The position numbers and the translations under genes were made by a program. The notes under the pieces were generated by a model. The model made no database searches, had not been told where the DNA came from, and saw only the letters and a list, made by a program, of their open reading frames with translations. Below are positions 1-64,000 of a stretch of DNA of 64,000 bases, in pieces (the stretch's first letter is position 1; every line of letters begins with the position of its first letter). The DNA is from Egibacter rhizosphaerae (GTDB lineage: Bacteria; Actinomycetota; Nitriliruptoria; Euzebyales; Egibacteraceae), in contig NZ_CP036402.1 of NCBI RefSeq assembly GCF_004322855.1, positions 3,286,001 through 3,350,000 on the forward strand, written 5' to 3'.

Positions 1-270
1 CAATCGAATCGCTCTGCGCCGGACCGCCAGCGTGTCGGTGACCTCGTGCCAGCTCTCCGCGAGCCGGGCGAGTCGGTGGAGCAGATCCCGGCGCTGCTCC
101 CGGTCGAGGGCACCCTCGCGGGCGCGGCGCTCGATCGCGCTCGCGACCTCGACCGACGACCACGCCCACGTGACCATCGACGTGTCGTCCTCGAGCAGTG
201 CTCGCATTCGGCTCGACGCCGGCTCTGCGACGAGGAGCGGCACGAGGCCCGAGGCGTCCCAGTACCTCAC
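1..270 (-). CDS. VapC-like PIN-domain toxin, 3' part beyond window
   Basis: PIN-domain ribonuclease, the expected toxin of the Phd-type antitoxin just upstream. It starts with GTG at 270 inside a GTGA overlap with the antitoxin stop. The first 90 residues are visible; the rest lies outside the window. The start VRYWDASG carries the first PIN acidic residue (Asp5), and Ser-Ser-Val-Glu at 38-41 gives the conserved second acid, with Arg-rich helices after it. VapC toxins cleave RNA with Mg2+ held by 3-4 acidic residues; the last acids cannot be checked here. A diverged 85-bp copy of its middle part lies at 21954-22038. Confidence 0.85.
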   Translation of the reverse strand, partial: MRYWDASGLVPLLVAEPASSRMRALLEDDTSMVTWAWSSVEVASAIERRAREGALDREQRRDLLHRLARLAESWHEVTDTLAVRRRAIRL

Positions 271-557
271 AAGCGGTCGGCGCGATCCTCGGCCAGTGCG
301 TCAGAGACCTCCGCGCTCGTCTGGATCGGCGGCGCTGCCACCGCTGACCACGGCTCGCCCGTCCCTGCGCGGAGGGTCCCGCTGCGGATGAGGTGCTCGC
401 GGTGCGCGTCCGAGTCGGGCGCCTCGCCTCCGGGCATTGCGGTGAGGCGCGCCACCGGGCGACCCCGATCGAGCACCTGCACCTCACCGCCGCGGCGGAC
501 CTCGCGGAGGTAGCGCGACAGGCGTGCCTTGAACTCAGACACCGACACGGAGATCAT
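267..557 (-). CDS. Phd/YefM-type antitoxin
   Basis: Antitoxin of 96 residues. The N-terminal ~45 residues have the Phd/YefM pattern (VSEFKARLSRYL, then a Gly-Gly-Glu strand and RGRPVARL), which forms the DNA-binding and dimerisation half. The C-terminal half is polar and fits a toxin-wrapping tail. The stop overlaps the PIN-toxin GTG by 4 bp, so the two are translationally coupled. The start codon lies 1 bp from a palindrome that probably mediates autorepression. The fold is clear; the exact toxin partner is inferred from position. Confidence 0.88.
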   Translation of the reverse strand: MISVSVSEFKARLSRYLREVRRGGEVQVLDRGRPVARLTAMPGGEAPDSDAHREHLIRSGTLRAGTGEPWSAVAAPPIQTSAEVSDALAEDRADRL

Positions 558-558
558 G

Positions 559-592
559 TGACCAGAATGGTCACCCGGGTGAGTCCTGTCAA
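559..592 (-). promoter_or_regulatory. Antitoxin promoter and palindromic operator
   Basis: Read on the minus strand, TTGACA (587-592) is followed after 17 bp by CATTCT (564-569), and the antitoxin ATG begins 6 bp later, so the mRNA would be nearly leaderless. The -10 lies inside the palindrome TGACCA-GAA-TGGTCA (559-573). A second perfect palindrome, CACCCGGGTG, sits at 572-581. Overlap of palindrome and promoter is typical of toxin-antitoxin autoregulation; binding itself is inferred. Confidence 0.6.
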
Positions 593-647
593 GACTTGTA
601 GGTGCCAGAAACCCGGTCGTGGGGCTTCATGCCGCGTTCTTGTACTC

Positions 648-679
648 GTTGATGGGGCCGTGGCTGCGGCAACACACCT
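648..679 (+). repeat. Half copy of the GTGTTG/CAACAC palindromic element
   Basis: The sequence GTTGATGG-GGCCG followed by CGGCAACACACCT matches the right half of the full elements at 2258 and 4346, including the ATGG in the spacer and the CAACACACCT arm (670-679). It has 4 bp fewer between ATG and arm, and no left arm. The rest of 593-776 shows no recognisable gene. Confidence 0.5.
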
Positions 680-776
680 CAGGATCCGGCCCCACCACGC
701 CTTCCAGGCAGGAGCTATTCGCAAACGCGTCGATGGACGATGGCGCAGAACGTCTACGCTAAGGGGCGCAATCTGT

Positions 777-803
777 CTATACTAGTTCCCGCATTCTGTA
801 TAG
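777..803 (+). promoter_or_regulatory. Candidate promoter/operator of the DUF4143 gene
   Basis: Inverted repeat CTATAC (777-782) and GTATAG (798-803), 15 bp apart. TATACT at 778-783 could serve as a -10 box. It lies about 45 bp upstream of an ATG at 846 that encodes the family's usual N-terminus. Confidence 0.35.
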
Positions 804-906
804 GCTGGCCGTCGGCTGGTGGCGACGACATCTCGGAGGGCCGGCATGGCATACCGCCCACGGGTCGTCGGCCGACCTCCAAAAGCGGCTGACTTCGGCC
901 GGTGCA

Positions 907-2094
907 GTGGTCATCGAGGGACCCAAGGCGTGTGGGAAGACCGAGACCGCCCGTAGGGTCGCCGCCAGCGAGGTCCGACTCGACATCGACGATTCCGCCC
1001 GCCAGGCAGCCGAGATCGACCCGAGCTTGGTGATCGACGGTCAAACGCCGCGCCTGCTCGACGAGTGGCAGGAGTATCCACGCCTGTGGAACCACGTTCG
1101 GCGAGCGGTCGACGACCGTCCTTCTCCGGGCCAGTTCATCCTGACCGGCTCGGCGACGCCCGCAGACTCCGGCGACCGACACACCGGCGCAGGCCGGTTC
1201 TCGTTCCTGCGCATGCGGCCCATGAGTCTGTACGAGAGCGGTGATTCCACCGGTGACGTGTCGCTTGCCGCACTGATGCGCGGCGAGATGCCGCGCGCGG
1301 CTGAAGCCGAGTGCGGGATCGCACAGATCGCCGAACGCATCGTGGTAGGCGGCTGGCCGGCAACGCTCGATCTCGACGTCGGTCGTGCGGCTCGGGCGAA
1401 TCACGACTACCTCGAGCAGGTCAGTCGCGTCGACGTGCGACACGTCGCTGGCCCGCGAAGGGATCCTCAGCGGGTCCAGCGGCTGTTGGCCGCTCTCGCT
1501 CGAAACGTTGCCACCGAAGCTCCTGATGCTCGCCTGGCCGACGACGCGGGTGACGGGAACCAGCCGTTGAATCGGCACACCGTCAGGGACTACCTCGATG
1601 CGCTGGAACGGCTCATGCTCGTGGAGGACCAGCCGGCTTGGGCGCCGCATCTTCGGTCACGCCGGCGCGTGCGCCGATCGGCCAAGCGCCACTTCGTCGA
1701 TCCCTCGCTCGCGGCTGCCGCCTTGCGGGCGGAGCCGGCGCGGCTCCTCGAGGACCTGGGGCTGCTCGGGCGCCTCTTCGAGTCGCTCGTGGTGCGCGAT
1801 CTGCGCGTACTCTCCCAGGCGATCGACGGCGGAGTGCGCCACTACCGCGATGACGCCGGCATCGAAGTCGACGCGATCATCGAGCTGGCCGACGGCAGAT
1901 GGGCCGCGTTCGAAGTCAAGCTCGGTCAGGGCCAGATCGAGCAGGGCGCGACGACGCTGCGACGCTTCTGCGAATCCGTCGACACCGACCGAAGCGGATC
2001 GCCGGCTGGGCTCACCGTCATTTGCCCCGGCGGCTACGCCTATCAGCGCGTTGACGGCGTCAACGTCGTACCGCTCACCGCGCTCGGGCCGTAG
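907..2094 (+). CDS. AAA_14/DUF4143-type ATPase, N-terminus apparently frameshifted
   Basis: ATPase of the widespread bacterial AAA_14 + DUF4143 family (395 aa from a GTG start); its cellular role is poorly defined. A Walker A loop (GPKACGKT) lies at residues 5-12, a Walker-B-like LLDEW near 51-55, and the ILTGSATP strand near 78. The C-terminal half is DUF4143 with a nuclease-like E-V-D-A-I-I-E ... F-E-V-K arrangement near 318-338. The family normally starts with Tyr-Arg-Pro-Arg about 25 residues before the P-loop. That sequence is encoded from ATG 846 (MAYRPRVVG) but one frame off, with the break near 868-872. Either an indel has removed the proper start, or translation now begins at 907. 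Confidence 0.8.
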   Translation: MVIEGPKACGKTETARRVAASEVRLDIDDSARQAAEIDPSLVIDGQTPRLLDEWQEYPRLWNHVRRAVDDRPSPGQFILTGSATPADSGDRHTGAGRFSFLRMRPMSLYESGDSTGDVSLAALMRGEMPRAAEAECGIAQIAERIVVGGWPATLDLDVGRAARANHDYLEQVSRVDVRHVAGPRRDPQRVQRLLAALARNVATEAPDARLADDAGDGNQPLNRHTVRDYLDALERLMLVEDQPAWAPHLRSRRRVRRSAKRHFVDPSLAAAALRAEPARLLEDLGLLGRLFESLVVRDLRVLSQAIDGGVRHYRDDAGIEVDAIIELADGRWAAFEVKLGQGQIEQGATTLRRFCESVDTDRSGSPAGLTVICPGGYAYQRVDGVNVVPLTALGP

Positions 2095-2257
2095 CTCGAT
2101 TCGGCCGGCGACGGGGGCTTCGCGCTTTCAGTTGCCGAGGGCGAACTCCAGCGCTTCGGCACCGTGAGCAGTGGGAGTGTGAGCAAGCGGATCACCAAGG
2201 ACCCGCTCATTCGCGATGACCGGTGCGTGAGCCGTTGCGGCCGCCGGGGACGGCCGC

Positions 2258-2306
2258 AAGGTGTGTTGACTTAATGGCCGAATCGGTGCTCTCGGCAACA
2301 CACCTT
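2258..2306. repeat. Palindromic repeat element, full copy A
   Basis: Perfect 11-bp arms AAGGTGTGTTG (2258-2268) and CAACACACCTT (2296-2306) flank a 27-bp spacer that contains ATGGCCG. A second full copy with the same spacer length is at 4346-4392, and partial copies are at 648-679 and 21941-21952. It is not a standard terminator because the loop is too long and there is no T-tract. Nothing in it is recognisable as a known REP or MITE. Confidence 0.7.
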
Positions 2307-2339
2307 CGGGCCTTCGTGGCCAAGCGCAGCCGCGGGTCG

Positions 2340-2500
2340 TCAAGCCGGTGCTCGACCACGCCGCTGCCGAGCGCGCAACTCGACGACGCGTTCGGCCTCG
2401 ACGATGACGCAGCGGCGCTGGTGCAGCGGTTGGTCGAGGGCGGACCCGACGGGTGGGCGATCTGGTACTGGCTCGAGACGGCGAACACGGCTACCCCGCG
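2340..2500 (+). pseudogene. Scrap resembling an MbcA/Xre antitoxin C-terminus
   Basis: An open stretch encodes LDDAFGLDDDAAALVQRL and then GGPDGWAIWYWLE. The pattern resembles the toxin-binding C-terminal domain of Xre/MbcA/ParS-type antitoxins, where a helical pair ends in an aromatic-rich W-x-W-L segment. Similarity stops at about 2490 and there is no credible start or full domain, so it looks like a leftover fragment. The rest of 2095-2530 shows only repeat copy A and the operator before the next gene. The assignment is tentative. Confidence 0.3.
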
Positions 2501-2506
2501 GGGTGC

Positions 2507-2520
2507 TATCGGAACCGATA
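2507..2520 (+). promoter_or_regulatory. Palindromic operator before the NTase/XRE pair
   Basis: TATCGG-AA-CCGATA, with 6-bp arms, ends 10 bp before the ATG at 2531. The short distance suggests a near-leaderless transcript and a repressor site overlapping the promoter. The likely binder is the XRE protein encoded by the second gene (inference). Confidence 0.45.
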
Positions 2521-2530
2521 ACATCGTGGT

Positions 2531-3235
2531 ATGGAACGCAGTGAAGCCCCGCGTGATCCGCGGCTGGTGCGCGTGCTGGGCAAGGGGGCGGAGTTGCAGG
2601 AGGTCGTGCCCGGCGCCGTGCTGGTGGGGGGCGGGGCGGTGGCGTCCCACGCGGGTCATAGCGTCTCGGTCGACCATGAACATGTGGTCGAGGATCTCGA
2701 GGAGCGGTTCGATGCGGTGCTGGAGCACCTCGAGGCGCTCGGCGATTTCTCCCTCGTGCGCGCGCGCCCGGGCAAGCTCATTCTCGGCCGCCTCGGGGAC
2801 ATCGAGACCGGCGTTCGCCAGCTGATCCGGTCGCGGCGCCTCGAGGCGCTACGGGTCGACCTGGACGAGGGTCACCGGCTCGTCGTGCCGACCCGTGAGG
2901 AGACGCTGCGAATCAAGGCCTGGCTGGTGGTCTCACGCAACCAGGTCCGTGATTACCTCGACGTCGCCGCCCTGGCCGATTTGCTCGGCGTTGAGCGCGC
3001 GGCGACCGTCCTCGCGGGGATCGACGTGTACTACGCGGATGTGAACGAGCGTCCCGAGGCCGTGGCAACCCAGGTCGCCCGGCAGCTCGCCGATCCCCGA
3101 CCTCGTGACCGGAGCGTGCTCGACGAGCTCGACCGCTACAAGGGGTTGGCGGGCCGCTGGCGCGAGTGGTCCGAGGTGACGCGGGTGCTGGGCGACGTCG
3201 CCGAGGCGATGCTGGCCATCGAGGGTGACGCATGA
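2531..3235 (+). CDS. AbiEii-like nucleotidyltransferase, probable toxin
   Basis: Protein of 234 aa resembling the nucleotidyltransferase AbiEii/AbiGii toxin family. Residues 31-50 hold the core: a Gly-Gly-Gly-Ala turn at 33-36 followed by acidic residues in VDHEH (Asp48, Glu50). Families of this kind normally have GG[S/T]A, so the third position (Gly35) is atypical and activity may differ. Around 119-145 the conserved block PTREETLRIKAW ... RNQVRDYLD is intact; this K/R-RDYxD pattern is diagnostic of the family. The stop overlaps the XRE gene (ATGA, 3232-3235), giving a two-gene module. In AbiE-type modules the transferase is the toxin; gene order here is toxin then regulator. Confidence 0.7.
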   Translation: MERSEAPRDPRLVRVLGKGAELQEVVPGAVLVGGGAVASHAGHSVSVDHEHVVEDLEERFDAVLEHLEALGDFSLVRARPGKLILGRLGDIETGVRQLIRSRRLEALRVDLDEGHRLVVPTREETLRIKAWLVVSRNQVRDYLDVAALADLLGVERAATVLAGIDVYYADVNERPEAVATQVARQLADPRPRDRSVLDELDRYKGLAGRWREWSEVTRVLGDVAEAMLAIEGDA

Positions 3236-3693
3236 CCGGCTCGGATCTTGAGTTCCGCCATGTTGACGCCTCACCCGAGGATCCCGTCGAGACGTGGCCG
3301 GGCGAGGCGATCCAGGCCGCGCTTGAGCGTGGCGGACTGTCCGATTGGCGGCGCCTGGCCGCGGCGATCCGAGCCGACCCGTGGGGCAGGGTCGCGCGGG
3401 TCGTGGAGGAGATCGCGGGCTGGGGGGAGCTGTACGGCGTGGACGCGTTGATGCAGCGGGTGATCGCGAGCGCGCGCCGCGACGTCGACGCCGCGGCCCG
3501 TGCTCGCTACGCGGCCGTGGTCCGCGACGCGCGGGCCCGAACCGGGCTGTCGCTGCGGGCGTTCGCGCGGCTGGTCGGGACCTCGTCCTCCCGCATGAGC
3601 GAGTACGAGCGAGGGCGCACGGCACCAACCACCGAGGTGCTCGGGCGTATCGAGGACATCTCCGGCCGTCACGATCGCGAGCGTCGCCGCTGA
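3232..3693 (+). CDS. XRE-family regulator with N-terminal extension, probable antitoxin
   Basis: 153 aa. The C-terminal third (about residues 97-150) is a Cro/CI helix-turn-helix: ARTGLSLRAFARLVGTSSSR followed by MSEYERGRTAP. The N-terminal ~90 residues form a helical domain of unknown function rich in Trp and acidic residues, which could contact the partner. It overlaps the AbiEii-like gene by 4 bp, so both come from one transcript. A palindrome at 2507-2520 upstream of the pair is a candidate autoregulatory site. The antitoxin role is inferred from arrangement; the DNA-binding domain is directly visible. Confidence 0.72.
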   Translation: MTGSDLEFRHVDASPEDPVETWPGEAIQAALERGGLSDWRRLAAAIRADPWGRVARVVEEIAGWGELYGVDALMQRVIASARRDVDAAARARYAAVVRDARARTGLSLRAFARLVGTSSSRMSEYERGRTAPTTEVLGRIEDISGRHDRERRR

Positions 3694-3786
3694 CCCTCGC
3701 CCCCGGCACACTCGGTAAGGTCAGTGCTGGTCTCCGGCGAAACCGAGTTGGGCCAGCTGCACAGCGACAACCGAGGAAGGTCGGCA

Positions 3787-4320
3787 ATGGACCAGTACAG
3801 CCGCGTGAACCTGGCGAACTGAGAGTCGCGCGTGCGGCGCACACCGGCGAGGGCGGCTACGACCTCGACCGCTACCTCGACGATCCCGCGCGCTGTCGTC
3901 GACGGTGCGCGCCGACGGGCCCCACCTCGGCGATCTCATCGGGTTGCGCATCGTGCACCTGCAGTGTCATCTGGGCACCGACTCGCTGTCGCTCGCCCGT
4001 CTCGGTGGGGAGGTGACCGGCGTGGACTTCTCGCCGTCGGCCCTCGCGGTGGCGCGTGACCTGGTGGGAGGATGAGGCGAGCTATGTCGGCAGCGCGCCG
4101 CTCGCCGCTCCGGTGACGTTCGAGTGGCACCACGGGCTCGGCGAGACGGTGCAGGCCGTGCTCGACGGGGCTGCGCCTCACCCGCCTGGCTGAGCACCGC
4201 GACATGGAGTGGCCGCAGCTGCCGTGGATGCGGGCCGACCGCGAGGGGAGGTTCGCGCTGCCCGACGGTCGCGAGCGCCTGCCCCTCATGTTCACGCTCG
4301 AGGCCGTCAAGCCCTCGTGA
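3787..4320 (+). pseudogene. Decayed class I SAM-dependent methyltransferase
   Basis: The start (MDQYSRVNLAN, good Shine-Dalgarno GAGGAAGG just before) is cut by TGA at codon 12, where the family has a conserved Trp (TGG). Further on, other frames encode HTGEGGYDLDRYLDDP, then LRIVHLQCHLGTDSLSLARL and GVDFSPSALAVARDLV, which are methyltransferase motif I and its acidic SAM-binding strand. The middle of the gene is missing. The end (FEWHHGLGETVQ ... LPLMFTLEAVKPS) is recognisable in another frame. A nonsense codon, at least two frameshifts and an internal deletion make it non-functional. Confidence 0.75.
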
Positions 4321-4345
4321 CCTGCTCGTGGCTGTCGCGGGTCGC

Positions 4346-4392
4346 AAGGTGTGTTGGGTTGATGGCCGGAGCGGTGGGTTCGGCAACACACC
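4346..4392. repeat. Palindromic repeat element, full copy B
   Basis: Arms AAGGTGTGTTG (4346-4356) and CAACACACC (4384-4392) with a 27-bp spacer, exactly the spacer length of copy A at 2258. Spacers A and B share T-T-R-ATGGCCG near the left and TCGG next to the right arm. It sits in the gap between the dead methyltransferase and the Fic relic. Nothing else recognisable lies in 4321-4523. Confidence 0.7.
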
Positions 4393-4523
4393 ACCCCTTC
4401 CATCGCGTCCTGGTGTCGTCCTACGGCACGGCTTGGAGCATGAAGCGGCCCAGGCACCGGACGATGGACCCCTCGCGGTCGCCTCCTCAAACCCACTTGA
4501 CCACGGAGCCCTGAGGTTCAAAC

Positions 4524-4546
4524 TTTCGGCCGAAAACTTGTAGGCT
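4524..4546 (+). promoter_or_regulatory. Promoter and 12-bp palindrome of the fic gene
   Basis: TTTCGGCCGAAA (4524-4535) is a perfect palindrome. TAGGCT (4541-4546) is a plausible -10 and lies 6 bp before the ATG at 4553, implying leaderless transcription with the palindrome as an operator. Confidence 0.4.
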
Positions 4547-4552
4547 GGCGTC

Positions 4553-5362
4553 ATGGACCGTACTCGGTTCGTGTCCAATCGCTTCGGACGGCTAGAGCAG
4601 GGCTTGGGCCCCTACGACCTCCTGAGCTTTCACCCGGAGCCCCTGCCTCGTACGCTCGACCTCGACAGCAGCCTCGTGAACATGCTCTCGAGTGCCGACC
4701 GAGCGCTGGGCCGCTTGGCGGGAGTGGGCCGGCTCCTGCCCAACCCCCACCTCTTGGTCACGCCCTATGTGACCCGGGAGGCGCTCGCCAGCTCCCGCAT
4801 CGAGGGGACACAGGCCTCGCTCTCCGACGTCTTCAGCGCTGCGATCGGCGGCGCGGAGGCAGGCGCGGACACCGACGAGGTTCGCAACTACGTCCATGCG
4901 ATGGAGTACGGCCTCGAGCGACTCGCCACGCTACCGATCAGTGTGCGGTTCATGGAGGAGCTCCACGGCGAGCTCATGTCGGGAGTGCGAGGGCAAGAAC
5001 GCCAGCCTGGCGAGGTCCGCAGCTCGCCGAATTGGATCGGATCGCCCGACAACCGGCCGGAAACCGCGGTCTTCGTGCCAGTACTACGACCTGCTCCAAG
5101 GGGTGAGGGAGCGCGGCGACATCGACGGGTGGCTGGCCTTCTTCATCACCGCGGTGAGTCGCAGGCGATCGACGCCGTGGAGCGGGGTGAGCGTCTCGTC
5201 GACCTGCGGTACGCGGATGATCTTTGCCGCGTCAGCCCGCCGAGTGGCCTCTTCCTTCGTGCCCGCGGGGAGGCCGCGCCGATTCGCGTCGCCAGGCCGG
5301 TTGCAGCCAGCGCGGCTCGATCAGCATCAGAATCGGCGCAAGGCCGAGCAGCGTCACGCTGA
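4553..5362 (+). pseudogene. Fic-family protein lacking its catalytic core
   Basis: Fic proteins transfer AMP to target hydroxyls using a HPFxxGNGR loop. The N-terminal 170 residues are a good Fic_N region: LGRLAGVGRLLPNP, then ASSRIEGTQASLSDVF near 82 (the inhibitory-helix-like S/T-R-I-E-G), and GEVRSSPNWIGSPDN. Homology breaks at ~5080 and resumes in another frame with YYDLLQGVRERGDIDGWLAF, a segment that normally lies after the catalytic loop. It then shifts back to QAIDAVERGERLVDLR. The segment containing HPFxxGNGR is gone, so a deletion plus frameshift inactivated it, and the usual winged-helix end is absent. The 269-residue reading frame stays open only by chance. Confidence 0.8.
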
Positions 5363-5564
5363 GCAACAACCCGGCGTACCTGCCCGCGTCGGTCCCGCCC
5401 GGATCGCCGAGCGTGAGGGTCAGCGCCAGCACCGCGGTGCCGCTGCCGCCGACCAGCCCGAGCACGTAGAGCCGGTCGAGTGGGCCGAGGCGGCGGATCC
5501 GTCCCGACCACTGCAGCAGTCCGAAGCCGAGCAGCACGACGGCGATGGTCCACGTCGCAAGCAT
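5232..5564 (-). CDS. Small three-span membrane protein
   Basis: 110 aa from the ATG at 5564 (an ATG at 5594 would add 10 hydrophilic residues). Three hydrophobic segments are visible: about residues 4-18, 35-52 and 62-80, separated by short polar loops, followed by a basic tail. The topology and the central Leu/Gly-rich pattern recall small antiporter subunits such as MrpG, but no signature confirms this. The last ~25 codons run antisense into the broken fic gene, so the true C-terminus may have been altered by that rearrangement. It stands alone. Confidence 0.45.
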   Translation of the reverse strand: MLATWTIAVVLLGFGLLQWSGRIRRLGPLDRLYVLGLVGGSGTAVLALTLTLGDPGGTDAGRYAGLLLSVTLLGLAPILMLIEPRWLQPAWRRESARPPRGHEGRGHSAG

Positions 5565-5728
5565 CGGATCCCATCCTGATTGCGACGATCCCATCTCGCG
5601 ACCGTGATCGAACCCCGCGAACCCAGTCGCCCCTCAAGTTCGAGCCCGTACCGGTCGATAACACCAATGAGGCGCAGTGGCCGGTCGACCGGGGGAGGTA
5701 CACCGACCGGCGGGCGCTGCCCCTCGTT

Positions 5729-5815
5729 TCCGAGAAGGGCAAACCCGTCGCAAGGCGGGGACGCAAAGCCACGGGGCCCGCTGAGATCTCCGCGGGTCGG
5801 CCGGGTTACCGAAGC
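5729..5815 (+). promoter_or_regulatory. Cyclic di-GMP-I (GEMM) riboswitch
   Basis: The conserved GEMM core is present in order: GGGCAAACC (5737-5745), a short stem capped by a GCAA tetraloop, then GGGACGCAAAGCC (5758-5770). A variable P3 stem follows, with CCCGC and GCGGG arms around 5778-5796, then CGGGTTACCGA (5802-5812). These are the ligand-binding and tetraloop-docking elements of the class I c-di-GMP aptamer. The GGAG ribosome site at 5823-5826 and the ATG at 5835 follow 10-20 nt later, so control of translation initiation is plausible. Whether it is an ON or OFF switch cannot be read from sequence. Confidence 0.9.
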
Positions 5816-5834
5816 CTATGTCTGGAGTACTTCT

Positions 5835-6356
5835 ATGAGCACCATTGCTCTTCCCACACGCATGCTCGCTGTCGGCGGGTCCCTGTTGGTCACGGCCGGT
5901 CTGGCCGGGCTGATGGTTGCCGGCCCCACCGCGTTCGCCGAGGACACCGGCGTTACGGCCAATGCCGAGGTGGCGAGCACCATCTCCATCGCGGCGGACG
6001 AGGCAGCCTTCACCCTCGCTGACGTTCCTGGCGAGACGGCGTCAAACACGTCGGGTCTGACGGTCCAAACCAACAATGAGGGTGGCTACAACGTCGCGGT
6101 TGAAGCCGACGTCCCCGCGTTGGAGGGCGAAAGTGCCGAGAACACCGACGACATTCCGATCGGCACCCTCGAAGTCCAAGACGGTGAGGAGACGTACGCG
6201 TCGATGAGTGACACGGAGTCGGTCACGGTTCACGGCCAGACCGAGAGGTCCGCCGAGGGAGGCGACACCGTCACCGCCAGCTACCAGATGGAGATGCCGT
6301 TCGTGAACGCCGACACCTACTCGGGTGACCTGACATTCACGGCCACGGCGAACTAA
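5835..6356 (+). CDS. Secreted WxL-like surface protein under c-di-GMP control
   Basis: 173 aa. A signal peptide runs to about residue 35 (GLMVAGPTAFA then EDTG). The mature domain is a single beta-rich module with alternating Thr/Ser/Val strands, a central NNEGGYNVAVEA and the closing YSGDLTFTATAN. That ending is common to secreted WxL/camelysin-like beta-sandwich proteins of Gram-positives. It is the first gene behind the riboswitch and is followed after 2 bp by a DUF916-like membrane-anchored protein. The pair probably forms a c-di-GMP-controlled adhesive or matrix complex at the cell surface; that role is inferred. Confidence 0.7.
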   Translation: MSTIALPTRMLAVGGSLLVTAGLAGLMVAGPTAFAEDTGVTANAEVASTISIAADEAAFTLADVPGETASNTSGLTVQTNNEGGYNVAVEADVPALEGESAENTDDIPIGTLEVQDGEETYASMSDTESVTVHGQTERSAEGGDTVTASYQMEMPFVNADTYSGDLTFTATAN

Positions 6357-6358
6357 CG

Positions 6359-7357
6359 TTGACCACCACACACACCAGCCTGGGGACCCAGCGTCGCACG
6401 TCGGCGCTCGTTCTCGGGCTGGTGCTCGTCCTCTTCGCGATCCCGACGCCGGCCTCGGCCGACACCGAACCCGAGGATGTCGAGGACCGGCCCGCGATGT
6501 CGTTGCGGGTCAGTCCCGCGGTGATGGAGGTGGACCACGCACCGGGCGGCACCGTTGAGCCGCTGCGGGTGGACAACACCGGCAGCGAGCCCGTGGAGGT
6601 CGTGGCCGAGGTCACCGAGTTCACCGTCACCGAGCACGGCACGACCGAGTTCGCCGGCCCCGACGAGCTGTCGGCGGCCGACTGGGTCACGCTCGAGGAG
6701 ACCGAGTTCGCCCTCGAGCCCGACGAGCGACACGACCTCGACGTGACCGTCGACGTGCCCGAGGACGCGGAGCCCGGCGAACGCTACGTCAGCGTCATCC
6801 TCGCGGTGCCCTCCGCCGATGGGGAGGGCAACATCTCGCTGACCCACCGGGTCGCCGCCAAGCTGTACATCGAGGTGCCCGGCGACCAGATCGAGCAGCT
6901 CGAGCTCGGCGAGCTCAGCGGTCCGGCCGTGATCGATCGCGGACCCGCGGAGTTCGAGCTCGCGGTGCACAACCGCGGCAACATCCACCGCACCTTCCAG
7001 GAGGAGGGGCGCCTGACCGCCACCACGGGCGAGGGCGACTTCGCGTTCGAGAACTTCACCGTGCTCGGCGACGGCACGCGCCTCGTCGAGGGTGTCTGGC
7101 GCGACCCACCCATCCTGTGTCTGGGATGCACCGTCGAGGTGACCGCCGACGACGGACAAGGCGGCGAGGTCGTGGCCACCACGAGCGTGCTCGTGTTCCC
7201 GTGGCAACTCTCCCTTGCCGGTCTGCTCGCGGGCCTTGGCCTGTTGATGTTGCTGCTCGCTCGTCGCCGCCGTCGTGCCGAGAAGCGCCGCGGCCAGGGA
7301 GACGTGACCCCTCCGCTGTCCGACGAGCCGGCCGCCCCCGTGCACGTCGCCGGATAA
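6359..7357 (+). CDS. DUF916/WxL-partner-like membrane-anchored surface protein
   Basis: 332 aa from a TTG codon 2 bp after the upstream stop, indicating translational coupling. A signal peptide covers residues 1-35 (cleavage near PASA-DTEP). It is followed by an Ig-like domain with VSPAVMEVDHAPGG and PLRVDNTGSEPVEV, the usual opening of DUF916-type proteins that bind WxL proteins and peptidoglycan. A second beta domain spans ~190-270. One transmembrane helix (~282-302, LAGLLAGLGLLMLLLA) and an Arg-rich cytoplasmic tail end the protein. In Firmicutes such proteins act with WxL surface proteins; here the neighbour has the same general type. Confidence 0.7.
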   Translation: MTTTHTSLGTQRRTSALVLGLVLVLFAIPTPASADTEPEDVEDRPAMSLRVSPAVMEVDHAPGGTVEPLRVDNTGSEPVEVVAEVTEFTVTEHGTTEFAGPDELSAADWVTLEETEFALEPDERHDLDVTVDVPEDAEPGERYVSVILAVPSADGEGNISLTHRVAAKLYIEVPGDQIEQLELGELSGPAVIDRGPAEFELAVHNRGNIHRTFQEEGRLTATTGEGDFAFENFTVLGDGTRLVEGVWRDPPILCLGCTVEVTADDGQGGEVVATTSVLVFPWQLSLAGLLAGLGLLMLLLARRRRRAEKRRGQGDVTPPLSDEPAAPVHVAG

Positions 7358-7431
7358 CCGAGCCGGTTCACGGGGAGGTCGCCGATGGGCGTCTGCGGGC
7401 GGCCGCGACGACGGGCGCGGCCGTCTGTCTG

Positions 7432-8115
7432 CTACGAGTACCTACCGCCTGGCAGGAGCCGCCGGGAATCCTCATTTGACAACTGCCGCAACGCATCGAT
7501 GACGCTCATGAGGTGCTCGCGCATGATCTTCTCCGCTTGCTCGGCTTCCCCGGCAACGATCGCCTCAACGAGCTCGTCGTGCTCGCGGAGTCCGACTTGG
7601 GGACGCCCGGGCAGCAGCGCCACGCCGAAGTGGTATCGGACGCTCTCGTAACGCAGCCGCTCGAGGAGCTTTGCGACCGTGTCCTGTCGAGCCATCTCGC
7701 GGACAGCGTCATGAACGGCGTGGGTCAGGGTGCTATAGCGGACGATGTCGCTGTCCTCGACGGCCTCGCGCATCCCGGCGATGAGCTCCCGCAGCCGTTC
7801 GCGCTCATCGTCGGTTGCGCTGCGGGCGGCTTTGGCGGCGGCAAGGCCCTCCAGGACGGCACGGGCCTCGGTGATCTCGATCGCTTCGTCCAGGCTGATG
7901 GCGCGGACCTTGGCGCCCCGGTTGCGCTCGCGCTCCACGAGGCCCTCTCCGTCGAGCTGGATGAGGGCCTGGCGAACGGCTGCTCGGGTTTCGTCGAAGC
8001 GCCTGGAGAGTTCGGCCTCGACGAGGCGCTCGCCCGGGGCGAACTCACCTTCGAGGATCGCCGTTCGTAGCTGCGTGCCGAGGTCGTCGGCGCGTTGGTC
8101 GCGACTCGTGCTCAT
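7432..8115 (-). CDS. GntR-family regulator, FCD subfamily
   Basis: 227 aa from ATG 8115. The winged helix-turn-helix covers residues ~10-75 (AILEGEFAPGERLVEAELSR ... AAVRQALIQLDGEGLVER), and an all-helical FCD ligand-binding domain covers ~85-210. FCD domains bind small carboxylic acids, often through a metal held by Asp and His residues; HAVHDAV and REHDELVEAI provide candidates. It is transcribed away from the Bug-type lipoprotein and catabolic genes that follow, and it most likely controls them from the shared intergenic region. The identity of the effector is unknown. Confidence 0.85.
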   Translation of the reverse strand: MSTSRDQRADDLGTQLRTAILEGEFAPGERLVEAELSRRFDETRAAVRQALIQLDGEGLVERERNRGAKVRAISLDEAIEITEARAVLEGLAAAKAARSATDDERERLRELIAGMREAVEDSDIVRYSTLTHAVHDAVREMARQDTVAKLLERLRYESVRYHFGVALLPGRPQVGLREHDELVEAIVAGEAEQAEKIMREHLMSVIDALRQLSNEDSRRLLPGGRYS

Positions 8116-8242
8116 GGCCTGCCACCTCGTCATCTGCGGGCCCCCGCCCGGCGGTCGCGGATACCCGGACCGCCGCCGTGGGGCGACTGTACTGGCCCAT
8201 GAACTTGTTCGCCTTCACGGCGTCACAATAGTCTAAGAAATC

Positions 8243-8260
8243 GTTGACAATATGGTTGAC
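8243..8260. promoter_or_regulatory. Candidate GntR operator and promoter
   Basis: GTTGAC occurs twice (8243-8248 and 8255-8260), separated by an AT-rich six bases, in an otherwise GC-rich divergent intergenic region (8116-8390). TTGACA at 8244-8249 could be a -35 box. The position between regulator and catabolic operon makes it the best operator candidate. Confidence 0.35.
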
Positions 8261-8390
8261 GCGATCGTGTGTGTCGCGCATGCTCGAGTTCGCCGTCACG
8301 AGGCGACGCTCGGTACACCGCGTCCGGACGAAGGGTGACCGGGTGGCGGGGCGCGTGACCGCGCGCCCCGCACGGGAGAAAGGGTCGAGG

Positions 8391-9857
8391 ATGCGCGAGC
8401 AGAAGCCAGGGCCGCAGTTCACCCATCCGGGGCGGTCGCACGGACACGCGGCGCGAGGTCGCAAGGGGGCCGTTAGCCAGGTGGTCGGGGCGGCGACGCC
8501 GAATGACTCGGCGCCCCTGCACGGCCGGTCGTCCCGCACCGGCTCGCCCCTTGGAGCGCCCGTCGGCGGTCTGCGACGGGCGCACCCCCCGGCGCGAGGG
8601 CGCCTCGTTCTGCTGGCCGGACTCCTGGCGCTGGTCTTCGCGACGGCGGCCTGCGCGGCCGACGATGACGGGGGCGACGATGGCGGGGACGCGGAAGCCG
8701 AGCAGCTCGATGACGCCGACGCTGACGCTGACGATGCTGACGAGGACGACTCCGCTGAGGACGACGAGGACGAGGTGGTGGAGCCCGACGCCGACGAGGG
8801 CGAAGTCGACGAAGGCGCCTTCTACCACGACACCGTGCTGGAGATGTTCATCGCGACCGACACTGGTGGTGGCACCGACACGCAGGGCCGTTTCCTCGCG
8901 CCGTACTTCGCGGAGCACATCCCGGGGAATCCGTCGGTGCAGCCGGTGAACGTTCCTGGCGCGGGCGGCATCGTCGGCAGCAACGAGTGGTGGATGGATC
9001 GAGACCACGAGGAGGCCGACTCCATCTACTTCAGCTTCGCGTCGGGACTCTTCCCGTGGGTGTTCCAGGAGGAGGCCCTCGAACTGGACTATGCCCAAAT
9101 GGAAGGGCTCATGGGGATCCAGACTGGGGGCCTGGCCTACGTGAACCCTGACGAGACCGGCATCGAGAACGTCGAGGACTTCATCGAGGAGGCGCAGAGC
9201 GGCGAAGTCGAGTTCATCGCAGGGGAGCAGACGCCCGACAGCCTCGGAATCGTCTTCATGCTCGCCTACGACATGCTCGACCTCAACCACGACGTGATCA
9301 TGGGTTACGAGGGTCGTGGGCCCGCTCGCCCAGCCTTCGAGCAGGGCGAGCTCAACATCAACTGGGACACGACTGCGTCGCTGCCGGAGCAGGTCGATCC
9401 CCTCATCGAGGATGGCTCGGCGGTCCCGGTATTCACCGCGGGCCAGGTCGAAGACGGCGAGCTCGTCGAGGACGTAGCGCTCGCCGAGGAGTACGACGTC
9501 CCAACCTTTGACGAGATGTACGAGGAGATCCATGGCGAGGCTCCCGGCGGCCCGGAGTTCGAGGCCTATATCGAGGCGGTCAACGCTGGATTCACCGTCT
9601 CCAAGGTGATGTGGCTACACGAGGACGCGCCACAGGAGGCCAAGGACGAGCTCCACGAGGGCTTCGAACGCATCGTTGAAGACGAGGAGTTCCAGGAGGA
9701 GGCTGAGGAGTTCCTCGACACGCACGCCTACGACATCCTCATCGGCGACGAGGTCGAGGCTGCGGCCAGCAACCTCATCGACTGGGACCCGGAGGTCCAG
9801 GATTTCGTTCTCGACTTCATCGTCGAGGAGCACGACCACCCCGATCCCCGGGAGTAG
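8391..9857 (+). CDS. Bug/TctC-type substrate-binding lipoprotein
   Basis: About 488 aa from ATG 8391. The N-terminus is long and ragged, and GTG codons near 8480 are alternative starts. A lipoprotein signal ends in A-T-A-A-C, followed by an extremely acidic Asp/Glu/Ala linker of ~60 residues. The binding domain has the Bug/TctC fingerprint: GGGTDTQGRFLAPYF, then NVPGAGGIVGSNEWW. Bug proteins bind carboxylates and deliver them to TctA/TctB membrane partners, which are not found in this window. It opens a catabolic gene row, so the ligand is presumably the substrate of those enzymes. Confidence 0.8.
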   Translation: MREQKPGPQFTHPGRSHGHAARGRKGAVSQVVGAATPNDSAPLHGRSSRTGSPLGAPVGGLRRAHPPARGRLVLLAGLLALVFATAACAADDDGGDDGGDAEAEQLDDADADADDADEDDSAEDDEDEVVEPDADEGEVDEGAFYHDTVLEMFIATDTGGGTDTQGRFLAPYFAEHIPGNPSVQPVNVPGAGGIVGSNEWWMDRDHEEADSIYFSFASGLFPWVFQEEALELDYAQMEGLMGIQTGGLAYVNPDETGIENVEDFIEEAQSGEVEFIAGEQTPDSLGIVFMLAYDMLDLNHDVIMGYEGRGPARPAFEQGELNINWDTTASLPEQVDPLIEDGSAVPVFTAGQVEDGELVEDVALAEEYDVPTFDEMYEEIHGEAPGGPEFEAYIEAVNAGFTVSKVMWLHEDAPQEAKDELHEGFERIVEDEEFQEEAEEFLDTHAYDILIGDEVEAAASNLIDWDPEVQDFVLDFIVEEHDHPDPRE

Positions 9858-9964
9858 ACGCGCGGGCGGGTGGGGACTGGTCGGCCGCCCCGGGTCCGTC
9901 CCCGCCCGCCCGTCCTGTCGGGCCGCCGCCTCCTGCACCAACGCACCGTGACCGGCCGAACTCG

Positions 9965-10762
9965 ATGGGGGCCATCCCAGTGGAAGACGACGCAACGACG
10001 TTCGAGGTTCGCAACCGCATCGCGACAGTGACCCTGAACCGCCCGGCGCGGCTGAACGCAATCGGACAGCAAGCGCGCGAGGAGCTGATCGCGCACTTCG
10101 CTCGGGTCAACGACGACGAGGAGATCTGGGCGGCGGTGGTAACCGGTGCCGGCACCCGGGCGTTCTCGGTCGGCGGCGACCTCAAGGAGATGAGCGATTA
10201 CGGCCGAGAGCGCACGTCGTTCCCGGTGCCGATGGGAGGCACGCAGCGCAACCTCTACGAGTCGCTGCTGGAGGTCTACAAACCCACGATCGCCGCGGTC
10301 GACGGCTACGCGATCGCGGGTGGGTTCGAACTCGCGATGGCGTGCGACCTGCGGGTGGCGGGCCGCGGCTCGCAGTTCGGGATGCCCGAGGCGCAGCGGG
10401 GACTCGGGGCCAACTTCGCCAGCGTTGTCCTCCCCCGCCTCGTTCCTCGCGGAATTGCCCTCGAGCTGCTGTACACCGGGCGGTTCGCATCCGCGGAGGA
10501 GGCCGAGCGGTGGGGCCTCGTGAACAGCCTCGTCGAGGACGGCGCCGCGCTCGATGCGGCGCTCGCTCTCGCCGAGCGGCTCACCGCGAACGCGCCACTC
10601 AGCCTCCGGCGCTACAAGCACATGGCCACGAAGGGCTGGGAGCTCCCGGTCTCCGCGGCGCTCCGCCTCGACGCGGGCCCCAACCCATACGTGAGCGCCG
10701 ACCGCGAGGAGGGCGTCGCGGCCTTCAACGCGGGCCGCGAACCCCAGTGGGCGGGCCGCTGA
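9965..10762 (+). CDS. Enoyl-CoA hydratase/isomerase (crotonase) family
   Basis: 265 aa crotonase. It has the CoA-binding and oxyanion-hole segments TLNRPARLNAIG and AFSVGGDLKEM. Both Glu residues used by classic enoyl-CoA hydratases are present: Glu122 in AGGFELAMACD and Glu142 in FGMPEAQRG. Active hydration of an unsaturated acyl-CoA is therefore plausible. The C-terminal helix set (FASAEEAERWGLVNSLV) is normal and the length is typical. It lies between the binding lipoprotein and an HMG-CoA-lyase-like gene, suggesting sequential steps in breakdown of an imported acid. Confidence 0.85.
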   Translation: MGAIPVEDDATTFEVRNRIATVTLNRPARLNAIGQQAREELIAHFARVNDDEEIWAAVVTGAGTRAFSVGGDLKEMSDYGRERTSFPVPMGGTQRNLYESLLEVYKPTIAAVDGYAIAGGFELAMACDLRVAGRGSQFGMPEAQRGLGANFASVVLPRLVPRGIALELLYTGRFASAEEAERWGLVNSLVEDGAALDAALALAERLTANAPLSLRRYKHMATKGWELPVSAALRLDAGPNPYVSADREEGVAAFNAGREPQWAGR

Positions 10763-10815
10763 CCGGCCGCCGAGCACCTCGCCCGCCTACTGACCCCGTC
10801 GACCTGGAGTGAGGC

Positions 10816-11928
10816 ATGAGCAATCCGCAGGTCCACCTTGTCGAGGAAAGCATGCGTGAGGGCATGCAGATCGAGAGCGTCGAAATCACCACCGAGGCCA
10901 AGATCCGCTTGCTCGACGCCCTGTCGGCAACGGGACTACGTCGCATCATCGTCGGATCGTTCGTGAGTCCGAAGTGGGTGCCGCAGATGGCCGACATCGA
11001 GGACGTGATCGCTGGCTTCACCCCGGCCCCCGGAGTCGAGTACACCGCGCTCACGCTGAACCGGCGGGGCTGGGAGCGGATGCAGGCCCATATGCCGCCG
11101 CTGGTGGCGCGCAGTGAGCGGCCACAGACGGTGGCCCACCTCTGTGACGTCTTCCCGCGGCGCAACGCGAACCGCTCACAGCAGGACGAGATCGACGGCT
11201 GGTCGCGGACCATCGAGGGCGCGCGGGAGTCGGGTGCGACCGAGGCGGGCATCGGCGCGAACGCGGCTTGGGGGTCGAACTGGGTCGGCGGGTTCAGCGC
11301 GGGGGACGTCATCGCCCTGCTCGAGCGGCAGGACGCGGCCTGGCGCGAGGCAGGCATCGACGTGGCCAGCGTCTTCCTTGGCGACCCGATGGGGTGGAAC
11401 GCGCCACACGAGGTCCGTGAGACGGTGGAGCGGATCGCGGCGCGCTGGCCCGAGGTGCGCCGGCTGCACCTGCATCTGCACAATACTCGGGGCCTCGCGT
11501 TGGCCTCGGCGTACGCAGCGATCGAGGCGCTCGACGACCGTTACGAGGTCACGATCGATGCCTCGGTCGGTGGCTTCGGTGGCTGCCCCTACTGCGGCAA
11601 CGGCCGAGCGGCGGGCATGATCCCCACTGAGGATCTCGTCCACCTCCTCGGGGCCATGGACATCTCGACTGGCGTCGACATGGACCGCCTGCTCGACGCG
11701 GTCGAGGTGGCCGAGGAAGTGGTGGGTCGCGCACTGTACGGCCACGTCTCCAAGGCCGGGCCGCGCCCGACCTCCGTCGACGAGCTCTACCCGATGGACC
11801 TGCCGCTCGTGGAGACACTCGAGGAGGCCACCCACTTCCGCGATCGGTCGGTGGTCGGCGACGGGGCGGGTCGTCGCCCGTGGCCGGAACCGATCGTGTC
11901 GCAGCAGAGGCAACGCGTTGTCAGCTAG
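10816..11928 (+). CDS. HMG-CoA lyase-like aldolase (pyruvate carboxyltransferase family)
   Basis: 370 aa TIM-barrel enzyme of the HMGL-like family that cleaves or forms C-C bonds next to a thioester. MREGMQIES at 13-21 corresponds to the catalytic R-[DE]-G-x-Q strand. HLHLHNTRG carries the metal-binding His residues. GGFGGCPYCGNGRAAGM holds the Cys-containing active-site loop characteristic of HMG-CoA lyases. A strong ribosome site (GGAGTGAGG) precedes the ATG. The last 11 bp overlap the acyl-CoA synthetase start. Substrate is unknown; a 3-hydroxy-3-methyl-type acyl-CoA would suit crotonase and lyase acting in sequence. Confidence 0.83.
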   Translation: MSNPQVHLVEESMREGMQIESVEITTEAKIRLLDALSATGLRRIIVGSFVSPKWVPQMADIEDVIAGFTPAPGVEYTALTLNRRGWERMQAHMPPLVARSERPQTVAHLCDVFPRRNANRSQQDEIDGWSRTIEGARESGATEAGIGANAAWGSNWVGGFSAGDVIALLERQDAAWREAGIDVASVFLGDPMGWNAPHEVRETVERIAARWPEVRRLHLHLHNTRGLALASAYAAIEALDDRYEVTIDASVGGFGGCPYCGNGRAAGMIPTEDLVHLLGAMDISTGVDMDRLLDAVEVAEEVVGRALYGHVSKAGPRPTSVDELYPMDLPLVETLEEATHFRDRSVVGDGAGRRPWPEPIVSQQRQRVVS

Positions 11929-14089
11929 GACCGCGGCGGTCGGGACACTACTCCGTCCGCGCAGCGTCGCGTTCATCGGTGCGAGCCGTGACGAGGAGAA
12001 GCTGAGCGGGTGGCCCTTGCGGAACCTCGTCCAGGCCGGGTTCAACGGTGACGTGTACGCGGTGGGGCGCGGGGGCGGGCGACTGCACGGCGCTCCCGTG
12101 CTTGCCTCCCCTGCCGAGCTGCCGCACCCCATCGACGTGGCCTTCGTGACGCTTCCGGCGGCGGCGAGCGAGGAGGCTGTCGCAGAACTCCTCGAGGTCG
12201 GCGTGGGGATCATCGTGATCGCGGCGAACGGCTTCGCCGAGACCGGCTCTGAGGACGACCGCGATCGCCAGGCCCGCCTCGTCGAACGGGTCCGTGCGGC
12301 CGGAGCGCACCTGCTCGGCCCGAACACCAACGGCGTGTACAACTACGTCGACGGCATCCCCCTCGGCTACAACTACGTCCACGCGCGACCTCAAGCCCCC
12401 GGCAGCGTCGGGCTCGTCTCGCACAGCGGGGCGCTGGTCAGCACGATCGCGCCGATGGTCGCCAAGCAGGGCAGCGGTATAAGCCACTTCGTGTCGTGCG
12501 GCAACGAGGCTGACCTCGACCTGCTCGACGCGGTCGCCTTCCTGGTCGACGACGCCGACACGGGGGTGATCGGTGTGCTCCTCGACAGCGTCGCCGAGCC
12601 GGGCCGCTTCCGCGAGCTCGTCCGCGCGGCTCAAGCCGCCGGCAAGGAAGTCGTCGCGCTGAAGCTCGGAGCCTCCGACCGTGGCGAGGCGGCGGCGACT
12701 GCGCACGCCTCACGGATGGGCGGTGCCCACGCGGCCTACGAGAGCCTCTTCGCCGACGAGGGCGTGTGGCAGGCCCAGACCCCGGAGTCGTTCACGCTCC
12801 TCGCAACCATGGTGGCCGAGGGGCGCGCCCCCCGGCGCCCGAGTGTGACGGCCGCCAGCACATCCGGTGCGGGCGCGGTCTCGGTAGCCGATTGGTGTGA
12901 CGAGCTCGGCGTCGGGCTCGCGTCGCTCTCTCCCGCGACGGCCGAGGCGATGCGGCGGCCCGGCTCACGGGCGCAAGCGATGAACCCTTTCGACCTCGGG
13001 GCCGGTCGGGTGCAGGAGTCGGAGGCCTATCTGCGTACCCTCGCGGCGGCGGAGGAGACGGGGCTGCTCCTCGTCGTGCTGACCAGACTGCAGAGCGTCG
13101 ATCGGCGGGCGTTCGTCGTCGACGCCGTGGCGAGCGCGGCGCGTGCCGAGCCCGACCTGCCGGTTCTCGTGGTCGGCGGGGGTGACATGGAACCCGACGA
13201 GGAGGAGGCGTTACGCGCCGCCGCGGTCCCGGTCGGCACGACCGCCGATGTGGTCCTCGCGGCGCGCAGCGCCATCCACCGGCTACGTGGCCTGCCGGTG
13301 GGCTGCGATGTCAACGTCGCAGCGGTGGCCCGATGGAGCGTCCCCGCCCCAGGCGAGTCCTCCGTCGGCGCGGTCGGTGCGTCGAGTGGCGAGCCGAGCG
13401 AACACGAGACTGAGGTCGCGATCGCGAGTCCCCCCGTGGCGTGGTCGGAGGCGGAGAGCCTCGCAACACTGAAGGCGGCCGGTTGCAGTGTCACTGCCCG
13501 CGTCGTCCCACCCGACGCAGACCTCGTGGCCGGGGAGGCGGACCGGGTCGGCTACCCGCTGGTGCTGAAGGGCTCGATGCCGGGGGTGGCGCACAAGAGC
13601 GATCACGGACTCGTCGTCAAGGGGCTCGACGACGCGGACGAGGTCCGGCAGGCGCTCTCGACGGTCTCCGCCCGGGCGGCGCGGCTGCGCGGTGGGACGC
13701 TTGACGGCATCGTGCTCGCCCCGATGGTCCGCGACGCTGTAGAGCTCGTCGTTGCCGCCCGCCGGGACCCCGACTTCGGCGTCACCCTGCTCTGGGGATG
13801 GGGCGGAACGATGACGGAGTTGCTCCGCGACGTCGTCGTCGAGCCGTGCCCGCTGGGCGAGGGGGCGATCACCCGTCTCGTGGGCGGCACCCGTGTCGGC
13901 TCGCTGCTCACCGGGTTCCGTGGGGCCGCCGCCGCCGACCTCGCCGCGCTGGCGCGTGAGGCGGCGACCCTGACAAAGCTCCTCGAGGGGCGGGACGACA
14001 TCGACGCCGTGGAGGTGAACCCGCTATTCGTCCGGCCGGCCGGCGAAGGCGTCGTCGTGGCTGATGCGCTCGTCGTCCCGCGCAGCTAA
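11918..14089 (+). CDS. ADP-forming acyl-CoA synthetase family protein
   Basis: 723 aa fused alpha+beta acyl-CoA synthetase (NDP-forming). Order: CoA-binding Rossmann domain (RPRSVAFIGASRDEEKLSG, residues 14-31), succinyl-CoA-ligase-like domains (LLGPNTNGVYN; GLVSHSGALVS; a His in ATAHASRMGG that matches the transferred-phosphate region), and a C-terminal ATP-grasp domain (~505-723) with YPLVLKGSMPGVAHKSDHG. The start is TTG, overlapping the lyase gene by 11 bp. It would activate a free acid to its CoA thioester at the cost of ATP, the logical first step after uptake by the Bug-type system. Confidence 0.85.
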   Translation: MSARTAAVGTLLRPRSVAFIGASRDEEKLSGWPLRNLVQAGFNGDVYAVGRGGGRLHGAPVLASPAELPHPIDVAFVTLPAAASEEAVAELLEVGVGIIVIAANGFAETGSEDDRDRQARLVERVRAAGAHLLGPNTNGVYNYVDGIPLGYNYVHARPQAPGSVGLVSHSGALVSTIAPMVAKQGSGISHFVSCGNEADLDLLDAVAFLVDDADTGVIGVLLDSVAEPGRFRELVRAAQAAGKEVVALKLGASDRGEAAATAHASRMGGAHAAYESLFADEGVWQAQTPESFTLLATMVAEGRAPRRPSVTAASTSGAGAVSVADWCDELGVGLASLSPATAEAMRRPGSRAQAMNPFDLGAGRVQESEAYLRTLAAAEETGLLLVVLTRLQSVDRRAFVVDAVASAARAEPDLPVLVVGGGDMEPDEEEALRAAAVPVGTTADVVLAARSAIHRLRGLPVGCDVNVAAVARWSVPAPGESSVGAVGASSGEPSEHETEVAIASPPVAWSEAESLATLKAAGCSVTARVVPPDADLVAGEADRVGYPLVLKGSMPGVAHKSDHGLVVKGLDDADEVRQALSTVSARAARLRGGTLDGIVLAPMVRDAVELVVAARRDPDFGVTLLWGWGGTMTELLRDVVVEPCPLGEGAITRLVGGTRVGSLLTGFRGAAAADLAALAREAATLTKLLEGRDDIDAVEVNPLFVRPAGEGVVVADALVVPRS

Positions 14090-14122
14090 TTCCACACCCG
14101 CGACGCGAACGAAGGGTCCGAA

Positions 14123-14470
14123 ATGGAGAACGAGCAGGCACCCGCCTACGGGGCGCAGGCCCCCCACCGTCAGGCGCTACGCGAGTTCGCGCCCAAGCTG
14201 ATGGAGCTCACCGACGACGTCGTTTTCGGTGACGTCTGGGAGCGCGCCGAACTCGGCCAGCGCGACCGTAGCCTGATCACCGTCGCGGCGCTCGTTGCGC
14301 TCAACCGCGAGGATCAATTGCGCCGCCACATCCAGCGGGCCCTCGACAACGGAGTCACGCAGACCGAGCTCGTGGAGGTCATCACCCACCTCGCGTTCTA
14401 TTCCGGGTGGCCGACCGCGATGACCGCAGCGCGCATCGCGAAGGAGGCCTGCGACCAGCGGGACTCGTGA
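14123..14470 (+). CDS. Carboxymuconolactone decarboxylase-like small protein
   Basis: 115 aa. It matches the CMD fold: LGQRDRSLITVAALVALN, then EVITHLAFYSGWPTAMTAA, a standard CMD helix-turn signature. There is no CxxC, so it is not a peroxidase of the AhpD type and is closer to the true decarboxylase branch. Its position in the operon between acyl-CoA synthetase and dehydrogenase suggests a decarboxylation or lactone step. The reaction is not provable from sequence. Confidence 0.8.
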   Translation: MENEQAPAYGAQAPHRQALREFAPKLMELTDDVVFGDVWERAELGQRDRSLITVAALVALNREDQLRRHIQRALDNGVTQTELVEVITHLAFYSGWPTAMTAARIAKEACDQRDS

Positions 14471-14513
14471 GCGCTGCGCAGGGGCGCGGCGGGCAGCGAC
14501 CAAGGAGGGATTG

Positions 14514-15440
14514 ATGAAGGTTGGGTTCGTCGGCCTCGGCGTTATGGGGCAACGGATGGCTTCACGACTGCAGGACGACGGGTTCGAACTCGTCGTCCAC
14601 GACGTACGGGAGGATGCTGCTGGGGCCGTCGCGGGGGCAGCCTGGGCGGACAGCCCCCGCGAGGTCGCGGCGAGCTGCGAGGTGGTGCTCACCTCGCTGC
14701 CCGGCCCGCCGCAGGTCGCGGCAGTCGCCCTCGGCGAAAGTGGCCTCGCCGAGGGGCTCTCTCCGGGCAGCGCGGTGTTCGACTTGTCAACGAACTCGCG
14801 GCGCGTCGTGCTTGAGGTCGCCGATGGCCTCGCACGGGTCGGCGCGCACTTCTTCGACGCCCCGGTCAGCGGTGGACCCCGGGGCGCGGCATCGGGACGG
14901 CTCGCGATCTGGGTCGGCGGCGACGGGGAGGTGCTGGCGAAGCACGAGGCGGTGCTGCGCAGCCTCGGCGACGAGGTCCGCCACATCGGTGAGGTCGGTC
15001 AGGCGACCGTCGCGAAGCTCGTCCACAACTGCTGCAGCAACACCGTTCGGACGGTTCTGGCGGAGGCATTCACGATGGGCGTCAAGGCGGGGGTCGATCC
15101 GTTGACGCTCTGGTCGGCGCTGCGTCAAGGTGCGAACGGAAGGGCCCGGACGTTCGACCGACTCGCTGACCAGTTTCTAACCGGGCAATACGACCCGCCC
15201 TCGTTCGCCTTGGACCTTGCGCACAAGGACATGTCGTTGGCCGCCGAATTGGGGCGCGAGCTCGACGTGCCGATGCGCCTGTCCAGTCTCGTCCTCGAGG
15301 AGATGACCGAGGCGCTCAACCGCGGCTGGGGCGAGCGTGACAGCCGCGTGCCCATGTTGCTCCAGGTCGAGCGGGCCAACGTCGACATCCAAGTCTCCCG
15401 CGACGACATACAGGAAGTGCTCGACGCTGACCCGCCCTAG
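14514..15440 (+). CDS. 3-hydroxyisobutyrate-dehydrogenase-like oxidoreductase
   Basis: 308 aa from ATG 14514, five bases after AGGAGG at 14503-14508; an in-frame TTG just before is less likely. NAD(P)-binding motif GFVGLGVMG starts the protein. The substrate-binding strand DAPVSGGPRGAASGRLAI and the catalytic-Lys helix KLVHNCCSN near 168-176 are as in beta-hydroxyacid dehydrogenases. The C-terminal all-helical domain is complete. It is the last gene of the row and would oxidise a beta-hydroxy acid or reduce the corresponding semialdehyde. Confidence 0.85.
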   Translation: MKVGFVGLGVMGQRMASRLQDDGFELVVHDVREDAAGAVAGAAWADSPREVAASCEVVLTSLPGPPQVAAVALGESGLAEGLSPGSAVFDLSTNSRRVVLEVADGLARVGAHFFDAPVSGGPRGAASGRLAIWVGGDGEVLAKHEAVLRSLGDEVRHIGEVGQATVAKLVHNCCSNTVRTVLAEAFTMGVKAGVDPLTLWSALRQGANGRARTFDRLADQFLTGQYDPPSFALDLAHKDMSLAAELGRELDVPMRLSSLVLEEMTEALNRGWGERDSRVPMLLQVERANVDIQVSRDDIQEVLDADPP

Positions 15441-15556
15441 CAACCCGGCCCACGCACCCACCTCGATGGCTTCCACCCGGTCGAGGTTGCTGGACGACAG
15501 CGATCCCCAAACGGCTGAGACAGAGCCTCGAGTCCTTCGGCAGGGGACACGGGCGT

Positions 15557-16882
15557 CTACGGGTGCGGCGGCGGTGGGCTGGCCGTACGCCGACCGCGGG
15601 TGAGGACTGCGCCGGCGGCGAGCACGCCGGTCATCAGCAGCACCGCGACCTCCACGCCCACGGTGTCAGCGACCGCGCCGTTCACCGCCGCCGCGAGTGG
15701 GCGGGTACCGACGAACGCCACCGCCCAGAGCGCCATGATCCGGCCGCGGAACTCGTCCGGCAGGCGGGACTGGAGCAGGGTGGTGAGCGCCGTCGTGGCG
15801 ATCATCATGCCGGCGCCAGCGAGGGCCATCGCGCCGACGGCGAGGGCCGCCGACGGCGCGAACGCGAGCCCTACGTACGCGACCGCAAAGAGCGCGAGCC
15901 CCACCGAGGGCAAGCGCCGTAGCGCGACGATGGCTTGGAGCGCCGGCACGAGGAGCACGAGGGCGGCCGCCCCGACGCCGAACGCGGACACGAGCCCGCC
16001 GACGAGCTGCTCGCCGCCGCCGAGCCCGTCCGCGATCGCCGGCGAGAGCGTGATCACCGGATCGAGGCCGAGCCCGATCGCCACGACGCCGCCGAGCAGC
16101 ACCGCGGCCACCGGATCGGTGCGCAGGTAGCGGAAGCCGGCGCGGACGGAGCCGTCGCCGTCGCCGCGGGCCGGGCGGGGCTGGATCCGCAGCCGCAGGA
16201 CGACGGCGGCGAACGCGAGGTTCGCGACCGAGGCCGCGGCGAACGCCGGCGCCGGCCCGGCGACCGCGAGCAGCCCCGCGCCCGCGGCCGGGCCCACGGC
16301 GCGGCCGAGCGTGAACGGGGTCTGGTTGAGCGCGACGGCGCTGCCGAGCTCCCCCCGCCGGACGAGCGCCGGAATGATCGCGTGGCCGGCGGGCCCGCCC
16401 ACCGCGAACCCGACGCCAACGACGAAGGCCATCGCGATCACCAGGGCCGCGTCGAGGGTGCCGCGGAACCCGACGAACGCGGCCCACACCGCGAGGGCGC
16501 CGGCGCCGACCGCGACGAGCAGGCGCGCCGCCGCCAGCTGGTGGAGACGGTTCCCGCGATCGGCCTGCGCGCCGGCGAGCGGCGCGAGCGCGATCTGCGG
16601 CACGAACTGCGCCACGCTCACGAGCCCGACGGCGAACGCCGAGCCGGTGAGCTGGAAGACGACCACCGAGGCGACGACGTTGTAGATCCAGACGCCGACC
16701 GACGACGCGAGCTTGCCGAAGAAGAACGGCCCGAAGCGCCGATCGGCGAGCAGGCGCACCGGCCCGCGCAGCGCAAGCTCCTCCTCGGGTTGCTCGCCCT
16801 TCTCGGGTTGTTCGCCCTTCTCGGGTTGTTCGCCCTCCTCGGGTTGCTCGCGTTCTTTCGGTGGCTCGCTCACCCGGGCCAT
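15557..16882 (-). CDS. MFS transporter, EntS-like exporter family
   Basis: About 441 aa from ATG 16882. After a charged cytoplasmic N-terminus made of EQPE(K/E)G repeats (residues ~10-32), there are 12 hydrophobic segments. The motif-A-like loop AGAQADRGNRLHQL lies between spans 2 and 3, and a second such loop, LQSRLPDEFRGRIMAL, lies in the C-terminal half. The pattern matches the MFS_3 (enterobactin exporter-like) group that usually extrudes drugs or siderophores. An upstream in-frame ATG at 16984 would add 34 Arg/Pro-rich residues and is unlikely. No substrate clue comes from the neighbours. Confidence 0.78.
   Translation of the reverse strand: MARVSEPPKEREQPEEGEQPEKGEQPEKGEQPEEELALRGPVRLLADRRFGPFFFGKLASSVGVWIYNVVASVVVFQLTGSAFAVGLVSVAQFVPQIALAPLAGAQADRGNRLHQLAAARLLVAVGAGALAVWAAFVGFRGTLDAALVIAMAFVVGVGFAVGGPAGHAIIPALVRRGELGSAVALNQTPFTLGRAVGPAAGAGLLAVAGPAPAFAAASVANLAFAAVVLRLRIQPRPARGDGDGSVRAGFRYLRTDPVAAVLLGGVVAIGLGLDPVITLSPAIADGLGGGEQLVGGLVSAFGVGAAALVLLVPALQAIVALRRLPSVGLALFAVAYVGLAFAPSAALAVGAMALAGAGMMIATTALTTLLQSRLPDEFRGRIMALWAVAFVGTRPLAAAVNGAVADTVGVEVAVLLMTGVLAAGAVLTRGRRTASPPPPHP
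16782..16850. repeat. 18-bp tandem repeat inside the MFS gene
   Basis: About 3.8 units of an 18-bp repeat (GGGTTGYTCGCCCTYCTC on the + strand) encode EQPEKG/EQPEEG on the minus strand. In-frame copy changes would only lengthen or shorten the cytoplasmic tail. Confidence 0.75.
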
Positions 16883-17014
16883 CCTCGACGTTCGTTCGGG
16901 ACCCTGCACTTCGGGGCCCTTCCCGTCTGGGCGGGCCCGGGCGGAGGGCCCTGGCGGAGGGCTCAGGCGGAGGCGCCGCAACACTCGCGACGGGCGGCAC
17001 GGGACGGACCCGGC

Positions 17015-17700
17015 CTACTGGAGCACGCCGCCGCCGTTGCAGTGGAGGGTCTGTCCCTGCAGGAGCCCGCCCTCCTCGGCGACCGCGAACGCGGCGACCT
17101 CGGCCACCTCTTCGGGTTCCGCGACGCGGGCGTTGATCAGCGAGGCGGTGCGTTCGCGGCGCCAGTCCTCGTCCGCGTAAGGGGCGATCATCCCCGTCTC
17201 GGTGGGCCCGGGCGCGAGCGCGTAGACCCGTACTCGCGGGCCGACCTCTCGAGCGAGGGTGCGGGTCATCGCGATGATCCCGCCCTTGGAGGCGGTGTAG
17301 GCGGCGAGCCCTGCCGCCCCCTTCAGGGCGAGCTGCGAGGCCAGGTTCACGATCGCCCCGCCCCGGTCGCGGAGGTGGGGGACCGCCTGATAGCAGGTCA
17401 GGTACGTGGCCGTGAGGTTGACGGCGATCGTCGTGTCCCAGTCGTCGCGGGGCTGCTCGGCCGGCGCGTGTTCCCGCATGACGCCCGCGGCGTTGACCAG
17501 CACGTCCAAGCCTCCGCCGGCGCCCACCGCGCGGTCCACGAGGGTGGCGGCGGCCTCCGGGTCGCGGAGCTCCGCCTCGATGACGTGGGGGGTCGCGCCG
17601 GCGCGCCGGACGCGCTCGGCGGTCCCGGCCACCGCGTCCGGCTCGGCGAAGTGATGGCAGACGACGTGGCCACCGTCGCGCGCGAGCCGTGCTGCCCACG
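17015..17700 (-). pseudogene. Short-chain dehydrogenase missing its N-terminal nucleotide motif
   Basis: SDR fold from AARLARDGGHVV onward: VNAAGVM (the N-A-G strand), Ser of NLASQLALKG, YTASKGG (catalytic Tyr and Lys), LAPGPTETGM and the C-terminal NGGGVLQ. The usual first ~25 residues, including the TGxxxGxG NAD(P)-binding loop, are absent. The sequence upstream of ~17700 belongs in another frame to a sugar-phosphate-isomerase-like gene. A deletion joined the two genes. Catalytic residues survive, but without the dinucleotide loop the enzyme is probably inactive. Confidence 0.7.
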
Positions 17701-18342
17701 CGGCAGGAGGGGCGGCTCCGCGGGCAGCGGAGGCGTGGAGGCCGGCGCGTCGCAAAGCTGTACGAGCGGCACGCGGTCCGCCGGCAGCGTCGCGAGCGTC
17801 CGGGCCGACGCCTCGCAGCGGTACGCGTGCAAGCAGTCGACGAGGACGCCGCCGCCGGCGGACGCGGCGGCGATCCGCGCGGCGGTCTCGACCCGGTCGA
17901 CCGCCCGGTAGGCCATCGGCTCGAGCAGCGGCCGCAGTCCGTGGGCACGCGCGTCCTCGGCGAGCGCCGCGAACGACTCGGCGCAGCGGGCCTCGTCCGG
18001 GTCGTCACCGATCACGTTGATCACCCGCGCGCCCAGCGCCGCGCCGGCCTCCAGCACGGCCGCGTGGTCGCCGCGCCGCGTCTCGGGCGTGAGGCGGACC
18101 ACCTCGACGTCGACGATCTCGAGGCCGAGCGCGTCGGCCCGCCGGCGCGTCTCCGCGCGCATCGGCGGGTTCGCGCCGGTCATCGGCCAGGGCGCCTCGG
18201 CGGTCCCGGCGGTCGCGACCCGCACGCCGATCCCCGTGTAGCCGGCATGCGCGGCCACCTCGACGAGGTCCGGCGGCGCGAGATCGAGGAGCGTCAGGTG
18301 TCCGAGCGCGATCGGCCGCGCTGCGGTCGCGTCGGCGCTCAC
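17701..18342 (-). pseudogene. Sugar phosphate isomerase/epimerase-like protein, C-terminus lost
   Basis: Xylose-isomerase-like TIM barrel starting from GTG 18342 (GTGA overlap with the upstream methyltransferase). Visible strands include LTLLDLAPPDLVEVAAHAGY, EIVDVEVVRL, GARVINVIGDDPDEARCAE, RPLLEPMAYRAVD (metal-binding Glu) and GVLVDCLHAYR (metal Asp/His). VPLVQLCDAP then ends near LLP at ~17705, where family members continue for ~60 more residues. Beyond this the frame runs antisense-like through the SDR gene until 17398. The barrel lacks its last strands and last metal ligand, so it is likely dead or altered. Confidence 0.68.
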
Positions 18343-19127
18343 GCCCGCTCAAGGGCGAGGTGGCGCAGCGTCCACGTCACCGTCCCGGCCTCGTCGCGCT
18401 CGACGACCGCGCCGAGCGGCGCGTCCAATGCCTGCACGCGGGCGAGCAGCGCACCGCCGTCGTCGAGCGTGCCGGCGCTGCGGGCGAGACCCGGGAGGTT
18501 CATCCGGAACATCCGCGCCGCCGTCGGCGCGTCAGCCCGGACCTCCGCCGTCGTGTCCACCGCGACGCGCAGCGGCGGGACCTCGCTCGGGAGCCGCGCC
18601 CCGGCGTGGAGGTCGCGTCCGCTCGCCGCGAGCAGGTCGGCGACGACCCCGAGGTGGTCGGCGAGCGCCGGGTGATCGGCGTCGGTGGCCGCGATCTCCT
18701 CGACCGCGAGCACCCCACCGGCGGCGAGGTGCTCGCTCCACGCCTGCAGCCGCGCGGCGGGTTCGGCGAGGTGGGTGAGCACCAGTCGCCCGTACAGGAC
18801 GTCGACGTGGGCGATCGGTAGCGGGTCCTCACTCAGGTCGTGGGTGAGGAACTCGAGGCTGCCGGTCGTGTGCCGAGAGGCCTCGTGGATCGCGTCGCCC
18901 GAGGCGTCGAGCCCCACCGTGCGCTCGGCTCCGGTGGCCTCGTGCAGCATCCGGGTCGTACGGCCGATGCCGCAGCCGAGGTCGACCGCGAGCTGCGGCG
19001 CCCCGTAGCGCTCGCCGAGCTGCGCGAGGAAGGTGCGGCTCGTGGGGGAGAACACCGCGTCCACGAGCTCCAGCCGCCGGCGGGCGGCCTCGTCGTCGCC
19101 GAAGGCGTAGCCGTAGTCAGCGCTCAT
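18339..19127 (-). CDS. Class I SAM-dependent methyltransferase
   Basis: 262 aa. It has a complete methyltransferase Rossmann domain: motif I AVDLGCGIGRTTRML at ~46-60, acidic motif II TVGLDASGDAIHEA, motif III DVLYGRLVLTHLAEP and motif IV GGVLAVEEI. The remaining ~100 residues form a substrate-binding cap with no cysteine-rich or other special signature. It is first in a minus-strand set with the broken isomerase (4-bp overlap) and the SDR remnant, so these were once one operon. The methyl acceptor is unknown. Confidence 0.83.
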   Translation of the reverse strand: MSADYGYAFGDDEAARRRLELVDAVFSPTSRTFLAQLGERYGAPQLAVDLGCGIGRTTRMLHEATGAERTVGLDASGDAIHEASRHTTGSLEFLTHDLSEDPLPIAHVDVLYGRLVLTHLAEPAARLQAWSEHLAAGGVLAVEEIAATDADHPALADHLGVVADLLAASGRDLHAGARLPSEVPPLRVAVDTTAEVRADAPTAARMFRMNLPGLARSAGTLDDGGALLARVQALDAPLGAVVERDEAGTVTWTLRHLALERA

Positions 19128-19367
19128 TCGTCTCGTTGCCGCAGGGTTCGCAGGAGCGTCCGGAGGTTACCCGCAGGTCGGGGCACGGGCGGCCCGCGGC
19201 CTCGTCCGCCCGGGCCCGTCGCGGCCGCGGGCCGGCCCGTCGCACCGGGATCCCGGTGGCGCGCACAGCAGGTACCAACCTCCGCGCGTCGCCAGCAGCT
19301 CGTCGGCCACCACGCGGTCCGCGCCGACGAGGAGTAGCGCGCCCGCCCCGCCGTGGTCATGCCCCTC

Positions 19368-19495
19368 GCCGGATGGCATCGCCCGGCGGCGGAACCCGGC
19401 CGCAGCGTCCGCCGGATGGAATCGCCCGGAGCGGAACCCGGCCGCAGCGTCCGCCGGATGGAATCGCCCGGCGGCGGAACCCGGCCGCAGCGCTC
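19368..19495. repeat. Three ~43-bp direct repeats upstream of the SIMPL lipoprotein gene
   Basis: Units start at 19368, 19411 and 19453 (GCCGGATGGMATCGCCCGG followed by CGGAACCCGGCCGCAGCG), with 42-43 bp spacing and 1-3 differences. They occupy most of the 425-bp gap (19128-19552) between divergent genes. The left half of that gap shows no convincing gene. Confidence 0.8.
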
Positions 19496-19552
19496 GACGT
19501 CGAACGCGGGACGTCGAACACGGGAACAGGACGCCGAGCCGAGGGGGCGCAG

Positions 19553-20380
19553 ATGCGCGCGAGGCAGCGAATGGCGACGGTCGTGGCGGGCGCGCTTCTG
19601 CTCGCCGGCTGCGACGACGACCCCACGGATGAGCCCGTTGGCGACGAGGCGAGTGACGCGGCGGGGGTGGGCGGCGGCGGCGCCGACGTGGCGATCGCGA
19701 CCGACGCTGGCGTGGCCGAGCACGACGAGGGGCTGCGCGTGGCCGGGGAGGGCCGGGTGCAGGGCGAACCCGACGTGCTGTCGGCGACGATCGGGGTCGA
19801 GCACACCGCGCACGCGGTCCAGCCCGCGCTCGACGCGGCCAACGCTGACCTCGAGGCGGTGCGGGAGGCGCTCGTCGACGCCGGCGTGGATCCCGACGAC
19901 CTCGCCACCGCGGACGTAGACGTGTCGCAGACCCGCGAGGAGGTCCCACCGGAGGAGAGGGAGGACGGCGCCGAGCCCGCCGAGGTCTACCAGGTCCGCA
20001 ACCTGCTCGAGGTGCGGGTGCGTGACATGGACACCGCCGGCGAGGTGCTCGACGCGGGCGTCGCGGCGGCGGGCGACGCGGCGCGCGTGCGCAACGTCGC
20101 GTTCGACCTGGAGGACAACGCCGAGCTCGTCGCGCAGGCCCGCGAGGCCGCGGTCGCCGACGCCCGCGACCGCGCCGACCAGTACGCACAGGCGGCGGGC
20201 GCCGAGCTCGGCGCGCTCGTCGAGCTCACCGAGGTCGGTGCCGCCCGTCCCGCGCCGGCCGACGCGTCCCCCGCCGATGTGGAGGCCGACGACGCCGAGG
20301 CCGCCGGGGTCCCGGTCGAGCCCGGCGAAGAGGAGGTCGGCGTCACCATCCGGACGCGCTGGGAGCTCGTCGACGAGTAG
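19553..20380 (+). CDS. SIMPL-domain (DUF541) lipoprotein
   Basis: 275 aa from ATG 19553, six bases after a GGGGG run. A lipobox (LLLAGC) ends the signal peptide near residue 20, followed by an acidic linker. The SIMPL domain starts with LRVAGEGRVQGEPDVLSATIGVEH and contains VREALVDAGVDPDDLATADV and the closing AQAREAAVADARDRADQYAQAAG helix, all typical of DUF541/SIMPL proteins. Known members are periplasmic or surface proteins linked loosely to stress or signalling; no enzymatic function is established. It is monocistronic and bracketed by tandem-repeat tracts on both sides. Confidence 0.83.
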   Translation: MRARQRMATVVAGALLLAGCDDDPTDEPVGDEASDAAGVGGGGADVAIATDAGVAEHDEGLRVAGEGRVQGEPDVLSATIGVEHTAHAVQPALDAANADLEAVREALVDAGVDPDDLATADVDVSQTREEVPPEEREDGAEPAEVYQVRNLLEVRVRDMDTAGEVLDAGVAAAGDAARVRNVAFDLEDNAELVAQAREAAVADARDRADQYAQAAGAELGALVELTEVGAARPAPADASPADVEADDAEAAGVPVEPGEEEVGVTIRTRWELVDE

Positions 20381-20430
20381 GCCGCGTTCCGCACCGGGTC
20401 CGGCGGGCCCGCGCGGGCCCGCCCGCGGCG

Positions 20431-20570
20431 GCGATCGACCACGGCCCCGCTGCGGTCGCCACGACGGCGGGCGCCCGCTGCGGCGATCGTCCACGGCCCC
20501 CGTCCGCGGTCGACGCCGACGGCGGGCGCCCGCTGCGGCGATCGACCACGGCCCCCGCTGCGGTCGACGC
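20431..20570. repeat. Three ~52-55-bp direct repeats
   Basis: Units starting GCGATCG(A/T)CCACGGCCCC at 20431, 20483 and 20538 also share GGTCGACGC and GGCGGGCGCCCGCTGCG. They lie directly downstream of the SIMPL gene and next to a second repeat family. Confidence 0.75.
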
Positions 20571-20750
20571 GGTACGGAGACCCGCGGATGCGCGGATGCG
20601 CGGGTGCGCGTTCGCGGCGGCGGGTGTGGCGATGAGGCGTCTGGAGTCGCGGTACGGAGACCCGCGGATGCGCGGGTGCGCGTTCGCGGTGGCGGGTGTG
20701 GCGATTGAGGCGTCCCGAGTCGCGGTACGGAGACCCGCGGATGCGCGGGC
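20571..20750. repeat. Three 73-80-bp direct repeats
   Basis: Units starting GGTACGGAGACCCGCGGATG at 20571, 20651 and 20724. Copies 1 and 2 also share GTGCGCGTTCGCGG and GGCGGGTGTGGCGAT; copy 3 stops after GCGCGGG. The sequence from 20751 to 21075 contains no recognisable gene. Confidence 0.78.
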
Positions 20751-21075
20751 AACTGCACGGTGACTGTTGCTACGACCGAAGCGGGACGCGGTCGCTGGTG
20801 CAGAAACCCGCGCCGGGGGCCGTGGGGACGACGCGCCGGGTCTACGGAGAGTGCTTGAGACCGTTTTCGGTGTGTCTCGAGTATGGATCCTCGCCACGTG
20901 AGCACTACTCGACGTGAGGACATGGAGTCTGAGTTGCGCCCATGGGTTTCGAGGGGAGACCTCGGGCCACTGGGCTCGCGGAGGCAGCGTGACCGCCGCC
21001 TGACCAGCGGAATCTGCCACCACATTGGTGTCGTTCGGGTTGCGGCCTGGCCTCCCTGGGGATGCATGCGATCGT

Positions 21076-21150
21076 GTCGGACTGCGGTTCACCGGCATGC
21101 GGTCCGGCGAGCTGCGTACCCTGCGTCGCGACGCCGTCGACCTCGACGAT
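21076..21150 (+). pseudogene. Tyrosine recombinase (integrase) fragment
   Basis: A 22-codon island at 21082-21147 encodes LRFTGMRSGELRTLRRDAVD followed by Leu-Asp. This is the box I region of phage-type integrases, including the catalytic Arg in TGMRSGEL. No box II (HxxR) or Tyr is found downstream in any frame, and upstream sequence has no integrase-like frame, so it is a scar. From 21151 to 21337 nothing else is recognisable. Confidence 0.55.
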
Positions 21151-21337
21151 GACGCAGCGGCGCCGCGCGGGCGCACCGGGCAGGTAGCCGTCCAGGTGGG
21201 ATCTGTCGGTGGCGACCTGCGCGACACCGTCACCGCGGTGTGGACGTGAGCGCGGGGGCGGCCTCGTCGACGGCACCACAGCGCGGCATCGACGTCGACG
21301 ACCCGCAACCCACGTCCCCTTCCGCGGCTCCTGGACC

Positions 21338-21835
21338 CTACTCCTGGGGAGAGACCCCGTTGACGTGGAGGAGTTCGCCCTTGCCGTTGAACTGGAAGGT
21401 GAGCGAGACCCAGCCGTTGTCCTCGGTGTCGTAGTACCAGGTCATCTGACCCTTGTGGGCGATCTCCGGTCCCTGGGGGCCAGCGATGCCCACCCATGCC
21501 GCGTTGAACTGCCCGGGGTCGTGGTCGACCTCGTTGCCCTTGTAACGAGTGGGCTCGCGCTGCACCAGCGTGTCGTACTCGCCATGGTCGGCCACGATCT
21601 GGTGGTCGACCGTGATGAACTCGGTGCCGTCCTCCAGCGTTCCAGCGCTGATGTCGCCCGGCTCCAGCTCGACCGGCTCCGCCTGCGAGGCGAGGCTGTT
21701 GCCGCGCTCGGTGATGTCGGGCTGGCCGCCGCCTTGATTCCCGTTGCCGTTGCCGTTGCCTTGGGCCAGGGCCGGCGCGGCCATCATGCCCAAGGTCATC
21801 GCAGCGGCCAGGGCCAGTGTGAGCGTGCGCCTCAT
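21338..21835 (-). CDS. Small secreted protein of unknown function
   Basis: 165 aa from ATG 21835, preceded on the minus strand by AAGGAG. A signal peptide runs to about residue 25 (AAPALA then QGNG), followed by a Gly/Asn/Gln-rich linker. The mature part is acidic with many aromatic residues (DHQIVADHGEYDTL, MTWYYDTEDNGWVSLTFQF, NGKGELLHVNGV), suggesting a small beta-sandwich. No family is recognised. No partner gene is adjacent; the next gene is divergent and also secreted. Confidence 0.7.
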   Translation of the reverse strand: MRRTLTLALAAAMTLGMMAAPALAQGNGNGNGNQGGGQPDITERGNSLASQAEPVELEPGDISAGTLEDGTEFITVDHQIVADHGEYDTLVQREPTRYKGNEVDHDPGQFNAAWVGIAGPQGPEIAHKGQMTWYYDTEDNGWVSLTFQFNGKGELLHVNGVSPQE

Positions 21836-21953
21836 GCGTACTCCTTCTTCTCGACGATCCCCAAAGGGCTGAGGGGATCCACTACCTAACGTAACCGCCA
21901 TCTTACTGGTAGGGAGGGCCGCCGCGAGGGTGGTCGGGGGCCGAAGGTGTGTG

Positions 21954-22038
21954 CTCGACCGACGACCACGCCCGCGTGAGGATCGACGGCTCGTCCTCGA
22001 GCGGTGCTCGCATTCGGCTCGAAGCGCGCTCCGCTTCG
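21954..22038 (-). pseudogene. Diverged fragment of the vapC toxin gene
   Basis: This stretch matches 152-236 of the window (the VapC gene) in the same orientation at roughly 85-90% identity by eye. On the minus strand it encodes ASSRMRAPLEDEPSILTRAW and SSVE, against ASSRMRALLEDDTSMVTWAW in the intact gene. It is flanked at 21941-21952 by CCGAAGGTGTGT, one arm of the palindromic repeat element. The rest of the 21836-22134 gap carries promoter sequences for the divergent neighbours. Confidence 0.75.
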
Positions 22039-22134
22039 GCAATTGACCCAGAGGAGTCTTGAGACTACGTTGCGCCACCGTGGTCTAGGCCACCTGCATC
22101 AACTCTGATGCCGCCACCGTCGGAGGGAGCTCTC

Positions 22135-23712
22135 ATGGGACTGCGGCAGTCGACGACCGTGTTGATTCTCGTGCTGTGCTTGACCCTGGCCTCACTGCCC
22201 GCGCTCGGTGCTGACAGAGGTGAGAGTGGCGCGGCAGGCCCTTGGCTCACCGAGGCGCCCCCGCCGCTGCAGCCGGACACCCCGGGCAAGCTCCAGCCCT
22301 ACGGCGACGAGCTCCCCCTCGGTTCGCCACGCCTTCCGGAGGAACGGGAGGTCGAGACCATTGCCGAGGGCGTGACGCACACGCAGATCGAACGTGGGGA
22401 GGCCAGCGGTGTGTACACCGTGCAGCTCGCCTTCACCGAGGACCACGCGCAAGCGCGTCAGCTGCGCGCTGATCTCCGCGACGACGGCTACCGCGCGCGG
22501 GTGGACAGCATCGATCGGTCGGTGCCCGACGATCCTGACAGCGACCGTCCCCTGGGGTGGGTGGTGCGCACCGGCAATGCGGATCGAGACGAGGACGCGC
22601 AGCGACTGCTCGACGAGCTCGTCGCCGACGGGTACAGCGGGTCGGTCGTCTACACCGGCGAGTCCGGGTTCGCGACGACGGGGCCGTGGAGCGTCAACGT
22701 CCTGACGATCGACCCCGAGGAGTTCGACGGGACGGTCGAGCCGGTGCTGGCCCAGGGGGAGATCCCCGGGCTGGCCACGATCCCCGAGATGGCCGAGGAG
22801 CATGACGCGCTGGCGGCGGTCAACGCCGGGTTCTTCTGGGTCGCTGGCGACGATGGCGTCGATGGTCAGCTCGCGGGCATCACGATGGTCGACGGCGAGC
22901 TGGTCACCGGCCAGGAGCAGGTGAGCCCGAACACGGAGTTCGTCGACCACCGCAGCAGCCTCCTCCTGTCACCCGACGCGGACTCCCCAGCTGCGATCGA
23001 CGCGCTCGGCACCGACCTGTCGGTCACGGTCGACGACGAGACGCGAGCGATCGCGGGTCTCAACCGCAAGCCCATCGACGACGAGCTGGTGCACCTCACC
23101 GCTGCCTTCGGCGATGACACCGCACCCGCGGCCGAGACCCCACCGACCGACGGGGTGGAGGTCGTGATCGTCGACGGTGCGGCCATCGACGTCCGCGAGC
23201 GCGGCGGCCCCATCCCGCAGAACGGCTCCGTGCTGGTGGGAGTCGGCGAGGCCGCGACGTGGCTCGACGATCAGGTCACCGCGGGCGACGAGGTGGAGGT
23301 CGAGCACCACGTCGGCACCCCCGACGGCGAGCCCTTGGCCGACGACGTCACCGGCGTCGTCAACGCCGGCCCACGCCTGGTCACGGACGGCCAGAGCGAC
23401 ATCCGAGCTCGAGCCGACGGGTTCGCGTCCTCGGCCTCGTTCTTCCACGCGTGGAGCGTGAGCCGCCATCCCCGCACGATCGGCGGCGTGACCGAGGACG
23501 ACGAGCTGCTGTTCATCACGATCGACGGCCGTCAAGCCGGCGACAGCGTCGGCGCGAGCGTCTGGGAGGCCGCGCGCGTGGCGCGCTCGTTCGGCGCCGA
23601 GAACGCCGTCAACCTCGACGGCGGGGGCTCCACCACCATGGTGGTCGACGACGAACTGCTCACCGGTCAGCCGCTCCGAGCCGTGGCCGACGGTCTGATC
23701 ATCCAGGAGTAG
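22135..23712 (+). CDS. Secreted phosphodiester glycosidase (NAGPA-like) protein with SPOR-like domain
   Basis: 525 aa from ATG 22135, which follows GGAGGGAG; an ATG at 22108 is less well placed. A signal peptide ends near residue 26 (ALGA). Residues ~80-175 contain two SPOR-like alpha/beta segments (VYTVQLAFTEDHAQARQL; LGWVVRTGNADRDEDAQRL) that could bind cell wall glycan. The C-terminal ~330 residues are the phosphodiester glycosidase/NAGPA domain: LAAVNAGFF, LAGITMVDGELV, VNAGPRLVTDGQ and NLDGGGSTTMVVD. Such domains hydrolyse sugar phosphodiesters, and a cell-wall or exopolysaccharide substrate is likely. The stop codon lies inside a 25-bp tandem duplication. Confidence 0.8.
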   Translation: MGLRQSTTVLILVLCLTLASLPALGADRGESGAAGPWLTEAPPPLQPDTPGKLQPYGDELPLGSPRLPEEREVETIAEGVTHTQIERGEASGVYTVQLAFTEDHAQARQLRADLRDDGYRARVDSIDRSVPDDPDSDRPLGWVVRTGNADRDEDAQRLLDELVADGYSGSVVYTGESGFATTGPWSVNVLTIDPEEFDGTVEPVLAQGEIPGLATIPEMAEEHDALAAVNAGFFWVAGDDGVDGQLAGITMVDGELVTGQEQVSPNTEFVDHRSSLLLSPDADSPAAIDALGTDLSVTVDDETRAIAGLNRKPIDDELVHLTAAFGDDTAPAAETPPTDGVEVVIVDGAAIDVRERGGPIPQNGSVLVGVGEAATWLDDQVTAGDEVEVEHHVGTPDGEPLADDVTGVVNAGPRLVTDGQSDIRARADGFASSASFFHAWSVSRHPRTIGGVTEDDELLFITIDGRQAGDSVGASVWEAARVARSFGAENAVNLDGGGSTTMVVDDELLTGQPLRAVADGLIIQE

Positions 23713-23752
23713 CTGGTTCGGCCTCTCCCAGGAGTAGCTGGTTCGGCCTCTC
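23703..23752. repeat. 25-bp tandem duplication spanning the stop codon
   Basis: The sequence CCAGGAGTAGCTGGTTCGGC plus CTCTC occurs at 23703-23727 and again directly at 23728-23752 with no differences. The first copy contains the final codons and TAG of the glycosidase gene. It looks like a recent slippage event. Confidence 0.85.
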
Positions 23753-23890
23753 CGCGGAACCCCACCCCGTTTTGACCAGCCGGCCGCGCGGTTGGGGTCG
23801 CGGGGGGCGCGAGGTTGCCGGCGCGTTGAGTATGGTCGGCTCCCGGCAACCTCGTTGCCGGCCCTGCTGGGGCGAGAAGGCGGTTCGGCG

Positions 23891-25558
23891 ATGGGCGCGG
23901 ACGCGCACGGCCTGCTCGATACGGCGCGCGGGTCGCTGTCGGCGCGCGACTGGCCGGCGGCTCGGCAGGCTTTCGAGTCGGCCCGCGAGCGCGGCGTCGT
24001 GCTGTCGGCCGAGGACCTCTACGCGCTCGCGGACGCCTGCTGGTGGATGGGGCGGGTCGACGAGGCGCTCGCGGCCTACCAGGGCTCGCACGAGGGGTTC
24101 CTGGACGACGGCGACACCGCGGCGGCCGCGTCGGCGGCGCTCGACATCGCGGTCAACCACTTCCTGCGCGGCGACGAGGCCGCGGGCTCGGCGTGGTTCA
24201 GCCGCGTGCAGCGCCTGCTGCGCGACGCGCCCGAGTGCCCCGTGCACGGGTACGTCGCGTTCCTGCTCGAGGTCGAGGGCCCGCTGGGCGGCATCCGCCC
24301 CGGGGGCGAGGCCGACGCGGAGGCGATCGCGGCGGCCGCGCGGCGCATCCAGGCGCTCGGTCATCGCCACGGCGACGACAGCCTCGTCGCGGTCGCGACG
24401 ATGGGGGAGGGCCGGGCGCTGGTGAAGGCCGCCCGGGTCGAGGAGGGGCTCGGCCTGCTCGACGAGGCGATGCTCGCCGTGCGCACCGAACATCTCGACC
24501 CCAAGTGGGCCGGCAACGTCTACTGCCACCTGATGTCGGCCGCGTACGAGATCGCCGACATCGGCCGCGCGGTCCGGTGGACCGAGGCGACGACCCGGTG
24601 GCTCGAGCAGCTGCCGGTGGCCTTGCTGTTCACCGGGATCTGCCGGGTGCACCGGTCGCAGGTGCATCAGCTCACCGGCGCGTGGGACCGCGCGGAGGGC
24701 GAGGCCATCCGCGTCGGCGAGGAGCTCGCGGGCATCCAGCCCGCCAGTGCCGCCGAGGGGCACTACCAGGTCGGCGAGATCCGCCGGCTGCGCGGCGACG
24801 TCGCCGGCGCCGAGGACGCGTACGCGCAGGCGCACCGCCTCGGCCGCGACCCCCAGCCCGGCCTCGCGCTCCTGCGGCTGGCGCAGGGTCGCGCGGGCGT
24901 GGCGTGGTCGGCGATCCGTGCGGCGCTGATCGCGAGGGCCGGCGATCCGCTCGGCCGCGCGCGGCTGTGCGCGGCGGGCGTGGAGATCGCCGTCGCCGCC
25001 GACGAGCTGCCCGCCGCGGCGGAGCTCTGCGACGAGCTCGCCGACACCGCGACCGCCTACGGCACCACCGGGCTGCGGGTCATGGCGGTGCACGCCCGCG
25101 GCACGCTGACCCTGGCCGCGCAGGGTCACGAGCAGGCGCTGCCGCTCTTGCGCGACGCCTGCCAGGGCTGGCGCGACCTCGGGGCCGCCCACACCGAAGC
25201 GTGCGCGCGGGTGCTGCTCGCCAGCGCCTACGACGCGCTCGGCGACGCCGACGCGGCCGCCCGCGAGCGCGCCGTCGCCGCCGCGACGTTCGAGCAGCTC
25301 GGTGCCGGTCCGGACCTCGCCCGCTGCGCGCCGCAGCCGCACGAGCCGCGCGCGGACGGGCTGACCTCCCGCGAGATCGAGGTCCTCGCGTGCGTGGCCG
25401 CCGGACGCAGCAATCGCGAGGTCGCCGCCGAGCTGGTCATCAGCGAGAAGACCGTCGCCCGGCACCTGTCGAACATCTTCACCAAGCTCGGGGTGGCCTC
25501 CCGCACCGAGGCCGCCGCCTACGCGTTCTCCCACGACCTCGTGCCGCCGTCACCGTGA
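23891..25558 (+). CDS. LuxR-family regulator with TPR-like sensor region
   Basis: 555 aa from ATG 23891. The first ~480 residues are Ala-rich helical repeats of TPR type (for example ARQAFESARERG, ADACWWMGRVDEALAAYQGS), with no ATPase P-loop, so this is the non-ATPase variety. The last ~65 residues form a GerE/LuxR helix-turn-helix: LTSREIEVLACVAAGRSNRE, VAAELVISEKTVARHLSNI and FTKLGVASRTEA. It acts in the cytoplasm as a transcription factor; ligand and regulon are unknown, and no adjacent gene is clearly co-transcribed. Confidence 0.8.
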   Translation: MGADAHGLLDTARGSLSARDWPAARQAFESARERGVVLSAEDLYALADACWWMGRVDEALAAYQGSHEGFLDDGDTAAAASAALDIAVNHFLRGDEAAGSAWFSRVQRLLRDAPECPVHGYVAFLLEVEGPLGGIRPGGEADAEAIAAAARRIQALGHRHGDDSLVAVATMGEGRALVKAARVEEGLGLLDEAMLAVRTEHLDPKWAGNVYCHLMSAAYEIADIGRAVRWTEATTRWLEQLPVALLFTGICRVHRSQVHQLTGAWDRAEGEAIRVGEELAGIQPASAAEGHYQVGEIRRLRGDVAGAEDAYAQAHRLGRDPQPGLALLRLAQGRAGVAWSAIRAALIARAGDPLGRARLCAAGVEIAVAADELPAAAELCDELADTATAYGTTGLRVMAVHARGTLTLAAQGHEQALPLLRDACQGWRDLGAAHTEACARVLLASAYDALGDADAAARERAVAAATFEQLGAGPDLARCAPQPHEPRADGLTSREIEVLACVAAGRSNREVAAELVISEKTVARHLSNIFTKLGVASRTEAAAYAFSHDLVPPSP

Positions 25559-25623
25559 GGCCGGCGGGCGCGGGATTCCGAGCCTCGCTCGCTCCCTTGC
25601 GGTGCCAGCGATCGGGAGGGAGC

Positions 25624-26055
25624 ATGGACGAAATCGGACGCGAGCACCTTCGGCAGGTGCTCGTGGAGCAGCTCGGAGAGCAAGCTGCGGAGACCCTGAT
25701 GAGTCAGTTGCCTCCCTATCGGTGGCCCGATCTGGCCACCAAGGCCGACATCGCTGAGCTACGCGGCGAGCTCGCCCAGCTGCGCGGCGAGTTCGTCCAG
25801 CTGCGCGGCGAGTTCGGCGAGTTGCGCGGCGAGTTCGGCGAGTTGCGGGGTTCGGTCGCTGAGCAGCGCGGCGAGTTCGGCGAGTTGCGGGGTTCGGTCG
25901 CTGAGCAGCGCGGCGAGTTGATCGAACGGATCGGCGCGGTCCACGAGAGCGTGGGGGCCCTGCACGTGGTGGTCGCGCGGCAGACGTGGGTGATGACGCT
26001 GGGCATCGTCGCCGCGATCGCCGCCAGCGTCGGCATCACCGCGACGTTGGTGTAG
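25624..26055 (+). CDS. Heptad-repeat coiled-coil protein with C-terminal membrane anchor
   Basis: 143 aa, GGGAGGG before the ATG. After a helical N-terminus, residues ~40-103 are nearly perfect seven-residue repeats of the type ELRGEFG/QLRGEFV/EQRGELI with Leu or Val in core positions, predicting a long coiled coil. The last ~20 residues (TLGIVAAIAASVGITATLV) form one transmembrane helix. The arrangement resembles DUF1640-like anchored coiled coils. DNA repeats of 21 bp and 42 bp underlie it, so length variation by slippage is likely. Function is unknown. Confidence 0.72.
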   Translation: MDEIGREHLRQVLVEQLGEQAAETLMSQLPPYRWPDLATKADIAELRGELAQLRGEFVQLRGEFGELRGEFGELRGSVAEQRGEFGELRGSVAEQRGELIERIGAVHESVGALHVVVARQTWVMTLGIVAAIAASVGITATLV

Positions 26056-26088
26056 GGCCGCCCCGGCAGGCGCCCTTCAATCTGACCC

Positions 26089-26125
26089 TTGACTGCCCTA
26101 GATCCATCCATAATATATGATCCAT
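26089..26125 (+). promoter_or_regulatory. Leaderless promoter with direct-repeat operator for gntR
   Basis: TTGACT (26089-26094), a 16-bp spacer and TAATAT (26111-26116) place the transcription start at or next to the ATG at 26124. GATCCAT occurs at 26101-26107 and 26119-26125, flanking the near-palindrome CATAATATATG (26109-26119). This AT-rich island is a likely autoregulatory site for the GntR protein. Confidence 0.55.
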
Positions 26126-26849
26126 GGAATCGCGGGATGGGGCTCGTCCGGACAGGTCCGCTTTGACCGATCGCGTCTACGAGGTCCTGAAGACGCGCAT
26201 CCTCGAGCTCACCCTCCCACCGGACACGCGGCTGCAGGTCGGCAAGATCGCCGAGGAGTTCGACGTGAGCGCGACGCCGGTGCGCGAGGCTCTCAACCGT
26301 CTCGCGGCCGAGCATCTCGTCGCCGGGGCCGCGTACCGGGGCTTCTCGGTCTCGCCAGTGCTGGGTCGCCAGGAGCTCGTCCAGCTGCTGCAGGCCCGGC
26401 TCGTGGTCGAGCGGGCGGCCGCGTCGCGGGCCGCGGAGGTGCGCGACGAGGCGGCGCTGGAGCGTCTCGGCGAGCTCGTCACGCGGATGGAGAAGCTCGT
26501 GGATGCCCCCGTCCTGGACGTCATGGCCTTCAACGCCGCTGACCAGGCGTTCCACCAGGGTGTCGTCGAAGCGTCCGGCAATCCGTTCCTCGTCCAGGCC
26601 TTCGACTCCCTGCACGTGCACGTGCAGATCGCGCGGTTCTACGAGGGCGAGTCCGGCGGTCACGGCCAGCACGCCAACGTCGAGCACCAGCGCCTGCTGA
26701 AGGCGCTCGTGTCGGGGGACGCCGAGGCCGCGGCGGCGGAGGTGGACACCCATATCGCCGACGTGTTCGGCCGCTTGGAGGCCGAGATCGCGGCGGGGGA
26801 GGAGTCCACCACCGGCCCGCGCGCCGGGCAGCCCGCTCCGCAGACCTAG
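26124..26849 (+). CDS. GntR-family regulator, FCD subfamily, of the ABC/catabolic island
   Basis: 241 aa. The winged helix spans residues ~14-80 (VYEVLKTRILELTLPPDTRL and ATPVREALNRLAAEHLV). The FCD effector domain spans ~85-220; it keeps the acidic/His pattern used for metal and ligand binding (NAADQAFHQGVVEASGN, NVEHQRLLKAL). It is the first gene before an oligopeptide-type ABC importer and a long row of catabolic enzymes in the same direction, so it is the presumed local regulator. The ligand would be the imported compound or an intermediate. Confidence 0.85.
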   Translation: MESRDGARPDRSALTDRVYEVLKTRILELTLPPDTRLQVGKIAEEFDVSATPVREALNRLAAEHLVAGAAYRGFSVSPVLGRQELVQLLQARLVVERAAASRAAEVRDEAALERLGELVTRMEKLVDAPVLDVMAFNAADQAFHQGVVEASGNPFLVQAFDSLHVHVQIARFYEGESGGHGQHANVEHQRLLKALVSGDAEAAAAEVDTHIADVFGRLEAEIAAGEESTTGPRAGQPAPQT

Positions 26850-26999
26850 CTCCCGGAGGTGAAAGGAGGCGGCGGCACTGCTCCCGACAGCCCGAGCTGG
26901 GGCACGGCCGCGCTCGAGGAGCGTGACGGAGCACCCATCGAGGCGGGATCTTCGGCACACGAACGAAGGACCGCGCACAGCTGGCGCAAAGGATGTGGG

Positions 27000-28742
27000 A
27001 TGAGACGGTATCCGACGCGACTTGCCATCGTGCTCGCAGTGCTGCTCGCGATCGCGGCGTGCAGCCCGGTTGAGGACCCCGACACGGCAGCGGAGGGGGA
27101 ACCCGACGCCGACGAGGCCGCGGGGGAGGGGCCCGACACTGACGACGCCGACACTGACGACGCTGAAACTGACGACGCCGACACTGACGACGCCGAGCCG
27201 GACGGGGACGAGGAGGTCCCCGTCGAGGAGGGTGCGTCGGCGGGCGAGAGCGATCTGTACGGCCCGCCGCCGGAGGACCCGCAGGAGGGCGGGACGGTAA
27301 CGGTGGGTGCGCTCAACGAGCCCCCGTCGCTCGATCCCTTCCACGAGGGCGCGGACGCTCGGTCGGAATACTCGGTGCTCATGTACCAGGGGCTGATGTA
27401 CGAGAGTTCCCATGGCGTGCCCGTGCCGCTGCTGGCCGAGGACGTCGAGATCTCGGACGACGAGCTCACCTACACGTTCGAACTGCGCGAGGGGGTCGAG
27501 TTCCACGACGGCTCGCCCATGACCTCCGCGGACGTCCAGTACAGCTACGACTACATTCGCGACCCCGACAACGGGTCGCCCGGCGCCCAGGACTTCGCCG
27601 CGATCGACACGATCGAGGCGCCCGACGAGCACACCGTCGTGATGGAGTTGTCGGAGCCGAACTCGGCGCTGCTGATGACGCTGACCAACAAGTTCGGTGC
27701 CGTCGTGCCCGAGGACTACTTCGACAGCGAGACCGCCGAGCAGGACTTCAACACGGCGAGCGTCGGCACCGGGCCGTACCAGCTCGAGGACTTCAGCCCG
27801 AACGAATCGATCTCGCTGAGCCGCCACGAAGGCTACTGGGGCGACGGCCCCTACATCGACGAGCTCGTGTTCGAGTTCATCCCCGATGCGAGCGCGATGG
27901 TCGTCGCGCTCGAGAACGCTCGCATCGACCTCGGCGAGCTGCCGCAGATCACCGACATCGAGCAGCTCGAGGGCACCCCGGGCCTCGAGGTCGCGACCTT
28001 CCCCTCGCTCAATCAGAAGGCGATCGACCTCGTCGCCAACGTCGAACCCCTCGACGAGGAGCCGGTCCGGCAGGCCATCGCCGCTGCGCTCGACAAGGAG
28101 GAGGTCGCCCAGGCGGCTGCTCCGGAGCTGCACCAGGAGATCGGCATGATCGTCGGGGGGATGCAGGAGACATGGGGCCTGCCGCTCGACGAGGTCCCGT
28201 ACCAGGGGCAGGATCTCGAGACCGCCGAGGAGCTGCTGGCCGAGGCGGGCTACGAGGACGGCTTCGAGATCGACCTGCGGACAATCCAGGACTTCGACTG
28301 GATGGACGCCGCGGCCGTGGTTATCACTCAGCAACTCGCCGAGGTCGGGATCGACGTCTCCACCGAGACCGTCGACCTGGGGACGTGGATCGACGCCTGG
28401 AACAACCAGGCGGCGGGCTTCACCCTCAACGACTGGGGCACCCAGCCGGACCCGAGCCTCTTGTACTTCCGTCACTTCAGCCAGGAGCCCCAGGGCGCCG
28501 ACTTCCGGCTCTGGGACCATGACGAGGCCTCGCAACTGCTGGCGGACGGGATCGCCACGTCCGACCAGGAGGAGCGCGTGGAGATCTATCACGAGTTCCA
28601 GTCGGTCATGGCCGAGTCCGCCCCGACCATCCCGCTGTACAGCCCGCAGGCGGCGATCGCGACGCACGACCGGCTGGCGAACTACGTCCACCATCCCAGC
28701 GGGTGGTACTTCGGGCTCGCGACCGCCTACGTGGACGAGTAG
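27000..28742 (+). CDS. Family 5 ABC substrate-binding lipoprotein (Dpp/Opp type)
   Basis: 580 aa from ATG 27000. The lipobox is IAAC near residue 21. An unusual linker of DTDDA units (residues ~45-75) is encoded by 12-15-bp repeats. The SBP_bac_5 domain follows: GGTVTVGALNEPPSLDPF, LTYTFELREGVEFHDGSPMT, VGTGPYQLEDFSPNESISL, and VRQAIAAALDKEEVAQAA. Such proteins bind peptides, nickel chelates, glycosides or opines. The genes downstream favour a small organic substrate. The acidic linker matches those of the other two binding lipoproteins here and suggests adaptation to salt. Confidence 0.87.
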   Translation: MRRYPTRLAIVLAVLLAIAACSPVEDPDTAAEGEPDADEAAGEGPDTDDADTDDAETDDADTDDAEPDGDEEVPVEEGASAGESDLYGPPPEDPQEGGTVTVGALNEPPSLDPFHEGADARSEYSVLMYQGLMYESSHGVPVPLLAEDVEISDDELTYTFELREGVEFHDGSPMTSADVQYSYDYIRDPDNGSPGAQDFAAIDTIEAPDEHTVVMELSEPNSALLMTLTNKFGAVVPEDYFDSETAEQDFNTASVGTGPYQLEDFSPNESISLSRHEGYWGDGPYIDELVFEFIPDASAMVVALENARIDLGELPQITDIEQLEGTPGLEVATFPSLNQKAIDLVANVEPLDEEPVRQAIAAALDKEEVAQAAAPELHQEIGMIVGGMQETWGLPLDEVPYQGQDLETAEELLAEAGYEDGFEIDLRTIQDFDWMDAAAVVITQQLAEVGIDVSTETVDLGTWIDAWNNQAAGFTLNDWGTQPDPSLLYFRHFSQEPQGADFRLWDHDEASQLLADGIATSDQEERVEIYHEFQSVMAESAPTIPLYSPQAAIATHDRLANYVHHPSGWYFGLATAYVDE

Positions 28743-28793
28743 GCGGCCGAACCGGAGCCAAGAGGTCGAGTCGGCGAGAGGGCCGAGGTCCCC

Positions 28794-29744
28794 ATGGCGA
28801 GAATGCTCGGCAAGCGCCTGGTCGCGTCCGTCGTGACCGCGGTGCTCGCGACGATCGTCGTGTTCGTGCTCATGCGCGCGGTTCCCGGCGACGTCGTGCA
28901 GCAGATGCTCGGGCAGACGTCAGACCCTGACGTGGAGCGCGCATTGCGGTCCTTCTTCGGGCTGGACGAGCCCCTGTACGTGCAGTACGGGGAGTGGCTG
29001 CTCAGCGCGCTTCAGGGGGACCTCGGCACTGCCTGGGTCTCCGGCCAGCCGGTCGGCCAACTCATCGGCAACGCCCTGCTCGTCACCCTGCAGCTGACCC
29101 TGCTGACCCTGCTGCTCGCCGTCGTGCTCGGGGTGCCGGTCGGCCTCGTCGCCGGGATGCGCGAGGGCGGCCGGCTCGACTCGATCCTGCAGAGCCTGAC
29201 CGTTCTGGGGCTCGCGACGCCGATCTTCTGGCTCGGCATCATGCTGCTGATCGGCGTGTCGGCGGTCCTGGGCTGGTCGCCGCCGCTGTCCTACCAGCCG
29301 CCGACGGTCTCCCTCGGCGCGAACCTGCAGATGATGGTGCTGCCGGTCCTCAGCCTCGGGGTCCTGCAGGCGGCGGCGTACGCGCAGTTCGTGCGCCAGG
29401 CCGTGGTCTCCGCCACCCGCGAGCAATACGTCATCACCGCCAGGGCGAAGGGGCTGCCCGAGCGGAAGATCCTGTTCAAGCACATCCTCCGCAACATCCT
29501 GGTCCAGCTGATCACGTTCATGGGGCTGCTCGTCGTGCAGATCCTGGGCGGGGCGGTGGTGATCGAGTCGATCTTCACGCTGCCCGGCTTCGGCCGTCTG
29601 CTGCTCGGCGCGATCACGTCGCGCGACTACCCGCTGCTGCAGGGCGGGCTTCTGGTCGTCGTGCTTGTGACGCTGACGGTGAACCTGATCATCGATCTGC
29701 TCTACCGCGTCATCGACCCGCGTCTGAGGACGGTTGCGTCGTGA
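28794..29744 (+). CDS. ABC transporter permease, DppB type
   Basis: 316 aa inner-membrane subunit. An N-terminal span with VFVLMRAVPGDVVQQMLG is typical of DppB/OppB. Five further spans follow, and the EAA loop EQYVITARAKGLPERKILFKH, where the ATPase docks, is intact. The C-terminus ends VNLIIDLLYRVIDPRLRT, another family hallmark. The stop overlaps the GTG of the next permease by 4 bp. It forms the channel together with that gene for ligand delivered by the family 5 binding protein. Confidence 0.9.
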   Translation: MARMLGKRLVASVVTAVLATIVVFVLMRAVPGDVVQQMLGQTSDPDVERALRSFFGLDEPLYVQYGEWLLSALQGDLGTAWVSGQPVGQLIGNALLVTLQLTLLTLLLAVVLGVPVGLVAGMREGGRLDSILQSLTVLGLATPIFWLGIMLLIGVSAVLGWSPPLSYQPPTVSLGANLQMMVLPVLSLGVLQAAAYAQFVRQAVVSATREQYVITARAKGLPERKILFKHILRNILVQLITFMGLLVVQILGGAVVIESIFTLPGFGRLLLGAITSRDYPLLQGGLLVVVLVTLTVNLIIDLLYRVIDPRLRTVAS

Positions 29745-30628
29745 CCGACACCGTTCAGCACGTCGACGACCGCACCCGGCCGGGCGATGCCCGGCGGAGC
29801 GGGTCGTGGCGCCGGCTCGGCAAGCGGCTGCGCCGTCAGCCGGGTCTGGCGCTCGGCTTGCTGATCCTCGCCCTGCTGCTCGCGATCGTTGCGGCGCCGT
29901 GGCTGTTCACCAACGCCGACCCGAACGTGGTCAACCCCGCCGAGCGCCTGTCGCCGCCGTCGGGCGAGCACTGGTTCGGGACTGACGACGTTGGCCGCGA
30001 CATCTACGCGCGCGTGATCTACGGCACGCGGGTGACGCTGGGGATCCTGCTCGCGTCCCTGGCGTTCGCCGGCGTGCTCGGAGGCACGAGCGGGATCGTC
30101 GCCGGCTACCTCGGGCGGTCCACCGACATGCTGTTCGGTCGCGGGGTCGACGTGATCCTGAGCTTCCCGCCGCTGATCCTCGGGCTGATCCTCACGGGGA
30201 TCCTGGGGGCGGGCACGCAGAACCTTGTGCTCGCGATGAGCGTCATCTACTTCCCGACGTTCTTCCGAATCGGCCGCTCGGGGACGATGAGCGAGTCGAC
30301 CAAGGTGTACGCGGAGGCGGCCTACGCGCTCGGGTACTCGCGCTTCCGAATCCTGTCCCGCCACATCGCCCGCAACGTCGTCCCGCTGCTGCTCGCTCAA
30401 CTCATGGTCGTCTTCCCGCTCGCGCTGCAGATCCAGGCTGCGCTCAGCTTCCTCGGCCTCGGCGTGCAGCCCCCGACCCCCGACTGGGGCAACATCCTCG
30501 AGCAGAGCCAGAACTTCCTGCTCGCGGCCCCGTGGATGTCCGCCTTCCCCGGGCTGGCGATCCTCGTCTCCGCGCTCGGGATGATCCTGCTTGGGCGCGC
30601 GGCCCAGGCGAGCGTGGACGATGCGTAG
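29741..30628 (+). CDS. ABC transporter permease, DppC type
   Basis: 295 aa from GTG 29741 within a GTGA overlap. The cytoplasmic N-terminus is longer than average (~35 residues, Arg-rich), followed by the first span and the DppC hallmark HWFGTDDVGRDIYARVIYGT in the periplasmic loop. The EAA region KVYAEAAYALGYSRFRILSRH is present, and the end segment LSFLGLGVQPPTPDWGNIL is characteristic of the subunit. It pairs with the DppB-type permease. The gene stops shortly before the first ATPase. Confidence 0.9.
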   Translation: MTDTVQHVDDRTRPGDARRSGSWRRLGKRLRRQPGLALGLLILALLLAIVAAPWLFTNADPNVVNPAERLSPPSGEHWFGTDDVGRDIYARVIYGTRVTLGILLASLAFAGVLGGTSGIVAGYLGRSTDMLFGRGVDVILSFPPLILGLILTGILGAGTQNLVLAMSVIYFPTFFRIGRSGTMSESTKVYAEAAYALGYSRFRILSRHIARNVVPLLLAQLMVVFPLALQIQAALSFLGLGVQPPTPDWGNILEQSQNFLLAAPWMSAFPGLAILVSALGMILLGRAAQASVDDA

Positions 30629-30674
30629 TGGCCCGGTGGACGTCCCGAGCGAGCCCACGAGGAGGGGAGGCCCC

Positions 30675-31706
30675 GTGACGGACGTGCGAGGCGAGCGCTC
30701 CTCCGGCGAGGTGGCGGGCGACGGTCCGGTGCTGCGGGCCGAGGGGCTGCGCACCCACTTCCAGCAGGGGGAATCGGTGGTCCGCGCGGTGGACGGCGTC
30801 TCCCTCGAGGTCCACCCCGGTGAGATCGTCGCGATCGTCGGTGAGTCCGGATCCGGCAAGACGGCGACCGGCATGAGCCTCATGCGGCTCATCAATCGCC
30901 GGATCATCGCCCACCAGGAGGGCCGGGTCACGCTCCGCACCCGCTCCGGCGAGGAGGTCGACCTGCTCGCTGCCTCCGATCGCGTCGTCCGGCACGTGCG
31001 GGGCGGCGAGATCGGCATGATCTTCCAGGACCCGATGACGAGCCTCAACCCCGTGTTCACGATCGGCAACCAGATCGTCGAGGGGATCCGCGAGCACCGC
31101 TCGGCCTCGCGACACGAGGCGCGCGAGGTCGCCCGGGATCTGCTGCGCAGCGTCGGGCTCGGCGAGGTCGAGCGGCTCATGCGGGTGTTCCCCCACCAGC
31201 TGTCCGGCGGGATGCGACAGCGCGCGATGATCGCGATGGCCCTCGCCGGCCGTCCCCGGCTGCTGATCGCCGACGAACCGACGACCGCGCTCGACGTGAC
31301 CGTCCAGGCGCAGATCGTTCGGTTGCTGCAGGACCTCGCCGCCGAGCGCGGCATGGGGGTGGTCTTCATCACCCACGACCTCGCGCTCGTGTCCCGCATC
31401 GCCGACCGGGTCTGCGTCATGTATGCCGGCCAGGTGGTGGAGGCCGGCGCCGCCGCCGAGGTATTCGCGCGCCCGCGCCACCCGTACACGATCGCGCTCG
31501 CGGGGTGCATCCCGTACGGGCCGTCGGGCGAGCGTCTCAACACGATCCCGGGGAAGCCGCCGAACCTCGCCGGGGAGTTCGCCGGGTGCCGGTTCGCGGC
31601 CCGCTGTGATTACGCCGTGCCCGCGTGCTCCGAGGCGCCGGTCGCGCTGCGAGCGGTCGAGGCGGGGCGCTCGGCGCGCTGCATCCGAGCCGAGGAGATC
31701 TCGTGA
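30675..31706 (+). CDS. ABC transporter ATPase, DppD type
   Basis: 343 aa. GTG 30675 is chosen because GGAGGGGAGG lies just upstream; an in-frame ATG at 30621 would overlap the permease end. Walker A GESGSGKT, Q-loop IFQDPMTSLNP, signature LSGGMRQR, Walker B LLIADEPTTALD and the H-loop HDL are complete. The C-terminal oligopeptide-transporter extension has the Cys cluster CRFAARCDYAVPAC. One of two ATPases of the importer; it ends in a GTGA overlap with the second. Confidence 0.9.
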   Translation: MTDVRGERSSGEVAGDGPVLRAEGLRTHFQQGESVVRAVDGVSLEVHPGEIVAIVGESGSGKTATGMSLMRLINRRIIAHQEGRVTLRTRSGEEVDLLAASDRVVRHVRGGEIGMIFQDPMTSLNPVFTIGNQIVEGIREHRSASRHEAREVARDLLRSVGLGEVERLMRVFPHQLSGGMRQRAMIAMALAGRPRLLIADEPTTALDVTVQAQIVRLLQDLAAERGMGVVFITHDLALVSRIADRVCVMYAGQVVEAGAAAEVFARPRHPYTIALAGCIPYGPSGERLNTIPGKPPNLAGEFAGCRFAARCDYAVPACSEAPVALRAVEAGRSARCIRAEEIS

Positions 31707-32713
31707 GCGAGGAAGTCCTGCGCCTCGACGGGGTGACCAAACGGTTTCGCGTGTCCCGGGGCGCGCCCTGGAGCCCGCCCCGGTTCGTCCACGCCGTGGA
31801 GGGCGTCGATCTGTCCGTGCGGCGCGGGGAGTGCCTGGGCGTCGTGGGCGAGTCGGGCTCAGGCAAGTCGACGCTCGGGCGCGTCGCCCTGCGGCTGTTG
31901 GAGCCGACCGAGGGGACGGTGTGGTACGAGGGCACCGACCTCACCGCGCTGGGTCCCCAGGAGTTGCGCCGGTACCGCTCCGAGCTGCAGATGATCTTCC
32001 AGGACCCGCACTCGAGCCTGAACCCGCGGATGACCCTCGGGGCCGCGATCGAGGAGGCGGTGCGGGTACACCGCATCGTGCCCGAGGAGCAGGTCGACGA
32101 CTACGTCGAGGAGCTGTTCCGGCTCGTGGGGCTCGACCCGGCGTTCGCGAAGCGCTACCCGAGCGCGCTGTCGGGCGGGCAGAAGCAACGTGTGGCCATC
32201 GCGCGGGCGCTCTCGGTCAAGCCCTCGCTCGTGGTCGCCGACGAGGCCGTGTCGGCGCTCGACGTCTCGATCCAGGCCGAGATCCTCAACCTCATCGAGG
32301 ACATCAAGGAGGAGCGCAACCTCACCACCCTGTTCATCAGCCACGACCTGTCGGTCGTCGAGGTAGTCGCCGATCGGGTCGTGGTCATGTACCTCGGGCG
32401 TCCCATGGAGGTCGCCGGCGCCGACGCGATCTACCGGGACCCGCGGCACCCGTACACACGGGGCCTGCTCTCCTCCGCACCGACGTTCGAGGGCGAGCCG
32501 CTGTCGATGGAGGGCGAGATCCCCTCGCCCACGTCACCCCCCAGCGGGTGCGTGTTCCGCACCCGCTGCCCGTACGCGATCGCTGAGTGTGCCGAAGCCG
32601 TGCCTGAGTTGCGCCGGGTGGGCCCCGACCAGTACGTCGCGTGCGTGCGCAGGGACGTCGCGGGGGCGACCGTCGACGATCCCGCGGGCGCGCACACCAC
32701 GGGGGCCCCCTGA
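31703..32713 (+). CDS. ABC transporter ATPase, DppF type
   Basis: 336 aa from GTG 31703. All nucleotide-binding motifs are present: GESGSGKST, IFQDPHSSLNPRMTL (this longer Q-loop is typical of DppF/OppF), LSGGQKQR, LVVADEAVSALD and ISHDLSVV. The C-terminal Cys pattern CVFRTRCPYAIAEC matches the family. The Asp-Glu-Ala instead of Asp-Glu-Pro after Walker B is common among DppF proteins. Its TGA overlaps the ATG of the following amidohydrolase, tying transport to catabolism in one transcript. Confidence 0.9.
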   Translation: MSEEVLRLDGVTKRFRVSRGAPWSPPRFVHAVEGVDLSVRRGECLGVVGESGSGKSTLGRVALRLLEPTEGTVWYEGTDLTALGPQELRRYRSELQMIFQDPHSSLNPRMTLGAAIEEAVRVHRIVPEEQVDDYVEELFRLVGLDPAFAKRYPSALSGGQKQRVAIARALSVKPSLVVADEAVSALDVSIQAEILNLIEDIKEERNLTTLFISHDLSVVEVVADRVVVMYLGRPMEVAGADAIYRDPRHPYTRGLLSSAPTFEGEPLSMEGEIPSPTSPPSGCVFRTRCPYAIAECAEAVPELRRVGPDQYVACVRRDVAGATVDDPAGAHTTGAP

Positions 32714-33531
32714 TGTGGGAGTGCGTGGACATCCATCACCACGTCGGCACGCTCGACGTGGGCGCGAGTGCGGACGGCGCGCCGTGGACCATGGAGCGCG
32801 ACCTCGAGGCGCGTCTGGCGCTCATGGAGCGCTACGCGGTGGACGCCGCGGCGCTGATGCCGGCGTTCCACTTCGAGCGCCGCGAGGGGCCCCGATCGGT
32901 GAGCCGGGCCAACGACCGGGTCGCGCAGTACCAGCGCCTCGGCGGGGCCGAACAGTTCCCGATCGCGCTGGGTACCGTCGACCCCTTGATGGGGGAGGAC
33001 GAGAGCGTGGCCGAGATGCGGCGGATGCGTGACGAGCTCGGCATGGCCGGGGTCGTGTGGCACCACCGCTTCCAGAACGTGTACATGAGCGACGAGCGAA
33101 TGGACCCGCTGCTGCGGACCGCGGAGGCGTTCGGGTGGCCGGTGTTCCTGCACGTGTTCCCCGAGTCGACGATGGAGGCGCCGTGGACGCTCGAGAAGTG
33201 GCTGGAGCGCTTCCCCGGCGTCACCTTCGTGGCGCTCGACAGCCTCATGGCGTTCACCCAGTCGCGGTACCTGTTGTCGCTCGGTCACCGGTACGACAAC
33301 GTGCTGTTCGAGACGGCGGGCGCGTTCCCGGTCGGGCGGCTCATCCGCAGCTTCGTCCGCGAGCTCGGTGCGCATCGGGTGATCTACGGATCGGATCTGT
33401 ACATGAGCCCGCCCACCTACGACTCGCCCTCGCCCCTGCTGGAGATCAGGGCCTCGGATCTCACGCCGGTGGAGCGGCACGAGGTCCTGGTGGGCGACTT
33501 TCTGCGTCTGTTCGAGCTGGAGGGCGCGTAG
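32713..33531 (+). CDS. Amidohydrolase (TIM-barrel metal-dependent hydrolase)
   Basis: 272 aa, the ATG overlapping the ABC ATPase stop (TGATG). The N-terminus VDIHHHVGTLD contains the His-x-His metal site of amidohydrolase_2/PDC-lactonase-like enzymes. PVFLHVFPES holds the third His, and VIYGSDLYMSPP holds the catalytic Asp. The strand MAGVVWHHRFQNVYMSD is also typical. Members hydrolyse lactones or decarboxylate aromatic acids. As the first enzyme gene after the importer, ring or lactone opening of the imported compound is the natural guess, but the substrate is not determined. Confidence 0.8.
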   Translation: MWECVDIHHHVGTLDVGASADGAPWTMERDLEARLALMERYAVDAAALMPAFHFERREGPRSVSRANDRVAQYQRLGGAEQFPIALGTVDPLMGEDESVAEMRRMRDELGMAGVVWHHRFQNVYMSDERMDPLLRTAEAFGWPVFLHVFPESTMEAPWTLEKWLERFPGVTFVALDSLMAFTQSRYLLSLGHRYDNVLFETAGAFPVGRLIRSFVRELGAHRVIYGSDLYMSPPTYDSPSPLLEIRASDLTPVERHEVLVGDFLRLFELEGA

Positions 33532-33585
33532 AGGGCCTGGCGTCGAATTGGACGAGGGCCGCCGAAGCGATGTGAGGATGGATCG

Positions 33586-34500
33586 ATGAGCGAGGAGCGT
33601 GTGCTCGTGACCGGCGCGAGCGGCTATTTGGGTCGCACGGTCACGCGTGCCGAACGCGCGGCGGGCCGTGACGTCGTCGCGATCGACGCGCACGGCGAGG
33701 CCGGGATCGAGCAGGTCGACCTCACCGAACGCGCGGCGGTCGCCGAACTGCTCCGCACCGAGCGGTTCGACACCGTCGTGCACCTCGCCGCTGCGGCGGT
33801 CGGCGCGGCGGGGTTGCTCGCGAGCGCGCGCACCGACCCGGTGATGGCCGCGGACGTCAACGTCGCCGCTACCGCACACCTCGCGCACGCCGCGCGCGAG
33901 TCGGGGGTTGCCCGGTTCGTCTACGGGTCCTCGACGACGGTGTACGGGCCCGCTGAGGACTACGACGATGCACGGGTCACCGAGGCAGCGTGCCTGCGGC
34001 CGACGACCGTCTACGGAGCGACGAAGGCCTCGGCGGAGCATCTGGCGCGCACCGTGCTCGCCGGCTCGCCGACGCGGTTCACGGCCGTGCGCCTGCCGCT
34101 GGTGTACGGCGGTGAGCGGTGGTACGGGGGTGCGCTGGCGGACCTGATGCGCGTGGTCGAGGCCGCGCGGGCCGGGGAGTCGTTCGAGGTGGAGCTCCCC
34201 GCCGACGAAGCCGATTGGGTCCACGTCGACGACGCCGCAACCGCGTTCGGTGCGGTGTCGGCCGTCGGCGAGCCCGCCGGCGCCTACCACGTCGTCGGGC
34301 ACACCGGCAGCGTGCTCGAGCTCGCCCAGCGGGTCGCGGACGGGTTCGGGGCGCGAGAGGTGTCCGTGCGCCCCGCGGAGCACGGCGGGACAGGTGCGCT
34401 GCCGCTCATCGACGACTCGCGGGCGCGGCAGGGTCTGGGGTTCGCGCCGAAGCGCAGCGACGTCGAGGCGGCCGCGGCCAGCTTGATCGCGGGCGACTGA
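33586..34500 (+). CDS. NAD-dependent epimerase/dehydratase family protein
   Basis: 304 aa extended SDR. VLVTGASGYLGR at 5-16 is the NAD-binding TGxxGxxG loop. The catalytic triad region is present: GSSTTVYG and the YGATKASAEHLA helix with Tyr and Lys. The substrate loop after WYGG differs from classic UDP-glucose epimerases, so uronate or aldose dehydrogenase activity is equally possible. The C-terminus is full length. It lies between an amidohydrolase and a thiamine-diphosphate enzyme, so it probably acts on a catabolic intermediate rather than on nucleotide sugars. Confidence 0.78.
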   Translation: MSEERVLVTGASGYLGRTVTRAERAAGRDVVAIDAHGEAGIEQVDLTERAAVAELLRTERFDTVVHLAAAAVGAAGLLASARTDPVMAADVNVAATAHLAHAARESGVARFVYGSSTTVYGPAEDYDDARVTEAACLRPTTVYGATKASAEHLARTVLAGSPTRFTAVRLPLVYGGERWYGGALADLMRVVEAARAGESFEVELPADEADWVHVDDAATAFGAVSAVGEPAGAYHVVGHTGSVLELAQRVADGFGAREVSVRPAEHGGTGALPLIDDSRARQGLGFAPKRSDVEAAAASLIAGD

Positions 34501-34543
34501 ATGCCGCTCGACCGACCGGTGCGACGTGGTGAAGGAGCCTGGC

Positions 34544-36205
34544 ATGACGGCAGCGATTGACGCGGCGGTGGCGCAGCTGGTCGCTGCGGGGGTGCGGCGC
34601 GCCTATACGGTGCCCGGGGAGAGTTTCCTGCCGTTGCTGGACGCCCTGGACGCTCACCCCGCGGTGCAGGTGCTCTCCACGCGCCACGAGTCGGGCGCCG
34701 GGTTCATGGCCGAGGCCGAGGCGAAGGTGACCGGGGCGCCCGCGGTCGTGCTTGCGACGAGGGGCGTGGGTGCGTCGAACCTGTCGATCGCCGTGCACAC
34801 CGCGCGGCAGGACTCCACCCCGATGGTGGTACTGCTCGGGCAGGTGAGCACTCAGGCGCTCGGTCGCGAGGCCTTCCAGGAGATCGACTTGCCCACCTAC
34901 TACGGGGAGGTCACCAAGGGTGCGTGGACCGTCGAGCAATCCGAGCGCCTGCCCGAGCAGATCGCCCGCGCGGTGCTCACGGCGATCTCGGGGCGCCCCG
35001 GCCCGACGATGCTCGCACTCCCCGAGGACGTCCTCGACAGCGACCCTCCGGTCGCGGACGGCTGGCGGCCGGGCGTTGAGCAGGCTTCGCGGCCGACCCT
35101 CGACGCTGCGACCGCGCGGGCCGTCGCCGATCTGCTCGGCCCGGCGTCGTCGCCGGTGCTCATCGCCGGTGGCGGGGCGGGTGGGGCGCGGGAGGCTCTG
35201 GTGGCGTTCGCCGAGGCGTTCGGGGTGGGGGTGTACGCCGCCTTCCGGCGCCAGGACGTCTTCCCCAACGAGCACCCCAACTACCTCGGGCATCTGACCC
35301 TGGGCGCGCCCGCGGAGACCCTGGCGACCCTCCACGAGGCCGATGTCGTGCTCGTCGTCGGGTCGAGGCTGAGCGAGGTCACCACGCAGGCCTATACGCT
35401 CCCCACCTCTGGGCAGACGGTCGTGCAGATCGACATCGATCCGTCCGTCGTCGGGGCGGTCCGCCCAGTCGCGATCGGGGCGGTGGCGGACGCCGAGGCG
35501 GCGCTGCGTGCCTTGCTCGCGCACGCTCCCGAATCGAGCGCGTCGCGCGGGACGCGGACCTCTTCCCTCGAGCGCGGCCACGAGGCCTTCCTCGCGGCGA
35601 GCACCCCGTCGGAGCCGTCCGACGGCCCGATCCACCCCGCCGAGGTGATGGCCGCGCTCGGGCGCGTGTTCCCCCCAACGACGATCGTGACGAACGACGC
35701 GGGCAACTTCTCGGTCTTCGCCCATCGCTACTGGCGGTTCGCCGAGCCCGGAACCCAGGTGGGGCCGACGAGCGGCGCGATGGGCTACGGCGTGCCCGCC
35801 GCCATCGGTGCGCAGCTCGCCCGCCCAGAGGGCGAGGTCGTCGCGCTGGCCGGGGACGGCGGTTTCCTCATGACCGGTCAGGAGCTCGAGACCGCGGTGC
35901 GCTACGAGTTGCCGATCACCGTGGTCGTGTTCCGCAACGGCCTCTACGGCACGATCGCGCTGCACCAAGGGCGCAAGCTCGGAAGGACCGCTGCTGTGGG
36001 CATCGGGCAGGTGGACCTCGCCGCGGTCGCTCGCGGCTACGGCGCGACCGCGTGGCAGGTCAACGAGCGGGCCGAGCTCGAGGACGCCCTGTGGCAGGCC
36101 CGACGCTCCGGCCGGCCGGCGCTCGTCGACGTCGTCGTCGACAGCGACGTGCTCACGCCCGCAGCATCGCTGAGTGATCTTCTTGGAACGGAGCGTGCCA
36201 GATGA
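34544..36205 (+). CDS. Thiamine diphosphate-dependent enzyme (acetolactate synthase-like)
   Basis: 553 aa from ATG 34544, preceded by GAAGGAG. Three domains are visible. The PYR domain has the catalytic Glu in TRHESGAGFMAEA. The central domain runs about residues 190-330. The PP domain has the ThDP/Mg motif LAGDGGFLMTGQELETAVRY ... NGLYGT. The family includes acetolactate synthases, benzoylformate decarboxylases and oxalyl-CoA-type enzymes; no Arg/Ser pattern here settles which. Decarboxylation or carboligation of a 2-oxo acid formed by the downstream dehydratase-like enzyme would be consistent. The stop overlaps the next gene by 4 bp. Confidence 0.83.
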   Translation: MTAAIDAAVAQLVAAGVRRAYTVPGESFLPLLDALDAHPAVQVLSTRHESGAGFMAEAEAKVTGAPAVVLATRGVGASNLSIAVHTARQDSTPMVVLLGQVSTQALGREAFQEIDLPTYYGEVTKGAWTVEQSERLPEQIARAVLTAISGRPGPTMLALPEDVLDSDPPVADGWRPGVEQASRPTLDAATARAVADLLGPASSPVLIAGGGAGGAREALVAFAEAFGVGVYAAFRRQDVFPNEHPNYLGHLTLGAPAETLATLHEADVVLVVGSRLSEVTTQAYTLPTSGQTVVQIDIDPSVVGAVRPVAIGAVADAEAALRALLAHAPESSASRGTRTSSLERGHEAFLAASTPSEPSDGPIHPAEVMAALGRVFPPTTIVTNDAGNFSVFAHRYWRFAEPGTQVGPTSGAMGYGVPAAIGAQLARPEGEVVALAGDGGFLMTGQELETAVRYELPITVVVFRNGLYGTIALHQGRKLGRTAAVGIGQVDLAAVARGYGATAWQVNERAELEDALWQARRSGRPALVDVVVDSDVLTPAASLSDLLGTERAR

Positions 36206-37374
36206 CGGTCATGGAAGGGCAGTCCGTACCGACGGTCGGCCGGGTCGAGGCGATCCCCCTGCGACACGCGCTACCGCCCGAGCAGAGTTACGGCAGCGCG
36301 CGCGGGAGGGTGTCGGCCCGCGAGGGCACGCTCGTCCGCCTGGAGACCGACGACGGCGTCGTCGGGTGGGGCGAGGCGTTCGGCCCGCCCGCCGCCGTAT
36401 GCGCGCTCGTCGACGACCTCGCACCGCTCGTCGTTGGTGCGCCGGTCAACCACGTGAGCCCGGTGGTGCACACCGCGCTCCAGGTGGGGTACCACCGCAG
36501 CCACGGCGGATTGCATGTCTGCGCCCTCAGCGGAGTCGAGACCGCGATGTGGGACGCGTGGGGCCGGTACCTCGGGCTGTCGGTCTCCGAGCTGCTCGGC
36601 GGGCGCGTACGCTCCGAGGTACCCGCCTACGCCTCGACCGGGTTCGTCACCGAGTTCGTGGACGACGAGGGCGCGTTCAGTGCCGCATTGCAGGAAGCCG
36701 TCGGAGAGGGCTTCTCGGCGGCCAAGATCAAGGTCGGGCTGGGACGCGACCGAGACCGGCGCCGCGCGGAGATCGCCCGCGAGAAGCTGGGCGAGCGGGG
36801 CCATCTTATGGTCGACTTCAACAGCAACTACACCGCCGATACCGCTTGCCGAGTGCTCGACGGATTGCGCGATCTCGACATCGACTGGGCGGAGGAGCCG
36901 GTGCCGCCCCACGACCACGCCGGCTACGCGCGCGTTCGTCGCTGCGGCATCCCGATCGCTGCCGGGGAGGCGGCCTACACCCGCGTCGACTTCCGACCCT
37001 TGGTCGCCGACCAGCTCGTCGACATCGTCCAGCCGGATCTCATCAAGTGCGGCGGCATCGGCGAGGCCCGGACGATCGTGGACCTCGCCCAGGCGTGGAA
37101 CCTGCGGGTCTCCCCCCATGTCTGGGGCGGTGCGATCGGGCAGGCGGCGTCGCTGCAACTTCTCGCGGCGATCCCGAACAGTCCCCACACCGAGATCGCC
37201 GGCGAGCCGCTCTGGCTGGAGCTCGACCGCTCGCCGAACGAGCTTCGGTGGCGGCTGCTCACGGACCCGATCATCGCGAGCGACGGCGTCGTCGCGATCC
37301 CGAGCGGCCCCGGCCTCGGGGTCTGCGTCGACGAGGACGTCGTTGCTGAACTCCGGGTCCGCGATCCCGAATGA
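36202..37374 (+). CDS. Mandelate racemase/muconate lactonizing family enzyme
   Basis: 390 aa enolase-superfamily protein. N-terminal capping domain: VRLETDDGVVGWGEAFGPP. Barrel: catalytic KxK in AAKIKVGLG near 173-181, metal ligands in MVDFNSNYT, AEEPVPPHD and GEAAYTR, and the general-base His in SPHVWGGAIGQAA. These ligands fit a sugar-acid dehydratase or racemase more than muconate cycloisomerase. All catalytic positions appear intact. It is coupled to the ThDP enzyme by ATGA, so the two should act on linked intermediates such as a 2-keto acid. Confidence 0.87.
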   Translation: MTVMEGQSVPTVGRVEAIPLRHALPPEQSYGSARGRVSAREGTLVRLETDDGVVGWGEAFGPPAAVCALVDDLAPLVVGAPVNHVSPVVHTALQVGYHRSHGGLHVCALSGVETAMWDAWGRYLGLSVSELLGGRVRSEVPAYASTGFVTEFVDDEGAFSAALQEAVGEGFSAAKIKVGLGRDRDRRRAEIAREKLGERGHLMVDFNSNYTADTACRVLDGLRDLDIDWAEEPVPPHDHAGYARVRRCGIPIAAGEAAYTRVDFRPLVADQLVDIVQPDLIKCGGIGEARTIVDLAQAWNLRVSPHVWGGAIGQAASLQLLAAIPNSPHTEIAGEPLWLELDRSPNELRWRLLTDPIIASDGVVAIPSGPGLGVCVDEDVVAELRVRDPE

Positions 37375-37438
37375 CGGCAGGGAGACGCGCTGGGATGGTC
37401 GCGAACGACCGAGCGTCGACGTGGGAGAGGAGCCCGAC

Positions 37439-37909
37439 ATGACGTCCGTCACGGACCGGCTTCGAGAGCTGGGAGTGGAACTGCCCGAGCCGGCCGAGCC
37501 GGCGTTCAATTACGACCCGGTGGCGCGCCACGGGGACCTCGCCTACGTGAGCGGGCAGCTCCCGAAGGAGGACGGGGTCGTCAGGATCACCGGGCGCGTC
37601 GGCGAGGACGTCGACGTGGAGACCGCCGGGCGCGCCGCGGGGATCTGCGCGCTGCAGGGCCTCGCAGTCACCGCGGCCGCCCTGGGTGGGATCGACCGCA
37701 TCACGCGCATTGTCCGTGTGACGGGCTATGTCGCGAGCGGCCCGGACTTCCACCAGCAGCCGAAGGTCCTCGATGCCGCCAGCGACCTCTTCGTCGAAGT
37801 GTTCGGCGAGGCGGGCCGACATGCGCGGTCGGCCGTGGGCGTGGCGGAGCTGCCGCGGGACGCGCCGGTCGAGGTCGAGCTCATCGTCGCCCACGACGCG
37901 CGCGGCTGA
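37439..37909 (+). CDS. RidA/YjgF-YER057c-UK114 family protein
   Basis: 156 aa, GGAGAGGAG before the ATG. It has the Rid fold with FNYDPVARHGDLAYVSGQLPK, GICALQGLAVTAAALGGIDR, and VGVAELPRDAPVEVELI at the end. The position equivalent to the catalytic Arg of RidA (in the xARVEVxxLP segment) is not Arg. This places it in a side branch that is not expected to deaminate imines, and such members often occur in catabolic operons with unknown hydrolytic roles. The longer N-terminus (TDRLRELGVELPEPAEP) is typical of that branch. Confidence 0.85.
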   Translation: MTSVTDRLRELGVELPEPAEPAFNYDPVARHGDLAYVSGQLPKEDGVVRITGRVGEDVDVETAGRAAGICALQGLAVTAAALGGIDRITRIVRVTGYVASGPDFHQQPKVLDAASDLFVEVFGEAGRHARSAVGVAELPRDAPVEVELIVAHDARG

Positions 37910-37959
37910 GTGGCCGCTCGCAGGAGCCGCCACCTGCCCTCCCCTGAAAGGGACCAGCG

Positions 37960-38745
37960 ATGACCCACGACCTCGGAACCATCACGAGCCCCGAGCTCGC
38001 CGGCGCGTTCGACGGACCACGACTGGCCCTGATCCCCGTGGGAGCCACCGAGCAGCACGGGCCGAACCTCGGCATGGCGGTCGACTACCGCATCGCCCAG
38101 GAGCTCGCCCACCTCGTCGCCGGCCGCATGGACGGCCGCGCCTACGTCGCGCCGCCCCTGCCGTTCGGGCTGTCCGCGCACCACATGGCGTTCCCGGGGA
38201 CCATCACGATCGGCGCGGAGGCCTTCCAGGCCGTCCTGCTCGACGTGGTCGACAGTCTCGCCGCCCACGGCTTCGGCCACTTCCTGTTCATCAACGGGCA
38301 CATGGGCAACCAGAACGTCCTCGGAGTGCTCACCACCCGCATCCACTTCGAGCGCGGCCTCCGGGCGGCCAGCTCCCTGTACTTCGCGCAGGCCAAGGAC
38401 GCCGTCGAGCGACACCGGCGCACGTTCCGGTACGGCCACGCCTGCGAGGTCGAGACCAGCGTCGCCATGTACCTCACGCCCGAGTTGGTGAACGAGGGCG
38501 CGCTTGAGCCCGGCGACCTCATCGAGGACTACATCCCCCACGAGGACAACTACCTGCCCCACCCGATGCAGGTTCCCAAGTCGTTCGCCGAGCGGACCCG
38601 CAACGGCGTGTTCGGGGACGCCACCCAGGCAAGTCGCGAGGCGGGCCAGGACATTGTCGAGACCGCGGTCGAGCGGATGGTGGCGTTCGCGGCAGCGTTC
38701 CTGGAGCAGCGCTCTGATGCCATAGCGCCGAGCCATGGGGGTTAG
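37960..38745 (+). CDS. Creatininase-family amidohydrolase
   Basis: 261 aa, GAAAGGGA before the ATG. Metal-ligand motifs of the family are present: GATEQHGPNLGMAVDYRIA (Glu, His and Asp), PPLPFGLSAHHMAFPGTITI, FINGHMGNQNV and HACEVETSVAMYL. Creatininase-fold enzymes hydrolyse lactams, formamides or lactones with a di-metal centre. Paired here with the RidA-like and MLE-family genes, it could open a lactone or lactam intermediate. Length is normal. Confidence 0.85.
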   Translation: MTHDLGTITSPELAGAFDGPRLALIPVGATEQHGPNLGMAVDYRIAQELAHLVAGRMDGRAYVAPPLPFGLSAHHMAFPGTITIGAEAFQAVLLDVVDSLAAHGFGHFLFINGHMGNQNVLGVLTTRIHFERGLRAASSLYFAQAKDAVERHRRTFRYGHACEVETSVAMYLTPELVNEGALEPGDLIEDYIPHEDNYLPHPMQVPKSFAERTRNGVFGDATQASREAGQDIVETAVERMVAFAAAFLEQRSDAIAPSHGG

Positions 38746-38866
38746 GCGATGGCGGGACCGCGACCGGAGCCGCCGTGCAGAGTCACCCGGCCCAGGCCCT
38801 GGCTGAGACCCCAGGTGACGGTCGAGTTCACGAGCTTCGCACCCCTACGAATCGGAGGTCCCGCCG

Positions 38867-39121
38867 ATGCCGATCGTTGAGATGAAGATTCTCGAGGGCA
38901 GGCCGCCCGAACGTGTCCAGGAGCTGATCGCTGAGGTCACTCGGGCGGTCACCGGGAGCCTTGGCGTCGCGCCGGAGCAGGTTCGTGTGCTCGTCACGGA
39001 GGTGCCCCCGACCCATTGGGGGGTCGCGGGGACGTCGAAGGCTGACACCGCGTCGGCGGGGTCGAACCCTCCAGCAACCTCGGAGCACTTCGGCACTGAC
39101 GACGCGGGGGAGTCGCGATGA
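38867..39121 (+). CDS. 4-oxalocrotonate tautomerase-like enzyme
   Basis: 84 aa, GGAGGT before the ATG. After Met removal Pro is N-terminal (MPIVEMKILEGRPPERVQEL), which is the catalytic base of the tautomerase superfamily. PPTHWGVAGTS near residue 45 matches the dimer-contact region. The last ~25 residues (Ala/Ser-rich) extend beyond the usual ~62-residue core. It would convert enol and keto forms of an intermediate, fitting the end of the catabolic gene row. From 39122 to 39327 nothing recognisable is present. Confidence 0.8.
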   Translation: MPIVEMKILEGRPPERVQELIAEVTRAVTGSLGVAPEQVRVLVTEVPPTHWGVAGTSKADTASAGSNPPATSEHFGTDDAGESR

Positions 39122-39327
39122 GCACGGCGAACGAACAGCTGCGCTTGGCATAGGTCCACGCCAGGTCGGTCGACCTCGCGCCCTCGAAGGGACGCCGGCG
39201 TGGGCAGAACGACCCATCGGCTCTCGCACAGGTTGCACAGCCTGTCCGATGCGGCCGCGACTCCCCGGTTCGTACGGTCCTCGCACCTGCCGCACCCGCG
39301 GCGGGACCGTCGACCGGGAGGACCGCC

Positions 39328-40701
39328 ATGACCGGCACGCTGACCCCCGACATCGCCGAGCGCCTGCGCGGGGACGTCATCACCCCCGCCGACCCGCGCT
39401 ATGACGACGCCCGCGCGATCTACAACGGGATGATCGACTCGCGGCCGGCGCTGATCGCCCGCTGCGCGAACGTCGCCGACGTCATCGCCGCGGTCACCTA
39501 CGCCCGCGAGGCCGACCTGATGGTCGCCGTGCGCGGAGGAGGCCACAACGGCGCCGGGTTCGCGAGCTGCGACGACGGCCTCGTGATCGACCTGTCCGCG
39601 TTGCGGGGCATCCGCGTCGATCCCGGGCGCCGCACCGTGCAGGTCGAGCCCGGCTGCACCCAGGGCGACCTCGACCACGCCACCCACCCGTTCGGGCTCG
39701 CGGTGCCGGCCGGCATCGTGTCGACCACCGGTGTCGCGGGGCTGACGCTCGGCGGCGGGCACGGCTACCTGTCGCGCCAGCACGGCCTCACCATCGACAG
39801 CCTCCTCGCTGCCGACGTCGTGCTCGCCGACGGGCGGTTCGTCACCGCGAGCGAGACCGAGCACCCCGACCTGTTCTGGGCGCTGCGCGGCGGCGGAGGC
39901 AACTTCGGGATCGTCACGAGCTTCCGGTTCCGCGCGCACCCGGTCGACACGGTCCACGCGGGTCCGATCTTCTGGGAGGCCGCCGACGCTCGCGAGGTGA
40001 TGGCCGCCTACCGCGACTTCCTGCCCACCGCGCCGGAGCGGCTGTCGCCCTTCCTGGGCCTCAAGACCATGCCGTCGACCCCGCCGTTCCCGCCCGAGCT
40101 GTGGGGACGGCAGGTCTGCGTGCTGGTGACCTGCTACGACGGGCCGGCCGAAGAGGGCGAGGAAGTGCTGGCACCGCTGCGTGCCGAGCTGCCACCGCCG
40201 ATCCTCGACGGCGTCACCACGATGCCGTATCCGGCGCTGCAGACGATGTTCGACCCCCTGCTGCCGGCGGGCCTGCAGTGGTACTGGAAGGGCGCGTTCG
40301 TCGCGGACCTGCCCGATGCGGCGATCGACATCCATCTGGAGCACGCCGCGCAGACGCCGAGCGAGCTCTCGCTGATGCACCTTTACCCGATCGACGGGGC
40401 CGTCCGCCGTGTCGCGCCCGACGCGACCGCATGGCCCGCCCGCGACGTGACGTGGTCGATGGTGATCGCCGGCATCGACCCCGACCCGGCGTCCTCGCCC
40501 GCGTTGACCACGTGGGCGCGCGACTATTGGCACGCGCTGCGTCCGCACACCGCCGACGGCGGCTACGTCAACTTCTCGATGGACGAAGGCGCCGACCGGG
40601 TCCGTGCGACCTACGGCGCGAACCACGCGCGGCTCGTCGAGGCGAAGCGCGCCTACGACCCGACGAACCTGTTCCGCCGCAACCAGAACATCGTCCCGTA
40701 G
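39328..40701 (+). CDS. FAD-linked oxidase, berberine-bridge enzyme family
   Basis: 457 aa. The FAD-binding PCMH domain has AVRGGGHNGAGF, where the His is the usual covalent FAD attachment point, and GVAGLTLGGGHGYLSRQHGL. In bicovalent enzymes a Cys precedes this second motif; here it is Thr-Thr-Gly, so only one covalent link is expected. The C-terminal BBE segment YVNFSMDEGADRVRATYG and YDPTNLFRRNQNI is complete. Such enzymes oxidise sugars, alcohols or alkaloids with O2. It has its own ribosome site and is followed by a methyltransferase. Confidence 0.85.
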   Translation: MTGTLTPDIAERLRGDVITPADPRYDDARAIYNGMIDSRPALIARCANVADVIAAVTYAREADLMVAVRGGGHNGAGFASCDDGLVIDLSALRGIRVDPGRRTVQVEPGCTQGDLDHATHPFGLAVPAGIVSTTGVAGLTLGGGHGYLSRQHGLTIDSLLAADVVLADGRFVTASETEHPDLFWALRGGGGNFGIVTSFRFRAHPVDTVHAGPIFWEAADAREVMAAYRDFLPTAPERLSPFLGLKTMPSTPPFPPELWGRQVCVLVTCYDGPAEEGEEVLAPLRAELPPPILDGVTTMPYPALQTMFDPLLPAGLQWYWKGAFVADLPDAAIDIHLEHAAQTPSELSLMHLYPIDGAVRRVAPDATAWPARDVTWSMVIAGIDPDPASSPALTTWARDYWHALRPHTADGGYVNFSMDEGADRVRATYGANHARLVEAKRAYDPTNLFRRNQNIVP

Positions 40702-40769
40702 AGCTCGAAGTGGCCCGCGCTCGGGCACGGGCTTCCGCGACACCGACCGATGCGAGAGAGGACACACCG

Positions 40770-41927
40770 ATGGGCACCGACGCCAACCTCGCGCCGAGGA
40801 CACACGTCGACCCGGCCGCGGACGTTGACCCGGCCTCGCACGCCGAGCCGGGCCCGGACGTGGAGCCGGCCCCGGACATCGATCCCGACCGGCTCCAGGC
40901 CTTCCTCGAGCGGTTCGCCGCCGACCAGGCCGCCAGCTTGCACGCCGCGACGGTGCTCATCGGCGACCGGCTCGGGCTGTACCGCTCGCTCGCCGATGGC
41001 GGGCCGCAGACCGCCGAGGCGCTCGCGGATGCCACCGAATGCGACCCGCGGCTGGTGCGCGAGTGGCTCGGCGCGCAGGTCGCCAGCGGCTACGCCGCGC
41101 ACGACCCGACGCAGGGGACCTACTGGCTGACCGCCGAGCAGGCCGCCTGCCTCGCCGATCCGTCGAGCCCGACGTTCGTCGCCGGCGCCGGCCTCGTGAT
41201 CAACTCGGCGCACAAGGACACCGAGGTCGTCGAGGCCGCGTTCACCGGGCGCGGTGGCGTCGGCTGGGACGGCCACCACGCGCACTTGTTCGAGGGGACG
41301 CGGCGGTTCTTCGAGCCGGTCTACCGCGGCAACCTGCTCGACAGCTGGATCCCCGCGCTCGACGGGGTCGCCGACAAGCTCGCCGCCGGCGCGCGGGTCG
41401 CCGACGTCGGCTGCGGGCACGGCGCGGCGCTGCGACTGCTCGCCGACGCCTACCCCGCGTCGACGTTCGTCGGCTACGACAGCCACGCCGGCTCGATCGA
41501 GGCCGCGCGCGCCGCCGCGGCCGACGCCGGCGTCGCCGACCGCTTGGCTTTCGAGGTCGCGGGCGCGGACGACTTCGACGGTGACGGCTTCGACCTCGTC
41601 TGCGTGTTCAACGCGCTGCACGAGCTCGGCGAGCCCGTCGGCGCCGCCCGCCGCATCCGTGAGTCGCTCGCGCCCGATGGGACGTGGATGTTCACCGAGC
41701 CCATCGCCCACGAGCACCCGATCGAGCACGTGCGCGACCGGACCTTCTACTCGGTGTCGACGATGGTGTGCACCCCGAGCGCGATCGCGCAGGGCGCCGG
41801 CGAGGCCGCGCTGGGCGCGCAGGCGGGCGAGCCCGCGCTGCGACGCGTCGTCGCCGAGGCGGGGTTCACCCGGCTGCGCCGCGCCACCGAGACGCCGTCG
41901 TTCATGGTGCTCGAGGCACGTCCGTGA
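40770..41927 (+). CDS. SAM-dependent methyltransferase with winged-helix N-terminus
   Basis: 385 aa from ATG 40770. The first ~35 residues are Asp/Pro/Glu-rich repeats. Residues ~50-120 form a winged-helix dimerisation domain as in O-methyltransferases (VLIGDRLGLYRSLADGGPQT, ADATECDPRLVREWLGAQV). The catalytic domain has motif I VADVGCGHGAALRLLA, then VGYDSHAGSIEAARAAA and the Asp of DGFDLVCVFNALHEL. This layout is common in an actinobacterial group of uncharacterised methyltransferases resembling Rv2258c-type proteins. It follows the FAD oxidase, but co-regulation is only a guess. Confidence 0.8.
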   Translation: MGTDANLAPRTHVDPAADVDPASHAEPGPDVEPAPDIDPDRLQAFLERFAADQAASLHAATVLIGDRLGLYRSLADGGPQTAEALADATECDPRLVREWLGAQVASGYAAHDPTQGTYWLTAEQAACLADPSSPTFVAGAGLVINSAHKDTEVVEAAFTGRGGVGWDGHHAHLFEGTRRFFEPVYRGNLLDSWIPALDGVADKLAAGARVADVGCGHGAALRLLADAYPASTFVGYDSHAGSIEAARAAAADAGVADRLAFEVAGADDFDGDGFDLVCVFNALHELGEPVGAARRIRESLAPDGTWMFTEPIAHEHPIEHVRDRTFYSVSTMVCTPSAIAQGAGEAALGAQAGEPALRRVVAEAGFTRLRRATETPSFMVLEARP

Positions 41928-42077
41928 TCGTTGCTTGGGGCGCGGCCAGGTGGCGCTTCATCGCGGGGCCATTGACGAGCCCGTGGACGTGGTTAGCCTG
42001 TGGACCTCTTGAGGGCTGCTCCGCCTGCATCGAACTCGTGTGCACCGACGGCGTGCACCTCATGAGAGGAAGCAGCC

Positions 42078-43073
42078 ATGGAGTATCGCACTCTCGGCAC
42101 CACCGACCTGCAGGTCTCGTCCATCTGCCTGGGTACCTGGGAGATGAGTGGGGCGTGGGGACCGGACTACGGGCCTGCGATCCGCGCTGTCGGCCGCGCC
42201 TTCGAGCAGGGCATCACCTTCTACGACACCGCCTACGCCTATGGCGCCGGCCAGGCCGAGTCAGCACTGGCGCAGGGCCTGGGCGATCTGATCCGAACAC
42301 ACCGCGACGAAGTGGTGCTCGTGACCAAGGGCGGGCTCGAACAGACCGGTGAGGGCCTGTCGTTCGTGCGCAACTCCGAGCCCGAGTTCCTGCGCTGGAC
42401 GCTTCAGGAGAGCTTGGGTCGGCTGGGGACCGACTACGTCGACGTGTACTTCATCCACTGGCCCGACCCGCTCGTGCCGTTCGACGAGGTGGCCGGCACG
42501 CTCGACGAGTTGATCGCCGAGGGACTGATTCGTCACGCGGGCGTGTCGAACTTCGACACATCGCAGATGGACGCCTACCGGTCCGGCGGCTCGCTGACCG
42601 TCGCCCAAGTGCCCTACAACCTGTTCTGGCGCGACGTTGAGGACGACGTACTGCCGTACTGCCAACGCCACGGGCTCGGGGCCATGGGCTATGCCGCGCT
42701 CGCGCAGGGGTTCCTGACCGGCACGCTCAGCGCCGAACAGGAGTTCGCTCAAGATGATTGGCGAGCGCACGTCTCGCTCTTCCAGGGCGAGGAGTACCGC
42801 CAGCGCGTGGCGGTCGCCGACCGTCTGAAGGAGTTCGCCGCTGAACGCGATTGCACGCTGCCCCAGCTGGCGATCGCGTGGGTGCTCGCACATCCCGCCG
42901 GGGTGGTGCCCATCATGGGCGCGCAGGTCCCCGAGCATGTCGACAGCAGTGTGCAGGCGACCGCCCTCGAGCTCAGTGCCGACGAGGCCGAGCAACTGCG
43001 CCGAGTCGCCGCCGAGGCCCCACCGATCGACCTGAGCGGCCTCGCCCCGGCCGCGCGCGACAGCCGCGCGTGA
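42078..43073 (+). CDS. Aldo/keto reductase
   Basis: 331 aa NADPH-dependent (alpha/beta)8 oxidoreductase. The catalytic tetrad is visible: Asp and Tyr in FYDTAYAYGAGQAE, Lys in VVLVTKGG, and His in VYFIHWPDP. The cofactor region LAIAWVLAHPAGVVPIMGAQ is near the C-terminus. It starts with the family's usual MEYRTLGTTDLQVSSICLG. Preceded by GAGGAAG and ~150 bp of sequence with no other feature, so it is probably transcribed alone. Substrate unknown. Confidence 0.87.
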   Translation: MEYRTLGTTDLQVSSICLGTWEMSGAWGPDYGPAIRAVGRAFEQGITFYDTAYAYGAGQAESALAQGLGDLIRTHRDEVVLVTKGGLEQTGEGLSFVRNSEPEFLRWTLQESLGRLGTDYVDVYFIHWPDPLVPFDEVAGTLDELIAEGLIRHAGVSNFDTSQMDAYRSGGSLTVAQVPYNLFWRDVEDDVLPYCQRHGLGAMGYAALAQGFLTGTLSAEQEFAQDDWRAHVSLFQGEEYRQRVAVADRLKEFAAERDCTLPQLAIAWVLAHPAGVVPIMGAQVPEHVDSSVQATALELSADEAEQLRRVAAEAPPIDLSGLAPAARDSRA

Positions 43074-43164
43074 TCTCCTTGGCCCGAAACCGCGGGTGTT
43101 GAGCGGTCCTGCCGCCACGTCGTTCGGTGGAGGCGGGGTTCACCCTCCGGCCGTCAATGTAGTT

Positions 43165-43191
43165 GGTGCCCCCGGTGCCCCCGGTGCCCCC
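43165..43191. repeat. Three perfect 9-bp tandem repeats beside the IS
   Basis: GGTGCCCCC repeats three times without change and ends 3 bp before the left end of the insertion sequence, adjacent to its CCTGA target duplicate. Confidence 0.75.
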
Positions 43192-43194
43192 TGA

Positions 43195-45211
43195 CCTGAC
43201 TTCCGCAGCTCGTGGTCATACAGGAGGTCGGGATTAAGGGTTTGACCTGCGGTTTTGGGCGTGACGGCCTGATGGGGTCGTGTTACTACAGTCCCACCGG
43301 CTGTGGTGCTTTGGTTACGGGGCGCTGTCGGCGGGGGTGAAGTCGAAGATGCGCGGCGGGGTGGGCAGTTCGAGGGCGGTGAGGATGTCGCGCTGTCCGG
43401 GGGTGAGCTCGCCGCGTTGGGCCATGTGGCCGTCGTTGGTGGCCATGGTGACCAGGTGCAGCCGGTCGAGCTCGGCTCGCAGGTTGCGCCAGGTGTCGCC
43501 GGTGGCGTGCTCGGCGACGCGGATGAGCAGCAGCGCCAGCCAGCACAGCTGGACGTGTGCTTCGATGCGCTGGGGCTTGTGGTGGAAGACCGGGCGCAGG
43601 TCGATGCCGGTCTTGAGGTCGCGCCAGCCGCGCTCGGCGGCGTACAGGGCCTTGTAGCCCTCGGCGATGTCGCCGGCGGTCAGCGACTCGTCGCTGGTGC
43701 GTAGCAGGTACTTGCCGTCGTAGTGGGCGTCGCGGCGCACCGCGGCGCGGTCGAGGCGCAGGTAGCCGTTGGGCGTAGTGCGCAGGAACCGGTTGTAGCC
43801 GGGCTTGGTCTTCAACGCGCCGGCGAGCTCGGCGCGCTCGGCAGCCGAGAGGCCGTCGCTGTCGGCGATTGCGTCTTCGAGGCGGGCGACGATCGCCGCG
43901 CGGACGGCGGCGTCGCGCTCGGCGGCCTCGGGGTTGTGGCAGACGACGAACCGGTCGCGGCCGGCGCCGTCATCGACTCTGACTTCCTTGACGCGCAGGT
44001 TGCCCGCCACCGTGCGATACCGGCCCTGGCGGCCAAGCGCGGCGGCGGCCTCGCTCGAGGCGCCGCGCAGCTTCTCGCCCATGATGTAGCCGCCGCCGGC
44101 GCGCTGGAGATACCGGCGGTTCTGCTCGCTGGTGAACCCGCGGTCGAGCACCCAGATGACCCGGCCCAGCTGCCAGTCGCGCAGATCGTCCTTGACGCGG
44201 CGGATGAGCTTCTGATCGGAGGTGTCGCCGGGGAAGGTCCACAGCCTGACCGGGATGCCCTCCCGGGTGACCGCCATGCCGATGACGACCTGCGGCAGAT
44301 CCGGGCGGTGGTCCTTGGACCGGCCCCAGGTGCGCACCGCGGCCTCGACCGCCTCGGCCGCCACATCCCCGTCGCCGTCCTCGTCGTCGGCCAGACCGGC
44401 GAGGTCGTCGCCGTCGGCGGGCGCGTCGCCGGTCTCGGTCTCCCAATACGTCGACGTCGAATCGAAGAACAGCAGGTCGACCTCGAGGTTGAGCAGGTTG
44501 GCGACGCTGAAGAACACCCGCCGCTGCACCTCGCCGACCACGTCGCCGAACCGGTCCATCGCCCGGTAGCAGTCGTCGTCGCTCATGGCCTCGAGCCCGT
44601 CGATGAACACCCGCTCGGCCACCCAGCGGGTCCCCGCACGCTTGGACAGCGGCTCGGCCGACAGCCGGTTGGCCACCATCGCGAAGATCACCCGCTCGAC
44701 CGCCGCCGCGTTCACGCGGCCGCCGGCGACCGCTTCGGTGATCGCCTCGCCGATCCCCAGCCGCTGCCACAGCTGATCAGCAACCCAGCTGGTGCCCATC
44801 GGCCGCGCGTCGACCACCGGCGGCACCCCCGCCGCCTCGACCTCGCCTGCCCGGCTCGCCTCGGGATCGAGGAACCGTCCGACGCTGTCGACCAGCCGTC
44901 CCAGCGCCGCCCGGTCGACCCGATCGGCCCGGCCGAGGTTGTACAAGATCCGCGCCCGCGGCGTTCCCGACTCCGGATCGCGCTCGTTGTGCGCCAGCGC
45001 CAGGTACGACACCACCGACCCGTCCCGGTTCCGCCGCTTGGTCTCCCGCAAATACATGTCTACGAACGTAGAGCATCCACAACCAGCCGCCAAGTAACCC
45101 GAACATCTCGTGTGTCTACATGAATCCGAGCGTCAGACCCCACCCGCCACCCTGACCAGCAACAACACACCCCCGACCCCCCGAATCTGCCTACGAGCTG
45201 CGGAAGTCAGG
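43195..45211. mobile_element. Complete IS1634-family insertion sequence (2,017 bp)
   Basis: Perfect 19-bp terminal inverted repeats CCTGACTTCCGCAGCTCGT occur at 43195-43213 and, inverted, at 45193-45211. The 5-bp direct repeat CCTGA flanks both ends (43190-43194 and 45212-45216) and is a target-site duplication. One transposase gene fills the element. Perfect ends and target duplication point to a recent insertion that is probably still mobile. The right end lies inside the 3' end of a SHOCT-domain membrane protein gene. Confidence 0.93.
43315..45057 (-). CDS. IS1634-family (IS4-like DDE) transposase
   Basis: 580 aa from ATG 45057 (MYLRETKRRNRDGSVVSYL, the typical family opening). DDE catalytic residues are visible: Asp in VDLLFFDSTSTYWETE, Asp in VIWVLDRGFTSEQNRRYL, and the Glu helix in ALYAAERGWRDLKTGIDLRP, followed by VFHHKPQRIEAHVQL. 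It contains no stop codon or frameshift. It recognises the 19-bp ends of its element and moves it by cut-and-paste; the acidic insert between the first Asp and the middle of the protein is normal for the family. Confidence 0.92.
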   Translation of the reverse strand: MYLRETKRRNRDGSVVSYLALAHNERDPESGTPRARILYNLGRADRVDRAALGRLVDSVGRFLDPEASRAGEVEAAGVPPVVDARPMGTSWVADQLWQRLGIGEAITEAVAGGRVNAAAVERVIFAMVANRLSAEPLSKRAGTRWVAERVFIDGLEAMSDDDCYRAMDRFGDVVGEVQRRVFFSVANLLNLEVDLLFFDSTSTYWETETGDAPADGDDLAGLADDEDGDGDVAAEAVEAAVRTWGRSKDHRPDLPQVVIGMAVTREGIPVRLWTFPGDTSDQKLIRRVKDDLRDWQLGRVIWVLDRGFTSEQNRRYLQRAGGGYIMGEKLRGASSEAAAALGRQGRYRTVAGNLRVKEVRVDDGAGRDRFVVCHNPEAAERDAAVRAAIVARLEDAIADSDGLSAAERAELAGALKTKPGYNRFLRTTPNGYLRLDRAAVRRDAHYDGKYLLRTSDESLTAGDIAEGYKALYAAERGWRDLKTGIDLRPVFHHKPQRIEAHVQLCWLALLLIRVAEHATGDTWRNLRAELDRLHLVTMATNDGHMAQRGELTPGQRDILTALELPTPPRIFDFTPADSAP

Positions 45212-45797
45212 CCTGAAGTGCGAGGGACACCAATATGACGCCGAGGATCGCCCAGAAGTGCACTCGGTTCTTCTGCCCTGGCATCTTGCCGCGCCACCAC
45301 AACTACAGCGGCGAAAGAAGGGCCGCGGCGATCAACATTGGCCTGCGATGCGAGTGAAACTCAATCGTCGGATTCCCGTCCATGTCTCGGATCGCGAGGG
45401 CGAGGTTAACTGCGACGGCGAGCAGGCCGAGGACGATGAAGAGCCCTTCGTTGAACCCGGACACCATCTGTGCCAGGGCAACAGCGAACGGCACTCCCAC
45501 CATCGCCCACGCGTACCGGTCATCGGTGTGCTTCGCGTAGGCGGCTGCTTTGTGTCCTCGCCCTCGGGTGGCAGCGGGGTCGGGGGCCTGTTGCTGTTGG
45601 CTATTATCCGAACCCGGTTCCTGGGTTGCCGTCGGTGCTTGGTCCACACCTTCGACGGGGGGCGGGTCCACGGTCACCCGCTCCTCGAGGCGCCGTTTCG
45701 CCGCGGCGAATTCTTCGTCGCTAAGCGCACCGTTGCGGTGAAGTTCGACCAGTTGGTCGAGTCGGCCCCCGCGAAGGGGCCGAAGGTCACGCTGCAA
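45207..45797 (-). pseudogene. SHOCT-domain membrane protein interrupted by TAG and IS insertion
   Basis: The 164-residue reading frame (ATG 45797 to TAG 45303) starts with a SHOCT motif (LVELHRNGALSDEEFAAAKRRLEE), used in some bacterial envelope proteins. A Pro/Gln-rich linker follows, then two hydrophobic segments (MVGVPFAVALAQMV; GLFIVLGLLAVAVNLALAI). Past TAG the same frame continues for 31 codons through LWWRGKMPGQKNRVHFWAIL and another hydrophobic stretch to the IS boundary, where the IS end supplies TGA (45207-45209). The TAG probably truncates a three-span protein, and the IS cut off what followed. A native end at 45303 remains possible. Confidence 0.6.
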
Positions 45798-45820
45798 GCC
45801 CGCAAACGGCCCGAGAATTC

Positions 45821-46015
45821 TTAGTGGCCGTGGTAGAGGCGTTCGAGGTCGATGAGCTCGACGTCGGCGCGGCCTTGGGCGTCGCGGCGCAGGCTGTCAA
45901 AGAAGGTCGGGGCGCAGAGCAGCAGCTTCGCGCTCTCGGCGCGGGCGCCTATCGTGGCACGGACCCGCTCCAGGCGGCGCAGGTGTGCGGAGGTGACGGT
46001 CTCGCCGCTCTTCGC
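45821..46015 (-). pseudogene. C-terminal scrap of an ATPase (DUF234/DUF4143-like)
   Basis: Between TAA (46016-46018) and TAA (45821-45823) on the minus strand an open frame encodes TVTSAHLRRLERVRATIGAR, ESAKLLLCAPTFFDSLRRDA and VELIDLERLYHGH. This ending resembles C-termini of prokaryotic AAA/DUF234-type ATPases carrying a nuclease-like domain, which often finish with VDLERLYHG. There is no start codon or ATPase core, so it is a remnant. Confidence 0.5.
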
Positions 46016-46032
46016 TTAGACGAGTGCCGCCG

Positions 46033-46827
46033 TCAGGAGCTCGCTCGGGGGCCGGCGGGTCCCGAGCCGCCTGCCTCGTCGGCCCACGTGGCGTGGGCCG
46101 CCCGCTTCGCGGCCTCGGCGATCCGGCGGACCGTCTCGTCGTCGGCGATGCGGGTCCGCGGTGCCGACACCCCGAGGCCCCATCGCGGCGTCCCGGAGGT
46201 GCTGGGGATGATGACCCCCACCGCCGCGAGGTCGGGGTCGCTCTCGCCGAAGTTCGTGCCGAACCCTTGCAGTCGCACCTGGTGCAGCTCGTCGACCAAT
46301 CGGGTCCGGGAATCGAGGGTGCGGGGCGTGAGCGGCTCGATTACCTCGTCGGGATACAGCTGCGCGAGCTCGTCGGGCGGCATCGCGGCGAGCAGCACCT
46401 TGCCGACCGAGTTCGTATGAGCCGGACGCAGCAGGCCGGTGCGGGCCGCGACCCGCAAGGAGCGCGAGCTCTCCACGCACTCCACGAAGCGGACGTTGGG
46501 ACCCTCCAGGCCCATGAGGTTCACCGTCTCGTCGACTTCGTGGCTGAGGGCGCTCATGTGGGGCTTGGCGCGTTGGCGCACGTCCAGGTTGCGGACGGCC
46601 TCGAGGCCGAGTGCGACCAGCACCGGACCACTCGCATAGGTCCGGGTCCTCGGGTCTTGCGTCGCGAACCCGGCGCTCTCGAGCATGGCGAGCAGCCGAT
46701 GCGCCGTCGAGCGGGCGACGCCCAGGTGCGCTGCCGCGTCGGTGACCCGCACCGTGTCCCACGTGCGGAACATCTGGAGCAGATCCAGCGCGTTGGCGAC
46801 CGAGCGGAGCGGATACGCCGGTTGCAT
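46033..46827 (-). CDS. IclR-family transcriptional regulator
   Basis: 264 aa from ATG 46827, preceded on the minus strand by GGAGGAG. The N-terminal winged helix (residues ~5-65) has RSVANALDLLQMF and HLGVARSTAHRLLAMLE. The C-terminal IclR effector domain (~85-250) includes VNLMGLEGPNVRFVECVES and AAVGVIIPSTSGTPRWGLGV. IclR proteins bind small acids and switch on or off neighbouring catabolic genes. It is divergent from the amidohydrolase-ABC operon, with a pair of inverted 13-bp sequences in the shared control region. Confidence 0.87.
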   Translation of the reverse strand: MQPAYPLRSVANALDLLQMFRTWDTVRVTDAAAHLGVARSTAHRLLAMLESAGFATQDPRTRTYASGPVLVALGLEAVRNLDVRQRAKPHMSALSHEVDETVNLMGLEGPNVRFVECVESSRSLRVAARTGLLRPAHTNSVGKVLLAAMPPDELAQLYPDEVIEPLTPRTLDSRTRLVDELHQVRLQGFGTNFGESDPDLAAVGVIIPSTSGTPRWGLGVSAPRTRIADDETVRRIAEAAKRAAHATWADEAGGSGPAGPRASS

Positions 46828-46939
46828 GCTCCTCCGTTCTGCTGGACAGAACGCTAGGGACACAGAGCTGCGCATGTCAACGGCTGGTCGTGTCCTGCGC
46901 AGGGACGCGTGGCGCTTTCGAACGTCGTCTGGGCACGCG

Positions 46940-47067
46940 TTCTTCTTAGCAGGCTCCGTACTGCCGGAGACTGGCCCGATGAACTGCGCAAACGCATGGC
47001 GCTCGGTCGCCACGTGCCCGACATCGACACCTCCTCCCACGAAAAAGAATTGTTCTGCTAAGAAGAA
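46940..47067. promoter_or_regulatory. Inverted 13-bp pair in the IclR divergent control region
   Basis: TTCTTCTTAGCAG (46940-46952) and its exact reverse complement CTGCTAAGAAGAA (47055-47067) lie 102 bp apart in the 329-bp gap between the iclR-type gene and the amidohydrolase operon. The right copy is inside an AT-rich island (GAAAAAGAATTGTTCTGC). They could be two IclR binding sites able to loop the DNA. Other parts of the gap show nothing. Confidence 0.5.
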
Positions 47068-47156
47068 TCACTCTTGGCGCGGGCGGGGGCCGTTCGTAGC
47101 CTCGATCACGCCACGTCGAGCCGCTCCGAGGAGCCGAGCGCCGGAAGGGCCAGCCC

Positions 47157-48173
47157 ATGCTCAAGATCGATGCCTTCAACCACGTCCTCCCGCCCCGCTA
47201 CTTCGAGAAGATGAACGAGGTCAACCCGGGGCTGAAGGACATCGGGAAGCGCGTGCGCAACGTCCGGGTGCTCGTCGACATGGATCAGCGGCTGCGCATG
47301 ATCGAGCAGTTCGGTGACGACTACCGGCAGGTGCTGTCGGTGGCCGCGCCGCCGATCGAACGGGTCGCCGGACCCGAGGCCTCCCCGGAGCTGGCCGAGG
47401 TCGCCAACGACGAGATGGCACGCCTCGTGAGCGAGCACGACCGATTCGTCGGCTTCATCGCGTCGATGCCGATGAACAACCCCGACGCGGCGGTGACCGA
47501 GGCGAAACGCGCCATCGACCAGCTGGGCGCCACCGGGATCCAGATGTTCACCAACGTCAACGGCAGCCCACTCGACCGCGACGAGCTACTCGATCTGTTC
47601 CAGCTGCTGCACGACCATGACCTGCCGATCTGGGTCCATCCGGCCCGCGGCGCCGAGATGCCCGACTACGTCGACGAGGACGGCTCCAAGTACGAGATCT
47701 GGTGGACGTTCGGCTGGCCGTACGAGACGAGCGCGATGATGGCGCGGCTGATCTTCAGCGGGCACCTCGACCGCTTCCCGAACCTCAAGGTCATCACCCA
47801 TCACCTCGGGGGCATGACGCCGTACTTCGAGGGGCGAGTCGGCCCGGGCATGGACCAGCTCGGCAGCCGCACGACCGACGAGGACTACACGAGCATCCTG
47901 GAGCGGCTCGATGACCGCCCCATCGAGTACTTTCGGCGCTTCTACGGCGACACGGCCGTCTTCGGCTCGGATGCCGCGACTCGCTGCGGCCTCGAGTTCT
48001 TCGGCGCCGACCACGTGCTGTTCGCCAGCGACTGTCCGTTCGATCCCGAGAAGGGGCCCGGCTTCATCCGCGAGACCATCCGGGTACTCGACGAGGCCGA
48101 CTACCTCGACGAGGCCACTCGGGCGCAGATCTACGAGGGCAACGCCAAGCGGCTCATGCGGCTGCACCTCTGA
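47157..48173 (+). CDS. Amidohydrolase_2 (ACMSD-like) family protein
   Basis: 338 aa. The N-terminus IDAFNHVLPPRYFEKM replaces the first His of the HxH metal site by Phe, as in a distinct FNH subgroup. Other ligands remain: IWVHPARG, VITHHLGGM and FASDCPFDPEKGPGF, which carry His, His and the catalytic Asp. ACMSD-like enzymes decarboxylate or hydrolyse aromatic and enol acids. It is the first gene of an operon with an NMT1/SsuA-type importer and is opposite an IclR regulator, so it probably acts on the imported compound. The stop overlaps the permease ATG. Confidence 0.8.
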   Translation: MLKIDAFNHVLPPRYFEKMNEVNPGLKDIGKRVRNVRVLVDMDQRLRMIEQFGDDYRQVLSVAAPPIERVAGPEASPELAEVANDEMARLVSEHDRFVGFIASMPMNNPDAAVTEAKRAIDQLGATGIQMFTNVNGSPLDRDELLDLFQLLHDHDLPIWVHPARGAEMPDYVDEDGSKYEIWWTFGWPYETSAMMARLIFSGHLDRFPNLKVITHHLGGMTPYFEGRVGPGMDQLGSRTTDEDYTSILERLDDRPIEYFRRFYGDTAVFGSDAATRCGLEFFGADHVLFASDCPFDPEKGPGFIRETIRVLDEADYLDEATRAQIYEGNAKRLMRLHL

Positions 48174-49018
48174 TGACCGCCGACATGACCGCCGACCACG
48201 CGACGGCCGAGGCACGCGACGAGAACGAACGCGTGTCCGCTGCCGTGCGGCGGCCGCCCCGGCCCTTCTGGCTGGGTCTGGCGGGGATCGCGGCGGTACT
48301 GGGAGTGCACGAGGCGGTCTCCCGGCTCGAGCTGCTGCGCCCCGAGTTCTTCCCGCCCGTCAGCGTGATCGCCCCAGCGCTGCTGGAGCTCCTGCCCACC
48401 GCTCAGCTCTGGGAGCAGATCCTCGGCACCCTCCAGGGCTGGGGCGTGGGCCTCGCCCTGGCCGCCGTGCTGGCGGTGCCGCTCGGGATGCTCATCGGAT
48501 CGTTCGAGGCGGTGCGCCGGATGCTCCGCGTGATCGTCGAGTTCATGCGGCCGATCCCCTCGGTCGCGCTGTTCCCCGCCGCCCTGCTGCTGCTCGGCAT
48601 CACGACCGGCATGAAGGTCTCGTTGGTCGCCTTCGCCGCGTTCTGGCCGATCCTGTTCCAGGCCATCTACGGGGTGCAGGACGTGGACCCGGCCACGAAG
48701 GAGACCGCCCGCGCCTACGGGCTGGGGCCCGTCGCCCGGTTCTGGCGGATCATCGTCCCGAGCACCTCCGCGTACATCGCCACCGGCCTGCGCATCTCCT
48801 CGGCCATCGCGCTGATCCTCACCGTGACCGTGGAGCTGCTGACCAACCTCACCGGTCTCGGCAACGCGATCGGCAGCGCCCGCACCGCCGGGCAGTTCCC
48901 GCAGATGTACGCGCTGATCGCGCTCACGGGCATTCTCGGCTGGCTGTTGAACGGCACGTTCGAGCGCGTGGAGGCGCGGCTGCTGCACTGGCACCCCTCG
49001 CAGCGAGAGGGGACGTGA
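48173..49018 (+). CDS. ABC transporter permease, SsuC/TauC type (first)
   Basis: 281 aa inner-membrane permease. It has six predicted spans after a ~35-residue cytoplasmic N-terminus, with the typical segments LELLPTAQLWEQILGTLQGWGVG, FMRPIPSVALFPAALLLLGI and the EAA loop KETARAYGLGPVARFWRIIVPST. It overlaps both neighbours by one base of ATG/TGA (TGATG). A second permease follows, so the channel is a heterodimer, which is less common than homodimers in this family. Confidence 0.88.
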   Translation: MTADMTADHATAEARDENERVSAAVRRPPRPFWLGLAGIAAVLGVHEAVSRLELLRPEFFPPVSVIAPALLELLPTAQLWEQILGTLQGWGVGLALAAVLAVPLGMLIGSFEAVRRMLRVIVEFMRPIPSVALFPAALLLLGITTGMKVSLVAFAAFWPILFQAIYGVQDVDPATKETARAYGLGPVARFWRIIVPSTSAYIATGLRISSAIALILTVTVELLTNLTGLGNAIGSARTAGQFPQMYALIALTGILGWLLNGTFERVEARLLHWHPSQREGT

Positions 49019-49785
49019 TGCGGCGCGCCCTGCACCTGGGTCTCGAGATCGGCTTCCCGCTGCTGCTGCTCGCTGGCTACGGAGCCTGGGCGGCCGGCGC
49101 CGAGTCCTTCTACTTCCCCGCGCTGGGCGACATCGCCGCATCGTTCGCGGAGCTCACGTTGTCCGAGCAGATGGTCGATGACGTCGTTCCCAGCTTGCGC
49201 CGCCTCGGGCTCGGCTACCTGCTGTCGGTCGTCCTCGGCGTCGCCGGTGGGCTGGTGCTCGGATCGTTCAAGCTCGTCCAAGAGGCGTTCCAGCCGATCG
49301 TGCAGTTCTTGCGTGCGCTGCCGTCGCCGGTGTTGATCCCCTTCGCGATCATCCTGCTCGGCATCGGCGACACGATGAAGGTGTTCCTCATCGTCCTCGG
49401 GGCGGTCTGGCCGATCCTGCTCAACACGACCGACGGGGTGCGCAGTGTCGATCGCGCGATGATCGACATGGCTCGCGCGTACAACGTCGGACCGTGGGCC
49501 CGCACCTGGCGGATCGTGGTCCCCGCCGCACTGCCACGCGTGCTCGCCGGGATGCGTACGAGCATCGCCATCGCGATCGTGCTGATGGTCATCAGCGAGA
49601 TGTACACCAGCCGCGACGGCCTCGGTATGTTCGTCCTGCAAGCCCAGCGGACGTTCTCGATCTCGGACATGTGGGCGGGGATCCTGCTGCTCGGGATCAT
49701 CGGCTACGTCGGGAACTTCGTGTTCGTCCGCAGCGAGCGCAGCCTCCTCCACTGGCATCGAGGAGCGAAGGGGCACGCACGATGA
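49018..49785 (+). CDS. ABC transporter permease, SsuC/TauC type (second)
   Basis: 255 aa. Like its neighbour it has the nitrate/sulfonate/taurine permease pattern: FYFPALGDIAASFAELTLSE, FLRALPSPVLIPFAIILLGI, IDMARAYNVGPWARTWRIVV (EAA loop) and a final span GILLLGIIGYVGNFVFV. It has a shorter N-terminus than the first permease. ATG 49018 overlaps the upstream TGA, and its own TGA overlaps the ATPase ATG. The two permeases are clear paralogues. Confidence 0.88.
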   Translation: MRRALHLGLEIGFPLLLLAGYGAWAAGAESFYFPALGDIAASFAELTLSEQMVDDVVPSLRRLGLGYLLSVVLGVAGGLVLGSFKLVQEAFQPIVQFLRALPSPVLIPFAIILLGIGDTMKVFLIVLGAVWPILLNTTDGVRSVDRAMIDMARAYNVGPWARTWRIVVPAALPRVLAGMRTSIAIAIVLMVISEMYTSRDGLGMFVLQAQRTFSISDMWAGILLLGIIGYVGNFVFVRSERSLLHWHRGAKGHAR

Positions 49786-50618
49786 CCTCCGACGAGCCGA
49801 TCCTGCACGTCGAGCAGCTGGCGAAGTCGTACCGCACCCGTGAGCGGGTCGTGGAGGCGATCCGCGATGTCTCGCTCGCGGTCGAGCCGGGCGAGTTCCT
49901 CTGCGTCGTCGGGCCATCGGGCTGTGGCAAGACGACGCTGCTCAAGTGCCTCGCCGGCCTCCTCGAGCCCACCTCCGGAGCGGTGCGTTTCCGCGGCGAG
50001 CCCGTGCGCAAGCCCCTGCCCGGCATGGGGTTCGTGTTCCAGGACTACGGCCGTTCCCTGCTGCCGTGGCTGAAGGTCGACAAGAACGTGACCTTCCCGT
50101 TGCGGCACAAGGGCGTGCCCAAGCCTCGCCAGGCCGAACTGGCCGAGGAGGCGCTGCGCGTCGTGGGGCTCGACGACTTCGCGCGGGCCTACCCCTGGCA
50201 GCTCTCAGGAGGGATGCAGCAGCGGGTGGCGCTGGCCCGCGCCCTCGCCTACGAGCCCGAGCTGCTGTTGATGGACGAGCCGTTCGCCTCGGTCGACGCG
50301 CAGACCCGCGCGGACCTCGAGGACCTCGTCCTGCGCGTTTGCGCCGAGTACGGGATGACCGCCCTGTTCGTGACCCACGACATCGACGAGGCCGTCTATC
50401 TGGCCGACCGGGTGGTCGTGCTCGGCAAACCCCCGACGCAGGTGCGCAGCGAGGTGCGAGTCGAGCTGCCGCGCCCGCGCGACCAGATCGCGACGAAGGA
50501 GCACCCCGAGTTCATCCGTCTTCGCACGGAGGTCACCCGCACCATCAAGTCGTTGAGCGAGCACGTTGCGCCCCCACCCGCCGAACCGACGTCCCCTGCA
50601 GGGAGGAACGAGCCATGA
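49782..50618 (+). CDS. ABC transporter ATPase, SsuB/TauB type
   Basis: 278 aa. Walker A GPSGCGKT, Q-loop VFQDYGRSLLPW (the LLPW after the Q-loop is typical of nitrate/taurine transporters), signature LSGGMQQR, Walker B LLLMDEPFASVD and H-loop VTHDIDEAVYLADRV are present. The Pro-rich C-terminal ~30 residues are unusual but short. ATGA overlaps at both ends. It energises import through the two preceding permeases. Confidence 0.9.
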   Translation: MTSDEPILHVEQLAKSYRTRERVVEAIRDVSLAVEPGEFLCVVGPSGCGKTTLLKCLAGLLEPTSGAVRFRGEPVRKPLPGMGFVFQDYGRSLLPWLKVDKNVTFPLRHKGVPKPRQAELAEEALRVVGLDDFARAYPWQLSGGMQQRVALARALAYEPELLLMDEPFASVDAQTRADLEDLVLRVCAEYGMTALFVTHDIDEAVYLADRVVVLGKPPTQVRSEVRVELPRPRDQIATKEHPEFIRLRTEVTRTIKSLSEHVAPPPAEPTSPAGRNEP

Positions 50619-51742
50619 GCCGCTCTCGGAAGTTCGCGAGCCGCCCCCGGAAGGTCGCGTCCATCCTCGCCCTCGCCACGGTGCTCGCCGTGCTGGTCGC
50701 CGCGTGCGAGGACGAAGAGGAACCGCTCGACCTGGCCGATGACCCCGAGGAGGAGGAACCCGACGCGGAGGAGCCCGCGGACCCCGACGACGAGGAGGAC
50801 GAAGAGCCCGAGGCGGACGACCCCGAGGACGAGGAGGACCCGGGGGAGGACGACGCTCCCGACGGCTCGGGTGAGCTCGCCAGCATCACGGTCGGCGACA
50901 TCCAGGGGATCCCCTCGACGTTCCTCCAGTTCGCCGTCGACGAGGGCTTCCTGGAGGACGAAGGGCTCGACGTTACCGTCGAGCCGAATCCCGGGGGAGC
51001 GGCGAACATCCCCGGCGTCGAGTCCGGCGAGTTCGAAATCGCCGGGTCCAACGTGATCTCGGTGTACCTGGCCCGGGCGGAGGGGCTGCCGATGCAGATG
51101 GTCAGCGCCGGCACCTTCGCCACGGAGGAGCCCGACGAGGACTTCTCCCACATCCTGGTCCCCGAGGACAGCGACATCGAGGAGCCCACCGACCTCGAGG
51201 GCCGCTCCGTGGCGGTCAACACGCTCGCGAACATCGCCGAGGTCACCATCCGTGCTGCGCTGGAGCGCAACGACGTCGAGCACTCGGACATCGAGTTCGT
51301 CGAGATGGGATTCCCGGACATGGTGCCGGCGGCCCTCGACGGCGAGATCGACGCGGTCCACGTCATCGAGCCGTTCCAATCGATCGGCTGGGACCAGGGC
51401 ATGCGCGAGATCATCGCCCCGTACGCCGAAACCGAGCCAGGCCTCGCCATCGGGTCGTACTTCTCCTCCGACGAGTACATCGAGGAGAACCCGGAGGTGA
51501 TCGACAGCTTCATCGCCGGGGTCAGCGCCGGCGGCGAGTACGTCGAGGAGAACCCCGAGGAGTTTCGTGACGCGCTCGTCGAGCTCGCCGACCTCGACCC
51601 CGAGGTTGCTGACGGCGCCAACCTGCCCGCCTGGGGCGGGCCCGTCGACACCGAGTCGGCGGAGCTGCTCAGCGAGTACATGGTCGAGTTCGACCTCTTC
51701 GACGAGGCTCCGCCCACCGACGAGGTGATCTACCAGCCGTAG
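50615..51742 (+). CDS. NMT1/SsuA-type substrate-binding lipoprotein
   Basis: 375 aa, GGGAGGAA before the ATG, in ATGA overlap with the ATPase. Lipobox VAAC near residue 31, then ~55 residues that are mostly Asp, Glu and Pro. The binding domain has ITVGDIQGIPSTFLQFAVDEGFLEDEGLDVTV and VESGEFEIAGSNVISVYLA, followed by LEGRSVAVNTLANIAEVTIRAAL and MVPAALDGEIDAVHVIEPF, all typical of NMT1/taurine-type proteins. The ligand is unknown; it is expected to be processed by the co-transcribed amidohydrolase. It completes a full importer. Confidence 0.88.
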   Translation: MSRSRKFASRPRKVASILALATVLAVLVAACEDEEEPLDLADDPEEEEPDAEEPADPDDEEDEEPEADDPEDEEDPGEDDAPDGSGELASITVGDIQGIPSTFLQFAVDEGFLEDEGLDVTVEPNPGGAANIPGVESGEFEIAGSNVISVYLARAEGLPMQMVSAGTFATEEPDEDFSHILVPEDSDIEEPTDLEGRSVAVNTLANIAEVTIRAALERNDVEHSDIEFVEMGFPDMVPAALDGEIDAVHVIEPFQSIGWDQGMREIIAPYAETEPGLAIGSYFSSDEYIEENPEVIDSFIAGVSAGGEYVEENPEEFRDALVELADLDPEVADGANLPAWGGPVDTESAELLSEYMVEFDLFDEAPPTDEVIYQP

Positions 51743-52344
51743 CCTCCGCCGTCGTGTCCGCGGGACCAGTCGAGGATCCCAGGCAGAACCCGAACTCGAA
51801 CTGACTATGTCGAGCTGGCCAACCGTCTGGTCGACCGCGGGCATGCGGTCACCATCTACCAGCCCGGCGAGCGGCCGAAGACGACCGCGCGCCCCGGCGG
51901 CAGCAGCAGCCGCTCGCGCGAGCTTCGCCACCTCGAGGGCTCAGCTCGCTGGGACCACGGCTCGACGATGTCTCACTGCTCGATCGTGGTATTCCGAGGT
52001 CGCTATCGCCAGCTCGCCTCGCTAAGCGGACGAGGCGGTGGGTCGCGCCCGCGGTGCTGGTGCTCGTCGTGCCGCTGAGCCTGTGGCTGCTGGGCGCGTC
52101 GGTGCGCGACGCGGTGCGCGAGGATCGCTCGCAGGGGGACGCCACCCGACGCGCGAGTCGGTGCGGCGGCATCCGTGCGATGTGCGACTCGTCGCCGACG
52201 GGGACGAGGACGCCCCACCGGCGAGGACGATCCGCTCAGCGTGTATGCTGAACTGGTTACTAGTAGACCGGCCCTTCAGCGGAGGCCGGGCGCGTCGACG
52301 GGGTCACCTAGGTATAGCGAGTTCAGTAGAGGAGGTTTGCGCCC
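51743..52344 (+). other. 602-bp stretch with scraps only
   Basis: At 51803-51889 an open piece encodes DYVELANRLVDRGHAVTIYQ followed by Pro-Gly, resembling the start of GT4-type glycosyltransferases after the first strand. It ends without continuation. At ~52025-52130 another open piece encodes a hydrophobic helix (VAPAVLVLVVPLSLWLLGAS) with charged flanks. Inverted 7-mers CTGAACT (52249-52255) and AGTTCAG (52320-52326) flank the region before the next small gene. No complete gene is supported. Confidence 0.4.
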
Positions 52345-52512
52345 ATGCCGACACGCCCCTCCGTCGCCACCTCCTCCCCGATGCCGCGGCGCCTTGCCCT
52401 GCTCGCTGCGTGTGGTGCCGCAGCGCTGCTCCTGGTCACCGCCGCGACGTACGCTGTGAACGCCTCCGGGGTCGACCTCGCCCGCGCCTTGCCCGCGGAC
52501 GAGGTCCCGTAG
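52345..52512 (+). CDS. 55-aa single-span membrane peptide
   Basis: A short gene with a strong ribosome site AGGAGG (52330-52335), 9 bp before the ATG. The product MPTRPSVATSSPMPRRLALL ... ALPADEVP has one hydrophobic helix (~residues 16-37: LALLAACGAAALLLVTAATYAV) after a positively charged start, so it may be a signal-anchored or secreted peptide. It ends 15 bp before the ATG of the giant surface protein and may be its leader or partner. No family is recognised. Confidence 0.5.
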   Translation: MPTRPSVATSSPMPRRLALLAACGAAALLLVTAATYAVNASGVDLARALPADEVP

Positions 52513-52527
52513 CATGCGGGTGTCCTG

Positions 52528-56019
<3,492 letters not shown>

Positions 56020-56046
56020 CGCGAGACCCGGATCGGAGCCTGCCGC

Positions 56047-56685
56047 ATGGGCGCCACGCCGAAGGAGCAGCGGCCCTACCCCCACCACGCCCGTGATCGG
56101 GCCGCGGGGGACCGTCGCCGCGGGCAGATCCTCGAGGCGGCGATCGACGAGCTCGCCGAGCGCGGCTGGCACGCGGCGAGCGTGCAGGGCGTTGCCGTTC
56201 GGGCCGGCACGAAGCCACCCACGGTGCTGCACCACTTCCGCAACAAGCCGACGCTGCTGCTGGCCGCGCTGGAGCACGCCGACGCGGAGGCACAGCGGCT
56301 GATGGAGGCCGAGACCGGCGCCGCCGCGCCGACCGGCACCGCGGCACTGGACGCGGTCGTCGCGGTCGTCGAGCGCTACGTCGAGCGGCCGGCGCTGGCG
56401 CGCCTGTCGATCGGGGTCGCCCAGGAGGCCACCACGCCCGAGCACCCCGCCCACGATTGGGCCCGCGACCGACGAACAGCGATCCGTGAAGCGCTGGGGG
56501 CCTCGATCGCCGCTGGGGTGGCGGACGGCGAGCTGCGCGCCGACCTCGACGTGCCCACCGAGGCCGCCGACCTGTTTGCGGTGATCGAGGGCGCGGTCGC
56601 CCACTGGCTGGTCGAGCCCGAGGCGATCGACCCGGTCGCGACCACGCGGCGGCACGTGCACCGGCTCGTCGTGCCGGGTGGGTGA
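56047..56685 (+). CDS. TetR-family regulator
   Basis: 212 aa. The N-terminal helix-turn-helix covers residues ~22-70: RRRGQILEAAIDELAERGWH, VQGVAVRAGTKPPTVLHHF and RNKPTLLLAALEHAD, which is the standard TetR layout. The C-terminal domain is Ala/Glu-rich and lacks a specific subfamily mark. It follows the giant membrane protein gene by 27 bp in the same direction and could be co-transcribed. Ligand and targets are unknown. Confidence 0.83.
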   Translation: MGATPKEQRPYPHHARDRAAGDRRRGQILEAAIDELAERGWHAASVQGVAVRAGTKPPTVLHHFRNKPTLLLAALEHADAEAQRLMEAETGAAAPTGTAALDAVVAVVERYVERPALARLSIGVAQEATTPEHPAHDWARDRRTAIREALGASIAAGVADGELRADLDVPTEAADLFAVIEGAVAHWLVEPEAIDPVATTRRHVHRLVVPGG

Positions 56686-56828
56686 GGGCGCCCCGCGGGT
56701 GAGGCGGTCGCGCGCCGGTCCGCACGGCTTGCCGCGCCCGTCGCGTCGGCGCGTTCGGGCTGCCGGGGAAGCGCGGCGGTTCCTGGGTCGGGGCGGGGTG
56801 AACCTTCCCCGCTCCCGTGGACACGTTC

Positions 56829-56950
56829 AGGGTTGGGTGAACAGTGCCAGGGTGGGTTCGTCGTTGACCTCCTCGTGTTCGTAGCGGGCGGGGCTGCGCA
56901 TGTCGAGCGAGGTGTGTCGGCGGAGACGGGCGTCGGATCTGTCCGCGCCT
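56829..56950 (-). pseudogene. C-terminal remnant of an IS3-type transposase
   Basis: On the minus strand the frame ends DARLRRHTSLDMRSPARYEH and EEVNDEPTLALFTQP before TGA. R-R-H-T-S-L-x-M-R-S-P-x-x-Y-E is the usual end of IS3-family OrfB (rve integrase core). The DDE core itself is missing. The remnant lies next to a perfect hairpin at 56958-56989. The remaining part of the 56686-57027 gap shows nothing. Confidence 0.65.
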
Positions 56951-56957
56951 CTCCCTG

Positions 56958-56989
56958 TTGCGGACACTTGGTCTATCAAGTGTCCGCAA
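56958..56989. terminator. Perfect 13-bp hairpin beside the IS3 remnant
   Basis: TTGCGGACACTTG (56958-56970) and CAAGTGTCCGCAA (56977-56989) form a 13-bp perfect stem with a 6-base loop. It has no following T-run. It could stop transcription, or be an IS-derived structure, since TGTCCGC is a common type of IS3-element end; it may also influence the next gene's start at 57028. Confidence 0.45.
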
Positions 56990-57027
56990 GGAGCGACCGT
57001 CGGACAGTCCCGGTATGCTGCGGCGCC

Positions 57028-58746
57028 GTGCCCGTCGATGCCTCCCTTCGCACGGCGACCTCCTGGGTGCTCGCCGCGTTCACTGCCCTCGTGCCGCTCG
57101 TGTTCGCCCGCGGCGCGTTGCAGCCGATCATCACCCCCAAGGTCGTCGCGGTCCTCGTGGGTGGTGCCGTGCTGCTGGGGATGACGGTGGCCGCCATGGT
57201 GCGGGCGCGCCAGGTCGCGGTGCCCTCGAGCCCGGTGACCATCACCGCGGTGCTCCTGTTCGTGGTGATGCTGGTTACCGCCACCCGCAGTGAGGGAACG
57301 TGGCCGGTCCTGTGGGGCCCCGTCGACCGGGGTTCGGGCCTGCTCCTGTACCTCGCTCTCCTGATCGTGCTCTTGGCGACCCCGCCCCTGCTCGACGTCG
57401 TCGGGGTCCGTCGCGTGATCCACGCCATGTTGGCGGCGGCCGGGGTCGTCACCGCCTACGCCGCGTTGCAAGGCATCGGCGTCGACCCGCTCGGATGGCG
57501 CACCGACTTCCCGCAGGTCGCCACGCTGGGCAACCCCAACTTCGTCTCCGCGCTGCTCGGCATCGCGGTCCCGCTGGCGGCCTACACCGCCCTGCGGGCC
57601 GAGCTGGCATCGAGGGTCCGGGTCGGGGCCGGCGTGCTGGCGGTCGCGGCCTTCGCGGTCGCGGCGTGGACCGGCTCGGTGCAGGGGCCCATTGCGGCGG
57701 GGGGTGGGCTGGGCCTGCTGCTCGTGGTGTGGCTGGTCGATCGAGGCGGGGCTCGTGCGCGTGCGGCCGCGGGCGGCGTGATCGCCCTCGGTGCCGTCGG
57801 GGTCGTGGCGATCGTGGCCGGTCTGGCCGGCGTTGGGCCGGCATCGTTCCTCGCGACGCAGGCGGCCATCGGCCCGCGGCTGTTCTACTGGGAGGCCGCG
57901 CTCGGGATGCTGCGCGACGCTTCCGTGCTCGGGCAGGGCTTCGCGATGTACCCGTCGTACTACCGCACCTACCGGCCGGAGGGCGCCGCCGAGGAGCACG
58001 GCCTCGACCTCACCAACGACGCGGCGCACTCGGTGCCGCTGGAGATGCTCGCCCAGGGCGGGATCCTGCTCGGCCTCGCCTACGCGGCCTTTGTGATCGC
58101 CGTGGCGTTCGTGCTGGCACGCGGCGTGCTGGGCGCCAGCGGCGACCGACGACTGTTGCTCGGCGGTCTGGGTGGGGCATGGCTCGCCTACCAGGCCCAG
58201 TCGGTCGTCTCGATCGACGTGCCCCCGCTCGCGCTGTGGCACTGGGTGCTCGCGGGCCTCATCGTCGTCGTCGCGGGACCGGTCGGGAGTTGGGCCGTGC
58301 CGCGGGAGCCGACGTCGGCGCGGGGGCGCGCGTGGCAGCAGCGGCGGGGCGTCAGCCAGCTCCTCGGTGTGGCCCTGGGGGCGGTGTTGACCGTCGCGGC
58401 CCTCGCCCCCTTGTGGGCCGATCACCTGGCGGGAGAGGCCTCCGCGCGCGTGGAGGCGGGCGACGTCCCCGGTGCGCGGGAGGCCATCAACGGCGCGACC
58501 TCGGTCGTGCCGGGCCGACCCGATTACTGGATCATCGCGGCGCAGGCCGAGCTGGGGATGGGCAACGAGCAGGGCGCGCTCGACCGCTTCCGCGACGCCA
58601 TTAGCGCCGACCCCCGCGACTGGCCCGCGGCCGCGAACGCCGGCCGCACGGCGGACCGGCTCGACGCCCCGGAGGCCGACGAACTCTGGGAGCACGCCCG
58701 CGCGATCGAGCCCCAGGCCGACGAGTACCGCGAGGAGGCCGAGTAG
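57028..58746 (+). CDS. O-antigen ligase/polymerase-like membrane protein with TPR tail
   Basis: 572 aa from GTG 57028, 9 bp after a TATGCT box (57014-57019), so possibly leaderless. About 12 hydrophobic segments occur. The Wzy_C core includes GNPNFVSALLGIAVPLAAYTAL and the periplasmic loop with RLFYWEAALGMLRDASVLGQGF ... NDAAHSVPLEMLAQGGILLGLAY, the catalytic-loop pattern (Arg/His) of O-antigen ligases and bacterial oligosaccharyl ligases. The last ~100 residues form TPR-like helices (ARVEAGDVPGAREAINGATS; DRFRDAISADPRDWP). It likely links or polymerises lipid-borne glycans outside the membrane, in keeping with the downstream cell-wall genes. Confidence 0.8.
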   Translation: MPVDASLRTATSWVLAAFTALVPLVFARGALQPIITPKVVAVLVGGAVLLGMTVAAMVRARQVAVPSSPVTITAVLLFVVMLVTATRSEGTWPVLWGPVDRGSGLLLYLALLIVLLATPPLLDVVGVRRVIHAMLAAAGVVTAYAALQGIGVDPLGWRTDFPQVATLGNPNFVSALLGIAVPLAAYTALRAELASRVRVGAGVLAVAAFAVAAWTGSVQGPIAAGGGLGLLLVVWLVDRGGARARAAAGGVIALGAVGVVAIVAGLAGVGPASFLATQAAIGPRLFYWEAALGMLRDASVLGQGFAMYPSYYRTYRPEGAAEEHGLDLTNDAAHSVPLEMLAQGGILLGLAYAAFVIAVAFVLARGVLGASGDRRLLLGGLGGAWLAYQAQSVVSIDVPPLALWHWVLAGLIVVVAGPVGSWAVPREPTSARGRAWQQRRGVSQLLGVALGAVLTVAALAPLWADHLAGEASARVEAGDVPGAREAINGATSVVPGRPDYWIIAAQAELGMGNEQGALDRFRDAISADPRDWPAAANAGRTADRLDAPEADELWEHARAIEPQADEYREEAE

Positions 58747-58879
58747 GCGGCCTGGTGGCAGGCCGGGAGTCGTGCGCAGCCCCAGCCGGTCGCCGAATAT
58801 CCCGGGCTACCCACCACGCCCTCGCCCCGACCGTTCGTCATCCTGCCCGTGAGACCATCATCACGACGGGGAGCGGGAC

Positions 58880-60757
58880 ATGTCAGCGACGGCGGGAGTG
58901 GGCAGCGCGCGTCAACGGGTGCTTTGGATCGTGCTGGCGGCCATCGCGGCGCTGGGCGTTGCGTTGCTGTGGACATCGAGTGCGCAGGCGGCGGACGGGA
59001 CGGATCGGCTGGCGGGTGACGACCGGTTCGAGACCGCCATCGCGATCAGCCAGCACGCCTTCCCCGAAGGCGCCGACCGGCTGTACATCGCGCGGGCCTA
59101 CGGGTTCGCCGACGCGTTGGCGGCAGGTGCGCTCGACGACGGGCCGATCCTGTTGGTGCCCAGCGACGCCTCGGTGCCCGGGGCGGTGCTCGACGAGGTC
59201 GAGCGGCTCGATCCCGACTCGGTGGTGGCGCTCGGTGGGACGGGCGCGGTGAGCGACGCCGTGCTCGACCAGACGGCTGGCCCGCGCGAGACCGACCGGC
59301 TCGCCGGAGCCGACCGGTTCGAGACCGCGGCCGAGATCGCGGCGGCGGCCTATCCGAACGGCGCCGAGAAGGTGTACCTCGCGAACGCGTTCAGCTTCCC
59401 TGACGCGCTGGCGGCCGGCTCGTTGAGCGATGGGCCGATCCTGCTCGTGCCCGGCTCCGGTTCGGCGCCATCGGCCGTGACGGGCGCCATCAACGACATG
59501 AACCCCGACGAGGTCGTGGCGCTCGGCGGCAGCACCGTCGTCGGCAACGACGTGTTGACCTCGGCCGCGGGCGGGGTCAGCACCTCACGCCTCGCCGGTT
59601 CCGACCGCTACGAGACCTCTGCCCTGATCGCGCGCGCGGCCTTCCCGGACACCGCCGAGCGGGTCTATCTGGCACGCGCCGACGACTTCGCCGATGCGCT
59701 CGCCGCTGGCGCTCTGTCGGACGGGCCCGTGGTGCTGGTGCCCTCCACCGGCGCGATCCCGCAGACGGTGCGTGACGCGGTGGAGGCGATCCAGCCGATG
59801 GAGATCTTTGCCCTCGGCGGGACCGTGGCGGTCGGCGACGACGTGCTGGACGAGAGCGCGGAACTGCGTGCCGAGGACGTCGTGTTCCTCGAGGACCGTG
59901 AGGCCACCGACGGTGGTGGGCGCCGGTGGGACGAGGGGTCGGCGCAGGTCGACGGGCTGGAGTACGAGCGGTCGGTGTGGCGTATTGCTCGAGGGTCGCC
60001 CGGGTTCGCCGAGTACGACCTGGCTCGCGACTACGAGCGGTTCCGGGCCACGTTGGGGGTGCGGGACGACAGCACCAGCGACGCCGAGTTCCGGGTGATC
60101 GTCAGTACCGACGGCAACGAGCGGTTCCGCGATCGGGTGCGTTTGGGTGAGACCGTCGATCTTGATGTGGATCTCACGGACGCCCTGCGTCTTCGGATCG
60201 AGGTCGAGGGAATCGACGACACGGATCGCAGCGACAGCGTCGTGTTCGGCAACGCCCGAATCCTCCGCGACGCCGATCGCGACGTCGATCTCGCCCCGCT
60301 CGTCCGAGCGACCGATCGACCAGAGCGGCTCTGGCTAGACGATGACGAGGCGGTGCAGGGTGGGGGGCGTCGTTGGGACGAGGGGTCGGCGCAGGTCGAC
60401 GGGCTGGAGTACGAGCGGTCGGTGTGGCGTATTGCTCGAGGGTCGCCCGGGTTCGCCGAGTACGACCTGGCTCGCGACTACGAGCGGTTCCGGGCCACGT
60501 TGGGGGTGCGGGACGACAGCACGAGCGACGCCGAGTTCCGGGTGATCGTCAGTACCGATGGCAACGAGCGATTCCGCGATCGGGTGCGTCTGGGTGAGAC
60601 CGTCGATCTTGATGTGGATCTCACGGACGCCCTGCGTCTTCGGATCGAGGTCGAGGGAATCGACGACACGGATCGCAGTGACAGCGTCGTGTTCGGCAAC
60701 GCCCGAATCCTCCGTGACGCCGACCACGACTTCGACCTCAGCGACGTCGTCCGCTGA
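58880..60757 (+). CDS. CWB2-repeat cell wall protein with two NPCBM-like domains
   Basis: 625 aa. A signal peptide ends near residue 37 (SSAQA-AD). Three cell-wall-binding repeat 2 modules lie at ~40-130, ~135-225 and ~230-320, each starting RLAG.DRFETA or similar and containing Phe-x-Asp-Ala-Leu-Ala-Ala-Gly and VVALGG. After these, two NPCBM-like carbohydrate-binding domains (~343-465 and ~492-615) have GGRRWDEGSAQVDGLEYERS and SVVFGNARIL. The two copies differ by only a handful of residues. The protein should attach non-covalently to wall polymer and bind sugars. It sits among glycan-assembly genes. Confidence 0.87.
   Translation: MSATAGVGSARQRVLWIVLAAIAALGVALLWTSSAQAADGTDRLAGDDRFETAIAISQHAFPEGADRLYIARAYGFADALAAGALDDGPILLVPSDASVPGAVLDEVERLDPDSVVALGGTGAVSDAVLDQTAGPRETDRLAGADRFETAAEIAAAAYPNGAEKVYLANAFSFPDALAAGSLSDGPILLVPGSGSAPSAVTGAINDMNPDEVVALGGSTVVGNDVLTSAAGGVSTSRLAGSDRYETSALIARAAFPDTAERVYLARADDFADALAAGALSDGPVVLVPSTGAIPQTVRDAVEAIQPMEIFALGGTVAVGDDVLDESAELRAEDVVFLEDREATDGGGRRWDEGSAQVDGLEYERSVWRIARGSPGFAEYDLARDYERFRATLGVRDDSTSDAEFRVIVSTDGNERFRDRVRLGETVDLDVDLTDALRLRIEVEGIDDTDRSDSVVFGNARILRDADRDVDLAPLVRATDRPERLWLDDDEAVQGGGRRWDEGSAQVDGLEYERSVWRIARGSPGFAEYDLARDYERFRATLGVRDDSTSDAEFRVIVSTDGNERFRDRVRLGETVDLDVDLTDALRLRIEVEGIDDTDRSDSVVFGNARILRDADHDFDLSDVVR
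59911..60727 (+). repeat. Near-identical intragenic direct duplication (447-bp period)
   Basis: The segment at ~59911-60280 recurs at ~60358-60727, 447 bp (149 codons) apart, with only scattered single-base differences over ~360 bp. It encodes the two NPCBM-like domains. Such high identity suggests a very recent duplication or ongoing gene conversion. Confidence 0.88.
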
Positions 60758-60792
60758 CCCGCAGCGCGCTGCGCGACGATACCCGACTCCCG

Positions 60793-61180
60793 TCAGGGCC
60801 CAGCGAGCGGTGCGTACAGTCGGCGGTGGGACTCGACCATCGCCTCGATGCTGTAGCGGTGGCCGTTCGTCGTGGCGCCTTGTCCGAGCGCGGCGCAACG
60901 GTCGGCTCGTCGAGCAGCGTGCCCACGGCTTCGTGGAACGGCGCACCCTCCTCGCGCAGCAGGCCGTCCGCCTCGTGGACCAGGTCGGGCATGCCTCCCA
61001 CCGGTGTGGCCACCACCGGTAGACCGGCGAGCTGTGCTTCGGGGGCGAGGCCGAGACGCTGCCGGGCGTGGGCGCGGGAAGGTGTGCACGCGCGGGACAC
61101 GGCTCGGGCACACCCGGGGGAGTGGGCGAGCAGACCCGTCTTTGACGGTGTGGGAGTGCAGCACTCGGGCCGGTCGCGCC
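60793..61180 (-). pseudogene. Broken GT4-type glycosyltransferase
   Basis: On the minus strand, pieces in several frames follow glycosyltransferase order. VLHSHTVK comes first (N-terminal GT4 strand), then VHTF, then GLAPEAQLAGLPVVATPVGG and MPDLVHEADGLL (donor-binding E-x7-E region), and finally EAMVESHRRLYAPLAGP before TGA at 60793. The middle of the gene is missing and there are frame changes, so it cannot be functional. A short GC palindrome GCAGCGCGCTGC (60761-60772) lies between it and the CWB2 gene. The rest of 60758-61222 shows nothing else. Confidence 0.65.
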
Positions 61181-61222
61181 GGTGAGCTGCACGACACGCA
61201 CGACGCAGGTGCGGGGCGGTGA

Positions 61223-62677
61223 TTAACCCGCGGACCGGAAAGCGACGTGGATGCCCTCGGCAGACTCGGGAGAGATGATCATGCCCCGGCCCGTGCAGAA
61301 CTCCCCGGTCTCATCACAGTTGAACGCGGAGATCTTGGCGTGGTCGTCCGGGGCGGACACCTCGGGCCACGTCCAGTTGCAGTTGGGCTCGGACGTGTCG
61401 CAGATTCGCCACTCCTCGACCCCGTCGCCGGATCGGGCCACCCACCACTGCACGAGTTGCTGCTGCGTCACGTTGGCCGTAATCGTGATCTGCCTCGCGG
61501 GACCTGGGGTGTACGGGTAGGGGGCCCGCCCCTCGTACGTCGAGGGGACCGGAAGGGGTAAGTTCGACTGAACGAAGGGATCGTCGGCGCTGAGCCCGTC
61601 AGGCACGCCCTCGTCGAGGAGGTCTGCAACGGGCGTCGGAGTTTCCGCGTCGGCGGCCGCGGCCGCGAGTCGTTCGAGGCCGCCAGCCGAGATCGCCGCC
61701 TCCCCGCCCAGGACCTCGCCGCCTGCCCAGCGACCCGCGTGATCCCGGAGGAACCCCTCGAGGTCGTCGTCGTTCCCGTCCCGGGGGGTGAGGACAAGCA
61801 CGCCATCGCGTCGGGCGGCCAGAGCCCCCGCTGCGAGCGCATCCGGAAATGCCTCGCCGGTCGCGAGCACGAGCGGCACGCTGTCGTCGTGGCGACTCAA
61901 CGCCTCGTCGGCGACCGCTACGGAGGTCGCATAGCGTCCGGCTCCCGCATGACGTTCGACCAGGATGTCGAGCCCCTCGAGCTCGCGGACGACCGCCTCG
62001 TGGACCACGGCTTCGCCTCCAACGACGTGGATGCGCTCCACCTGGAGGTCGACCAGCGCCTCCTCGGTGACCGCGGGAAGCGAGTCTTCCTCGGTGAGCA
62101 GGACGGGCAACTGCTCTGGTGTCGCTGCGAGCGCCCCGGCGGACACGGCGTCGGGGAAGTCGCGGCCCGACGCGAGCGCGGCCTCACCGGTTTGCGCCCC
62201 GGCCATCCGGGCAGCTTCCGCCGCGGTCGCGAAGCGGTCTGCACCCGCGATCCGCCGGGTCGTGAGGCCGAGGGCGGCGAGCTCATCCTCCACCGCCGCG
62301 GGCAGTGTGGCCTCCCCACCGAGCAGCAGGACCTCCTCGCTGTCGAGTCGCTGCAGCTCAGCGACGACCTCCTGGGGGAGCCCGTCGCGGTTGGCGAGCA
62401 GCAGGGGTGCGTCCTCGGTTGCTGCCAGCACTGCCGCCGCGAGCGCGTCCGGATAGTCCCAGGCCGTGGCGAGCAGCACCGTGTCGGCCGACGACCAGTT
62501 CGACTCCGACACCGAGACGGCCGTTGCTACTCGATCAGCTCCCTCGGTGCGCGCCAGCTCGACGCTCGACGGGGCGAGGCCGAGCAAAGTGAGAGCCCCG
62601 ACCACGAGCGCGAGGAGGCCCGCCCGCGTCGAGCCCTGCTCGGGTCGTCCCGTGAGTCCGGCGTGGTGGGAACGCAT
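61223..62677 (-). CDS. CWB2-repeat cell wall protein with Cys-containing C-terminal domain
   Basis: 484 aa from ATG 62677. It starts in front of a signal-like hydrophobic stretch (GLLALVVGALTLLGLAPSS); the frame is open further upstream but without a better start. Three CWB2 modules span ~45-330 (GADRVATAVSVSESNW; IAGADRFATAAEAARMAG; HAGAGRYATSVAVADEAL), each with a F/Y-P-D-A-x-A-A/S segment. The C-terminal ~115 residues are a Trp/Tyr-rich beta region with four Cys (RICDTSEPNCNW, FNCDETGEFC) that may form disulfides outside the cell. This end is not assigned to a family. Confidence 0.83.
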   Translation of the reverse strand: MRSHHAGLTGRPEQGSTRAGLLALVVGALTLLGLAPSSVELARTEGADRVATAVSVSESNWSSADTVLLATAWDYPDALAAAVLAATEDAPLLLANRDGLPQEVVAELQRLDSEEVLLLGGEATLPAAVEDELAALGLTTRRIAGADRFATAAEAARMAGAQTGEAALASGRDFPDAVSAGALAATPEQLPVLLTEEDSLPAVTEEALVDLQVERIHVVGGEAVVHEAVVRELEGLDILVERHAGAGRYATSVAVADEALSRHDDSVPLVLATGEAFPDALAAGALAARRDGVLVLTPRDGNDDDLEGFLRDHAGRWAGGEVLGGEAAISAGGLERLAAAAADAETPTPVADLLDEGVPDGLSADDPFVQSNLPLPVPSTYEGRAPYPYTPGPARQITITANVTQQQLVQWWVARSGDGVEEWRICDTSEPNCNWTWPEVSAPDDHAKISAFNCDETGEFCTGRGMIISPESAEGIHVAFRSAG

Positions 62678-63024
62678 CGCTACCCTCTCTGCACTGCTCA
62701 CCAGTGCGCCGCCTTCAAGGTCTTGCAGGAACCATCCGCCCTCGGCCTGGCCGAGCACACGACGGGTGACGGGGCCGCCGTCGCTCGGGGTGTCGCGGAA
62801 GTACGTGCCCGAGCCGTCGCCCTGCTCCTGGTTGATTCGGTAAGCGACGAACGAGGTGTACTCGCTGCGGAGCGTTGACTGGGCCGTCAGCGCACCGCCC
62901 TGTAGGGGCACTATCGCAAACCGAGGGCACGTACTCGTGGTGGGTGAGGGGGGATGCTGGTCCCTGGCCGGCCTCCACGTGGACGTCCGGTCCTCGGCAA
63001 CCGGGGTTGCGGCCTCTGTGCGCG
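62678..63024. other. Intergenic stretch without recognised features
   Basis: A frame remains open on the minus strand up to 62911 in phase with the CWB2 gene, but it would place the signal sequence about 95 residues inside the protein and has no clear family resemblance. GAGAGGG just upstream of ATG 62677 can serve as ribosome site. No promoter boxes stand out. Confidence 0.5.
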
Positions 63025-64000
63025 TCAGGCGGCTCCGCCGTCGTCGCTCTCGTCGACCAGCCGCATCATGCGGCGCCGTTGCCGGCTGTTCTCGTAGACC
63101 GGGACGGTGGCGAGCAACGCGAAGGCGAACACCCCGGCTGCGAGCACGAAACCCACGAGCATGAGCCCGCTCGTGAGGTCGAGGCGGCTCAACAGGGCGG
63201 CGAGCCAGCCGAGGCTGATCCCCGCCGCGTAGATCAGCGCCACGGCGGCTCGCACGGGCAGCCCGATCGCGATGAGTCGGTGGCTCACGTGGTCACGGCC
63301 TCCCCGCAGCGGGTTGTGGCCGTACCGGATGCGATCCACGGTCACCAGGGTCGTGTCGAGGATCGCCACTCCGAGCACGAGCACGGGCACGAACACCGAG
63401 AGCACCTGTGGGGTCTCTACCAGGCGCAGGCGGATCCCGACGACCGCGAGCAGGAACCCCAGGAACATGCTGCCGGCGTCGCCCATGTAGATCTTGGCCG
63501 GATGGAAGTTGTGGCGCAGGAAGCCGAAGGCGCAGCCGGCGAGCGCTGCGGCCAGCCCCGCCACGAGGAACTGCCCGTTGACCGCCGCGATCCCGAAGAA
63601 CGCGACGGCCGCGATCCCGGCGATGCCCGCGGACAGCCCGTCCATGTTGTCGAGCAGGTTGATCGCGTTCGTGACGCCGACGATCCAGACGACCGTGATG
63701 AGTAGGTTCAGCCACGGCCACGGCGCGAACACGGTCCCGGCCCCGACGGCCCATACCGCGAGCCCCGCGCCGGTCTGCGCCAGCAGCCGCACCAGCGGTC
63801 CGAGTCCGCGGAGGTCGTCGAGCAGGCCGAGCACCGACAGGGCGAGTGCGACGCCCAGGATGACGAGGATCTCCTCGACGTTGACCGGTGGCCGGATGAC
63901 CGCCGCGACCGCGACCGCGAGCGTGAACGCGGCGGCGATCGCGAGGCCCCCGAAGTACGGGACCGGTGAGGTGTGTGACTTGTGCTCGCCGGGGACGTCG
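63025..64000 (-). CDS. WecA/TagO-type undecaprenyl-phosphate sugar-1-phosphate transferase, start beyond window
   Basis: Membrane enzyme of the MraY/WecA family; at least 325 residues are visible and the N-terminus lies beyond the window end. Motifs in order: SHTSPVPYFGGLAI, VLGLLDDLRG (Asp pair for Mg2+), NAINLLDNMDGLSAG, KIYMGDAGSMFLGF and the cytoplasmic RIRYGHNPLRGGRDHVSHRL. The GRDHxSHRL His motif separates WecA/TagO-like enzymes from MraY. It loads GlcNAc-1-P or a similar sugar onto undecaprenyl phosphate, the first step in making teichoic-acid-like or exopolysaccharide chains. That fits the ligase-like and CWB2 genes nearby. Confidence 0.88.
   Translation of the reverse strand, partial: DVPGEHKSHTSPVPYFGGLAIAAAFTLAVAVAAVIRPPVNVEEILVILGVALALSVLGLLDDLRGLGPLVRLLAQTGAGLAVWAVGAGTVFAPWPWLNLLITVVWIVGVTNAINLLDNMDGLSAGIAGIAAVAFFGIAAVNGQFLVAGLAAALAGCAFGFLRHNFHPAKIYMGDAGSMFLGFLLAVVGIRLRLVETPQVLSVFVPVLVLGVAILDTTLVTVDRIRYGHNPLRGGRDHVSHRLIAIGLPVRAAVALIYAAGISLGWLAALLSRLDLTSGLMLVGFVLAAGVFAFALLATVPVYENSRQRRRMMRLVDESDDGGAA

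Follow-up and report, generated by a model that had tools for sequence, protein, structure and literature searches.

Within the window, the 64-kb stretch of DNA that was analysed (C1:3286001-3350000 of a complete genome of 4.64 Mb), an Rfam scan returned one match only, at positions 5729-5814 of the plus strand. This element is followed on the same strand by 20 nt of leader, a gene for a small secreted protein (gene 1), a spacer of 2 nt, and a gene for a membrane-anchored protein (gene 2). The features of the locus are as follows, in window coordinates.

5729..5814, plus strand: c-di-GMP-I riboswitch aptamer of Rfam clan CL00126 (RF03167, 67.1 bits; RF01051, 72 bits)
5738, plus strand: equivalent of the ligand contact G20 of Vc2, here G (alignment of 53 aptamers; numbering of PMC3764141 and PMC4744006)
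5765, plus strand: equivalent of Vc2 A47, which stacks between two guanines, here A; G in the GGC variant family (53-aptamer alignment, RF03167 consensus)
5809, plus strand: equivalent of the ligand contact C92 of Vc2, here C (alignment of 53 aptamers)
5815..5834, plus strand: 20-nt leader with the Shine-Dalgarno sequence GGAG at 5824-5827 and no terminator (sequence; terminator scan, 0 found)
5835..6356, plus strand: gene 1, predicted 173-aa secreted, small beta-rich protein of the riboswitch-linked gene 1 subfamily (full-length profile match, E 1.7e-4)
6359..7357, plus strand: gene 2, predicted 332-aa membrane-anchored WxLIP-like protein with two Ig-like domains and a C-terminal transmembrane helix (AlphaFold model; structural match 9i25)

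The Rfam match was to RF03167 (c-di-GMP-I-GGC), with 67.1 bits against a gathering score of 59 (E 1.1e-13), and its alignment spans the whole model (1-80). The first-pass annotation had called a complete GEMM core here and proposed RF01051 as a check; when the genome of the window was searched with that model, the same positions scored 72 bits against a cut-off of 35 (E 6.3e-14, model 1-87/87). Both families belong to clan CL00126, from which the best family was picked by the clan rule. The loop of P2 is a GNRA tetraloop (GCAA, 5750-5753), and P1 is weak, with two G-C pairs followed by a mismatch and a wobble. The c-di-GMP-I aptamer at 5729-5814 is complete and is an ordinary representative of an established riboswitch class. 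The GNRA-capped core was thus confirmed, and the coordinates, as well as the spacing of 20 nt between the aptamer end at 5814 and the gene 1 start at 5835, had been read correctly.

Gene 1 starts with an ATG and encodes a signal peptide. No Pfam match was found for it up to E 1, the WxL family PF13731 included, and its translation contains no Trp, hence no Trp-x-Leu motif, so that by the defining motif it is not a WxL protein. A WxL domain protein (PF13731) was rejected as a candidate identity, since the Pfam match and the two Trp-x-Leu motifs are both missing, and the earlier description of gene 1 as 'WxL-like' was not borne out by these results or by its structural model. The AlphaFold model is of low confidence (pLDDT 53.8); its top Foldseek match was the TasA fibre (8aur, E 4.6e-3), and it was also matched by pilins and, with Z of about 7, by many unrelated beta sandwiches. 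A weak NCBIfam match (E 0.083) to the pilin model of the CPR 'Pam pilus' was also observed.

Gene 2 starts with a TTG and encodes a signal peptide and a C-terminal transmembrane helix. Its score to PF06030, 11.6 bits, is below the Pfam cut-off of 27.3, and no DUF3324 match was found in Pfam. The AlphaFold model (pLDDT 70.8) contains two Ig-like domains and a helix at residues 282-312. Its top structural match was the WxLIP of Enterococcus faecium (9i25_C; Z 13.0, 221 aligned residues, rmsd 7.6); PapD-type pilus chaperones were on a par with it or scored slightly less (Z 12.6 and lower). WxLIP has been proposed as a surface anchor that binds WxL proteins and is encoded beside them (PMC10599100). 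The fold match and the adjoining gene for a small secreted protein make gene 2 WxLIP-like by predicted fold and gene neighbourhood. The earlier term 'DUF916-like' (WxLIP, DUF916/DUF3324) therefore holds for the predicted fold and fails on sequence score.

The reading of the locus as a two-gene surface-protein operon behind a c-di-GMP-I riboswitch was supported, as was the absence of a dedicated regulator, no regulator gene being present in the operon. The host genome encodes 28 GGDEF and 20 EAL domains above cut-off, and is therefore able to make and degrade c-di-GMP. Two more c-di-GMP-I-type sites were found in it, one of 69 bits before a gene for a GGDEF-EAL protein and one of 34.1 bits, just under the RF01051 cut-off of 35, before a type IV pilin gene. 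The 69-bit riboswitch (C1 about 3643788-3646729, minus strand; L002/L047) lies about 14 nt before its gene, which encodes a 951-aa membrane protein, and may possibly form a feedback loop on c-di-GMP metabolism. Elsewhere in the window, an open reading frame at 4553-5362 encodes a Fic N-terminal domain (PF13784, E 7e-27); the catalytic Fic domain was not matched in its reading frame, and it is possibly broken.

Among the genome of the window and 60 relatives of its class, 33 of 61 carried a c-di-GMP-I riboswitch above cut-off, and in a phylum-wide sample of Actinomycetota the count was 151 of 396. Behind 47 riboswitches of the class lay genes for 18 type IV pilins, 11 CAP-domain secreted proteins, and 18 others, which indicates that the riboswitch is common there and mostly controls surface and secreted functions. 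At two loci of the survey (L036 in G060, and L048 in G040, the latter below cut-off), a c-di-GMP-I riboswitch is followed by a gene for a small secreted protein and then by a signal-peptidase-like gene.

Upstream regions of homologous operons were compared, as the first-pass annotation had suggested. A scan of genome contigs with the window gene 2 alone found no relative. Gene 2 homologs were present at 13 further loci of its own class, with 28-35% identity and most beside a small secreted protein; no Rfam riboswitch was found in the fetched flanks of these 13, so the gene pair does not need the riboswitch. A gene 2 profile detected homologs in 76 of the 396 Actinomycetota genomes. About 60 gene 2 loci, mostly with roughly 3 kb upstream, were fetched and scanned, and c-di-GMP-I riboswitches were found in three (L094, L095, L097) and a c-di-GMP-II riboswitch in one (L123), in each case upstream of the pair and in the same orientation. 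Given how densely riboswitches occur in such genomes, about 0.1 would, as a rough estimate, be expected by chance, although the three class-I cases belong to a single family and do not count as independent. A search of named genomes yielded two further loci of this order, L155 and L157, and a third, L156, where the riboswitch and gene 2 are present but an intact gene 1 is not. The order c-di-GMP-I riboswitch, gene 1, gene 2 thus occurs in five other genomes (L094/L158, L095, L097/L159, L155, L157), and in a sixth genome (L123/L221) such a pair lies behind a c-di-GMP-II riboswitch. Those hosts that are named are MAGs of uncultured Actinomycetota or Thermoleophilia (JAUSDE010000151, JAJZQT010000087, JAJYXB010000004, JACWAM010000053, JACUUO010000046).

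Some of these loci have features of their own. The c-di-GMP-II locus (L123:383-3848 / L221, JACUUO010000046) contains, after the riboswitch, a subtilase-like gene, a gene for a small secreted protein and a WxLIP-like gene, and the C-terminal tail of the subtilase-like product resembles the small secreted protein encoded next. At L156:2582-2657 (JAGVMV010000028), the base of the aptamer equivalent to G20 is A, and gene 1 seems to be truncated or to carry an internal deletion. Relatives of gene 2 are also frequent in Patescibacteria.

By profile comparison, the window gene 1 matched the riboswitch-linked gene 1s over 163 of its 173 residues (E 1.7e-4, probability 50%), whereas with the gene 1s of its own class that have no riboswitch only the signal-peptide region aligned (E 0.19). 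In sequence it thus resembles the former group and not the latter. When the gene 1 profile was run against the 396 genomes, one clear member was found beyond the window and the three source loci (L242, E 2.9e-23); a similar gene 2 lies downstream of it, but there is no riboswitch in the 1.4 kb upstream. A c-di-GMP-I riboswitch is present at 6 of the 7 loci of this subfamily, counting the window. It should be borne in mind that the riboswitch was the reason for choosing the window, and that two other loci were first spotted by riboswitch position. In the gene 2 tree, the branch of the window is long and unresolved, and no fewer than three changes of riboswitch label are needed; shared inheritance, transfer, and repeated recruitment of the riboswitch may each be compatible with it. 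The occurrence of the same switch-plus-two-genes unit in distant relatives suggests that the link is selected, and we read the unit as a recurrent c-di-GMP-controlled surface module in Actinomycetota. The circuit that had been presented as the clearest new one in the window is not unique to it; the target of the riboswitch appears to be unreported.

The key ligand contacts of c-di-GMP-I riboswitches are G20, A47, and C92 (PMC3764141, PMC4744006), and G5738, A5765, and C5809 of the window aptamer are the canonical set, as found in 50 of 53 rows of an alignment of aptamers from the class and related loci. Since RF03167 is the best clan member in Rfam scans, with a score above its gathering cut-off, the aptamer might be thought a c-di-GMP-I-GGC variant with an altered ligand, the operon answering to another signal. 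The consensus of that family, however, has G at the A47 position (the conserved G of GCGAA), from which we infer that the name 'GGC' derives, and the window has A there, with G20 and C92 canonical and 72 bits to RF01051. RF03167 was also the top clan member for several typical GAC aptamers of other genomes, so that its lead probably reflects GC-rich actinobacterial composition and not the diagnostic base. This makes an altered ligand very improbable; with A and not G at the A47 position and the whole set canonical, c-di-GMP is the expected ligand, presumably bound in the RF01051 manner. Among other aptamers of the class, L026:1501-1589 (G042), before a CAP-domain gene, is the one with G at position 47 (GGC-type), and L012:1501-1584 (G040), ahead of a gene that is TasA/camelysin-like by eye, has A at the G20 position. 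The latter change is known from cGAMP-sensing GEMM-I riboswitches.

Some predicted c-di-GMP riboswitches were found not to be functional in vivo (PMC6200980, PMC11218506). Decay does seem to happen in this group, judging from the A at the G20 position and the truncated-looking gene 1 of L156. That the window aptamer is such a relic, or a chance neighbour without effect on the two genes, is nevertheless hard to reconcile with its full score, the retention of all contact bases, the same order in distant genomes, and the grouping of its gene 1 with the riboswitch-linked subfamily, and we consider it quite unlikely. No terminator was found between the aptamer and the start codon and the Shine-Dalgarno sequence lies 10 nt from the aptamer, which makes control on translation most likely; a bias towards riboswitches that act on translation has been reported in Actinomycetota (PMC12452182). 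When folded with ViennaRNA, the Shine-Dalgarno sequence was unpaired at 0.13-0.37 with the aptamer enforced versus 0.21-0.37 without it, no clear change, so neither an ON nor an OFF switch is supported by computation. A pairing of CUCC in the P3 loop (5788-5791) with GGAG was considered and set aside, as it would comprise no more than 4-5 pairs and nothing clearly equivalent is seen in the genome's second copy. With only 20 nt from aptamer to start codon, a ligand-stabilised fold could hinder the ribosome and lower the pair at high c-di-GMP, and the folding does not favour ON over OFF. Against such an OFF switch, adhesin targets elsewhere rise with c-di-GMP: gbpA of V. cholerae, a c-di-GMP-I riboswitch target, is up with c-di-GMP (PMC4744006), and expression of cbpA of B. 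thuringiensis is lower in a diguanylate cyclase mutant (PMC7423583). On the basis of these adhesins, high c-di-GMP most likely turns the gene pair ON, and OFF control is a minority reading that still carries some weight.

Taken as a whole, positions 5729-7357 are probably best explained as a c-di-GMP-responsive two-gene operon. The aptamer in the 5' leader would sense the c-di-GMP level of the cell and set translation of gene 1, and that of gene 2 would follow through the 2-nt spacing between the genes. The gene 1 product would be a small, beta-rich surface subunit, and the gene 2 product its membrane-anchored, WxLIP-like partner, probably holding it at the cell surface as proposed for WxLIP and WxL; a physical pairing of the two proteins is thus predicted. 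At high c-di-GMP the pair would be switched ON and displayed as part of a sessile, attached state.

The closest regulatory parallels are Vc1-gbpA of V. cholerae and the cbpA leader of B. thuringiensis (RF01051), which share with the window the aptamer sequence and structure, the G/A/C contacts, and a secreted or wall-bound surface protein as the target. Their targets are single chitin- or collagen-binding adhesins, in contrast to the gene 1/WxLIP-like pair, and the platform of the B. thuringiensis Bc1 riboswitch is long and contains two terminators (PMC11218506), whereas the window has 20 nt and none. The WxL cluster of Gram-positive bacteria (small WxL, large WxL, and WxLIP, i.e. DUF916-DUF3324-TM; PMC10599100) likewise places a small secreted protein beside one that combines two Ig-like domains with a C-terminal transmembrane helix, and the WxLIP fold matches that predicted for gene 2. 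The window differs from it in having only one small protein, without the Trp-x-Leu motif or WxL Pfam match, a gene 2 below the Pfam cut-off, and a riboswitch in front. The units at L094, L095, L097, L155, and L157 agree with the window in c-di-GMP-I aptamer, gene 1 subfamily, WxLIP-like gene 2, order, and strand. Their gene 2 products, however, have a long C-terminal tail past the transmembrane helix, which is short in the window, and in most of these loci the leader is about 180-200 nt long, with a conserved CUGGGC element that is complementary to the aptamer and could pair with it.

A bolder and rather doubtful extension would be a c-di-GMP-controlled surface fibre or anchor system of Gram-positive type, in which gene 1 would supply a TasA- or pilin-like surface subunit that works by donor-strand exchange, and gene 2 a chaperone-anchor of PapD/WxLIP-like kind tethered to the membrane, with unrelated c-di-GMP riboswitch classes recruited more than once in Actinomycetota. 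In the literature, no paper joining WxL, riboswitch, and c-di-GMP was found by a search that took in few subscription journals, so that the novelty of the target is provisional. The regulator class and surface-protein targets for it are already known, and the gene 1/gene 2 target pair is apparently unreported. That such pairs are preceded by c-di-GMP riboswitches of two unrelated classes speaks for a role of the pair in the attached lifestyle, and this recurrence is the interesting part of the finding. For Actinomycetota it names a recurrent target of c-di-GMP, in the form of a surface module of two genes whose anchor is WxLIP-like, and gives uncharacterised genes a testable function.
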